A stretch of 64,000 nt of DNA from assembly GCF_008831285.2 (NCBI RefSeq), contig NC_045143.1, forward strand, positions 16,156,464 through 16,220,463, read 5' to 3'. Source of the DNA: Nymphaea colorata (Eukaryota; Streptophyta; Magnoliopsida; Nymphaeales; Nymphaeaceae). The position numbers and the translations under genes are program-made. The notes below the pieces were generated by a model. That model had not been told where the DNA came from and searched no databases. It saw nothing but the letters and a program-made list of their open reading frames with translations. Of this stretch, positions 1 through 64,000 are shown piece by piece (the first letter of the stretch is position 1; every line of letters begins with the position of its first letter).

Positions 1-1159
1 TTTCTTCACCAGGCTGCGGACCTTACTCTTGTTCCTTCTGTTGCCATTGCTCGAGATCTGCTAGCTGCTGAGGCAACAGAACGTAAGCTTATATCACCAA
101 TACTCCACAAATTTCATGCCTAGCTGCCTCTCGCTCACTACTTTGTTATTGTTTCAGCTCACAAAATCCGTCTTTGGAACAAAGGGATTGACTCAAAAAG
201 CTTCCATCCACATTACAGAAGTGAACAGATGCGGATCCGGCTTACGTGAGCAAGATTCCCTTGCTTCTCTTTTATTTTAGTATGTTTTTCTGCCTACAGG
301 CTGCAGAAACTCATTTCTTCTCTGTGATTCAGGAATGGTGAGCCAGAAAAGCCACTGATAATTCATGTGGGACGCTTAGGATTTGAAAAGAGCTTGGATT
401 TTCTTAAACGGTACAATCACATTGCTGGCACTGCTTAAGCTAGAACTTGTTTGATATTTTTTATTTTCCGAAAAAGTTAGCTTGTGATTGTTTTCACTTT
501 TCTGAAGTCGTGACAAATTTTGTAGCTTGATGGACCGACTTCCAGGTGTGAGAATTGCTTTTGTCGGAGATGGACCATACCGGTAAGCGCTAGGTTTTGT
601 CAAATAGCATCTACAAACCATGCACGTAAATTAGAAACTAATACCTTCTACTTTTCTCTGCAGGCCTGAGCTAGAGAAGATGTTCTCTGGCATGCCTGTT
701 GTGTTCACAGGGATGCTGCATGGTGAGGAACTTTCGCAAGCATATGCCAGCGGCGATGTGTTTGTGATGCCCTCAGAGTCCGAAACACTCGGGCAGGTGG
801 TGATGGAGGCTATGTCATCAGGTGTGCCGGTGGTGGCCGCCCGGGCAGGAGGAATACCGGATACTATTCCTGAAGATCAAGACGGAAAGATAAGCTACCT
901 GTTTACTCCTGGTGACGTAGATGACTGCCTCTGCAAAGTGCAGTCACTGCTTACGAATGAAGAGCTGAGAACAACTATGGGGAAAGCTGCCAGAGAAGAG
1001 ATGGAGAAGTATGATTGGAAAGCAGCAACGTACAAGATAAGAAACGAACAATATAATGCTGCCATTTGGTTCTGGAAGGAGAAAAGGGCTCAAGTACTCA
1101 GGCCTCTACAGTGGTTGCTTCAGTTAATAGTTAGATCCCCAGAGGATAAATGTAATTAA
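1..1159 (+). CDS. SQD2: Sulfoquinovosyltransferase SQD2, C-terminal part (5' end outside window)
   Basis: Transfers sulfoquinovose from UDP-sulfoquinovose to diacylglycerol, the last step of sulfolipid (SQDG) synthesis, in plastid membranes. Five exons are visible: 1-82, 158-245, 333-410, 526-582 and 664-1159, all with GT..AG borders and consistent phase, giving 266 C-terminal residues. It is a GT4-type glycosyltransferase. The segments NGEPEKPLIIHVGR, FVGDGPY and LSQAYASGDVFVMPSESETLG are seen, the last carrying the nucleotide-sugar E-x7-E region, followed by AARAGGIPD and a C-terminal AAIWFWKEK. These match remembered plant SQD2 very closely. The N-terminal transit peptide and acceptor domain lie left of the window. 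There is no in-frame damage, so it looks like an intact functional gene. The convergent neighbour is the FAS1/Josephin locus. Confidence 0.95.
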
Positions 1160-1686
1160 ATACCTTAATAGATCCACAGATGGATGATTGTCATTGTGCG
1201 CTTGATGGTTGATCGTGGTTTTTTTTCTTATTCAATCGCAGTCTGTTTGCTTCATTGTAATTGTAAAACTATGAATAGGAGCAATTGCGACGATATCTTG
1301 TATCAACGCAAGTTGTATTCTTTTTCCAAGTTTTTAGCATTGCAGGTTTGCCTATTGAATTGTGCAAGAACTGCAGCCTAAGGCATTGAGCATAAATCTC
1401 TTCTTGTTTTCGTTTCTATTAAACAATAAATATCATGCTCACTCCCATTCTATATCCCAGGACGCTAGCGAGGGGCAGTGAGGAGCCGACCCCTGATGGC
1501 CTGATCTCTTACTTGGAAGCCCTACTACTCGGAATTGCACCATATAATGACCTTAGGAAACCAATAGAAATATGGTAAATCATCCTCCTTCAGAGTATGC
1601 TAATGCTTTGATATAAGACACAATAAATTCACCAAGAACGAAATGAAATTCCTTCTAAGGGATATACTTAATCTAAGATGCACAAA
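1160..1686. other. Convergent 3' region between SQD2 and the FAS1 ORF
   Basis: 527 bases separate the stop codons of two converging genes. The region should hold both 3' UTRs. Short ORFs here (for example 1184-1381) show no recognisable similarity. Nothing else is seen. Confidence 0.6.
1435..1440 (+). terminator. Putative polyadenylation signal of SQD2
   Basis: An AATAAA hexamer lies about 275 nt after the SQD2 stop codon in an AT-rich 3' region, a plausible near-upstream element. Plant poly(A) signals are loose, so this is only a candidate. Confidence 0.35.
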
Positions 1687-2310
1687 CTAATCACCTTCAT
1701 CAACAGGTTTGACTGCCTGCTCAAACTCCGCATCCATGATTACCCCATTTATTAAGTGTACAATGACCTTTCCTCTTCTGAGATCGACCAGCTTGGAGCG
1801 CACATTGTTAACCAACAACATTCCAGTAGAAACCTTGGTGACATCCAATCTAAATCCAGAAATCGAGTACAAGGGAAGCTCTTGACCGGATGACATTTCA
1901 ACTGACAACAAATGCTGAGGAACTGCACTGAAACCTAATACGCGAGAAAGAACAGCTTCCCTTTCACTTGCAGTCTGCTTATTATCACTGCCGTTAGCCT
2001 GCATCTTCAAGATCTCCTCAAAAGCTTGTTCTGATGGTATGAAAACTGTAAAAGGAAGATCGGTCCCAAGCATCTTAATCATTTCTTCACCGAGCAGACC
2101 AAGACTGTCGACCTCGAGCCTTTTCCTGAATCTCATTTGCTTGAGGGATAGAGAACCATTTATCTTGAAATTTGCATCAGGAAGCACAATAATTAAAAAG
2201 AATAGAACCATAACACAAGAAGAAAACAGGAACAATGCAAGCACCAGAGATGAACATCTACAAAGATGACTTCTTTTGACAGAACGCCTTGATCTTTTCA
2301 AGTATGCCAT
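1687..2310 (-). CDS. FAS1 (fasciclin)-domain protein with N-terminal membrane anchor
   Basis: 207 residues, no intron. A basic N-terminus (about residues 5-18) is followed by a strongly hydrophobic segment (about 22-44, rich in L, F, V and I), so a type II signal anchor or uncleaved signal is likely. The rest resembles one FAS1 domain: an early TVFIPSEQAFEEIL motif corresponding to the family's TVFAPsd-AF box, a middle LxxHLLSVE-like stretch, and a late VIVHLINGVI motif corresponding to the second conserved box. FAS1 domains are adhesion modules of cell-surface or secreted proteins. The ATG has G at -3 and +4, a favourable context. It starts 21 nt after the stop of the Josephin ORF and is in the same frame, so it could be the second cistron of one mRNA, a readthrough extension, or a separate gene whose promoter lies inside the Josephin exon. 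No independent promoter is evident. Confidence 0.75.
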   Translation of the reverse strand: MAYLKRSRRSVKRSHLCRCSSLVLALFLFSSCVMVLFFLIIVLPDANFKINGSLSLKQMRFRKRLEVDSLGLLGEEMIKMLGTDLPFTVFIPSEQAFEEILKMQANGSDNKQTASEREAVLSRVLGFSAVPQHLLSVEMSSGQELPLYSISGFRLDVTKVSTGMLLVNNVRSKLVDLRRGKVIVHLINGVIMDAEFEQAVKPVDEGD

Positions 2311-2331
2311 AGCAAGTGTATGGAAACCAGA

Positions 2332-3559
2332 TCACTCTTCGTCCTCCAAGATTATCAAAATCTCACCTCCCTCAGTGAGACTTGCATTCAAAAACTCCTT
2401 CATTTCATTATCATCTTTGAAAGTTACAGGCTCACGAAGATCACTGTCCAAGTTATACCAAAGACCATGAATTCTCCGTACTGCAATCCAGTGCCTACTA
2501 TTCCAAAGCCCGGCAAACCGTTTCACCGGAACGTTGAGCATCAAACCAGTTAAAGTGTCTGGTGATTGGTCAAGGTTGATGGCAGACGCATCATTCCGGC
2601 GATCATGCCATACAACCTTCTTACCTTTTCCCTCAAGTGCTGCAATAAGCACATTTACATCATAATTACCAGTTAAACTATTGTGGTGGGGCTTCCAGAT
2701 TACAGAGGCAATACTCCACGAATCTTCGTTTGTATCATCAACTGCTAGTTTGTCAGCTATGGCATCCAACTCTGCTTTTGTGAATGATTCCTTCACCTAA
2801 GCTAATAAGAAATAAAGATACTAAACAGATTTGTTCAAGTAGAAAACAAACTCTCGTTTCATATTCAAAAAATATCTTGAACGACGGAGCAGAACATAAA
2901 ATTCTATCCGACCACGTTTTCATGTTACGGCAATCACCTAGCTTTTTGTATGCTAATTGGGTAAAAATTTACTCTCGAACAATAGAATATTTTGTTGCTC
3001 GCACAGCCTCGTGTAATTGAACAACAAGAGGCCATTACGACCAACGGAAGTATTAGAAAGAAAAGCAAAGAAAAGGAAGAATCCAGGAAAGGAACCATTT
3101 TTAGGCAGCAGAATCGGAAACGTACTTCAAAATTCAATTTATTTGGATGGCTAACACAATACGTGCTAAATTAGGAGGACAGATTCCAGGTCAGGTTGAA
3201 ATGTCGGTTAACTCCTAAATCCCTGTTCTTGTTAATCTGAAAACGTCACTTCATCTCGAACCACTCACCACCACCTTCACTAATTGCTTTAAGGACAAAA
3301 TAAAACTGCTTTTTCGTTCTTAAAAGAAAACTAAATTTGGTTCGAGCATTTCAACAAGCAACTTGTGGGCGTGAAACTCACGATTAAAACATCGTTGGTG
3401 AATACACGATTATTTCTTATGTTACGGGATGAGCAAAGACTGTCAATCTGTCATCGCTCACCAATCTAAACAAGATAACCAAAAAAATTTCGCGTTGTTT
3501 GGGCGTAAAATACCCGGAAACAAATTCATCGGAGGTCCAGATCTGACATGGCTATTGGC

Positions 3560-3598
<39 letters not shown>

Positions 3599-3682
3599 TA
3601 CCTGCAGCAGATTGTTGAGCGCATGTAAGAGGCAGAATTGCAGGCGCTGCTTCTCGTGGTATATTTCTATTTTCTTCTCCAT
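2332..3682 (-). CDS. JOSL: Josephin-domain (ataxin-3-like) deubiquitinase
   Basis: Two exons: 3602-3682 (27 residues, ends CAG before GTAAC) and 2332-2796 (acceptor TTAG, phase 0), total 181 residues. It is a cysteine protease of the Josephin family, which cleaves ubiquitin chains. Visible signatures are the Gln and catalytic Cys in KQRLQFCLLHALNNLLQ (exon 1), the GNYDVNVLIAALEGKGKKVVWHDRR core, and the catalytic His in WNSRHWIAVR followed by the Asn/Asp of NLDSDL (exon 2). The length matches a bare Josephin domain, as in small Josephin proteins, without ataxin-3 UIMs or polyQ. The start is the only ATG that precedes the catalytic box in frame. The stop is TGA, and the reading frame continues open through 7 codons into the ATG of the FAS1 ORF. 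The 805-bp intron begins almost directly with a (CT)n tract. Confidence 0.88.
3564..3594. repeat. (AG)n microsatellite in the Josephin intron
   Basis: About 15 AG units. On the gene strand it is a CT tract starting a few bases inside the 5' splice site. Likely length-polymorphic. Confidence 0.9.
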
Positions 3683-4898
3683 CGGAAAAAGCCGGTCGAT
3701 CTTTCCCAGTCCCCCTCACCAATGACCCCAAGAGTTCTGCCTCTTTCACTAACTTTCTAATCCCTCGTTCTGGCTTCCATTTAAAACATGTTCCACCAAA
3801 GGGAAAGAAGGCCCCCCGCAAAAGAAAAAGTCTGCAATAGGCTCTCGTTTTCAGGGATTTTGCAAAAAAGAGCTCTAAATTGTTCTTTTTAACTTTTCAG
3901 CGAACCACATCGAACCCTTCTGCCGGAGCTCTTCATTGACCAAAATGCAGGTAGCAGACGAGTTATGTGAAAATCCCTCCGGTCACCAGACGGACTAGTA
4001 CACAAGTCGAATAGATCGAACTTGACGTGAGTGAAGAGTTAGTTCATTTTCTTCACAACTATCTGATTAATAAATGCGAACCAAGTTAAGCAAACTGAGT
4101 TCAGGAAAGGCTCACTTTCACATGAAATGCATTTGTATAAGTTTTCAAGCTCGAGACCGAAACATGTAATTATAAAGTTAATATATCTAGGAAACAGCTC
4201 CTTCTAACAAGTTGTTTTGACGACGGTTCTAAGTTCTATGGCTGCATCGTTGGTTCAAAAGGTTATACAAGATGAGATTGACCGAGGAGAATATCTTTGC
4301 TTGAGTTGAAGTTTCACCGTTCACAATTTCACCCCTTTTCTGTTATTTTTGTATGAAAAAGAAGCAAGCAAGAGTTGAACTTGTAAGGGTCCAAACATTG
4401 GAAGTCATTGGACCTTCAATTATTCCTTTTTGTGCACCAAACACGATTTGTGTTGGTAAAAAATTGCACGCCATCTGTAAGGTCAAATTTCGTTGTGTCC
4501 GAACGTCAATCCCAAACGATCGTTTGTGCTTATTTTAATGGTCTCTCTCCGCAACGACTTGGCTCCACCATTCTATTCTAGCTGTTTGTTCCTTCACGAT
4601 TCTTCCGGATTCCCAGTCAACAAATAGAACTAAATGCTAGAATATTGTCATTGCTACTGCTTCGTCTTGACACGTATTTATCTTTGTTGCATTAAGAAAC
4701 ATCACCTCATTCCCGAGCTCTTGATTAATATATATACATTTGGCCAGTAAAATCCGATGAGTTTTTTTTTTTTTTTTTTTGGAATATCTGTTTACAGTTT
4801 TAATACGTAGGAAACACACAAAAATCGCCGCAGAAAACGGAGTTCTTGATAAAGCTTCGGTTCTCATATCTCGGCTGAACCGCGGGGCGGTAGTGTGT
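3683..4898. other. Promoter/5' UTR of the Josephin gene and 3' region of the BAHD gene
   Basis: About 1.2 kb between two minus-strand genes. The right part holds a run of about 20 T at 4759-4780, which reads as poly(A) on the BAHD sense strand downstream of its stop. No gene is recognised. Short ORFs such as 4353-4538 look random. Confidence 0.6.
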
Positions 4899-6365
4899 CT
4901 ATGGCGCGGCGGTGACGTACCGCATGAACTCTGGGTCGCGCTCGAGCAGCGCCATGGTGTCGGGGGCGAGGCACATCTCGACGTCGACGCTCCCGGAGCC
5001 ATCCCGGCCGGGAAACGCCGACATCTTCCCGTCGAACTTGTTCGCTCGTCCGCTCCTCACAGCCACCGGCGGGCCCCACCCAAAGTCGTTGTTGTACATG
5101 GGGAATCTGGCGGAGCTGCCCATGGTTATAGACGCCCCGTCGGCGTTCCCGAGCGGGAACGCCCGCGGCGCCTTCTCCCATTCGTCTACCATCCCCCTGA
5201 TAGTCGCGTCTCCGTGCTCCACCACCCCGCGGTGGAGCATCCCTGCCGCCCACCCAATCTCCCGCTTGAGGAGATCACCCACCTCGGCGGCCGTCGCGAT
5301 GCTCTGGATGGCGTTCCCGAAATACTCAGGGTGAAGCGGGGGGTTCAGCCGGTGCCGACAGTTCGCTGCCATCCGGAATGTCGTCCTTTTCGTCGAGGGA
5401 AGCCTCCTCGCGCGCGTCACCGACCTCCAGATCTGCGCGCATAACGATTGAAACGACGATACTTCCGCCGTCGGCGACACTCTTCTCGGCCAGCTCGCTG
5501 CGCTTGTTGCCCTTTGGCCATTGCAGGACTTGGCCTTTTTCCAAACATCGTTGCTTTCCTTACCCATCACCTCGACCTCCATCATCTCCCTGTTGAAGAG
5601 CTTCCCCTTGTTAGCGAGCTCCTTCAGGTCGAGAACCGCCTGCCGGCTGAAGCGGAATATCCGCTCCCTGACCGGAGCCGTCGGAGGAGTCAGGATCTTA
5701 CCCGGCGCATTACGGCTGCCCTCGAACCGGACTCGGAGAACCGCCGCTGAATCTTTGACGAAGAACCTATGAGTCTCAGGCGGGCGCGAGACCTCGTTCG
5801 ACCCCCGCGCGATCTCAGCCCAAGTGTTGAAGAAGTTCCAGAAGGATGTGCCGTCGGCGACTGCGTGGTTGACGGTTGCCGCGATGAAGACTCCGTCAGC
5901 CAGCACAGACACCTGGACGGCGGCCAGGGGCATGAAATGGCCGTCGTAGCTGACAGCATCGTTGAGGGCAAAAAACTGGCGCACGAATACCGGCACGTCG
6001 TTCGGCGCTAAAACGTGGCCGAGCATGACGCTGGGGGCAGCAGCGTGGACGAACGGGACTCCCGAATCGTCGCAATCAACGTAGACGAAGCCGCTGGAGT
6101 CGGTCCGGAGGCGGCCGGCGAGCATGGGGAAGTAGACGAGGGTGCGGGAGAGGGCGGCCTTGATGAGTTGGAGAAGGGCGTCCCCGGAGACAGCGGGGCA
6201 TGTGGGGAAGAGTACGCCCTTCTGAATATAGTTGACGGAGAGCATGGGGAGGTCGGAGGCGGTGAGCTTGGAGAGGCTCGGACGAGTGGGACGCTCGGGG
6301 AAGACGGTGCTCTCCGAGAGGAGCGTTACGATTGAACTAGAGTCGGGAAATGCAGTTATGGCCAT
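4899..6365 (-). CDS. BAHD-family acyltransferase
   Basis: 488 residues in one exon. BAHD enzymes move an acyl group from acyl-CoA to an alcohol or amine in specialised metabolism, in the cytosol. The catalytic HxxxD motif is HAVAD at residues 167-171 and the structural DFGWG motif is intact at 427-431. Family landmarks such as LTASDLPMLSVNYIQKG, LVYFPMLAGRL, a YFGNAI box and a late ANKFDGK region are in the expected order. The N-terminal LSVNYIQKG wording recalls the plant clade annotated as HHT1-like or uncharacterized acetyltransferases. Substrate cannot be deduced. At 488 residues it is slightly longer than the usual 430-460; the extra length lies mainly in the Arg/Ser-rich linker around residues 260-300. 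The gene is clearly GC-rich against AT-rich flanks and lacks introns. Long ORFs on the opposite strand are shadows of this composition. Confidence 0.93.
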   Translation of the reverse strand: MAITAFPDSSSIVTLLSESTVFPERPTRPSLSKLTASDLPMLSVNYIQKGVLFPTCPAVSGDALLQLIKAALSRTLVYFPMLAGRLRTDSSGFVYVDCDDSGVPFVHAAAPSVMLGHVLAPNDVPVFVRQFFALNDAVSYDGHFMPLAAVQVSVLADGVFIAATVNHAVADGTSFWNFFNTWAEIARGSNEVSRPPETHRFFVKDSAAVLRVRFEGSRNAPGKILTPPTAPVRERIFRFSRQAVLDLKELANKGKLFNREMMEVEVMGKESNDVWKKAKSCNGQRATSAASWPRRVSPTAEVSSFQSLCAQIWRSVTRARRLPSTKRTTFRMAANCRHRLNPPLHPEYFGNAIQSIATAAEVGDLLKREIGWAAGMLHRGVVEHGDATIRGMVDEWEKAPRAFPLGNADGASITMGSSARFPMYNNDFGWGPPVAVRSGRANKFDGKMSAFPGRDGSGSVDVEMCLAPDTMALLERDPEFMRYVTAAP

Positions 6366-6436
6366 AGTTTCTTTCTTCTTCTTACTGATCCCTTTTTTTG
6401 CCTCCTTGTGGTTGTGCTCGAGGGATGGAGATGCGG

Positions 6437-6444
6437 TATTTATA
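6437..6444 (-). promoter_or_regulatory. TATA box of the BAHD gene
   Basis: Reads TATAAATA on the minus strand, about 72 nt upstream of the ATG. This would put transcription start near 6410 and leave a short 5' UTR of roughly 45 nt. Confidence 0.65.
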
Positions 6445-6599
6445 GAGACGCTCGATACATCATAGCAAAGGGGAGAGATGCATGAACTTCTAGTTAAGTA
6501 GTTGGCAGCAAACTAATATTAATAAGAACACTAGGCAATCTTAACTAGTTTACGTCCTTCGAAGTCCATTTAAGTTGTAAATTACGGGTACATTTTTTT

Positions 6600-6620
6600 T
6601 ATTATTATTATTATTATTAT
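6600..6620. repeat. (ATT)n microsatellite
   Basis: Seven ATT units after a T run, upstream of the BAHD gene. Confidence 0.85.
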
Positions 6621-8342
6621 GACTTAACTAGGGGAATTGTCACTTGGTCACCATTACCGAGTCTTTAAATAAGTTGAAAATCTAAAGAGGCATACTATAT
6701 CATCTGAAAATCATCCAGATTTGAGAACTTGGGATTTAGAATCAGATTCTTCCTTTTTCGATTTTAAATCTGCTTTTTCTTTTTCCATACAATAATGCAA
6801 AATAAAGATTTCAAGTGTGGATTTTAGGTCTGATTACCGTGAACCTTTTACCATAATCAGCAAAACATGTCACATCATATCTATATGAATTTCAAATTTG
6901 AAGTAATCAAACACCTCCTTGCGTCATCATGCCAAGAGGAAGCATGTGGCAACCTCATGATCTCGTTGAACGTGTGGGGGCTTGAAAACATACTAGCCAA
7001 AAGATGTGTAGTTTTTCGACAGCCGCCTTTCAAAAGGGTGAGTTGAGCAATTCTTTCCACCATTGGGCGGTCTAATAAGGGGAAAGAAAAAGATGACCAT
7101 CTCACGCAGCTGATAAAGGAACAGGATTAGGCCTTTCACCACAATTATTCAAAAAAGAAAGGAAAACGTGGCGATGCATTGAAGAAGGGATGTATATATA
7201 TCCGTCAACGACACGATATCGCTTACGTTTTAGTGCATGATCGGGGGGCATTGCATCATTAGCGACTTTTACTACAAAAAATGTATATACTTGACTTAGA
7301 CTGAGGAAGAAATTTCAAAAATAATGATATGCTTACATGTTGAGTTGTCCTTGATAGAGCAACACTGGATCATCAAGTTATTGAAGTACAATCTTAAATC
7401 CAAGGCAAGTATGTCACCTAGCAGAAATCTGGCAAAATAGTATTCAACGATGGGTTAGGCAGAACCAAGCCCAACTAATGATGAAAATCTACTCAACTGT
7501 TCTTAATCAGAAGATTTGCAAACAAATTTTCCTTCTTCCCTTCAGAAACGTTCACCTGGCATCGGTGTTGGAAGGGATATGCTTAAGGCAGGACTCTAAT
7601 GTTTGCTTATATATTCCATATCCTGTTTTACTCTGTCCCATAATTTTTATTAGGAATAGTATTATAGTAGTAGCATTTAATAGACAAATATAAAAAATTC
7701 CATGTTTAAATATTTAGCATCAAGCTTATAACTTTATATATATAACGCCATGTCTGCCGGTTTGAAGTCTTCAAATAAAAAAAAGCCAACGTGAAAAATC
7801 ACTTGTTATAAATGGACAGTCGAGATCTACTCGCCAAGGATATTTATATCCAATGGATCTGACAGTTATCTTTCAATCGTTTATAAAGAAGAAAAGAAAT
7901 TGGGAACTCCAACCTCGAGAAGGATAGAGATCTCCAAAATGACGTTAGACAAAATCAACTAGAAGAAAGGCATCGTTATTTGTGGTCGTTGGACATTGCC
8001 TAGCTGTAACCAGCAGTCTATCTCGAGATAGATATCTCATTTAACCACGACCGCTTGAGAAGAATCAGTATCTCATATCGATATCTACACAGCCGATAAC
8101 AGCTTGCGGTGCGGACGCATATAAATTAGTAAATAATCCCAATCCATTTGATCATTTTTTTCTATCCTCTGGTGCCATGGACGGGGCCACGTCCTTGGCA
8201 AAATTAAAGTTCAACCGTACTAGCATTCGTGTACCTCCTCCATCCACTCCCCGTCTCTCCTCTTTGATGTCCTCTGTCTTTGATTTCTGAGCCTACAGAT
8301 ACCTCCAACTTGGCCAAGCAAATTAGTTAATGATAGTTCGTA

Positions 8343-8386
<44 letters not shown>

Positions 8387-8387
8387 G
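8343..8387. repeat. Compound (AT)n(AG)n microsatellite
   Basis: About 12 AT units run directly into about 10 AG units. Confidence 0.92.
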
Positions 8388-10208
8388 GTAGTATCCTGGT
8401 AGAAATCAGGACAGATTCTCTTCCAAATATTTTAAAAAAAATGGATCAGAAGCTATTATCTGTTGAAAGCTAGCTAGTTTCGCCCGTATCTTACTTCATT
8501 GACTCCTGCAGTAAAGAAATCCAAGGCTCTTTTCTCGACAGTATTAATTCCTGTTACTTGAGAGTCCTGGCTGTCTTGATGCTATGCTTGCTGTGTTCTC
8601 TATTGTAGCAATAAATCAATAGAGGGCAAACTGTTAACAAAATTCCAGTGCCAAAAGAGCACGTGAGACCAAGCAAGCTGGGTCCAGGTTACAGTCTCAT
8701 CAGGATCCAGCTGGATTTATGTCCTTCACTGGGCATGTATGCCGCCGCCTGGTGGTTACCCACTCAGTTTTTTTGGCACACTAGCTCTAGCAATGCCAGT
8801 ACGGGGTCTGCAACACAACATTACTTGATACCAACTTGCAGTCGGTCGATGGAGGAGCTAAAAAGTTTGGGCTGAATAGCATTAATTCAAAAACTCATAC
8901 CATTAAAGGCGTCCATAGATATAAATGAGCAAATGGTTGAAGGCACTAATATGAAAATAAAGAAATGTTGTGATGCTGGTGTGGGCTTTACTGCAAACAC
9001 CACACCTCGTATCTTCGCCACGGCAGCCAGGATGGGAATGAGTCGGATCCAGAAAGCATAAATTATCTCGAGCATCAACTAACCAGCTATAGGCCAATAT
9101 ATGAGTACATATTTTATGTGTCCCACCAGACCATACCATTTTGCTTGTCAATAGGTCCTTTAAGAGAAGTTTTTGTGTAGTTTGCAAGGGCCAATTGCCT
9201 TGTAGATAGATATACATGCTTCCTCCTTTAGTCAATAAGATGCAAAGGGGATCATCAGCCCTGCAAGGTGCTGCACGGGTTAAAGCGGTCAGCCTGTGAC
9301 ACCGTCTCACTTATTTAAAACATCCAACACATTTTATTCCTTGGGTTGATTGTGGAGTGCCTTTTAAATATTCCAATTACTTGAAGACAGGGAAGCAAGA
9401 TATTTGTTCGTTTAAAACATAAGGAATGACCACATTGAGCGCCAAGCCAGATCGTCATTCAAGCGGGCCAAACATGAACACGGTCAATATATAGCTGGTC
9501 ATTGGCATATATAAAAAGCGATTCTATAAAAACCCAGACAGTTGACAACATCCGATCCCTGGCCAAGCCAAAGTCAAGATATGTCATATACTAAGGGGGT
9601 GTTTCGTAATAGCAACACTCACCTAGCGTTCCCACTAGCAAAAGCCTCCTAATTGTAGTTGTAATAAGCATGACAAAGTGCTCTTGTCATTAGAAAATGG
9701 GCTTTTGGCCGATTTATCACCGCTATAGGTCTAGGGCACTCTTGCCGCCATTCTAATCATGATTGATGCGATGTATAGCGGTGGTTCCTGTATGGGTAAA
9801 TGAACACCGGTGTATGTTACCACCGTTATAGCATTTCTTAAATGCCTATAAGGTGGGTGGAATTTGTGTAATTCTGAAAGCAATTGAGTGACATTTATTT
9901 AGGAGAAACACTAAACATATCTTTGTATATGTTCTACCGAGACAGAATTTATAACTTGTTATCCTTTTTGAGTACTCACCCTTTGTCAAAGGAAAGACTG
10001 ATTCATTCAGATCGACATGAGGGTTTAACTACATTGCACTGCCAGAATCCATGTTGTATATTTGAAACAGGTTGATCTCCTTGCTCTCCCATGTTACAAT
10101 CCTCTTTGTAGGATTGTGTTCATCTCAGAAGAAAATGTTCAGACTCTTACTCTGATCTATGTAGCATGCATGGTCAACAATAAGGTCTTTGTTTGATCTC
10201 CCAAACAG

Positions 10209-10348
10209 TTTTGAAAAAGCAAAACATCAAATGTTAACTTCCTAACTAGTGGCTGAATAGGAGGAAAGAGGAGCATATAAATGAGAGTATGGATATGCAC
10301 TAATTTCAAAATTTGAAAAAGCAAAACATCCAATGTTAATTTCCATAC
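10209..10348. repeat. Two near-identical 35-bp direct repeats about 100 bp apart
   Basis: The segment TTTGAAAAAGCAAAACATC plus its continuation occurs at 10210-10244 and 10313-10346 with only a few mismatches. It is a small local duplication with no coding role seen. Confidence 0.7.
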
Positions 10349-11040
10349 TTGTTATGAATCGACTCGCAAATGGCGGTTGTCTGATAATATAGGTTGTATA
10401 TTTCATGCTTGTTTCGTTGTGCAAGTGGTTAACTTGTTTAACACATTCCTTGATGAGGCTGTCCTGATCCTTCTTGCAAAAAAGAGTCAAGTTTGAACAC
10501 GTCAAGCTCATTTTTCTCCAATTAGGGTTAACCCTCTCCGGAGATCAACACATTTCACTAACATTCGGTAATCCGCCAAATCGTCCCCCCGACCTTATTT
10601 ATAACTCACGACTGGCTCAGTGCAGTGGACCGGACACGCGACCCATATACAAAGTAACTTTCATACCTCAACGGAGCCAGCGGACCAACCATCTGCCCAA
10701 GAGATGGGGCAGTGGTGGAGCTACGCATAAGTTGCATTAGTAAAAAAAAAATTACTGCATTTATATATTGGTACCTCACTAAATTGTTACTTGTATATAT
10801 TGGTAGTTCATTAATTCTTCACTTATTTACGTATATGTGCCCCTTGAAGTCCAAACTTTAAACTTTCAATGCTCCACAACTGGCAATGCTGAGCATGTAC
10901 ATAGGCGAGCATCTCCACAATCTTTATCCGCTCAGAGGTGATGAAAGCGAAGCCACCCAATTCTGCCAATCACAGGAACAAGCTGCAGGTTTTTCGAAAG
11001 GTGCCACATCTCGGAAGTTCTTTAATTAGAAGCCATTAAA

Positions 11041-11756
<716 letters not shown>

Positions 11757-12257
11757 GCTCTCCGGAAAGAGCGAGGGAGGGAGAGAGAGAGGGAGGGAGA
11801 GAGAGAGAGAGCGAGGGAACTCAGGCACCAGGTAACTTACGCGGGCTTCATCACTGATAATTTTCTAACCCAGGGAACCGATGCGACGGCGGACGGGCCA
11901 TCGTGAGCGCGAGCGGTGACCAACGTGCTGGGAAGCTTTGGCTTGGTTTTGCCCATGGTTTAAACCTCAATCCTGCTCAGGCCTTTTTTTTTTTAACGAT
12001 ATCCACACACCTATTGGACTGATGCATTTGCTACACGCATGACCTAATAGGGGTTTAATTGCAATCTACGTACTCTTGACCCAGGCAGTCTATAATTGAG
12101 ATAAGTTTGGGCCGTACGGTACTCAGGCAATCTTTATTAACAACAAAAAAAAAAAAAACCTTTGATAAAAAATAGTTTTTAAGCAAATCATGGCCGTAAA
12201 ATATGTCTTGAACTTGTGAGTGCAATGTTCATGCCATCTCATTTGCCAGCAATTTAT

Positions 12258-12447
12258 TATAACAACCCGACCTACTCTTGGGCTCGGGCCCTTGGTTCGA
12301 CGGATCTCAATCCGCTTCTTAGCAGTTTCGGTTTCAATCCTAAAAAAGTTAGGAACCACGACAATCATCTCATTAAATCCTCATCTTATAAGTTCTTGAA
12401 GATCCCTCACAATGTTCGATACGAAACTAAACTTCTGGGATGTTACA
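12258..12447 (-). mobile_element. Short degenerate solo LTR (Ty3/gypsy-like ends)
   Basis: On the minus strand the segment starts TGTAACATCCCAGAAG and ends GGTCGGGTTGTTATA, the wording typical of many plant gypsy LTR ends (TGTAACATCCC...GGGTTGTTACA), with the last dinucleotide mutated. It is about 190 bp long. The flanks are TTTAT (left) and CTTAT (right), a 4/5 match to a 5-bp target duplication. No internal region remains. Confidence 0.5.
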
Positions 12448-14898
12448 CTTATATTCACATTTGGACGAGTAATCCGCACAAAAAATAAAATTACACATTT
12501 TTGCCTTCTCCGTTTTCTGTTTTTCATACCTATGATGAATAGGAGGGCGTGTTTGAAAGGTTGGGATCTCAAAGTACTTTTGAGTAGGCCTGGGGAAGAA
12601 TACCTGCAGCGGTGCTTATGCTAGAAGATGCTTTACAAAAGGGCATATCTCCAACTGCTATCACGTGGCACATATTAACTAGAGCAGTATTTAACGATGA
12701 GCAGAGAGTGAGCATGGTGCATGACGATGACTCTTATTAGATGCCTTGGTTGTCGATCGTGCGTCTTTGAATTTATCAGTAAAACATCTCCTGGAAGGTG
12801 AGCAAGTTATGATGCTGAAGCTTCTTCTGCTTCGTAGTGTGGATTTGTGCACCTCTTTGCGAGCAATCTTGAAGTACACAAACTTTTGCCCTCACAATGC
12901 TCACATTTAAGAATGTATTTGCAATTGCGGTAGAGCAGCCCAGGGAACTAACCAGTGTTTGTTTTCCTCTCGTTAGATGGTTAATTTGGAGCTGAGAACG
13001 ACACGGGTCGGCCTGAGTATGAGCCTGATGCTGCACTCCAAACTGAGCGTCGTTGAACGATTACTTCACGTCAATATGAGGACTAGCCTGATGCTGCTGC
13101 AGTTCACAATAACCTTCCCGCTTGAAGAAGCAACTTTACTAGAAGATTACTTCAGAAAGCACTAAAGCAAAGGCTGCTTTTGAGATTACGTTCTTGGTTC
13201 AGAATATTCCCAGCTTGTAGCTCATGACATACAATGACATAATAGGTACGTAGCATTGTTTTTCAATTGTTCGTGGATGCCATTCATTTTATGATTTGAT
13301 AATGACAGCAGGTCATTTTCCTGTACAGGTTCTTATCTTCAAACCTTTTTCGTTCGGACATTGAGTTGATTTTGATCCCAAGGAAGATTGTGTGTAGCTA
13401 AGTGGTGCGAGCATTTGTTTGGACTCGGCATCGTCTTGGCTTATGCTCTGTTGTATATGAAGGGTTTAATAGTCTCAGATATTAGCTGAAGTGAGTTTCA
13501 CCAGCCCTGAAATCCTCAGATTTAATGTCAGAGCTTTATAGGGTCTTAATTGAGATCTTGTCATTTGAAACTGAAAGTTGTGGATTTTAAATTCGATCAC
13601 CATAAGATTTCAGACCCTCGTTTGATAAAGCTTGGAATTTGATTTGCAGCTAATGCCATATAATAATAACCAAAGATTTAGAACACCCTGATCACTTGGG
13701 ATTGGTACTTACGTATTAAATGTACTTCCAAATTTATACGTATTGAATATACTTCCATATTGATCTTCTCTAAGTCATCGATCATGTTAATTTTGATTAG
13801 TAGGTATTGTCTTTGAATATTTTATTCAGTTTTTGCCTTTTAACAGATGCTTATGCCGAATTCCGATCAAAGGCCTTTATCATTGCAGGACGGATAAATG
13901 AGACTTTATGTATGTCATGTCTGAGCAAAGGATACAGAATCAGTTTATCTCATCCATCTTGATAGTCCGTATATGTGCACATCTACTCACACAGTTGTTT
14001 TAGCTCATTCATTTTGATATTCCACATTTGAATGCTAGTGCCATTTCAATAGGCTGTCATGACACTTTATCAGCACGACAACACTTTTGCGAACCACTAT
14101 GCATCGGAAATTGGTCATTTGAGTTACATTTCTTGGCAAGGGCAGAAATATTGTCAAGATGAAGTCAGATGCAAAAGGAAACTATGCTTGTCGTATCAAA
14201 CCTCAGGTGCAAGAACTCTCTGGGGTGTATTATGTCATGCTACATTGTTGTCAATCTGATCGTTTCACAGGAACGTTGATACATCTCTGCTCTCTGCTCT
14301 CCTCTCTCTCGCGCGCTCTCTCTCTTTCTTGTTTGCAGTTCTTTTACTCATATTTTGGTTCTTCTGCCCTTGCAGTATACAGCTGTACAGGCTACAGTAT
14401 CAATGAAGGCGATCAGCAGCAAGCAAAAGATGCCTTCTTATCCCTCTCATCGCTCCCCCAGCTTTCCACCAGTAAAAACGGAAAAGATATTATGTTAACC
14501 CAAATTTTTAAGCGTAAGAACCTAATGTCCGTAATAGCTTTTGAGATCCACTCTATTAACAGCTGTATCTTTTCTGCTGCCCTTTTCTGACCATGATAGA
14601 GAATGCATTATGCCGGAAGTATGCATTGTTTACCATCAACATGCTTAAACAGTTGAACTTTGGACTTACTCACAGATGCAAGAGGCAACCCTAACTTTCG
14701 ACGGCCCATCTGTGTCATGGGCATCTTTTTCGACCAACTGCAATCCAAGTTCATATCCTCTTGCACCAGTGTTCAATGGGTTGCAGCAAACCAGGACTTT
14801 CTGTTGGAGTATGGATCGAGGTGATTTTTTACAGCGTCTGTGATGCGTACGCATGTTGACTAGCTGTCGGAAGACCAATTTGAGCCAGTTGCAAGGGC
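12448..14898. other. Intergenic DNA left of the retrotransposon array
   Basis: About 2.4 kb without a recognised gene. ORFs up to 143 codons (14159-14590) lack family motifs. A CT-rich patch lies near 14295-14330. The last bases CATAG are the left target duplication of the array. Confidence 0.5.
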
Positions 14899-14903
14899 CA
14901 TAG
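14899..14903. repeat. Left target-site duplication (CATAG)
   Basis: Five bases directly before the first LTR terminus TGTCACG; identical to 26752-26756. Confidence 0.9.
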
Positions 14904-17817
14904 TGTCACGACCCAATTTTTGACACCAAAAATTTTCTTTCATTTCTATGATAGCGGAAGCAATATTGAGTCATGACCAGAACATAAGACACTGTTTTAT
15001 TTCAATAATAAAATACTTGGACCCAAACAAAAATAACCACAAATCCCCAAAACCGACGCAGTGTCCAGAATGCCAATGCCCGTCCATCACAAGACTGAGG
15101 TCGTCGCTCCAAAGCAAAAGCTATCAAGGACTACCTGTAGATAGAAAGAAGGGTCAGAATTCCTCTGAGTATGAGAAAATCCAGCCATGAATGGAACATG
15201 GCCCAAAATAATATTTAGTTTCGTAAACAATTCCAAAAAAGGCCTTATGAACTACAACCATAAGTTTTCCAAAACTTAGCACATATCAGAGTTACATCAC
15301 ATCATCAATGACAGAACGAGGTGTGCACAACCTCCAAAATTTCGTAGGCTTCCAACCGTGGTTCTCTGACAATGTCATGGTCATCGTGCCGAGCAACAGA
15401 AATCCCCGTGGGCACTCACGGGCAGAACAGAACATATCTTCACCAGGCGATCCAACGGATCGAGGGTACCTGAAGTGAAGCCTCCTGAGATATCCCAGAT
15501 CGCCGCTGCAGCAGCATGGCCCCTCTAGGAACCCGGTTTGAGGGACCAGGAGATGTCTCTCCCAACACAGCAGCAGTACCCCGGGCCCTTGTGCCGCCCA
15601 ATACCCTGTGGGCCCTCCAGTACAGCCAGAGGAGTGTGACCACTACCTTCCGGGACGAAACCAAACACTGGGCAAAACAGAAAGCTCGCACTCGCATAAA
15701 CCATCGCACAAAGTCCACGTTTCGCCTTCGAATTTCAAAAGTGAGGGTTTGCCAATGCTAGACATCGTCTAGTACCTCTCACAGAAACCGCCCTTAGGCT
15801 CGGTTTCCCAGACAAAAACAATAAACCATTTTTTTGATAATGGCCTCCAAACATAGAAACAACATACAGAGTATCACGCCAAAATTTCTCAAATAAAATA
15901 ACCATTCAAAAGTAAGAGAATTTATACTTTAAATTCTTACAACGTGACTTTCCTCTTCAACTTTTCGAAATTGATTTCAGGACCATCTTTCTGAAATTTT
16001 AATTTTAAACACCATTACGAGCATCAACGAGCAATAACACATAACTTTTCATGTGTAATTTATAAAACTACCCTTTGGCAATTTATAAAAACTTAAAGGG
16101 TATCGAAACGAAATTTCATATTAAACATCCGTTTCCTATTGAAAAACACTTTCGCAAGCCTCTTTTTGAAGAGGTTTTCAGCAAAAATGTTGCAGCATAG
16201 AAGTTATAAAATATATAACAGCTTATCTGAATATTTTGCTAATTAGTGGACCCGTTTTGAAATTTTTCCAACTTGATATAAAAATGAACCACGCTCGTTT
16301 TTCTTTCATTTCACCGCTTCGTTTTCTCTCTCCTCACGAGCCTCCTTCCTTTCGTTCAACCGACGGTGGCTTCCACCGTTCTTCCTCACTCAAAACCAGC
16401 GAAAAGCGGGACCATGGGGAGAGATCTGTCCTCCTCCCGCAAGCTCCAACGCTCTGGTTTCCCACCGCCGTCCGATGCTCTCAACCACCACCTCCTCCTC
16501 TGCTGCTCTCGTTTTTCAGCCCTGCCACCGTGAGGGAGACGACCTCCCCAAACCAGGCATGTCTCTCTCTGCTCCTCCTTCCTTGCGACGAGAATGAACC
16601 GGCAGCAAGGAGGACCCTGCTCTTCCAGGCGACAGGGAGAAACCGACTACAATGGGGGACGACATGAGGAAACCTGCCACGTCAAGGTCGTGTTCTCCAA
16701 TTTCCCCCAAATCACCTCTGCAACATTCCTTGTTTTCCTTATGTCGATCAGAGCAGGCGTTGCTCTCTGTCGACGACACTGAGCAGAGTCTGCTTCTCCT
16801 TTTCTGTTGTTGGTTCGGATTCTTTAACGCATCCTTATTACAACTATACATACTTTGTTTAATGTTGGCTTAGTCTCGTTTTCTCACAAGTGAAATAAGC
16901 GAAATATAAGAAGAAGGGGAAAACAGCATGATACGAGTCATCGGAGAAGGTTCAATAACCCAACGAAGACTAACATACCTCACCCTTCATACCTCGCATG
17001 CTTCGATTTCTTTGAAAAGAACCATAACTTATAATACTATATTTCCATCCCAACATACACTAACTCATGCATAGATTCATATTTATGCATACAAATACAA
17101 AGGTCCAAGAAAATCGGAGACGAATCGAAGAACATTGTGTAACATTAACATCATACAACGCCTCATGCATATGTTCATGTCTAGGCGTATACATTCATAA
17201 ATCCACATTGCATATGTATGTATAAGAACTCAAAATATACAGGCTTCATGCTGCATTCATAACTGAAATTTCCCATACCTATCAAAGTCTGTCACAACCT
17301 TCTTGTTCCTCTTTCGCAGTCCCTTTTCTTGATCTTCTGATTCTTTTCCAGCGACCACCCACTTCAACCTCAACGAGAAAGAAAACAAGAATGAGGATGT
17401 CTCTCTCTCTCTTTCTCTCAAATCCTCTTGTTGCTGGACTCTCTAGTCGATGGCTGTAGCAATAAGGGATGATTATTTTTCAACCTCTCCCAAGGGAATG
17501 AATAACCCGTCAGTTTTTCTTTTCCCTTTCTTTCTCTCAAATTCTCAATTGTTGAGTTTTCTCTTCTATGAAGGCAGTAAAGAAAGGGTTAATTATTGTA
17601 AATCAGATCTAAAGAGCCCCCTTCACAACCCTTGTAACTGTCATACGAATTTCTTTTCGTTTCTTTTTTTCATTTCTTTCCATAGTTTCTCTCTTTTTCA
17701 TTTAATTGGCAGTTTCCATTTCATTTTTGCAGTCATTTAAACCTACCGTTTATGATTTCCTGCTCATAATAACGTTCCCATAATTAAGGAAACTTAATAA
17801 AAATCGTGGGTCTTACA
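14904..17817 (-). repeat. LTR a (3' LTR of the array in element orientation)
   Basis: 2914 bp, TG..CA ends. It carries a private 6-bp duplication near 16001-16010 and several private single-base differences in its left half. It contains a GC-rich stretch at about 16290-16700 with open frames on both strands (143 and 111 codons) that recur in all copies but resemble no known protein. Confidence 0.9.
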
Positions 17818-17830
17818 TCCTTTCCCCCTA
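17818..17830 (-). promoter_or_regulatory. Polypurine tract of internal region 1
   Basis: On the minus strand TAGGGGGAAAGGA abuts the LTR start TGTAAGACC; it is the expected plus-strand primer of the element. Confidence 0.8.
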
Positions 17831-17853
17831 AAAAGAAATTTCGTCCTCGAAAT

Positions 17854-19182
17854 TTAAACATACCATATTAAAAGAACTGGGGATAACTCTTTCTCATGTC
17901 TTGTTTTGCATGTGTCTTTGTTTTTCATGGGCGTAGCGACTAACATTTGATCAAACATATTCTTTCTTTCTAACTTTAAAATTTCAACAAAGCTCTTAGA
18001 AACGAAAGAATGCGATGCACCAGAGTCAAACAGAATATGAGACCAATGAGGTTGTACAAGAAGGGTACCTTCATTCACATCAGTGGATCTCAAATCTTCA
18101 ACCGTGGTCGCGTAAACTCTCCCAGGTACCTTCTTCTCTACTGGTTGGTTTGCTGCACCTCGCCCCTGTTCTGCCTCTTTCTTCTTCGGGCACTCACGAA
18201 TAAAATGTCCTCGCCTTCCACAATAGAGACATGCCCCGACCTCTCTGTAACATGGTTTGCCGGGGTGTTGGCGATGACATGTGGGACATTCATCGTCCTG
18301 CCTGGATGTTGATGGCCTCTGTCTCTTGAATCTATCCCCTTGGTTCACCTTGTCACTGCGTATGTCTGGCATCGACTTGGATCGCAGAGATTCACTTTTT
18401 CTATCTGTCCCATGCATCCTGTTCCAGCCTTCCTCAAGACGTGTGGCCATGTCGATAGCGTCGTCTAGATCTCTTGGACGACTACTAATTACTTGGTTCT
18501 GCAACCCGTCTTTAAGTCCTCTGACGAACTTGTTTGCTCGGTCCGCATCAGCAGTATACACATGGGGGCAATACTTTTCCAGATGTCTGAATTTGACGAC
18601 GTATTCGTGCAGACTCAAACTCCCTTGCTGAAGCTCCAAGAATTCTTGCATGCGTTTCTCCCGTGTGAAGGTTGGGATGTAGGCATGTGTGAAGGCTTCC
18701 TTGAATTCTCCCCAGGTCGCTTCGTGATTTGCGAACTTCACCTCACGTTGCGTTCGCCACCATTCCTTAGCATCTCCTTTTAGCATAAAAGTTCCATATC
18801 GAACCTTCTTGTTGTCAGGCACTTCGAGGGTGGTAAAGATCTCCTCAGTTTCTATTATCCACTGTTCAGCATCGTCCGCACTGCCTTTCCCATGAAACTT
18901 CGGAGGGTGCAAGCTCATAAACTGTTGGTGAGTTACTCCCCTTGCCTCACCATTCGTCGTTCTGTTTGTATCCGTACTTGTTCCTCCTGAAGAAGTATTT
19001 TGCGTCATGCCATACATCAATCCTGTCATCATCTGCAAAGTGTTCATGATGAATGTCTGTTGTTGTTGGATGTTTCTACCAGGCGTCCTAGGTCTAGTAG
19101 GATGAGCCTCTGTGTTTCGGTTCCCGTTGTTGCGAGGAGTTCTCCTTCCTCCACTAACACTCCCTCCTCTAGTGCGTGCCAT
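17854..19182 (-). CDS. Retrotransposon gag polyprotein with truncated protease, copy 1
   Basis: The start is taken at MARTRGG (19182); the frame is open further upstream to 19227 but that extension does not look like Gag. The order is a basic Gly/Arg-rich N-terminus, a Retrotrans_gag domain (LHPPKFHGKGSADDAEQWI through WWRTQ and a long helical part), a CCHC zinc knuckle CLYCGRRGHFIREC, and the first half of an aspartic protease with its active-site motif LFDSGASHSFVS. After about 20 further residues the frame switches abruptly to an unrelated tail and stops next to the polypurine tract, so reverse transcriptase, RNase H and integrase are gone. Gag would form the particle; this is an internal-deletion derivative of a Ty3/gypsy element. 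Confidence 0.9.
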   Translation of the reverse strand: MARTRGGSVSGGRRTPRNNGNRNTEAHPTRPRTPGRNIQQQQTFIMNTLQMMTGLMYGMTQNTSSGGTSTDTNRTTNGEARGVTHQQFMSLHPPKFHGKGSADDAEQWIIETEEIFTTLEVPDNKKVRYGTFMLKGDAKEWWRTQREVKFANHEATWGEFKEAFTHAYIPTFTREKRMQEFLELQQGSLSLHEYVVKFRHLEKYCPHVYTADADRANKFVRGLKDGLQNQVISSRPRDLDDAIDMATRLEEGWNRMHGTDRKSESLRSKSMPDIRSDKVNQGDRFKRQRPSTSRQDDECPTCHRQHPGKPCYREVGACLYCGRRGHFIRECPKKKEAEQGRGAANQPVEKKVPGRVYATTVEDLRSTDVNEGTLLVQPHWSHILFDSGASHSFVSKSFVEILKLERKNMFDQMLVATPMKNKDTCKTRHEKELSPVLLIWYV

Positions 19183-19361
19183 TGAACTACACCGCACAGA
19201 GGAAACAAATATGAATACGTAAAGCAATTCATTAGAACTACCACAAAAATATGAAACTCAATATTCACGTCGAAATCTAAACACCCTTCTTTAACAGGTT
19301 TGGATAACACTTCCTCTGCTTGTGATCTACATTGGCATTGGACATGGACTCTAGACACTGT

Positions 19362-19373
19362 GCTCTGATACCA
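19362..19373 (-). promoter_or_regulatory. Primer-binding site, initiator tRNA-Met, copy 1
   Basis: On the minus strand TGGTATCAGAGC begins four bases after the LTR end. It is the standard complement of the 3' end of plant initiator tRNA-Met. Confidence 0.9.
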
Positions 19374-19377
19374 AAGT

Positions 19378-22282
19378 TGTCACGACCCAATTTTTGACAC
19401 CAAAAATTTTCTTTCATTTCTATGATAGCGGAAGCAATATTGAGTCATGACCAGAACATAAGACACTGTTTTATTTCAATAATAAAATACTTGGACCCAA
19501 ACAAAAATAACCACAAATCCCCAAAACCGACGCAGTGTCCAGAATGCCAATGTCCGTCCATCACAAGACTGAGGTCGTCGCTCCAAAGCAAAAGCTATCA
19601 AGGACTACCTGTAGATAGAAAGAAGGGTCAGAATTCCTCTGAGTATGAGAAAATCCAGCCATGAATGGAACATGGCCCAAAATAATATTTAGTTTCGTAA
19701 ACAATTCCAAAAAAGGCCTTATGAACTACAACCATAAGTTTTCCAAAACTTAGCACATATCAGAGTTACATCACATCATCAATGACAGAACGAGGTGTGC
19801 ACAACCTCCAAAATTTCGTAGGCTTCCAACCGTGGTTCTCTGACAATGTCATGGTCATCGTGCCGAGCAACAGAAATCCCCGTGGGCACTCACGGGCAGA
19901 ACAGAACATATCTTCACCAGGCGATCCAACGGATCGAGGGTACCTGAAGTGAAGCCTCCTGAGATATCCCAGATCGCCGCTGCAGCAGCATGGCCCCTCT
20001 AGGAACCCGGTTTGAGGGACCAGGAGATGTCTCTCCCAACACAGCAGCAGTACCCCGGGCCCTTGTGCCGCCCAATACCCTGTGGGCCCTCCAGTACAGC
20101 CAGAGGAGTGTGACCACTACCTCCCGGGACGAAACCAAACACTGGGCAAAACAGAAAGCTCGCACTCGCATAAACCATCGCACAAAGTCCACGTTTCGCC
20201 TTCGAATTTCAAAAGTGAGGGTTTGCAAATGCTAGACATCGTCTAGTACCTCTCACAGAAACCGCCCTTAGGCTCGGTTTCCCAGACAGAAACAATAAAC
20301 CATTTTTTTGATAATGGCCTCCAAACATAGAAACAACATACAGACTATCACGCCAAAATTTCTCAAATAAAATAACCATTCAAAAGTAAGAGAATTTATA
20401 CTTTAAATTCTTACAACGTGACTTTCCTCTTCAACTTTTCGAAATTGATTTCAGGACCATCTTTCTGAAATTTTAAACACCATTACGAGCATCAACGAGC
20501 AATAACACATAACTTTTCATGTGTAATTTATAAAACTACCCTTTGGCAATTTATAAAAACTTAAAGGGTATCGAAACGAAATTTCATATTAAACATCCGT
20601 TTCCTATTGAAAAACACTTTCGCAAGCCTCTTTTTGAAGAGGTTTTTAGCAAAAATGTTGCAGCATAGAAGTTATAAAATATATAACAGCTTATCTGAAT
20701 ATTTTGCTAATTAGTGGACCCGTTTTGAAATTTTTCCAACTTGATATAAAAATGAACCACGCTCGTTTTTCTTTCATTTCACCGCTTCGTTTTCTCTCTC
20801 CTCACGAGCCTCCTTCCTTTCGTTCAACCGACGGTGGCTTCCACCGTTCTTCCTCACTCAAAACCAGCGAAAAGCGGGACCATGGGGAGAGATCTGTCCT
20901 CCTCCCGCAAGCTCCAACGCTCTGGTTTCCCACCGCCGTCCGATGCTCTCAACCACCACCTCCTCCTCTGCTGCTCTCGTTTTTCAGCCCTGCCACCGTG
21001 AGGGAGACGACCTCCCCAAACCAGGCATGTCTCTCTCTGCTCCTCCTTCCTTGCGACGAGAATGAACCGGCAGCAAGGAGGACCCTGCTCTTCCAGGCGA
21101 CAGGGAGAAACCGACTACAATGGGGGACGACATGAGGAAACCTGCCACGTCAAGGTCGTGTTCTCCAATTTCCCCCAAATCACCTCTGCAACATTCCTTG
21201 TTTTCCTTATGTCGATCAGAGCAGGCGTTGCTCTCTGTCGACGACACTGAGCAGAGTCTGCTTCTCCTTTTCTGTTGTTGGTTCGGATTCTTTAACGCAT
21301 CCTTATTACAACTATACATACTTTGTTTAATGTTGGCTTAGTCTCGTTTTCTCACAAGTTAAATAAGCGAAATATAAGAAGGGGAAAACAGCATGATACG
21401 AGTCATCGGAGAAGGTTCAATAACCCAACGAAGACTAACATACCTCACCCTTCATACCTCGCATGCTTCGATTTCTTTGAAAAGAACCATAACTTATAAT
21501 ACTATATTTCCATCCCAACATACACTAACTCATGCATAGATTCATATTTATGCATACAAATACAAAGGTCCAAGAAAATCGGAGACGAATCGAAGAACAT
21601 TGTGTAACATTAACATCATACAACGCCTCATGCATATGTTCATGTCTAGGCGTATACATTCATAAATCCACATTGCATATGTATGTATAAGAACTCAAAA
21701 TATACAGGCTTCATGCTGCATTCATAACTGAAATTTCCCATACCTATCAAAGTCTGTCACAACCTTCTTGTTCCTCTTTCGCAGTCCCTTTTCTTGATCT
21801 TCTGATTCTTTTCTAGCGACCACCCACTTCAACCTCAACGAGAAAGAAAACAAGAATGAGGATGTCTCTCTCTCTCTCTCTCTCAAATCCTCTTGTTGCT
21901 GGACTCTCTAGTCGATGGCTGTAGCAATAAGGGATGATTATTTTTCAACCTCTCCCAAGGGAATGAATAACCCGTCAGTTTTTCTTTTCCCTTTCTTTCT
22001 CTCAAATTCTCAATTGTTGAGTTTTCTCTTCTATGAAGGCAGTAAAGAAAGGGTTAATTATTGTAAATCAGATCTAAAGAGCCCCCTTCACAACCCTTGT
22101 AACTGTCATACGAATTTCTTTTCGTTTCTTTTTTTCATTTCTTTCCATAGTTTCTCTCTTTTTCATTTAATTGGCAGTTTCCATTTCATTTTTGCAGTCA
22201 TTTAAACCTACCGTTTATGTTTTCCTGCTCATAATAACGTTCCCATAATTAAGGAAACTTAATAAAAATCGTGGGTCTTACA
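19378..22282 (-). repeat. LTR b (shared middle LTR)
   Basis: 2905 bp. At sites where LTR a is private in the left half, b agrees with c. In the right half b has its own changes, including a 3-bp deletion (one GAA fewer near 21378). It serves as both the 5' LTR of unit 1 and the 3' LTR of unit 2. Confidence 0.9.
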
Positions 22283-22295
22283 TCCTTTCCCCCTA
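22283..22295 (-). promoter_or_regulatory. Polypurine tract of internal region 2
   Basis: Same purine tract as in copy 1, directly before the LTR b start on the minus strand. Confidence 0.8.
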
Positions 22296-22318
22296 AAAAG
22301 AAATTTCGTCCTCGAAAT

Positions 22319-23647
22319 TTAAACATACCATATTAAAAGAACTGGGGATAACTCTTTCTCATGTCTTGTTTTGCATGTGTCTTTGTTTTTCATGGGCGTA
22401 GCGACTAACATTTGATCAAACATATTCTTTCTTTCTAACTTTAAAATTTCAACAAAGCTCTTAGAAACGAAAGAATGCGATGCACCAGAGTCAAACAGAA
22501 TATGAGACCAATGAGGTTGTACAAGAAGGGTACCTTCATTCACATCAGTGGATCTCAAATCTTCAACCGTGGTCGCGTAAACTCTCCCAGGTACCTTCTT
22601 CTCTACTGGTTGGTTTGCTGCACCTCGCCCCTGTTCTGCCTCTTTCTTCTTCGGGCACTCACGAATAAAATGTCCTCGCCTTCCACAATAGAGACATGCC
22701 CCGACCTCTCTGTAACATGGTTTGCCGGGGTGTTGGCGATGACATGTGGGACATTCATCGTCCTGCCTGGATGTTGATGGCCTCTGTCTCTTGAATCTAT
22801 CCCCTTGGTTCACCTTGTCACTGCGTATGTCTGGCATCGACTTGGATCGCAGAGATTCACTTTTTCTATCTGTCCCATGCATCCTGTTCCAGCCTTCCTC
22901 AAGACGTGTGGCCATGTCGATAGCGTCGTCTAGATCTCTTGGACGACTACTAATTACTTGGTTCTGCAACCCGTCTTTAAGTCCTCTGACGAACTTGTTT
23001 GCTCGGTCCGCATCAGCAGTATACACATGGGGGCAATACTTTTCCAGATGTCTGAATTTGACGACGTATTCGTGCAGACTCAAACTCCCTTGCTGAAGCT
23101 CCAAGAATTCTTGCATGTGTTTCTCCCGTGTGAAGGTTGGGATGTAGGCATGTGTGAAGGCTTCCTTGAATTCTCCCCAGGTCGCTTCGTGATTTGCGAA
23201 CTTCACCTCACGTTGCGTTCGCCACCATTCCTTAGCATCTCCTTTTAGCATAAAAGTTCCATATCGAACCTTCTTGTTGTCAGGCACTTCGAGGGTGGTA
23301 AAGATCTCCTCAGTTTCTATTATCCACTGTTCAGCATCGTCCGCACTGCCTTTCCCATGAAACTTCGGAGGGTGCAAGCTCATAAACTGTTGGTGAGTTA
23401 CTCCCCTTGCCTCACCATTCGTCGTTCTGTTTGTATCCGTACTTGTTCCTCCTGAAGAAGTATTTTGCGTCATGCCATACATCAATCCTGTCATCATCTG
23501 CAAAGTGTTCATGATGAATGTCTGTTGTTGTTGGATGTTTCTACCATGCGTCCTAGGTCTAGTAGGATGAGCCTCTGTGTTTCGGTTCCCGTTGTTGCGA
23601 GGAGTTCTCCTTCCTCCACTAACACTCCCTCCTCTAGTGCGTGCCAT
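22319..23647 (-). CDS. Retrotransposon gag polyprotein with truncated protease, copy 2
   Basis: Same length and domain order as copy 1, with the zinc knuckle and DSGA protease motif intact. Only a couple of residues differ (for example P to H in the N-terminal Arg/Pro-rich part and R to H before MQEFLELQQ). The frame is fully open, so this copy is as coding-competent as the first. The start is chosen at MARTRGG. Confidence 0.9.
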   Translation of the reverse strand: MARTRGGSVSGGRRTPRNNGNRNTEAHPTRPRTHGRNIQQQQTFIMNTLQMMTGLMYGMTQNTSSGGTSTDTNRTTNGEARGVTHQQFMSLHPPKFHGKGSADDAEQWIIETEEIFTTLEVPDNKKVRYGTFMLKGDAKEWWRTQREVKFANHEATWGEFKEAFTHAYIPTFTREKHMQEFLELQQGSLSLHEYVVKFRHLEKYCPHVYTADADRANKFVRGLKDGLQNQVISSRPRDLDDAIDMATRLEEGWNRMHGTDRKSESLRSKSMPDIRSDKVNQGDRFKRQRPSTSRQDDECPTCHRQHPGKPCYREVGACLYCGRRGHFIRECPKKKEAEQGRGAANQPVEKKVPGRVYATTVEDLRSTDVNEGTLLVQPHWSHILFDSGASHSFVSKSFVEILKLERKNMFDQMLVATPMKNKDTCKTRHEKELSPVLLIWYV

Positions 23648-23826
23648 TGAACTACACCGCACAGAGGAAACAAATATGAATACGTAAAGCAATTCATTAG
23701 AACTACCACAAAAATATGAAACTCAATATTCACGTCGAAATCTAAACACCCTTCTTTAACAGGTTTGGATAACACTTCCTCTGCTTGTGATCTACATTGG
23801 CATTGGACATGGACTCTAGACACTGT

Positions 23827-23838
23827 GCTCTGATACCA
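23827..23838 (-). promoter_or_regulatory. Primer-binding site, initiator tRNA-Met, copy 2
   Basis: TGGTATCAGAGC on the minus strand, four bases after the end of LTR c in element orientation. Confidence 0.9.
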
Positions 23839-23842
23839 AAGT

Positions 23843-26751
23843 TGTCACGACCCAATTTTTGACACCAAAAATTTTCTTTCATTTCTATGATAGCGGAAGC
23901 AATATTGAGTCATGACCAGAACATAAGACACTGTTTTATTTCAATAATAAAATACTTGGACCCAAACAAAAATAACCACAAATCCCCAAAACCGACGCAG
24001 TGTCCAGAATGCCAATGCCCGTCCATCACAAGACTGAGGTCGTCGCTCCAAAGCAAAAGCTATCAAGGACTACCTGTAGATAGAAAGAAGGGTCAGAATT
24101 CCTCTGAGTATGAGAAAATCCAACCATGAATGGAACATGGCCCAAAATAATATTTAGTTTCGTAAACAATTCCAAAAAAGGCCTTATGAACTACAACCAT
24201 AAGTTTTCCAAAACTTAGCACATATCAGAGTTACATCACATCATCAATGACAGAACGAGGTGTGCACAACCTCCAAAATTTCGTAGGCTTCCAACCGTGG
24301 TTCTCTGACAATGTCATGGTCATCGTGCCGAGCAACAGAAATCCCCGTGGGCACTCACGGGCAGAACAGAACATATCTTCACCAGGCGATCCAACGGATC
24401 GAGGGTACCTGAAGTGAAGCCTCCTGAGATATCCCAGATCGCCGCTGCAGCAGCATGGCCCCTCTAGGAACCCGGTTTGAGGGACCAGGAGATGTCTCTC
24501 CCAACACAGCAGCAGTACCCCGGGCCCTTGTGCCGCCCAATACCCTGTGGGCCCTCCAGTACAGCCAGAGGAGTGTGACCACTACCTCCCGGGACGAAAC
24601 CAAACACTGGGCAAAACAGAAAGCTCGCACTCGCATAAATCATCGCACAAAGTCCACGTTTCGCCTTCGAATTTCAAAAGTGAGGGTTTGCCAATGCTAG
24701 ACATCGTCTAGTACCTCTCACAGAAACCGCCCTTAGGCTCGGTTTCCCAGACAGAAACAATAAACCATTTTTTTGATAATGGCCTCCAAACATAGAAACA
24801 ACATACAGACTATCACGCCAAAATTTCTCAAATAAAATAACCATTCAAAAATAAGAGAATTTATACTTTAAATTCTTACAACGTGACTTTCCTCTTCAAC
24901 TTTTCGAAATTGATTTCAGGACCATCTTTCTGAAATTTTAAACACCATTACGAGCATCAACGAGCAATAACACATAACTTTTCATGTGTAATTTATAAAA
25001 CTACCCTTTGGCAATTTATAAAAACTTAAAGGGTATCGAAACGAAATTTCATATTAAACATCTGTTTCCTATTGAAAAACACTTTCGCAAGCCTCTTTTT
25101 GAAGAGGTTTTTAGCAAAAATGTTGCAGCATAGAAGTTATAAAATATATAACAGCTTATCTGAATATTTTGCTAATTAGTGGACCCGTTTTGAAATTTTT
25201 CCAACTTGATATAAAAATGAACCACGCTCGTTTTTCTTTCATTTCACCGCTTCGTTTTCTCTCTCCTCACGAGCCTCCTTCCTTTCGTTCAACCGACGGT
25301 GGCTTCCACCGTTCTTCCTCACTCAAAACCAGCGAAAAGCGGGACCATGGGGAGAGATCTGTCCTCCTCCCGCAAGCTCCAACGCTCTGGTTTCCCACCG
25401 CCGTCCGATGCTCTCAACCACCACCTCCTCCTCTGCTGCTCTCGTTTTTCAGCCCTGCCACCGTGAGGGAGACGACCTCCCCAAACCAGGCATGTCTCTC
25501 TCTGCTCCTCCTTCCTTGCGACGAGAATGAACCGGCAGCAAGGAGGACCCTGCTCTTCCAGGCGACAGGGAGAAACCGACTACAATGGGGGACGACATGA
25601 GGAAACCTGCCACGTCAAGGTCGTGTTCTCCAATTTCCCCCAAATCACCTCTGCAACATTCCTTGTTTTCCTTATGTCGATCAGAGCAGGCGTTGCTCTC
25701 TGTCGACGACACTGAGCAGAGTCTGCTTCTCCTTTTCTGTTGTTGGTTCGGATTCTTTAACGCATCCTTATTACAACTATACATACTTTGTTTAATGTTG
25801 GCTTAGTCTCGTTTTCTCACAAGTGAAATAAGCGAAATATAAGAAGAAGGGGAAAACAGCATGATACGAGTCATCGGAGAAGGTTCAATAACCCAACGAA
25901 GACTAACATACCTCACCCTTCATACCTCGCATGCTTCGATTTCTTTGAAAAGAACCATAACTTATAATACTATATTTCCATCCCAACATACACTAACTCA
26001 TGCATAGATTCATATTTATGCATACAAATACAAAGGTCCAAGAAAATCGGAGACGAATCGAAGAACATTGTGTAACATTAACATCATACAACGCCTCATG
26101 CATATGTTCATGTCTAGGCGTATACATTCATAAATCCACATTGCATATGTATGTATAAGAACTCAAAATATACAGGCTTCATGCTGCATTCATAACTGAA
26201 ATTTCCCATACCTATCAAAGTCTGTCACAACCTTCTTGTTCCTCTTTCGCAGTCCCTTTTCTTGATCTTCTGATTCTTTTCCAGCGACCACCCACTTCAA
26301 CCTCAACGAGAAAGAAAACAAGAATGAGGATGTCTCTCTCTCTCTTTCTCTCAAATCCTCTTGTTGCTGGACTCTCTAAGTCGATGGCTGTAGCAATAAG
26401 GGATGATTATTTTTCAACCTCTCCCAAGGGAATGAATAACCCGTCAGTTTTTCTTTTCCCTTTCTTTCTCTCAAATTCTCAATTGTTGAGTTTTCTCTTC
26501 TATGAAGGCAGTAAAGAAAGGGTTAATTATTGTAAATCAGATCTAAAGAGCCCCCTTCACAACCCTTGTAACTGTCATACGAATTTCTTTTCGTTTCTTT
26601 TTTTCATTTCTTTCCATAGTTTCTCTCTTTTTCATTTAATTGGCAGTTTCCATTTCATTTTTGCAGTCATTTAAACCTACCGTTTATGATTTCCTGCTCA
26701 TAATAACGTTCCCATAATTAAGGAAACTTAATAAAAATCGTGGGTCTTACA
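23843..26751 (-). repeat. LTR c (5' LTR of the array in element orientation)
   Basis: 2909 bp, TG..CA ends. It lacks the 6-bp duplication of LTR a, has one extra A near 26378 and a few private substitutions. It would drive transcription of the array. Confidence 0.9.
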
Positions 26752-26756
26752 CATAG
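26752..26756. repeat. Right target-site duplication (CATAG)
   Basis: Five bases directly after the last LTR terminus TCTTACA; identical to 14899-14903. Confidence 0.9.
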
Positions 26757-27256
26757 TCTGTGCAGACCTGCTTCACTATTGCACCAAAGGCCCTTCTGAG
26801 CTGTTGGTCATGTACGTTTTATGCTTGTTCATTCAAAAAGTTGGTTTCCTGCGCATCTAGGAATTTAAAAGTCAGTATCATTTAAGTTGGTTTCCTGCGC
26901 ACCTTCATTCCGTCTAGGAAGTTATTTGTCTGCCGGGATTTATGAATTCATGAGAGTTCCTTACTTCATCTATATACCAAACTAGACAAGCAGCATCTCT
27001 GCAGATGAAGCTAGTCGTGAGCAAGACGACAGACAGCGGTCTTTGAATTCGTATTTTCTTTCCATCCAACTGAAGGAGCAAGAGTTCGAATTAAGAATAT
27101 GAAGTCAATTACATTCATATACATTGGTTGCACGCAAGGACATCGACGTAATTGAAGTTTCAATGGCATAATTGAGCTGCAACAGGCTACATTGTCCACT
27201 CGGTAATCTGATATGTGCTTAAAAGTGTCTTGTCGTTTTGAAATTGATGGAAATGC
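26757..27256. other. 3' region of the NPF8 gene
   Basis: 500 bases between the array and the transporter stop codon. It probably contains the 3' UTR. A short direct repeat (TTGGTTTCCTGCGCA) occurs near 26840 and 26885. No gene is seen. Confidence 0.5.
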
Positions 27257-29698
27257 TCAGTTAAAGCTTCCTATCGGTCTCTTGTACTTGTACCAGCTTG
27301 AAATGCACAAGTACACCAAGAAATTCAGTACACTCAAGACCACAAGTAACAAAAAGAAGTAATCAAGATGGCCATGGTTGAGATTATTAGGTATCCAACC
27401 CAATTTCCCGTGGCGCGTGGTCACCTTAGTCACTATAGTTACCAGGAGTGTGCTCAAGTAGTTTCCCAATGCAATTGTAGTGAGTGACAATGCGCTGCAC
27501 ATGCTTCTCATGGCATCTGGTGCCTGATCATAGAAAAACTCCAACTGCCCAATGAATGTGAAGACCTCTGCAGCACCGATAAGAAAGTATTGAGGAACTT
27601 GCCAGAAAATTGACATCGGCATTTGCTTCAGATCGTAGTAGTTATGCTTCTTTACCAAATCGAGTCTGACAATCTCAACAATGGCTGCCACGACCATGGA
27701 GAAGATAGAGATCACGAGTCCAATTCCCATGCGCTGAAGCTGTGTGAATCCTCTCTCATGGCCAGTGTACTTTCTAGCGAATGGTACAATTAGACGATCA
27801 TAGATTGGAACCCAGGTGATCACACTGATCGTATCGAATACTGAGAGAGATGCGGCTGGGATGTCGAAGTTTGGTCCCATGCTGGGATCCATCTTGTCAC
27901 CTTGTTCTACAAAGAGTGTGGACATCTGACTGTATACCGTGGCAAAGACGATCCCGCTCGCCCAGACAGGAAGAATCCTGATGATAGATTTCAGCTCCTC
28001 TACCTGTGTCACCGTGCAAAGTTTCCATGGGTTATGGGTGCCTTTCACCTGATCATGTTCTGTCTGAACAGCTGCCTTGTCAAAAAACCTGCATAGATTT
28101 TTGTAATTTTGTAAACTTTGAATAACAACAAATCCATGCTCAGCACGCTTCCGGCTATGATTGGCGATAATGAATCAAACCAGCAGTATCATGCTAACAA
28201 CTATGTATATGTGAACATGCAGTATATGCTCGTGAAAATTTGCCTTCTGATATTTAGCCTCTTCTGTGTTCATCTTCCCTGTCCCTTTTTTCCTACCTTC
28301 GTCCAATACTCAAGGGGGAAAAGGAAAAAATTAACAGACGGACGGTCGACACTTTAGTAATCAAGCATAACATAGTTTGAACACGAAGAACTCCCTAGTA
28401 TATAAAATAAACAAATATGCAAACTGAAGGAGTACCTTTTTGTTAATGTAGACTACTACCAAGGTCATATGTTCACGAAGAGGATTTTAAATTCTAAAAG
28501 TTGCAGACAGGGAGGACTAAAGCAAATAGTAAAGCAAGATGTATAAATAAGCTACACAGATTTGGCGATCTAAGCTGCAAAATCTGATCTAAACCCCACT
28601 GGACATGAAAATTAGTGGACGTACCCAAATTGTTTTGTATGATCAAGCTTTCTGCTCCCTTGAATTCCAGATTCGGCATCTTCAGTGTCATATAACAGAG
28701 ACTTATCAGAAGGTACCTTCAAATTGTACTTCCTCAATGATGCAACCAGGACCTGAGCAATACGTGTCAAGGGGCTACCTCCGGGTTTTTGATTCCGATA
28801 CAATCTTGAGCCAGAAAAGAAAGAAACAATAGCAACTGCCATTAAAACTGCCGGAATTCCAAAACCCCAGCCCCATCCCACATGCTCCTGGATGTAGACC
28901 AACACAGATGAGGCGATGAGAGCGCCAATATTGATTGAAAAGTAGAACCAATTGAAGAAGGAGCTTTTCCATTTCTTTTCTTTTTCATCAGTTTCATCAA
29001 ACTGGTCTGCACCAAATGACGAGACGCAGGGCTTGATTCCACCAGTCCCTAGAGCAATTAGATAAAGAGCCACAAAGAACACTGCCACGTTTTCTTCTTT
29101 TGCATGGCATGTGCCTCTGTGACATTCAGGTTTTAAACCATTTACTGATGCAGATAAAGTCAACAATGTCATTCCCTGCAGCCAAACTAGTTTTTCTTTC
29201 AGTTTCTTCAAACAAGTGAATATGAATGTAATGCATTGATTCATGTCTTCAATAGAACACAGTAACGCCATAGCATGTAAATGAACCTTACCGAAACATA
29301 GATGGAAGAGAAAATAGCAATAACCCAAAATCGCCCCAAATATGCATCAGCTAAAAAGGCTCCAATCAGTGTAGTTATGTAGCATGTTCCCGACCAGTTC
29401 GTGATATTATTGGCTGCCTGAGCACTTCCCTGGTTAAGACGATTGATCAAATAGTTCACCAGATTGGTGCTCATCCCATAGTATGCCAATCTTTCACAGC
29501 ACTCATTTCCTGTAAAATGGCCACGCAAATCACAATACTATACATGAAACCGCAACACTTTTTTGCACAAAATAAGCTTTCAAAAATTGTACCTAATATG
29601 AAGGGGCAAGTCTTCCAAGTTCCTGTTTTGCTTTTCACGGCACGGTTGCCTTTCATATCTACAGTTCCATCTCCTGTGTATATATCGTTTTCTGCCAT
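27257..29698 (-). CDS. NPF8-family proton-coupled di/tripeptide transporter (PTR1/PTR5-like)
   Basis: Four exons: 29593-29698, 29292-29509, 28625-29175 and 27257-28088, all GT..AG with consistent phase, 568 residues. Proton-driven importer of di- and tripeptides with 12 predicted membrane helices. The helix-1 ExxER proton-coupling motif is seen in [10 protein letters not shown]. The PTR family signature is seen in [14 protein letters not shown] followed by [15 protein letters not shown], and the large central loop separates the two six-helix halves. Later landmarks are [51 protein letters not shown] read in two parts, and a final HLDYFF helix. The wording is closest to remembered Arabidopsis PTR1 and PTR5 (NPF8.1/NPF8.2) over the full length. 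No damage is seen. Plasma membrane is the expected location. Confidence 0.95.
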
Positions 29699-32600
29699 AT
29701 GCGCTTAACCGGATGGTCCGGAAGTTCCGTACAGTTACTTCCTTCTGCGATTGAGAGTCGGCGATGAAACATTAGAGCATATGACTAGGGAGACAATTTC
29801 TGGGCCGTGCAGTTCAGAATTGTATGTAACAAGAGCAGAATTTTACATATTATGGAACCAGAACCCTGAGCAATGGAATTGTGAGTCCTATGGTACGGGG
29901 AATCGTGATTCCCATATGTATGCAAGGGATAGTGATTTTCAGTATCTTGTTTGTGCTTGCTAGGAAACGCGATTTTTACCAGTTCTAATCATTTTGATTG
30001 ACTGTTTCAGGGCTACAAAAACCGTTCTGCCACAAAACAGCCTGATCACCCAACGTGTACCAGCAAAAACTTAAAGTCAGATGGGGGGAAAAAAGAAAAG
30101 GAAAGAAAACTCCCGGGCAGACAGGACCGTGGGCTTTGGCCTTGAAGACCAGCTAGCTCGTGTCCCTCTACAATCCTGTCATCATTTCCATGCCATCGTG
30201 AACGGCGTGCTGAATGAATCCTGAATGGATCCTATTCAACGTAAAATACGATATATATATGTACTATCAGGTACTAAAGTTGATTTAAGACGGGATTGAC
30301 AATAAGATGATGCAAAAGTATCTGAAGGAATAGCAGCAAAAATTCCCTTTCAGTTACCTGAAGATTTTAATCAACCTCCTTCTGTAAATGCCCCAACCTC
30401 TACTCAGAGAGTCACTGCAAACCCAAACCGAACTATAAATTCTTCAACGACCATATAATAAGCAAGCAAACGAAGTTATAACAGAGATGGATCCCAAACC
30501 TCTACGGCAAAGCAATGAAGACAGAGGTTGGTAGCATTTATAGGCATGAAACTGATCCCTAAATTCTATCCGCCTAAATGTGAGTCATAATAAACTTCCG
30601 TCAAGCAATTGGCAACACTGATTGAAAAAAAATGACTGAATCTAAGGAAAAGAAAATGCACATACTGCATATTCTGCCGACATCATTAGGCGCGCGGTCA
30701 AATTCAAGATGAAACGATGCAAAGCAAGACGACCATTTAAGCGAGACAATGGAAATAGAAGAGTTTTGCTTCTATAGATTGGCCAGAGACTTGGAGTCTT
30801 CACAGAACGACAAACATGGTGACAGAACAACGTCACTTGTTGATGAGACAAAAAATGATGTGGACACTATTGAAGCAGATACTTGTTACACATGCCCACG
30901 GTTTAAGTTTTTTATCATTTTTCATCCATCCCCACTACGAAAACAAGAACAATTTTCATGTTTATGGGAAACGGAAAGAGCGACACCAATGACCAACCTC
31001 TTGTTGAGATTCTTGGAACGACGCGTGAAACTTTGACAGATCTGCACACCAAAAACTGAAACGATTGGGTCCCTAACTTAGTGTTCCACCAGATGAGTAG
31101 AGGTTGCAGTCTGAACGGTGGACTTCTACCACTCTTTCGCTTGGCTTCGTTGTGATTCATGGACCAGCAAGGAGTAAACGACCTCCACTTTAGTCCACCA
31201 TATTTGTCTGTTGGCGTGCCGTAGTCAAGGGAAAAGACGGGAGCTTCCAATAATTTTCAGATGACTGCAGAATTTAACATTGGGTTCCTGTGCGCCCGAA
31301 TGTAGATTATATGAGGAAGGAAAAAGGGGAAAAGGCTCCCAAACCGAACCTTTTTCTGTCAATGAAACAAACCTTAGCCTTATCATCTAGTTTACGTAAA
31401 AAGGAGAAAAGTTTGGAACACAGTATCTTAACATTTTTTCTTCCGAAACTTGTTCACAAAGACAAAGCTTCAGTGGTAAGAAATCCGGCCGCTAAAACTT
31501 TTGGAGCATTGGTGTCATTCATGCACATCTCCGTCAGTCGAGATTTGTGATTTCAAACTCAAGGTAAGCTGATCATTTTCCCTTTTTAATTGTGGTCAAG
31601 ACTCGGCCCCTAAACTTTAGGATGTGAGATGATGCCTTGGGAGCCAAATTTCTACCGTTTTCAGGCTTGCTTGGTTTGCTGTCTAGGAGTAACTCTTACA
31701 GAAATGGAACCAAAGATTGGACTTTCACCCCGACTAACTATTTTATGCTCCTTCAAACTTGATACTGTTGAAGACTCTTCAAAAGTTGGGAGTTGACATG
31801 AAAAGCATCCGCCATTTTTTTTTTCTTTTTTTGACAGTAGCGAAATCTTAGCGTGTTTTCTACTACTGCCAAAAACTTTAATCCGCGTTTTAGAGAATTT
31901 TTCTTTTCGCTGTTCTCCAAAGCTGGGACCGAGCCTTTTTCCTTTTTTACGGAATAAACACGGACACCTAAACGGCCTAAGTTACAGTAGCTCTTATCGT
32001 GTCGAATTGGATTCGGACCCCACTTTTAAATGTTTAGCCTCCTCCTTTTCGGAAAGATTTACGTCCCTATTTGGCAAGCATGTTTGCTTGAAAACCGTAC
32101 AAATTCGAAAATACATTTGCTTACGTGATGTTAGCGGAATCCTGCTTGAAACTCGAATCCATTTTCCAGTCATTCGGTGGCCAGCTAAAGTGGTTTTCAT
32201 GTCGGAAAAATATAAATTAGGCATCAAAGACATGCTTCATGATGAGCAAATCGGATGGTAAGCCAAAATTATGGGAGGTTCCATTTCTAACCTCTTACTG
32301 GATCTAATGTTTTTGGCATAACTTTTGTGTGCGGATCTAACGACAGTCCATGCCCAATCCTTTTGTAATTGAAAGGAAACTTCATCAACGCAACCACATA
32401 ATGTATTTGCTTTATCGAGATACGTGAAGAAAGTTAAGACAAATCACATTAATTAACTGGTCGTATTCAACGAAAAGTTCAAGGGGCTTTTGCAAGATTC
32501 TTTTTGTATATTGGGCTGCACGCGGTTGCTTTGTTCGGCTTTCACTTTGCTAACGAAGATTGTCACGGCCTCTCGTCCTTTATGTTCGCTTCGGGGACAC

Positions 32601-35600
32601 TGTTGGTTTGCAACTTTGCTTGTTAATGCTTTTCCTTTAATGTTTACATGTTCAGCATCTTGGTTCTATGTACACTCAAATCCTTCAACCCACCTCGAGA
32701 GAGAAAAAGACGACAATCAAGCAAAATGATTGACATGGCGTGAGAGAGAGAGTGGATGTCACCAAGTCAGCGTTTCTAATGTAAACCCAAGCTCAGACGT
32801 GTTTCCGCCCGACCCCAACTTGGTTGTACTTGTCCAAAAAAAAGAAAAGCTGCCGCGTTGAGTTGATTTTGGGTCCCATCCATGGATTTCGCAATCCTAG
32901 ACTCGTCGTCAGCTGAGTCCAAACCTGGGAACAAGTTAACACCGGTTTCAAACCCAAGTGGAATGAACGGATCTGTGCATCATCGAGCAAGAGCAAGGGC
33001 AATATTATATTCAATTTCAACTACTGACGTTTGGCTGAAGGCATGCGTCAGTAAATGTAGGTTCTCCTTTTTTAGGCCTCTGGAAACGCCAAAAATGTCG
33101 AAGTTTCCTCTTACACATGTTCGCGTCATTGGAATCCTTCGTGAAAATGATGGATCAGTTAATTCATTATGGTACTTTGACTAACGGAGAGAGGACCTGA
33201 TTGTCGAGAGGCGTCAGTAAAAGTAGAATACTAATGCAACATTTGGATTTGTTGTGTCAGTGAAAGCAAAGGCATCGAAGCTTCGTCTTCAACCAGTGAC
33301 GCTGCAGGCACAGCGGTATCGTCGAAGCCCAAATTTTGTGGTGGTGGCAAGGCCAAGAGCGACGATGGCTTGGGCAAGGGCGAAACAACGTCCATTCCGA
33401 CTGCTCTGAAAGAAAGAAACAGAGCCTCCTCCAACCAAATGCGAGAAAGGAACAGACCTTTTTTCTATGAGAAGCGGAAGCCCTCGATTATGAGGGAAGC
33501 AAACCATGTTTAAGACGGGTTGACACCCAACGGCCCGAATCGTCTCTGGACTGCCCTCTTGGACTACCAACGGCCTCCAGTCCGTCGAAGATGCTGCTGC
33601 ATTTCGTTGCAGCGAAGTCGCCTTTATGATTAATCTACTTTCACTGACGCTCTTGGGCCAGAGTCTTAGAGAAGGTCAAGTATCTCTGGGTACAACTCTC
33701 TCCGAAATTTATGCAGATCATCCAGTAAGCTTCTTCTGTTCCTTTCATTTCGATCTTCTATATTTGACGCAAGGAAAGTATGTCAAAGAAAAATTTTGGT
33801 GGTCTTACAATCGCGCACCAAGTACCCTTCTCTTTGTTCGGACATGATAACATTTTAAATTCCTCATAATGCCCGTTCCCGTTCCAACAAAAGCATGCCA
33901 AGGAATTAAGCTTCGCTTGTTTGCCCCTGTGTAGTCTTTCCGATCCTCGATCATGTATATCAACAATGAAAATCATAGGTAATGGCAATCTTGTTCGTGA
34001 GAGAGAGGGATCTAATTTGTGGACAAAAGTGAAGAGTATCAGAAGGAAAAATGGAGTTTCAGTTGGCTACTCCTTGAGTTTCCACCCTCTCCCCATATTC
34101 ACAATGAGGTCTCTCCTGCATTTTCTTGTGGGAAATATTAAAGCAAACCTTTAGGCTTTAGGTGGTGATTACTTGTAATGGGCCTACGATCCATGGTGAT
34201 CTGAGGTCTGCGTAGGCTTAAAACTCATTATATCAAAGTGAAATAACTAGCCACTACAGGTGGTAAACGAATGGAATTATGTTATGGACTGTGAAGTGTG
34301 TCAAGCTGAGGTCCTTCCATCACCCAAGTTTTTCCTTCCGTTCAAATTGAATGAATAAAATAAACAGCAAGAGGGAGTGCTGCCTTTTCTTATTGAGTAA
34401 GCGTTACGAAGACTTAATTGTGTAGCATGCCAGAGAACTTTTCATCTGCAGCAAGTGATGACACCATATTGGATCGGATCACCTCCATGTAGAGGACCCG
34501 GTCCACTTAGAAGGTCAATCTATTCCAGAGTGGGGCATACAAATTCAACCAATCAGCATAAAATGTATTCAAAAGAATACTAAGTTTAACAATTGCCCGT
34601 TCAAATCTAAAGGTAACCACGTAAGGAAGGAGCATCCGTGATGATCTACATGAGCTACCCACTTTTTCGAGTCTTTCAAAAATGTGTTTCAAAAATGTGT
34701 TCTAAGCTTTAGAGTAAACGACCCTATGGGTCTATCTACTGAGCCCATTCTAGAACTTTGTTTTCAATTATTGGATTTGGATATATTTGGGTCTAATTAT
34801 ATAGATCAGTGGCACCAGAACCATGTCATTTCCCTAATGTCAATTGAAAATTTGTGGTTCATAGACAAAAAATTCTGAAACCATGTAACATGGATGAATC
34901 TCGTAGAACAGTAGTGTCAAACGGCTCCTTAGAATCTAAGGTGGGCACGATCAAGTGTGGCTCTGCCCCGGATCAGAGGGTTGCTTGAGAGCCTTAACAA
35001 AAAGAGTTTCGATCGTGAATTAACAAGGACGTTGTGGTCAGTATCAACGGAATATTGGAACAAGCAATTTGAGAGTGTGCAGGCACGTATCTTTTCAATT
35101 ATTTGTCGTCCAAAAAGGATCCATAGATGCAAAGCAGGAGCGATGAGCAACTCCAAGTTGGCATTCAAAATTGGCTTTCAACTTGAAATTCCACCGTGGA
35201 GCAGAAAGAAATGCATCCATCGCTCTCCAAGAGTGAAGATTAAAGTAACATAGCTTAATTTTCCGCTATTAACCGCAATCTCACAAGTATCATTCTGATC
35301 GGCTCAGTTCACTTTGGCGGTGGGTGTTTTCGAAATGTCACCAAGTTGAAGCGACATGAAAGTCGATCGATCGCGAGTGGTACTGATCCAGAGAGGCAAA
35401 CCAGGCAACCTTTTTGATGATCGATACTGATCATGGTGTGAGACAAAACTGAACTTGGTTTTCACATGTAACATTGAGAAAGAAATTAAGTGGTGGATGA
35501 TAGAATTGATGATACAAAGCGATAGGCTAGCAAACTGGGGTGCGAAATGGAAAACGACTTAAACTCCCCACATGGTTCTTGCTTTCAAATCGTGGTTTCG

Positions 35601-38600
35601 ACGTTCTATCTGCGCTAAAGAAAGAGGCGACTAGATCTCAAGATAGATGCAAATGCATGTTTACCACGTATCGATCTAGCTTCAAGCTATTGAACCTTTG
35701 ATCAGTGTCTCTCTTTTGTCCACTAAAAAGTTCCCTTTGAACAATATTATTGCTTCCCAACAGCATGATTGAAGTACAATATTATGCGCGTTCGCATGAG
35801 TTGAGTATCACTATCTCTAAAGAAACTTATGAGCTCCCAATTCTTGTGGTTGCCCATGATTATGCACTCGACAGCCGTAAAACAAATTCTCCTCATATTA
35901 AACCAGTAGCCAAGACAATTATATAAGGCAGTGAAGTTGCAAAGGATCTTAGCAGGTTCAAAAGAAAATCAAGTTGAGTTTATAGCAAGATAGCAACACA
36001 AAACGCAAACGAACACACTTATAATTTGTATTAATTTGCTTTTCACTTAACGTAATATCCAAATGCAATTAGTCTATTCATTAAGTAGTCATTAACGTCT
36101 GAAATTAAATTGCTGAGTTTAAGTCGTCTGAAGTCCCTGAATCATGTGTCAGACCTCTCTAATTGCAGAGGTTGTTGCTCAACACAGACGTGGACTTCTT
36201 TCTGCCTCTGTCTCCTTAGTGGCCCCAAATCATCACTTATTGATACAGAAAAGTTCTTAATACATGTGCTAAAGTAATGAATATTTACAAAAAGTTCTTA
36301 ATATATGCGCTAAAGTAATGATTATTTCTGCAAATTAAGAACATAGGGCAAGTACTGATAAAAAGCAAGAGCATATGGGCTCCCAACATTCAACTTTTTT
36401 TAATTTACGCATTCCATAAGCTCTTGAATCTCTTGGTCAAGAATAGATTCCCGCGATTCAAAATTAATGATGGAGTGAGGGTTGCACAAGCGACATCACA
36501 GATTTCTGGGCAAAGTATGGCCTGACCCCTCTATATGTTTGGAAACTGGATTTGATACACGTATCCCACGATAAACGGTGGAGAATGTTTTTGCAGAAGA
36601 TATAGCTTGGTCCCCTTACAGCTACATCATTTCCCTTGATTAAAGTACCAATTTATCTATTAGTACGGGGAAAAAAGAATCTCGGATTCTAATTAATAGC
36701 CTTTGAAACTGACTAGGAATTCAAAATGTACCACCGAATTCGAGTCGGTTTGGTGACCCCAACTTGGAACAACATTCCGTTTATCAGTCAGTTTAGGATG
36801 TGAATACAGAAATATGTGAAGCTAGTAGATTGTGGATTTGATTAGAAAAACAGGATCCAAGCCCAAAATCGAATGTGAATCCGAGGAGGTGGTAAGGTTC
36901 TGTAAAGCCTGGAATCCATCCCCGTCGATTTCAACAGTCGTGAAATGTGGACCAAGAACCGTGGCCCTGCCCTGCATTAATTGTGAACGTCATGAGGAAT
37001 CGATCTATGCTCAGATATGATATTTTCTGCAAGATCTCGTCCTTTCTGCAAGATCGCCTCAAGACGAAAACAAAGAAACGAAAGCCTTTTGGCTTGGCTC
37101 TTCCGAAAAGGGAACATCGTATGATATCCTATCATATATAATTGAAAAAACAACCGACAGTTCATTTATGTGATACTAGTAGAAGCTGCCTTCAATTTTC
37201 AAAGACACCATCGTTTTTTTTTTCATGATTTAATTTTATGTTTTGCAGCTAAGAAACAACTTTTTTTTTGAAAATTGCTGATAAAAAAAAAAGGTAGGAT
37301 GTTAATTTTGGAAAGCATGAGAATACTGGTGGTGAATATGATTATGATTGGGGGACCCCTCTGGGCCAAAGTGTAGAGATCCTGCTTTCCGTTGTGCCAA
37401 GATCTTCTGTGGTCCGGGCTGATGAGGTGTATGGTACAGCTAGCTAGCTATTCGGTACGTACTTTACTTGGAGTAAGAATCGAGGGGGAAGAGTCGAAAA
37501 GAGATTATTTATGTTCTTGGGCCACATGTGCAGAACAGGTTGGAGCAATTTCTTAGATCCTATGGACCACCACCATCTGTCACGCCGATGTATGAAAAGT
37601 TTTTCAGGAACAGGAAAATTATTCATCTTCCTCGCGTTACATCAAGCAAAACGCATTGTTTTGGGCTGCTGTGATGAACTATTTATTTCCTTTCATAACA
37701 AAAACTAGAAAACTGCTTTTGGCGTATCAATTACGTATATCTATACCGTATGAACTAGGGTCATGCATTTTATATGTATTAGGGAGACAGACAGATGTTT
37801 TTCCTGGTTTTTGCAAAAGGTAGAATCTTTGGCAAGTGGTGGTGGACCATCTCCATCTGGTTAGGGATCCTTGGGAATTTCAATTTTTTTCTAACTCCGC
37901 CTGGGAATCTTTTACACATCCAAGTTGTCGGCCAATAACTGGAGGGAGAGAAAGAGAAAAAAGTCAAGGGTCATATTTGTCTATTTATCCTTTACGTGGA
38001 AGAGTGTGCCGAAAATCCAAGGCCCGCTCTAGCAAAGCGACTGAGATGGCATGGGATAGGCGGGTCCCCTGGTCTATACATTGTTTTTGAAAGCCCCCCA
38101 AAAATATAAAAATAAATAAATAAATAAAAATTCAAAGTGCTGTGCTTTCACGTTTTTGGAAGAAGGAAGAAAAGTTCCTCTATTTTTCACAGGAAGGAGG
38201 AAAAAGAAAAGAATAAACAATAAAGATGGTGTGGGGATTGCAGCTGCATGCGCCCGCGCATGCACAATACACGCATCTATGTTCGTGCACTCACGTACCT
38301 GCCGGGTTTCGTACCGGCGCCGTCGCAAATATTCGACTCGTCTCAAATCGTAATTCCCCAGTTGAGATTCTGGCTGAGCTTAATGAAGAAAAAAAAAAAA
38401 AAAAGAAATAAGCTGGCGAGTGCATGTCGGCTTTCGGCCGAATCCAGCATAGACATCATTGGGATACGTCGTCGTCTTTATTTGGAAACGGTTTGCCTCT
38501 GAGGCTTTGTTGGCCTATTCTGATGAGACTCCACTCCAGTCTCCATAAATTTATTTAGCTTGCCAGCAACATGTTCATCCCTTTGCTCGCTATTCTATGC

Positions 38601-39466
38601 TGGTGACATGGGTTTCTAACCAAGATCTCGATTTACCAATATCAGTTCATATAGTATCTATTCCTCATTTAGTTTAACCAACATAATTATAACGATTTAC
38701 TATATGTTCTTAAATACAAAGACTATTTTGGAAATACCGATTCACACTGATGTGTAGGCTCATTGCAAAACAAAGGCCTAGAGCCTCAACTGACGTTCCA
38801 GCTTGCCATTGCTTTGACATTGGTCCTTTCTCGTTTGCTTGACAAAACAAATAATATGTTACTGTTTTAATGGAACACCTTAAAAGTTATTCTATGAATT
38901 TACTTCAATTTTTGAAAAAGGACTCAAAAGGGGAAAAAAAAAAAAAACCTTGCTATGGGCTACCATTTTACGTTATCCGGGCTGGTGATCTGCATCCTCT
39001 TGTTAAACGGTGGAGCTCCAGCTCCGACGTCGACGGCTCCGGATTGCAAAGATATTACAAGCTCCATGCTTCCCCTCTTTCTCACCCTTCCTGCTATTGT
39101 GGGGATGGATGTGATAAATGACATGTTTCTTTAACAATAACGCAACTTGGACAATTGATTATTTATTGAACTGATGATCCTTCAAAACAAGTTTCACACT
39201 CTTCCTGTTCCCATGATGCTCTTCTGTTGCTATACTATACTGTGTTTAATTTTGATTGAAATTCTTTCACATTTTTAACAAGGGTAACTCTGAAAAGCCA
39301 TTTCACAAGATTTTCAGAGAATCAACTTTGTGATTATGGTAGGGATAGCTTTACACAAAAATTTATTGCCCTCTTGAAAGACCTGCGAACCCCATTCCTA
39401 GTGATTGCACTATTTTGGACAGCAAATAAAAGAAAGATGCTAGAGAGAGAGAGAGGGAGAGAGAGT
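29699..39466. other. 10-kb gene desert between NPF8 and the MYB gene
   Basis: It starts with the NPF8 promoter. No exon with a recognisable motif was found on either strand. ORFs such as 30915-31250 minus, 33289-33570 minus, 34957-35253 plus and 38074-38346 minus are below or near chance length and show no domain. Short T- and A-runs and a 41-bp tandem duplication (near 36.3 kb) are present. It may contain old transposon debris that cannot be named by eye. Confidence 0.5.
36249..36326. repeat. 41-bp tandem duplication
   Basis: AAAAGTTCTTAATACATG with its continuation is repeated after 41 bases with a few mismatches, a local duplication. Confidence 0.7.
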
Positions 39467-39473
39467 TATATAA
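39467..39473 (+). promoter_or_regulatory. Candidate TATA box of the MYB gene
   Basis: TATATAA directly after an AG-rich microsatellite (39441-39466). It would start a 5' leader of about 580 nt, which is CT-rich and could contain an intron or upstream ORFs. Confidence 0.4.
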
Positions 39474-40077
39474 GTGGATGATGAATCTTGCATTTTGAAG
39501 CAATCCTCTTTACGTATCCAATAGGAACCCACCACTCCTTTTCTTCTAAAATTCTCTCACTAGCTCTCTCTGTGCTAGACTTCTGATTGGCAACAAAAGC
39601 ATAAAACGCCACCTTGATTTCAGCTCCCCTTTTGCCTGCACTAAAGAAAGCAGGCAATAAATCACCACTCTTTCTTTGGAGCCATTTCTTCTTCCCCGGT
39701 GGACTTCTTCCTCTGGCTTTCCGAAGTTCTCCGCTCTTGGGTTTTCCTCTCGCACTCGTTTGATCTGGAAAGCCAGAGGACCATCTGCTGTTGTTTTTCC
39801 TCACTTTGCTCATTCGTCTGTGCACATCTTCAGATCTCAAAGCTAATTCTGGGTGTAACTGGTGGGAAGTTCTGCACTCATATTTTAAGTTTACCACCAC
39901 TAGGAAAGTTGGTTGCTTGTTTGTTTTGGAAAAGGAAGAAAAGGATTCTTCAATTGATCGATTTGTAAAAGGAGTTTTTATTCTTATTCTGAATTACAGG
40001 TCTACTTCTGGGTTCTTACGCTTCCTTCCTTTCGCTTTGAAAAGTTTCTCATAATTCTGTTGAGCTCGGTTCAGTGG
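39474..40077 (+). other. Probable 5' leader of the MYB gene
   Basis: Pyrimidine-rich sequence before the MYB ATG with short upstream ORFs (for example 39699-39968 and 39791-40054). These give no known protein and may act as uORFs if the leader starts at the TATA box. Confidence 0.35.
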
Positions 40078-41488
40078 ATGGCTGAAGTTTTATCCTCAAA
40101 CAAAGGATACATTATGGACGGAAACTTGGAGTTTTATGAGCAGAGGAGGGGATTCGCGACAGGTATTGGTTCTACTTCCACCTACGGTCACAATTCATTC
40201 TGGACTCTTACTGAGAATAAGATCTTTGAGAAGGCTCTGGCCTTGTATGATAGCAAAACACCAGATAGATGGCAGAAAATAGTGGCTATGCTCCCCGGGA
40301 AGACAGCTTTTGATGCATATAAACATTACCAAGTTCTTGAAGAAGATGTTAATTGTATTGATGCCGGACTAGTTGAAATTCCAAGCTACAATACGACTTT
40401 CACAGTAGAATTAGGGTCGGTCGAAGATCGAACGTTCAACAGGTTCAAACAGCTTGGTAATTGTTCGAAGAGGGGGAGCGGAAAGGCTGGTGACCTGGAG
40501 AGGAAGAAAGGCGTTCCTTGGACTGAAGAAGAACATAGGTGCTTCTTTTAAAGTTTTCCTTATTTTGTTGTCGTTTCTGTTTTAGTAGCAGAGTAATTGT
40601 CTAAAGTACATATTTCCGTTGAATTAGGCGTATATATCACCAGAATGAATACGATCATTACGTAAACGCTGTACTTCAATGCAAATCCTTAAGTATGACC
40701 GTACATGAACTGTTTGCTTCAAAATTCAGGAGATTTCTGGTCTTACTGTAGTTTAACTCCCAAAAACCATGGTAGGTCTATCTTTTACATCTGGCTCCAG
40801 GCTTTTTCATTACTGATCACAGTACTTCTTGTAGCAACTGCTTTTTATAAGCTAATTGAAATCTGGCCTGGTTTTATCAAGCAACTACGGTATTTCAGTT
40901 CACAATGTTCGTTTCTCTCAAAACATCAGTTCTATGAATAACCATATTCATTTTTCAAGTTGACATGTAACTGAAAATTTCCTCTCCTATTGTTGTCACA
41001 GACTGTTCCTGTTGGGGCTTGAGAAATATGGAAAAGGGGACTGGCGAAATATCTCTAGAAATTTAGTGGTCACAAAAACGCCAACTCAGGTGGCCAGCCA
41101 TGCCCAGAAATATTTCATACGGCTAAGCTCTGGGAGCAAAGATAAAAGAAGATCCAGCATACATGATATTACTACTGCCAGCGTGACGGACAGGAGACTT
41201 ACTTCACTTGGTTGTTCTCCTGGTCTTCCTGCTCAATCCGACTTTGGCAACACGCCCAGCAATGCTGAAGGATTCTCGGTAGTGTTCAATCAGTGTCCGA
41301 GTGATGAAGGATCTAACTCGCTGAACACAGGAGTGTCACAGATGGAATTCTCAATTCCTTATGCAGTTAGCACACGTGCAAGCAATTTCAACAGGCAACA
41401 ACATGGGCATAAGCTTCATGAATCTCTTGCGGAAGTTTGGAATTCTGGACTTCTAATGCAACCTTCAGTTTATGATTGTCAGTGGTAA
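40078..41488 (+). CDS. DIVARICATA-like MYB transcription factor
   Basis: Two exons: 40078-40538 and 41002-41488, joined in the codon AG|A, 315 residues. Nuclear DNA-binding protein with two separated single MYB repeats. Repeat 1 begins [18 protein letters not shown] and continues with [19 protein letters not shown], the DIV-type SANT domain. Repeat 2, interrupted by the intron, reads [25 protein letters not shown] and ends with the diagnostic SHAQKYF, then [12 protein letters not shown]. The tail is Ser/Asn-rich. Both the position of the intron in repeat 2 and the SHAQKYF box match the DIVARICATA/MYBS class. ATG 40078 (MAEVLSS) is chosen because the open frame upstream has no ATG. A possible alternative name is DIV1-like; exact orthology is not determinable here. 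Confidence 0.92.
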
Positions 41489-41940
41489 TGCCAATTAAAT
41501 TCCTAAGGAATTTATACTATTTATTGATCTAGTGAAAAAGAATGAGGTTGCCTAGGACTCTGTTTCTTCTGAATGTTCAGCACTTTGTTTCGACACTCTG
41601 TTAATTAAAATGTTGGTGGGAACTGTTCTAATGCTGTAACGATTCTTGTACAAGTTCTCGTGTGGTTGGTAATGACGGCAGGAAAATGAAGAAGTTCAGA
41701 TCAACTTTGCTCTTGGTTTGACATGGTTGTGTGCAAAAAAATGGCAAAACAGTGAGAAGTTGGGCAGATTACCAGCTTCTCTTTTACAGCCCTATTCTAT
41801 AGATTTGGCTGTAAGATGTATCTCAACTTCAAATTTTAAACGGACAATCTTAGCAACGTACGGAAATTAGAAATTGTATATACAAGCTTTTCCCTGTATT
41901 CTGTGTCCCCTACAGAATTTTCCTCTGTGATGATTCCAAA

Positions 41941-42322
41941 ACTGATGTTAAGGTTCTGTTTGTTTCCTAATATTTTCTGCTGTGGTCTAAGGTCGCTGTG
42001 GAAATGGAGACTCCTCTAGGCTCTTCCTGACATCAAACAAGAGGTGAAACAACTTTAACCCGCACAACGAAGGATACCCATGAGAACAGAACCATGATTA
42101 TCCGTCTGATTGCGATGGTCCACCCTTCCACACTGATGTTAAGGTTCTGTTTGTTTCCTAGAAATTTTCTGCTGTGATTCTAAGGTGGCTGTGGAAATGG
42201 AGACTCCTCTAGGTTTTTCCTGACATCAAACAAGAGGTGAAACAACTTTAGCCTGCACAAAGAGGGACACCCATGAGAACAGAACAACGATTATCCATCT
42301 GATTGCGATGGTCCACCCTTCT
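41941..42322. repeat. 191-bp tandem duplication
   Basis: Two copies, 41941-42131 and 42132-42322, both begin ACTGATGTTAAGGTTCTGTT and end near GATGGTCCACCCTTC. They differ by roughly 15-20 substitutions or small indels, so the duplication is older than the retrotransposon array. Confidence 0.85.
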
Positions 42323-43172
42323 ACACCAAACTTTTGGGCGTCGTTTAGATATCAGTTGATCAATTTCAACTACACATTCATACAAACATTGAACAAGCAA
42401 CCGCCTCAATCCAACAAGAAACTGATTTCTTCCTATTCCACATAAAGGTCAAGTGAAAATGCCCCACTTTGCACTTATCTTCTCTTTCGTAAGCACGGCA
42501 TACTAAAGCATCAAGTACGCAAATTAAGCAAGAAGAGGACCAGAGAAATATATTCGACCCCTTAATCAACGTAATGCATGCCGCAGAAGAGGGGGAGCCG
42601 CCCTCTGGTACAGATGATATTTCAGAAGAAATCACTTGTGCAAGGCTTATGTGATATGGAGACTTTCACAGAATAAATATGTATTATGTACTTTAGATGG
42701 AAATTGTTGCCCGTTCAGAATTAAAGAATTTGTCCTGCCATACTAATGTATACGATAAAGAAATCGTAAGAATAGTATCCTGCAAGCCGTGAAGGTAATT
42801 TCAGCGTAGGGAAAATTCTCTGCCTCTTTTGCCTTTTTGAAAACAAGCGGCCCAATCAATTCCCAACTTGCGCAGAGAAAGCACCTGAGAAGCCGCCGCC
42901 CAAAACCTCATTCGCGTTCAAATTTGGGTTTTTTTTTTTTTTTTCTAGATCGAACTTTACAAATTGGAAAACGGTGACCACTGAACACTGATTATTAAGT
43001 AAATTATTATGAAATCCAAATTATATATCGAAAGATATGCCTTGTTCTTCCCAGCTTTTGACACGTAGAATTCGTCTATATGGTCGAATTTGTGCAAAGC
43101 AGAACGTAAAGTGCTGATGTGCTGGACAGCATACTAGACGATTGATAAAGTGGATGACGGTCTCTCTCCCGC

Positions 43173-43180
43173 TATATATT
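43173..43180 (+). promoter_or_regulatory. TATA-like box before the small ORF
   Basis: TATATATT about 75 nt upstream of ATG 43253, with a duplicated TCAAGTGAATCT motif in between. Confidence 0.3.
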
Positions 43181-43252
43181 TATAGATTCAAGTGAATCTC
43201 CAATTCCAAATCAAGTGAATCTTTTCCGGGTTTGCCACAACAGACAACGAGA

Positions 43253-43432
43253 ATGCTACAAAAAAGAATCAAGAGAACAAAAGCTGGAAGAAGGAGAAAG
43301 ATGCAGTTGCCATGTAGATATCTTTGTAGAATCACTTTTTTGGCGGTCATATTCTACGTCAACACACTACCAGTGGCTCTACTAGCCCAACAGCCTCGCC
43401 ACTGGCAAGTGGCAAAGTTGCACAAAGGGTGA
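43253..43432 (+). CDS. Hypothetical 59-residue basic/hydrophobic peptide
   Basis: Not recognised. A highly basic N-terminus (Lys/Arg-rich, about residues 3-16) is followed by a hydrophobic stretch (about 27-44, RITFLAVIFYVNTLPVALLA), giving a signal-peptide or single-span profile, and a short polar tail. A TATA-like box lies at a sensible distance upstream. It could be a small secreted or membrane peptide, the first exon of a larger gene (a GTGATT donor follows), or chance. It is reported only because promoter and hydrophobic profile coincide. Confidence 0.22.
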   Translation: MLQKRIKRTKAGRRRKMQLPCRYLCRITFLAVIFYVNTLPVALLAQQPRHWQVAKLHKG

Positions 43433-45367
43433 TTCTCCCTTTTTGATTCCCTTGGTGGGTTAATCTTGCAAAGCAGTCCTTTGCTTTATATGTTCTTGCA
43501 AACTCGTGCTTGCCACTTACATAACTCTGGCAAACCAGGCTCCTACTGTGTTTACAGAATCAACCTACACTGCCAAATTCAGTCAAGAGCAGATAATTAG
43601 GACAATCGTGTGAATGTTTTGTCAAGAAAACTAGGAGCTTTGTACATAATCATCCTTTTTTGGATCTTATAAGATGAAATTTCATTTTAAAATTCTTACA
43701 AAATCTGAACTGCTTACCAAGGAAGCATGTTGTCAATTTAGACCCAAACCTTTCAATGTGGAGACGCACCCATACAGATTACCTTTTCTAAGTATCCCAA
43801 AATTTTGGCTTTCGTTTAAGCATGTCTGTTTGAAATAAAACTACCACTACGCCCAGATTCACAAATTTCACATAAAAACCACTTTTTTCTCTTTTGTAAT
43901 GGAGGCGTAGCCTTGGAAAATCTGTAATAATGCGGACAGGGTTGAGTTAGATGATTTGCATTTGACAGATCAGACGACAGTAGTCTTTTTGGGTTGTCAT
44001 CTGACCACGATAAAACATTGAACATGCTCAGTTTAATATCGTTCTGACAGAAGCAATAACAAAATTTGTAAAACATATAGACAGGGGTACCTTGTGACCT
44101 AATCTGTAAAGTGGGAACTAGATTACAGAGAGACCTTTCCTTCCTCCTTTTGGTTGGATAACACATGCAAAAGCCACTTCACTAAGTGCTGATCTTATTG
44201 GTGTAAAGACCTAAGCGGCCTTCTTCCTTAGATACCAAGGAGCAAAGACCAACGTTTAGCATTATGCCAATGGATATGAACACATGTTGAGAATTGGGAC
44301 AAAAGTGATATTAACAATTAGCCCTCTTGCCGCGTTAGTAGAACTCTGCTGAGCATGCAAGTGTTGTTGGAAAGCGAGATCTTGCAAAGAGAACTCGTGA
44401 AAACAGCAGCTAGGCTAACCAGCGGGTTATTCCTAGGGCTTGTAAATAATGTTTAGGACATGTCTTCTTCTTGCTTCTTAAAATGCATATTCATGTTCTT
44501 GTTTTAGGAAACATCGTGTGGTTATGAATGTTATTCCTAAATTCAACAAACAGATGGTAGACATAATCGCTATGTTCTCTTATATAAGCATGCAGTAGTT
44601 ATGGAGTGTACATTCTAAAAATGCGTTTCCAAAGCACAATGTTTCTTCTCATCAAACGCCCTCATAAAACTCCTTCCTTGTCTCCCAGCTATGAAAATAG
44701 ACAAGCACAACCACCAGACACAAGCTATGTCAAGTAGGTCTTTTCCCTGTTGGTTAATTTTCAAGACGCACCCGTTCTTCGGAAGGACGCCAGCCCTCAA
44801 AATTTTGAACATTCACCTTTAAATGAAAATCTCTCTCTCCATCGTTGTCTCTAATTTGTGATTCGGTCAGGCCATGTAGTCGCTTTCGTTCCCCCTCTTC
44901 CTGGTTAACATCTAGGAGCTAAATAGCAGCGCAGAATGGTAGTTTTCCGGGCAACAATAGCAGCACTTGCCAAAGAAATCCCTGGCAAGAAATGCAGGCA
45001 CGAATATTCATATGCCTTAGTGTTGAAGGATGACAATCTAATTGGTTTTTACATATTCAGAGGAAAAGCGATTGTTTGGAACTGACAGAAAAAGCACCCG
45101 CTCAAAACAGTCTTATAAATTTACGCTAACTTAATACACCTAACGTCCAAAGTCGGCGTCAACAAGAAGACACCCTCGTTCAACAAGAGCATAATTCTTA
45201 TGTCGACAGGAACCGGATGCGTCTACGTTTTCAGTACACAGGCTTATGCATCCATGCAAACAATGGTTTTTACATAAGGAGAAATTTAGGGTTCCAATGT
45301 GAAAGATCTCACAGTGCACTACAAGTTCTTGGATGAAAGCAACTGTCCACCAAGCAGAGATGGAAAG

Positions 45368-48332
45368 TTATGAAGTAATAACCGTACCAGCAAAGTCTGT
45401 TCTTCTCCCATCAAGCGCATAGTATGCTAAAACCTGAGCAGGTTGCTCAGCACCCTCTTCTGCAGTCCTCGCGAACTCAGGAACAGGTTGCCTTGTGGGT
45501 ATAATTTCAACATTCCAGAAGGGGCGAGCCATAAGAAGGAGATCATTGCCTTGCCCTGACGGCATGCAACCCTGAACCCAGATGTACCTCAACGACACCA
45601 AGTTCGTCACCGCAAGAGCTAGTGCACGCATGCTGAAGAAACAGCCTCTCATCTCAAGCTTCAGCAGGCTTGGGCAACCCCTAGAGAGTTCCAAGAGTCC
45701 GGCATCTGTTTGGCCTACATAGCCTAGCAGTAGCCACTTGATATTAGTACCATGTCTTCCAATATATCCAAGACCAACGTCTGTTAACCCCCCATGTCGC
45801 AGATAAAGCGCAAATCTTCTGATCTTCTGGCAACCTTGAAGTAATGCTGCAACACCATTGTCAAGTGGAAGATCTGTAATTTTCTCTTGCTTGTCAAGCA
45901 AAACAAGGCGAAAATCGTGCAGGTTTTTGCTGTATGTCCCAAAGCATTCTAATGCTTCGTTGCTTATGTCAGACACATATACAGCCAAATATTCTAGGTC
46001 CGGACAGCCTCGAGCTATTGCAGACAGACCTCTCTGAGAAACCATTACATGTTCATGCAGCGGAACCTGATCATCATCCCACTCAACTCTAAGCCTGCGT
46101 AATTTTCTACAGTGTTGAGCAACAACTTCTAATCCTCTATCCCCAATAATATTTGTCACCTATAAGAGGCAAAAAGCAGAAAAAGCATCACGCCAAGATA
46201 ATAAAAGAATAAGAGAACCTGTATGGCCTGTAATCTACGGTTCATAGTAAGGTGGAGCTATGCCATGTTACCTAGGATTGACACCTCCAAATAACCAATA
46301 GCTTGCCTCGCAACTGTTCTTTGCATGCTAGGGCACTTACTGAGAGTTAGAGCTGGTAAAAGGCAGTGAACAGATTAGGTATTCAAGCTCGGCACACTGT
46401 TTGCAGTTACTGAATTGAGTTCGAACATACAAGCCCAAGGTGGGTGAATGCAGCTCAGCCCATTTCAACCAAAGAAAACAGGAAAAAGATAATAATGTTT
46501 AAAAGCGGAATTTGGGCCCTACAACTAAAGTTCCAAGATGCCCTGCAAAGTTTGTCGCAATTCTCGCGAAACAGTAGGGGTCAAGCCTGAACTCTGAACT
46601 TATGACTTGCAAGCCACACAACTAGAATCTATAATTTATCATAGTGCAGAAATTCTCTACTAAGGGGATTATATTGAACAACTACAGTAACTTGGCCGGT
46701 TTCTAATCGCAGAGGGTGGGCGTGGGCGAGAAAGAGAGGAGTCCAAAACCATACCTCAAGAACTTCTAAGCTGGGAAACCGTTGGATCAACTGGCAATGG
46801 TCCTCCATGTCGAGACACGTGTACTGCAGATCCAACTGCTTGAGCGATGCAGCGCAAGGAAAAATAGCTGACATATTGTGCCTGCTCAAGAAAATGAGGC
46901 CCAAAGCAGACAAACTGGGAGGAAAATGCACATTCTCATATATATTACCTTCTCCAACTTGATTAAAAGAACCACCACCAAACTCTTTTATCATCTCAGC
47001 AGCCCGAAAGAAGTTATCAAGATACAGAATTTCACATTCGCTAACCTTCAAAGAGACCAAGGACCTGCAGTTCCTAGCTAGCAATTCCAGATCCTGTATG
47101 TTGACATTCAGATCTGTCATGTAAAAGTTCAAAACCTCCAAAACCGAGTTGTTTAGCGCAAGCTCACGGATCCAACCATTCCGTGTGTCAGAAATTTTAC
47201 TTTCTTCCAAGAATAAATTTCTCAAAAATCTGAAATGCAGAAGGTGGACAACGTAAGTGGCGGATGAACTATTTACCCACTCCCATGTATACAAGTGTAA
47301 TTTGTAAACGAAAGTAACATTCAAAGCCTATGGCAAGACATTGTTTGCATTGAGCAGAAAGGGCGAACCAACACTCCACAAAAAAATGTTGAGGATTTGT
47401 TCCTTGTCATTCCGCCAAAATAGAGGAATGCCGAATCCGCTGGATTCGAGATGCATTTCATGTGTTTGCTCACCCACTGTTTGCCAATGGTCAGCAAGCC
47501 TACAAAGGTGCGTCCCGCAATTATCAAGAAAGCTCTTAAAGGACGTTTGATTCAAGGAAACTGCGTCACAGAACACAGTGTTGTATTAGTCGTTTGACTA
47601 GAGAAACGTGCTCCAGCACAAAGGGGACGCCATATCGGCATGCGTTATTTGCACCAGATCTCCAGGCCCTTACAAGGACGTACTTAGGTAGGTGTTATGT
47701 TCACTGGAGAACGTCAATCAAGCATTCTCCGCTCTCAATTCTAAGAGCAAAAAGAAAAAAATTGCAATGATGGTTTACTCGAGAGATTTAGAAGGTTTTA
47801 CATGGAGAAGTCAGAGGTCACCAGGAAAGCAATCAGCAAACCTGACATTCGGAGATTTTAATTACCTGCAAGAACGAGCAACCTCCAAGAGTCCATTGGT
47901 GGAAAACCCCGAGCACTTATCTAGCTTAAGCACCTGCAGCATATGGTTGCGTCCCCGAGTCAACATGCCGAGATCGTCGTCCGTGACGATCATTCGCCTA
48001 AGGTGGAGAAACTTTAGGCAGTGGAAAGAGTCCGATATCTCCCTGATCCATGGCTCGGCGCGCCCACCCCAATCTTCCGGCACCAAATCGAACATCGCCG
48101 CTCGGGGCTTTCCCTTGATCTTCAACGACTCCAAATTCGGGAAGCGGCTCCGGAGACGCACTGGGGATGTTGAGTAGCACGTGGCCACCGTGACATGCTT
48201 CCTCGTCAGAGCGTCGATCTGGTGCCACTTCTTGCAAACGAGAGAAACCGAGCTCCGGTCACCTGGATCGTCCAAATATGGCATCACCCATTCCAGAGCT
48301 GTGTCTGACAGGCTCGAATTGAGTCTCCTCAT
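45368..48332 (-). CDS. COI1: COI1 jasmonate receptor (F-box/LRR protein)
   Basis: Three exons: 47866-48332, 46755-47229 and 45368-46159, consistent phase, 577 residues. COI1 is the F-box subunit of SCF-COI1 and with JAZ proteins forms the jasmonoyl-isoleucine co-receptor in the nucleus. An N-terminal F-box (ALEWVMPYLDDPGDRSSVS then LVCKKWHQID) is followed by LRRs that match remembered Arabidopsis COI1 throughout: KGKPRAAMF (containing the residues equivalent to R85 and F89), KLDKCSGFSTNGLL, LARNCRSLVSLKV, NIIGDRGLEVVAQHC, AVYVSDI (Y386 equivalent), DFRLVLLD (R409 equivalent) and KLEMRGC (R496 equivalent). The position next to the ligand site that reads RLRIER in Arabidopsis reads RLRVEW here. 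The N-terminus is about 10 residues shorter than in Arabidopsis. No disabling change is seen. Confidence 0.95.
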
Positions 48333-48763
48333 CTTTAGGAGTTCCCCTTCCCACGCTGGCGGTGGATCTAGTTATAAAGCACTATAAATTAGGCCAAGAA
48401 CATGAACTTCTCAAACTCTCAAGCACTGCAAGTACTGACTGAAGATTCAAGTCTACCCACTTGGGTGGAGCTTTCAGTGACAGAAACCCCTCTTTCCCTG
48501 CAATTGAACAAGAAAGAATACAAAATGTGTCCAAAAAAGTCGTGCGTTTTTCCACCCATTTAATCCATTACTGGTATCGGCAAATGCAGTTACATATCTT
48601 GTTACAGAGAAAATCTCAATAAGAGAAAACCTCCTAAATTTTGAGTAAATTTCAACTAGATAAAATGGACAAAGATGTAGGCAAACCACACAATCATCAA
48701 GACACCATAAGTCAGACAAACATCGTGTCCTCCACACACCCCCTTCTAACATCATGAACAGCT

Positions 48764-49102
48764 TGTTTGGATGGAGGGAGAGGGAGACAGAAGGAAAGGA
48801 ATGAAAAGAAAGGCATTTTCTGTGTTTAGATGACTAATTAATAAGCATGGAAGGGAAATGAGAAATAATAATGTTTAAGTGCAAAGAAAACGAAAGAAAT
48901 GAGAGACAAAGGAAATGATTTTTTAATATAATTCTAATCCCCCCAAAAATATAGAGATTTGAAGGGAAAGGAATCAGAGTTCCTTCCCTTCTTTTTCCTT
49001 TCTTCTCATTTTCTTTCCCATTCCCTTTTCATTATTTTCCTTTCTTTTTCTTTCCTTTCTCTTGCATACATTCTTTTCTCTCTCTTTCCATCCATCCAAG
49101 CA
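48764..49102. mobile_element. MITE-like foldback element
   Basis: About 339 bp. The left end reads TGTTTGGATGGAGGGAGAGG and the right end is its imperfect complement (ending CCATCCATCCAAGCA). The left half is purine-rich and the right half pyrimidine-rich, so the whole element could fold back. No ORF. A clear target duplication was not found. Confidence 0.5.
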
Positions 49103-50192
49103 GTGCAGGCTAAAAAGAAACATGTTCTCTGAAGATGTGATTCCCCTAAAAGAAGTGGATTCAAATTTATCACGCTCATCAACAATTTAGCAACAAAATT
49201 TCTGATATTTCTCAGAAAATAAGACAAAATTTATATTACGTGCAAGGCCATAACGAAGAATCAAAAACAACGATAACTATATATCAGAGATTTATTAAGG
49301 AGCAACAAAAGCCAAACGAAATGGACTACGTTATGTGTATGTGCGTGGGAAAAAGTAGATTTTTTATTTTTCGGATAAATAACACCCAATTTGTGTTTAT
49401 GGACACACAAGTAACATCAGAATTTGAATGGACTAGGTTTTCCACTTAAAGAAAACGACAACCCAACATCCCTTTGCGGTGATAGAGCCACCATTAATAT
49501 AAAGTGAAAGAGAGAAAGAAAACTCCCGGAATTCAGCATGTATAACCCTTTCAGGTGTGGGTTTGTCTGCCTGTAGTAAAAATCGGGGGCCCATGAACTT
49601 TACCTCATCATTCCGGCATAAAAGTCACTAAGAATTGATGCTAGAATGAATCTAACTAGTTGAACCAAAAAGGAAAAACTGCTTCACGAAAATAATTGCT
49701 CTTCTATCCGCAATTTAACCGGATGAAAATAGTTTTTCTGTTCTCACCTAAATAGAAACATGAAGGTTAGGAGAATTTTTCTTTTTTTGGCGCATGGTTC
49801 CTCTGCCCTCAGCAAGGAAGAAAACCCGCTAGGCTTAGAGTACAGGAACACAGCGTTCTGTTTCACGAATGTGTTCTTCAAATTGAGGCATGTTTCTGCG
49901 TTCATGAAACACGCAGTGCTCTTATACCAAACGTCCCCTGAATATTGCCGTCCCTCACCGAATAACAGCCGGAAATTTGTCCCACAAAAAATTTTCAAAT
50001 CTACTTGGGGTTTAAGAATGTGTAACTGGTAGCTGAGTAATTGAATACGGCGACTAACGTATCACCAGTAACCATGACTATTGAACTCCAGACCTCGTTT
50101 AACTGGACGTTGCAAATTAGCTAATCCACCAAGAAATGAATTTAAATTCAGAGACTTTCAAAGAAAGGGAGGAAGAACAAGGTAAGCTTACC
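49103..50192. other. Intergenic DNA with a second foldback remnant
   Basis: About 1.1 kb AT-rich. It contains an imperfect inverted repeat at 49842-49945. No gene is recognised. Confidence 0.45.
49842..49945. mobile_element. hAT/MITE-like end remnant
   Basis: GCGTTCTGTTTCACGAATG is followed by its imperfect complement CGTTCATGAAACACGCAGTG, then TATACCAAACGTCCCC. A related end (GCAGTGTTTCATGAATG then TACCCAACGCCCC) occurs at about 54209-54240, so a family of short elements with this terminus is present. Confidence 0.4.
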
Positions 50193-50590
50193 GATTCCGT
50201 TACGAATCCGGTGACGTTCTGCTCTTCGTAGCCAGCAACGAACCCCCAACTGTCTGGCCTTCTCCAACGATCTCGGACGAGGCAGAGCTCCAGTGAGGCA
50301 GTCCGGGTACTGGGGATCGACCTTGCCCAAGAAGCCAGGAAGCTCTCTGTAGCAAAATCAGCCGTAAGACACTCTCCTTCTCGGTCTCGGCTGCCGAAAA
50401 TTTTCCTTGCTAACGACGGCAGATCGCTCAAAGCGCTGGGAAGCACCCGCTCCTTTTTCCCCTCTCCCGCCACAGAAAACCAGCGAAGCACGGCTTTGTG
50501 ACCTGCCAAAGCCCGCCTCCTCGTGATTCCTGGATCGTGCGTTCCCTCCACCGTTTCGCCGCAGCAGAGACTAGAATCAACCGCGTCCAA
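50193..50590 (-). CDS. Possible orphan first exon (unrecognised)
   Basis: An open frame from ATG 50590 to a consensus 5' splice site (GAATCG|GTAAGC) covers 398 bp and is noticeably more GC-rich than its surroundings. The peptide (MDAVDSSLCCGET..., Arg/Ser-rich) shows no known domain, and no partner exon was found to the left before COI1. It could be a 5' UTR or coding exon of an unrecognised gene, or a promoter-like GC island. Confidence 0.18.
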
Positions 50591-53500
50591 ATTCTCCTCG
50601 TTAAAGAAAAAATCAACTCGTAAAGAGAAGTAGGAAGAATCGGAGAAACGGAAAGAAGGCCTCTCCCACTCAACGGGTCGAAATTCCCATCACGACCGAC
50701 CGTATGAACGATGGATCGCTTCACTACAATCCCGTACTTTTTCCTCCCCCACAAAAAAAAAAACAAAAGGGAATAAAAAACACTGCAACCACCAATGAGA
50801 ACTGTAGCTGTGAGAACAGTACCTGTGCGGTAGAGAGGTGGGTATTGGACCGGGTACTATCCGATATTTGATTCAATTGGGCATAGTTTCGAATTTGAAA
50901 AAACCGGCCTGGCTTAGCTGGACAGAGTCCAAATCGTTTTAATATTATTTTTATTTTATTAATAATATGTATGTTATATTTTATATTCAAAAAATTAATT
51001 TTATTTAAAAATATATTTTTTTTTATTATAACAGAACTGAATCAAAACTCGGATTTTGAGCATCAAGCCGAACCTAAACTCGAGTTTCGAGCATTAGGCC
51101 CAACCTTTATAGTTGAGATATATTATGGTTTCTTGTGCATCTCAAAAATCAAAAAGCTCGAATTCTCCCAATTTGTGACCCGCCATATGCTTCCTTGCAT
51201 AAATATAAATAGGTAAATGTTTATAAGCAGCAATCAATTGTATGACAAACCATTCAAATATAATAATGGATTCTCCGGACCAAGTTATTGTCATACTTCT
51301 TTTCTCTGTCTTGTTCAACTTCTCAATTTTACTTAATAAGCGATTAGCCATGAAAGAAAGAATTTTTTTTAAATAAACAAGCCACAAGTGATTACTCCCC
51401 CTTCTTTTCATTTTTTTCATTGAAATAACCAATTTAATTGAATCTCACGTCATTCATTGCCGTCTCCACCTCTCCGGTCACCTTTCTGCAAACCGCCACG
51501 GCAGTGGGAACTGATTGTGCACAAAGCGATATCATATCACACACTCTCTTCCTGATTGCTTCCGTTTTGGCATTTTCCGTCCGAGATTCTAAACCGATTA
51601 CAGGAACTTCGGACGTGCATTACTCCGACGTTGCCGTGACTCGTAAAATTTTGAGAGGAAAAGAAATTGCTACTCGTAGATAGGAGGGCATTACTTTTGT
51701 ATTTTTCGAGTAAAAACATCAGTAAGGTGGTGATTGATACCCCCTATCTTACTGATTTCAGATCCTCGCACTCAAGATCCATGGATCTTAAAAACCGTGG
51801 TTAGCTTGATGGGTTTTAACGCTCTTTTCTCTTTCTATTTGTCTTTCTCCCTGCCATGACTGCCGTAGTTGTCGAGCCTTCTTTTTGGTGAACAGCGACG
51901 ACGATCTCGAAGACGTCAACGATGATGGCGGGGAACAGTGACGTCGACGACAATGGCGGCAATGACGACGAACAGGACATCTGAAACCGTCGTAGTTCTT
52001 CCTTTCTTTATCCGTTTGGTATGGCCGGAGGACGACCGGAGAAACCCTCGTCAGCCATCGAGGGTTGCTCCGGCTCTCTCTCGACGGCCGGAGAAACCCT
52101 CCAGTCCTCTCTCTACTTGTCTAGTCCAGCCGGAGAAACCCTCATCGGCCATCGAGGGCTTCTCCGGCCCTCTTTCGAGGGCTTCTCTCGACAGCCGGAA
52201 AAACCCTTCGGCCCTCTCTCTCTCTCTCTACTCCAGCCACTGAAACCCCCGTCGTCGGCCGTGAGGGTTTCTCCGGCCCTCTCTCTATCTGTCTAGGGTT
52301 TTCTCCCTTCCTCTGGCCCTCTCCTGAAGGCCGCTTGAGGTTCTGGAAATCCTCGTTGGCCGTTGGTGTCGCTCTCCCTTTCTCTGTGCGTAGGAGTGGG
52401 CTGGCCGTTGGTCTCTCTCTGTTTCTTTGTGCGCAGGGGCAGGAGGGCGGAGGCGCAGTGCGTCCCTCCCGCGAAATTTTCCCGTGTGGATCACAGATCC
52501 ACGCGAGAGATCGGAGGGGGTCCGATCTCAAAACCTCATATTTCTCCTCTTGTCGAGGATTTGGAATCCTTGATTTTGAGATCCGATGTTTCCTAAAACC
52601 GTGTCTGTTGTCATGAAATCGAGCCGATCCGAGACTATCAAACACGGGGTAAGGGGATTATAAGATGTGTGAAATAATTAGGCAACTTAACTTATCATAT
52701 TATATTAAATGTGTGCAGGATGTATGTCTATTTTATTAGGTAAGTACACGTAATATATGTATTATTAGGTAACATGTACATGTAATGTATGTATTGACAA
52801 GTATACAGTAGCTAGGGTGGCAACCTTCGTTCAGATTTGACATGATTTGAAGTGAATGAGCTCATGAGTAGGAAACCTTGAAACCCAACAAGCCACATAC
52901 ACAGAAAGTTTGGCAACTTGAGCGACAGGCCTCGTGATCAAAGCAAAGAAGAGAATGTGAATGGGTGTTAGGGTAACTTTGTCATAGGAGAATGGGAAAG
53001 GTGTTCAAGTTGAAATCCCTCGGATATCTTATGCCATCACTTGAATGGATTATGAATCAAAATCCAATCCACCCAACTGAGCCGTAGAACCTTTTAAGCC
53101 CAACGTGATAGTAAGTGCAGTGTGCAGAGCTACCGAGATAAGATCTTCATGTGACCCTTCACATCTATCTTCCACCTACCGCATTATTTTCGGTGGTGGT
53201 CAGAGGAAGACGACGCAAGGAAACAACGTGTTTCTGATGCTTTAATATTAATATTATTCAAAAGCCCACCTTGCAAACCAAAGCCAAGAACCAAGTCAAA
53301 AAGGTTCGGCGGTCATTAACAAAACAAAAAATATGAAAAGACACGGCGAGGTTAGCTGCCTTTGATTTCCCAACGCACAGTGAGAGAGAGATCGTCACTA
53401 TCCAGTACTTGGGCTGGATTTGGATCTTCATCAGACCCAGACCGGGAGTACCTTTACATGATCCCGGTAAAATTCTAGCTCAATGTAGTAAATTGAAAAA

Positions 53501-54411
53501 CCCCACATTTAAGTTTCAAATAAAATCGACGACCATATGAACAGAAATGCACGGATCCGACCTATAACATACTTGTGCAATGTTGTACTTGTGCAAGATC
53601 TGAGTGTGCGCTCCGAATCCCACCTATAGTAAATTAAAACACAAACTAATCTAACTCTGGGGGAAGGGTTATCATTAAGGTGATGCATCTGTGAGGTAGG
53701 ATTCAGGCTATTATAGATTGTATTGTATACTGGAAGAGGGAGACCTTTGGGGCCTATTCAGCAATAGGGATAGTTTCTAACTGTTCTATAAATTTGCGGG
53801 CAAATTCATATAATACTTTTTATGGTGTTTCATAAATCTGCCCTAACATTTTAGTTGTCGTATTCATAAAATACTTAGGTGCCATTCCATTGACCAAACG
53901 GACACTCGGTATTGAATTTTTTAAATCAGTACCTATTCAAAATTGCTACTCGAGATAATTTTTTCTTTCTCATCTGAACGGAATTCAGTTTGCAACTACC
54001 TCTCAGTGCCTAGACAAATTAGTCCTTGTCCTTCGGAATGTTAGTGCGTATTAATTCGTCTTTATAGAACATGTCAATACACATTCATCGTTAGATAACT
54101 GCAAAAAAGATTCCTCATATATATCCACAAGGAAACGAAAGCCTAACTTTACTAACTCTAAGGAGGCGTGTCACGTGTGGTAACATGAAGGTAGTATTTT
54201 TTGGAACGCAGTGTTTCATGAATGTATACCCAACGCCCCTAAAGGAACAAATGTATCTTCATTGGATTTTGCAAAAGTGTGCTTGTCCTCTCTTTCTTGA
54301 TGATTAAACCATCGTTCCTTAAAAAACCAGTGATACTGACTATCATCTCATACCAAAAAGAATTCCCACCAAATGTTATTTGTATTCAAACACAAAATGT
54401 CTTCTCACTCG
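50591..54411. other. Intergenic DNA with a GC-rich inverted-motif tract
   Basis: About 3.8 kb. The middle (about 51840-52600) is GC/CT-rich, the rest AT-rich. ORFs in the GC-rich part (52142-52645 minus, 51938-52243 plus) are low-complexity. A MITE-like end lies near 54209-54240. No gene is recognised. Confidence 0.45.
52030..52290. repeat. Dispersed 14-mer GGAGAAACCCTC motif in both orientations
   Basis: CCGGAGAAACCCTC or close variants occur near 52037, 52087, 52129, 52195 and 52240, and the complement GAGGGYTKCTCCGGC near 52060, 52155 and 52265. The alternating orientations give several potential hairpins of 12-16 bp stem. Confidence 0.7.
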
Positions 54412-54790
54412 CTACCTTAGCCAAACCGGAGAGAGAAAAGGGAGTGAGGAGAAGAAGAAGAAGTTTTTGCTCCTCCCCTGTATCGTCTCTCTCAGACGGT
54501 TCTTGGAGAGGTCGATTGCCACCAACTCCCTCGCGCTTCCCAACTCTTCCGGGATCCTTCCGACGAGCCCGTTAATGGAGAGTTCCAGAACTCGCAACCG
54601 GCTCATGTTGCCTACGGATGGTCATGGTGGGATCTTCCCTTTCTAGGGATTTCCAGAGAGCACAAGCTTATCGATCATGTCCGTCGTCCCGAGATTCAGG
54701 TATCGGCCTCGATCTTTCCGGAGAGCCGATTATGCGAGATGCCTTGCCGATCGAGTTGAACCGACCTAGCCGATCCGCGAATGACTTTCG
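54412..54790 (-). pseudogene. LRR-protein pseudogene (PII-2-like repeat region)
   Basis: Leucine-rich repeats are readable only by changing frame. One segment gives ISHNRLSGKI, the next LNLGTTDMIDKLVLSGNP, then after stops GKIPP, then NMSRLRVLELSINGLVGRIP followed by EELGSARELVAIDLSKNRL. At least two frameshifts or stops (a TGA, a TAG and another TGA) interrupt about 95 codons. The wording resembles extracellular LRR proteins of the PIRIFORMOSPORA INDICA-INSENSITIVE 2 type. No kinase, signal peptide or further repeats were found nearby, so it is a small decayed fragment. Confidence 0.75.
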
Positions 54791-56731
54791 AAAGATGGGA
54801 TCCAGCCTTCCGTTCGCGGTCCTGCTCCTTCTCTCTTTTGTTTTCTCCATCTTTATTAAGGAACTTTTTTATGTATAAACATGAGAATGGATGTTCACTG
54901 CCTTTATGGAGGTCTCTACAACACAAGTTAAAACTGTAGGAGCAAAAACTTCAAATTTCAGAAAAGGAATAAGATTTTGTTTATTAGAAACAAAATAAAT
55001 TGACAAAAAGAAAGTTACATGTTTTGTTTATGGTCAAATGAGATATTCTATAGGAAATTGCAGAGAGAGGAAGATGGATGGTCTTCAACACAACGATGTA
55101 GGAGAAAAGTTAGTTGCTACGATTCCGTAAAGTTTAATGTGGCTTGTACCTAGAGACAAGGAGCACGTGACTAAATGACAAATCTATTTAAATTTTATAT
55201 GATAGTGGAGAAAGGAAATCACGTTATTATGGAGAATTTGGAGTTGAGCAGAGGCGGAGAAACATGCTAGCTCGGCACATGGTGTGGGGTATAGTGTAGA
55301 GGTCAACTTCACCTCTGGAAAGGTCCTAACATTAGAAAATCTGTACTATGCTCTAAGCGTTCAAAAAGATTACATATCTCCAGACGTTGTTATGAGTATT
55401 AATAATTTCCTGTTTTTTCCAACTTTGAAAATTCTCAAACTTTCATTGATTTTATTGCATGGTTGTCTATTGTACTAGTGGTGCTCACTTTTTTTTTTTT
55501 GGTAATTAATAATGCACTTGATGTATTTTCGATTGAACATTATGTTTTTCTGCTTCGCTGCTCATTGAGGAGGTGATTACTAGGTCATGACCATGCATTA
55601 ATTTTTTATATGTAGATTTTTTTTATGTATATTTTTTTGTGTAGTTAGCAATGCCATCTAATTTTTTTTAAAGAACCGGCCATGGAGAGAAGTGGAAGAA
55701 AAACACTATTTTCAATTGATTTTGTTTTTGGAACAAAATTCCAGAACCAAATTGCCACCTTAACTAGAATTGGAATAAAAATTTCAATTCCAATTTTTCT
55801 TTAAGTTTGATAGTATAGAACTTTGATTCTAAAACTAAAGATAACCTGTTTGATGAAAAGGAAAATAAAATTGTAAAATTCACGGATTAAAGTTTAAATA
55901 TTTTAGGCCCATGAAAAAAATCCAAAAATTCTAGGTCACAATTGCATCTCCACAGTTTGTTCATTTTTCTGAAATTTTGATCCTAAAATGAACCTACAAT
56001 TCCATAATCAAAAATTTATGTTTGATAAAAAAACTTCTCATTTTTAAAGAAGCATAACAATTATTCAAAACGATGGGAAAAAAACAGAAGAGTCATCGAC
56101 TAACTGCCATCGTCTAACCAGGAAAGAGAGGAGCAACTAGAAAGGATCAATGGAAAAAAGATTTACACCGCTTTCTCGCACTTAATTGATTGTATGCTAT
56201 TTTAAGAAAGATCTTAAATCTAGGAACCTGATGCAGCATGGACGGCCTGAGGTTGACAAAAATCCACACCAAAATCATCGACAAAACGAAGAAATTAAGT
56301 CTGGCTACAGCCCACACTCCCCACCGCTAATTTGCCTTGGGGAGAATCTGCCCTATTGTATCGTCAGAGGGCAGTTCTGATGTCAAATCCACCGTTCGAA
56401 AATATGAGCCGTTCGGGATCAAGTCAGATCTAAGTTAATCAAGAACAACACAACCACCATCTAGGCCTAGGAAATCCCTAGAAAATACACTATATACCAG
56501 CTTACACAAATATACAATGCTTTTCTTACAAAGAATAGCAGCAAGCAAAAATCTGCTGATCTCCAATGATTCACACGGAAACCATGACCACCATAGCAGG
56601 GATGCACAATGCCGTGCTCTGTCTTAGAGTCAAAGGCTGCATATATCTACATTTCTCGCAGCAATGACTAAATAGAGCAGACAATTACTATATGATACAA
56701 AAACAATTGAAGACTACTACCAAATGCTTCA
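54791..56731. other. AT-rich intergenic DNA
   Basis: About 1.9 kb of A/T runs and short ORFs without motifs. The right end probably contains the 3' UTR of the next gene. Confidence 0.5.
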
Positions 56732-59700
56732 TCACAATCTTTCTTCACCCCGGGCCTCGGAGACCATAGGCTCCCCGCCATCATTACAATGCTCCACTTC
56801 ATCTTGAAGCTTTCTTGATTCCTTATTCGCACACCCATCATTACCAGTTGCTTCTGGAAGCAAGCCATTACATCTATCAGAAGTACCACATACCGACACG
56901 TCCACGTTAGAGAAACCACTGTAGATTCCCCGGCTTCCACCAACCATTGCTCCCTGTTTCTTGTCCTGTTAACCTTAAAAGTTAAAAATGAAAACACGGA
57001 GGTGAACGACGGGAAAACTAACCAACGTATAACTACTCACATGAATGAGCAAAAGATTCTCATCAACGCCTGCCAAGAAGTCTGGTACAGTCTGCGATGA
57101 ACTGATGAGCATCCTCAAAGTTTCTCTAGCGCCCTTCTCCACTTCAGATTCAGCATCTGGAATGAGTTTATTAACAAGGTTGGGAAGCAGTGGAGAAATG
57201 GTTGTTGGTATTGATGGCCCTGCACTTACAAGGTAGACTTGACCAGAAGAGCAGACGTCAATAACTGGAATGTGCACGATCGGATCAGAAATGAATGATG
57301 TAAATGAAGGTATTTGCTGCGAACATGGCAAAGGAATGAATGAGGAAACAGGAAGTGGCATCCGAACGAGTGGGTCTGAAAAGAAGTCTGGAAATTCTGA
57401 CTTCTTCCCTATGTCTAGGGCGCCATTGGATGGCATAAGTGCACTTGAGTTCCCAGAAGACAAAATGGATGACAAGGGTGACTCGGAAGAATCAGTGGCC
57501 ATGGATGGTAGAGGAGGTGGTACGGCAGTGAATTGAAGGGTAGATGGGAGTGGGGGACACCAGCAGTAGCAAGGAGAGAATGAATTCAAGGGGCGGATAT
57601 CAGGCAAAGAAAGGAGATCCGGCAATGGGTCCAATGACATCACAGATGAGCGCAATGAATCTGACATCTGCAACTTCCCTGGGAGATTGAGCATCGGCAA
57701 ACAGTGATTATTGCAGGTTGTCGCATTCCCAATGCTGTCTTTGTTGTTACCATTTTCATTTTCAACATCAGAAGCACGAGTCCGCACACAATCCAACGGG
57801 AGACCAGATGACACCAGGTGAGCATCATTACCCAAGAGGTTATGCTGGCCTTCTGGTCTTCGCCTTAACTTATCCTTAAAAGTACAACCCAATCTGGACA
57901 AGGATATGGTCCTGGACAGTCCTTCCTTGAATGCACTAGTTCTTGGGCTTAAACTCCCTTGATGGAGTGAATGCATCTTTGAAGACTGAGAAACGACAAG
58001 TCTAGAGCGAGCCGATTGCCTCACAGATGGTAGAATATTCTCGCCTTGGCACAAAGAGGCTGATGTGTTTGCGGTTGAGGAATTTGTAACAGGAATTGCA
58101 TGCACAGTGGTTGCAGACTGAAGGAGATATGAACGCACATAATCGCCAAGGGACTCCAGTCTTAACTCACTGATCCCAGTAAGCTGAGATAGAGAAGGTT
58201 TTTGTTCCACCAGATCCTTCATCTGTCATCCAAAATAGGACACAGAAGACACACTGGTGTTAGAAAATGATCAGATAAATCTGCCTTCATAAGTTCGAAA
58301 ACTGGAAATCAAATTGATTAAAAACCTTCTCAAGTAGCTCAGTTCCAACAGTCATTGATTTCTCTGATAGCCAGTAATACAACACAGCTTTGTTTAGAAC
58401 CTGGACCAAGAATGACCTGCCGGATGCATCAGCAGAAATTAAATCGATTGTTATCTTGAAGCTCTCATCATACGAGCTGAATAATGCTAGCCTCTCCTCA
58501 CAGCCATCATCTCCAACAAATGAAAGGCGAAAATCAGAAGAAGGCAAGAGGGTCAGCTTCAAATGCCCCCTGCAGAAAAGAAGCATCAAAACCAGACATC
58601 TATAAACCAAAACAAAAAAGTACAAATATCTCGAATCAAAATGAAAACTGATTTTTTCTTAAGAGTCATGCATGTTGCAGAAGAGAAAAACAAACAACAT
58701 AAACAAGTTGCCTGGATCAAATTGAAAACTGGTTTTTGAGGAAGAAAAGAAACAACACGTGCGAATCGAGCAGAAAAATGGATTTAAGCAACAGGAGTAC
58801 TATCAATAATTTGTGGAAAAGTAAATGAACAATCTAAAATCACCGTAGCTAATATGGAGCACGCAATCTGTCAAGCCAACAAATCAATATGAGTTTCAAG
58901 AATATAAAATGAAAGCATTATATTATGCAATTATTTTGTTATTTTTACAACTTTCCCTGTTTCAAAAACCATAGATTTTTTGTATATTTTCCAAAGAAAA
59001 CCTATAACTTGAAAAAAGAAAAAAAACAAGAAAAACCTCACTGAGGAACTGCTACCAAACAACAAACATAAAAATTAGGATTATCGCCACATCCTCACTT
59101 GATCATGTGTTTCCCATGTCAATGTTTATGATCCCACCATGCAAACAGAATATGCATCATCAATTGCTAGATAATAGAAATCTAGGAGTGGTCTACAGCA
59201 GCAATGCCATATGCTCATCTTTAGCATTTAAAAGAGAGGCATCTATCTTCATGGATACCACTTAAGTTCCATAAGTGTTTCTAAGTCAAACTAGCAACTC
59301 ATCAGTCCAACCACTCTCCTAGTCAAGCCAGGTGTTAGCAGGCTAGTCCCAGCCCCCTGTTTGCTGGGACAATTTGAATGGACTAGCCAGCTGACTGGTC
59401 AAGAATTAGTTGGTCTCATGGACGGTACTTGCACAAGTAGATATCAGAAAAAGAACAATGAAGCAAAAAAATGCACCCTTTAAGAGCAATTAAATCCAAA
59501 TATTGAAGATGGAGCAAAAGCTTAAATAGTACCGAAATAAAGGTATAAGACAGGCATGCCCAAGCATGTAATGTAAAACAAGTGGGAGAGACAGAAGCCA
59601 TCATTTAGATACAGGAATGCAGATAAATTTTGACAAGCTGAACATCCTGTCCCTCACAAATATGATCTTCTAGCAGCAGTTCATGAACCGCAAGAGGATA

Positions 59701-62700
59701 ACACCACAAAATGTTGAGAAGCGGTAAATACAACCTAAAAAGTCATAATACTCTATACTTATTCTTATGCTTTCTTTAGTTTTCTGTTGGAAACTATAAT
59801 GGAAAATTTTGTTTCTCATGCAGCGAAACATTAATCAGTTGCACTCTCCTTTGAATAGGTCGATTTCTGTCCTAATGAATTTATTCCTTTCAATAATCAA
59901 AATATAGGCTTACAGCTTAAACAGGAAAAATCCATCAGAATCATTTTCCTCCGAGTTTATGTTAACTCAGAGACTAAAATGGTTCACACTAGTACACATA
60001 TACACTTATTATGTGGTAAGCACACAAGCTCAAAAGTGGTTGCTGTTTGCTACTAAAGATGCCTCCACCTCCAAAGGACAACAGGTTATTTTTACAGAGA
60101 TAATTAATTGAATGGTTTTACAAAGATAATCAAGTTAAGCTGGGAAATGAGGAGAATAGCATCAAATCATTCTGACGTTCTCTCATTCTGAACCACCTAT
60201 TTCCCATGTAGTTTACAATAAACTTCCTTTAATATAGTGCATCTTCACCTGAGTTTGATTCACAATTTGTAGTTGAACAATTTTATGTACCAGTATAGTT
60301 AAAGCAGAAAAAACTCTACCACATTGCGATATTTTGCACTCAGAGCTTTCTGACCGTCCCGTTGTCCTTCAGGTACTGAAGGTGGTGTTGCGTGCATTAA
60401 CTTGTAAAACTGATAGACATGCAATATTTCCTCCTCTCTATGATTTTGGACCAGTAGGTGGAGTAAATGATGCATGGGCATCACCAGGACATCCAGCGGA
60501 ATGCACTTGGCACAAACATAAAGATGAAGACTGAATTCAAAACCTTACAAAGGTGGTGAAGAGAAAAGTGACCAATTAAAAATTGTCTATTCTAGACTAT
60601 GTAATGACAAACGACAAACCCAACCAGGTGTTACGAGCTCTTCATAATTCTAAGCCACTTGAAAACCTAGTGCATCATCTCAATAATCCCAAACTAGAAA
60701 CAAAAGAAAAATTACAAGCTCTATTATCTGCAAAGACAATAAAATCAAAATTCAGAAAAAAAAATCATTGTAGATATTGCATCAGAAAGGCCAAACATCA
60801 TAAATTTCAAGACAACCATGCCATAGCAACAGATACATCTAATAGCACTTGAACATAATGAGTAGTTTAGCATATTATCATTTCTCATCCATTTAAAAAC
60901 ATAATATGAACAGTATCAATCAATTATTAAAGATAAAAAGCACAATCAAATAACTGGACCAACTACATTAAATATATCCTCTTATAAAAAAACTTTCCAT
61001 ACTGTGACATACACAAGGTACTTTTCAAGATTAAGGTATAATTCTTCGAACTCTGCTAATGCCATGAAACCACACAAAACCTGTTATAGATTTTTTGGAG
61101 ATGATGTGGTAACACGCAGAGTAAAGGATTAGCAAACGAGGTGTACTGAAGAATAACATAGTAAACGGTATCAGAAATATGGGATGGACAAGAACAATAA
61201 AACCATGAACTACAGGGACATGAAAGAAACTACCTTTGCTTTCCCTTAACTCAGAGTTCATAATACACATCACAGACGCCCATTTTACCTACAAATGAGA
61301 AATAGTTTTATTTGGAGATCTAAACAGTGCCACCACCAATAAGCCGACAATATAATCCTGCAACTCCTAGTAAAAATGTGTAGATACAGGACATACCATC
61401 CAGCCAAGGAATTTAACATTAAACTCAAATGGTGCACGGTTTCAATCTAGAAAGAGCAAATTACAAACGCAAATAGCAGTGAATACTTAATGCAAAAACC
61501 CTTCATACCATATGATACACAAATTGGCAATAAAGGTATCGAGCTGAATTATTAATAACTAAGAAAAGTCAATGAAAAATCACTTTACAAAAAGAGACTA
61601 TTTTCAAGTTCCAGAATTAATTCTGCTACTGCATATGCTACAGATATAATTCTTACACCTCTCTCAAACAATTAGCCAGAATATGCAAGATTTCAACCAT
61701 CAAAATATAGGAAAGAACTCATAGTCATCCAATTTCAGGAAGCCTATCAAAAAAATATTTCTGAATCATAGTATCATAGTACCATGAAGGATGCAAATAC
61801 AGCAAGTAAAACTTAAAAAGCAAATTTGTCAAGCAAATCGATCATATATGACATGGGTCATCAATTACACATTTATTTTGACAGGATAACCTTGGGTCGA
61901 TCTGCATTAAAGCATTAAAGTAACATTTCTTGCTCTTTATAATTGCACCTTGATCAATAATTTGAGCAACATATTTTTCAGTTTTATTAATCTAATAAAC
62001 AGGTAAGATACGCTTAGATTGTCTAAAGTATGTGAGAATACATATTAGACGACCAAAGTAAATGTTTTAGACAAACAAACTGTTGTGATCTGTTAGTTCA
62101 TCTCTTGATTAAAGGTCACCCTTAGACATGAAAGTGGGAGATTCATCAGCAATTTCGGAAGTTTTGGTCCAACTCAGGTCACTTACCCAAACAAAGCATG
62201 TTTGAACTTTCAACTACAAATTCTATGGCAGCAACCATTTCTTTTTAAGAATAAAAAAGGATGGCACACAGTGTGTGCACACACAGAAGAAAAAGAAGCC
62301 ATTTTCTGAATTCGTAATAGCAAATAACTAAGTTTAAAGTATAATAAAAGAAATCAACAATACATCGGTGGCCTTTGTGTCAACTAAATTGTCTATTTTT
62401 CTCTATGTCAAAAAAAAATATAAAAGCATTTGTTTGTATTTTGAGAATAAAAATAAAAGGACCTTTACTTGGTCAGCAAATGGACAAGTCATGAACTGCA
62501 GACACCAAAGTAGTTTGTCTGCCCTAGTCTGATACCATTCTCAGAAAGTGCTTCTTTGTATAGTCACAATTCATGATTCAATCTTGGAGCACGGAATACC
62601 AATTCCTTCAAGCAAGACAGATAGAGAGTCATTATGCCATCCAATTTAAAGGTACTCACAGGAAAGGAGGTAGAGAAATATCACACATGGCAAAGAAAAG

Positions 62701-63792
62701 TAGTTAAAAAAACCATCCCTATAAGCCCAACCACTACATATCATTATGACTACAAAACATAAACATTTTAAATTTAGTGAACTACCAGCCTAACATAGTG
62801 TTGCATCGTGATGCATGTGCACATACATATGCAAGATACAATGGAATTGCCAAGTAATGCCTAAAAAAATGCCTTTATTATATATTTATCTTTCATGAAG
62901 CTTTATTTGCAATAGTAAAAATAACTAATTTGTTACCGAATTGAATGGATGATGAGAAGTGAGAAGCCTGATTAATCATTCCCAGATCCAAATTTTTTAG
63001 ACATTGCCTGCAGTCAGCATTTAAGTATGCAAAACTTCATTTACAAGCTTTTCATCAAGGTAACCGTCACCATCAAACCCTCATCAGAGTAACGTTGATA
63101 TTGATAACAAAATCAGTTTGCAAATGACTTTCAACATACTGGCTGATACTCTATTCAGAATATCAGAATCAGAATAGGTAATAAAGCACATTACACACGC
63201 GCACGCGTGTGGGGTGCAGATGTGTGAGCCTGTCCACATATATGCACGGAAGGAGAGACGGAGAGAAAGAGAGCAAGCAAGCAGTCTCAACATCAAGTAT
63301 GGAGTAAATGGGAAAGATAAAAGTGACAAACTGCACAACAATATGAATCACTCACTCCATAATTGCCAATTTAAAAAAAAAAAAAAAGGCAGGTTGTCTA
63401 GTAGTAGTATAATAGCCAGAAACGGAACATCACATAACAGAAAGAAGAACAACTGTTTAGAAAAACAAAAGCAAAATGGATTTAGCGTGTAATATTAAGA
63501 AGCAATAACAGCAGATGAAATAATTTTCAATGCTGTAAATGAAAATAGAGAACATTCAACAACCTGTCTAAGAAGATATTCCATGACAAGAAGGATCTAA
63601 ATTACAATGGTGTTGTCATGGAAAAGCTCCGTTAACGCCCAAAAAAAAAAAAACAATAATCATCTGTATGAAGTACCTTGTAGCCGTTGGGCATAATAAA
63701 GGCCCTTGCTTAATAACTTTTCCAACACGAACGGATGCCAAAGGAACACACAAACACCGAGCCAGCTTATTAACCTCTGAAACCTCAAAATG
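56732..63792 (-). CDS. Unrecognised conserved-looking plant protein, C-terminal 591 residues (5' end outside window)
   Basis: Four exons with matching phase: 63677-63792, 58326-58569, 57041-58222 and 56732-56965. Exon 1 seen gives HFEVSEVNKLARCLCVPLA, joined through AG|G to GHLKLTLLPSSDFRLSF and a helical region ending LSEKSMTVGTELLEK. The long third exon has an early QLTGISELRLESLGDYVRSY, a Ser/Pro-rich probably disordered middle with a CYCWCPPLPS patch, and an ordered end (QVYLVSAGPSIPTTISPLLP, then ESEVEKGARETLRMLISSS). The last exon gives GSRGIYSGFSNVDV and an acidic tail. I do not recognise a named domain. The disordered middle flanked by ordered, hydrophobic-patterned ends suggests a scaffold or regulatory protein. 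The intron between the first two visible exons is about 5.1 kb; a missed small exon in it is possible but not required by phase. Confidence 0.75.
58570..63676 (-). other. 5.1-kb intron of the unrecognised gene
   Basis: AT-rich, GT..AG bordered (CAAG|GTAC and CTGCAG|GGGG). It contains small ORFs on both strands (for example 60299-60484 minus, 60583-60852 plus) without recognisable motifs. No transposon structure was identified by eye, though such length usually implies old insertions. Confidence 0.6.
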
Positions 63793-64000
63793 CTGCCAAG
63801 GGATTCCAGAAAATAATGTCAAATATTACAATTTGGCAAACTAAAAAAGAAGGAATCATATGAGAACCGATATAGAACATGTTGAACAACAAAGATCTTA
63901 GGAACTCAAACCTGAAAAGATTTCACCACTCATTGGATATGAATTTTAGGCACATAATTGATCACATATGACATTGACATTTGGAATTAGAAATAAGTAT
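63793..64000 (-). other. Upstream intron of the unrecognised gene, to the window edge
   Basis: Sequence before the GCAG acceptor at 63793-63795; the gene continues to the right of the window. Confidence 0.5.

Follow-up and report, generated by a model that had tools for sequence, protein, structure and literature searches.

A Josephin-2-like gene and a predicted membrane FAS1 reading frame 21 nt apart in Nymphaea colorata: a probable nested or dicistronic pair

The window analysed here, i.e. the whole stretch of 64,000 nt from contig NC_045143.1 of N. colorata (positions 16,156,464 to 16,220,463), contains a Josephin gene of two exons on its minus strand and, directly behind it, an open reading frame (ORF) for a predicted membrane protein with a FAS1 (Fasciclin) domain. 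In window coordinates, the pair and its neighbours are arranged as follows.

3682-3602, minus strand: Josephin exon 1, 27 codons (MEKKIEIYHEKQRLQFCLLHALNNLLQ), carrying Gln15 and Cys17
3601-2797, minus strand: Josephin intron, GT-AG, 805 nt, phase 0
2796-2332, minus strand: Josephin exon 2, carrying His129 and Asn142, with the TGA at 2334-2332
2331-2311, minus strand: inter-ORF gap of 21 nt (TCTGGTTTCCATACACTTGCT), seven codons (SGFHTLA), stop-free in the common frame
2310-1687, minus strand: FAS1 ORF of 207 aa, ATG at 2310 and stop at 1689-1687, with a basic N-terminus, a hydrophobic anchor at about residues 20-43 and a Fasciclin domain at residues 77-192
680-1159, plus strand: convergent neighbour, the 3' end of a glycosyltransferase group 1 gene (Pfam PF00534, E 1.7e-20), which we take to be SQD2-like
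4899-6365, minus strand, as the pair: upstream neighbour, an acyltransferase gene (Pfam PF02458 Transferase, E 2.3e-92), presumably of the BAHD type

In Arabidopsis, an acyltransferase gene, SQD2 (At5g01220) and a 'josephin-like' gene (At5g01225) may also be neighbours. Scans of the 64,000 nt with Rfam (at gathering scores) and for tRNAs gave no matches. Elsewhere in the window (14898-26751) lies a tandem Ty3-type retrotransposon remnant, in which a gag/aspartyl-protease ORF is present twice, at 17854-19257 (the copy that was run against Pfam) and, near-identical and 4465 nt further, at 22319-23722. The repeats that bracket the Ty3-type copies are 99.4-99.5% alike, a pattern expected from recombination between the repeats of neighbouring copies.

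The Josephin gene encodes 181 aa from its two exons and ends GAC GAA GAG TGA, exactly as a preliminary description of this DNA had it. The identities proposed in that description, Josephin for the first ORF and membrane FAS1 for the second, are both confirmed by Pfam, with E-values of 7.5e-38 for the former (PF02099, profile positions 1-156 of 157) and 2.9e-9 for the latter (Fasciclin, 37.6 bits at a curated cut-off of 22, profile positions 15-122 of 123). Residues 7-178 of the Josephin protein align to the Josephin-2 chain 6pgv_A with an E-value of 9.9e-32 (query residue 7 pairing with chain residue 14), whereas ataxin-3 chains are matched more weakly (E 4.7e-9 and worse). Gln15, Cys17, His129 and Asn142, which we take to be the residues with a catalytic role in Josephin deubiquitinases, are all present; the Cys, His and Asn match those of Josephin-2 in the alignment, where the position of the Gln is occupied by Glu. 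By its sequence, the gene is thus a Josephin-2-like, predicted deubiquitinase of the JOSD1/JOSD2 type. On an approximate plant splice-site scoring table, the acceptor of its intron (2797) is the top-scoring AG of the minus strand between 1600 and 3760 and the donor (3601) the fifth-best GT. The Josephin ATG has a C at -3 (weak) and a G at +4, and four further AUGs lie within the 318 nt 5' of it, at -254, -228, -107 and -98, and may be part of the mRNA.

In structural comparisons, the FAS1 ORF also matches the FAS1 chain of TGFBI (1w7d_A, E 1.9e-5) and periostin FAS1. Its hydropathy peaks at 2.97 over residues 23-43, which predicts a membrane segment directly after its own ATG, and this start stands in a good context with G at both -3 and +4, in agreement with the earlier description. 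The net charge is +7 before the anchor (residues 1-18) and +5 behind it (residues 45-64), values that leave the topology of the FAS1 protein, or of a fusion, ambiguous. Within the FAS1 ORF, close to the 3' end, an AATAAA is found at 1753 (minus strand); its use could give rise to an mRNA for Josephin only.

After splicing, frame 0 is open for 181 and then for 214 codons, while the other two frames stay open for no more than 60 and 40 codons, respectively; given these long runs and the two curated domains, both ORFs are considered to be real coding sequence. The stop-free, in-frame gap of 21 nt between the Josephin stop and the 207-residue FAS1 ORF, as first reported, was found again. The common frame is, however, weak evidence: the chance of the two ORFs being in frame (1/3) with a gap free of stops ((61/64)^7, i.e. 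0.71) is ~0.24 when all codons are taken as equally likely, which means that by itself it is no evidence of a fusion. The unusual part of the locus is the tight 21-nt spacing.

That frame would nonetheless look as it does if the UGA were a mistake of sequencing or assembly, or had arisen recently by nonsense mutation, within one fused ORF of 181 + 214 codons. An error could strike anywhere, whereas this stop falls at the very end of the Josephin domain (156 of 157) and seven codons before the Met that starts the anchor; a UGA that separates a complete Josephin domain from the beginning of a signal-anchor protein is unlikely to be a random sequencing error, and this explanation is regarded as highly improbable. 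We know of no fusion of the Josephin-FAS1 type.

A continuous frame that is open across the gap is also what stop-codon readthrough would require, by which some ribosomes would decode the UGA and produce a protein in which a link of 8 residues connects a cytosolic Josephin domain with a membrane anchor and a FAS1 domain in the lumen, an arrangement that a type II anchor would permit. Results on 144 Arabidopsis genes with readthrough evidence (PMC9293766) indicate that UGA is enriched among them and that A or U tends to flank the stop on either side. In the window, the stop is preceded by G rather than by A or U, the commonest bases at that position in those genes, and followed by U (UGA-UCU), so that the UGA and the U fit and the context is half in favour. 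Neither CUA nor CUAG follows the UGA, and the RNA of the UGA region is no more structured than shuffled versions of it (z of 0.83 in 2241-2340 and of 0.13 in 2231-2325, with z between -1.21 and 0.38 for four other stretches used as controls). Moreover, the FAS1 ORF has its own ATG in a good context, the charges on either side of the anchor leave the required topology ambiguous and the frame could well be shared by chance. The readthrough fusion has little in its favour, and we consider it decidedly unlikely. Of the two proposals in the preliminary description, a dicistronic mRNA or a readthrough locus, it is the first, as a dicistronic or nested arrangement, that the geometry of the locus supports, whereas the second is not supported.

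Splicing that removes the UGA or skips Josephin could be another route to a fusion, or to an mRNA for FAS1 alone. Three donor-like sites on the minus strand of exon 2, at 2366 (GAG/GTGAGA, 8.6), 2669 (CTG/GTAATT, 9.2) and 2624 (AAG/GTAAGA, 11.2), all outscore the real donor (8.2), and of eight candidate introns over the UGA (donor >3, acceptor >1.5, length 65-500 nt, on the same approximate table) three are in frame, all of them from the donor at 2366. The acceptors do not match these donors: no good one was found downstream near 2624, 2669 or 2366, and those in 2311-2480 are poor, the best scoring 2.1 compared to 8.2 for the real acceptor. All eight candidate introns end within the FAS1 ORF, at 2031 or beyond, and the in-frame ones (336, 432 and 444 nt, acceptors at most 2.8) would remove the FAS1 start, the anchor and part of the domain. 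A short intron that takes out the UGA was set low for want of a good acceptor, and alternative splicing as a whole appears very improbable.

What remains to be explained is how the two ORFs would be expressed as such. One mechanism, proposed for green algae, is an exclusively dicistronic mRNA on which the second ORF is reached by leaky scanning, and the pyrimidine at -3 of the Josephin ATG together with the better context of the FAS1 ATG is in line with it. Against it stands the length of the first ORF (181 codons), as well as its AUG content: between the two starts there are 16 AUGs, compared to an average of 13.8 after 5000 rounds of synonymous shuffling (fraction of rounds with 16 or fewer, 0.93). 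At algal bicistronic loci the median ratios of observed to expected AUGs before ORF 2 are given as 0.49 and 0.43 in PMC11291117, where the expectation follows from length and GC and not from shuffling as here. With no depletion of AUGs between the starts leaky scanning fits poorly, and we hold this mechanism to be very unlikely.

The reading that we prefer, with a probability of roughly 65%, is a two-gene locus, nested or dicistronic, that yields two separate proteins. A capped transcript from upstream of 3682, spliced once, would give a JOSD1/2-type deubiquitinase ending at the UGA. Any Josephin 3' UTR longer than ~20 nt includes the FAS1 start, and unless polyadenylated within the FAS1 ORF this mRNA would be dicistronic in form. 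An unspliced FAS1 leader, in turn, can only lie in Josephin coding sequence, and the FAS1 membrane protein would most likely come from shorter transcripts that start within Josephin exon 2 and, to a smaller extent, from reinitiation on the long mRNA; that the two ORFs have a frame in common would be a matter of chance. Reinitiation across 21 nt after an ORF of 181 codons is expected to be of weak efficiency. The last AUG before the FAS1 ATG lies 77 nt upstream of it, so that a leader of up to 76 nt is free of AUGs, and it is because such a leader is possible that a nested FAS1 transcript is preferred over reinitiation. In addition, the Josephin coding sequence and the gap hold 17 frames that open with an AUG (that of Josephin included); these close at -482 to -21 relative to the FAS1 ATG, which means that none of them overlaps the FAS1 start. 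The two-protein reading is further supported by the near end-to-end Pfam matches, each predicted ORF having a natural start and end.

Some observations count against this two-protein reading. The sequence just upstream of the FAS1 ORF showed no convincing core promoter, and exon 2 yielded a single TATA-like string, 147 nt away from the FAS1 ATG, a distance that would leave AUGs in the FAS1 leader. The four AUGs 5' of the Josephin ATG would also count against it, should they be part of the mRNA. The FAS1 ORF could also be unexpressed, i.e. a relic next to a working Josephin gene, which would suit its being a single copy without a near paralogue. Its 207 codons are, however, intact with both anchor and domain, and its GC by codon position (0.49/0.35/0.41) resembles that of the Josephin ORF (0.53/0.32/0.45), which makes a relic unlikely.

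The single-copy status follows from searches of the genome assembly (407.8 Mb in 783 contigs), in which the FAS1 protein found only itself at E-values up to 1 (two candidates scored). The genome has at least 18 Fasciclin domain hits, the one in the window included; among the 119 ORFs of at least 100 aa in 18 Fasciclin loci, phmmer at an E-value of 1 found only the window's own, and the best other BLASTP match was 31% identical over 77 aa (E 0.055). Six Josephin matches were obtained, namely the window gene, two pieces on contig C5 and three matches on contigs C122 and C307. The C5 pieces (2886353-2886637, with two internal stops, and 2888452-2888667) jointly span the profile and appear to be parts of one further gene; the sole Fasciclin hit on that contig (690273) is more than 2 Mb away from them. 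C122 and C307 are small (35.7 and 41.2 kb), and their Josephin matches all contain internal stops, with 30% identity to the gene in the window on C122; possible explanations are pseudogenes, introns that were read through, or foreign DNA within the assembly.

Collections other than plants contributed little. Against viral contigs, nine pattern-matched stretches for the FAS1 protein and eight for the Josephin protein led to no confirmed match, and a search of plasmids with the Josephin protein returned none. Of 43 pattern matches of the FAS1 protein in non-plant genome contigs one was confirmed, an uninformative stretch of 27% identity in a Myxococcales MAG. Among the titles and abstract openings listed by searches of open-access literature, none describes a Josephin-FAS1 pair. 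A more far-reaching possibility, which we rate as remote, is that the pair is a long-conserved plant dicistronic unit, in which one RNA would serve a deubiquitinase and a lumenal FAS1 protein and a minor readthrough form would tether the deubiquitinase to a secretory membrane.

Provided that both proteins are produced and that the pair proves to be conserved, the locus would be a good test case for how a flowering plant translates a second ORF that starts 21 nt past the stop of an ORF of 181 codons. If it merely consists of two overlapping transcription units, it would neatly illustrate gene crowding and be a pitfall for annotation, by which one of the two genes may be fused or dropped.

Compared to known systems, the window gene is like the JOSD1/JOSD2-type deubiquitinases in its length, its whole-domain match and its catalytic Cys, His and Asn, but unlike them its stop lies 21 nt before the start of another gene. 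Three Arabidopsis Josephin proteins, AT1G07300, AT2G29640 and AT3G54130, are listed as being of unknown function in PMC3928566. Relative to other proteins with FAS1 domains, the window ORF is a single diverged domain behind an N-terminal anchor. With the Arabidopsis readthrough genes described in PMC9293766 the locus shares the UGA and the open downstream frame, but here this frame encodes a whole domain protein that has an ATG of its own; the word josephin is absent from the main text of that paper, the gene table of which is in the supplement.

The green-algal bicistronic loci, as portrayed in PMC11291117, resemble the window pair in that the ORFs have their own starts and stops, a short gap and a weak base at -3 of ORF 1, whereas the pair differs from them by its undepleted AUGs before ORF 2 and by an ORF 1 of 181 codons. 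The closest parallel is found in the Arabidopsis reannotation, in which, according to PMC1082884, at least 20 mRNAs span two adjacent genes, several of which also have separate full-length cDNAs; its authors suggest that in many cases such dicistronic transcripts may be aberrant, the result of termination having failed. The three pairs given there as examples are genes other than Josephin and FAS1, and the window pair differs in being known from its geometry alone, with a gap that is 21 nt long and in frame. Like the window pair, the Arabidopsis transcripts hold two complete adjacent ORFs split by stop codons, and it is as a new example of this already known kind, the dicistronic plant transcripts, that the pair is most likely to be understood.
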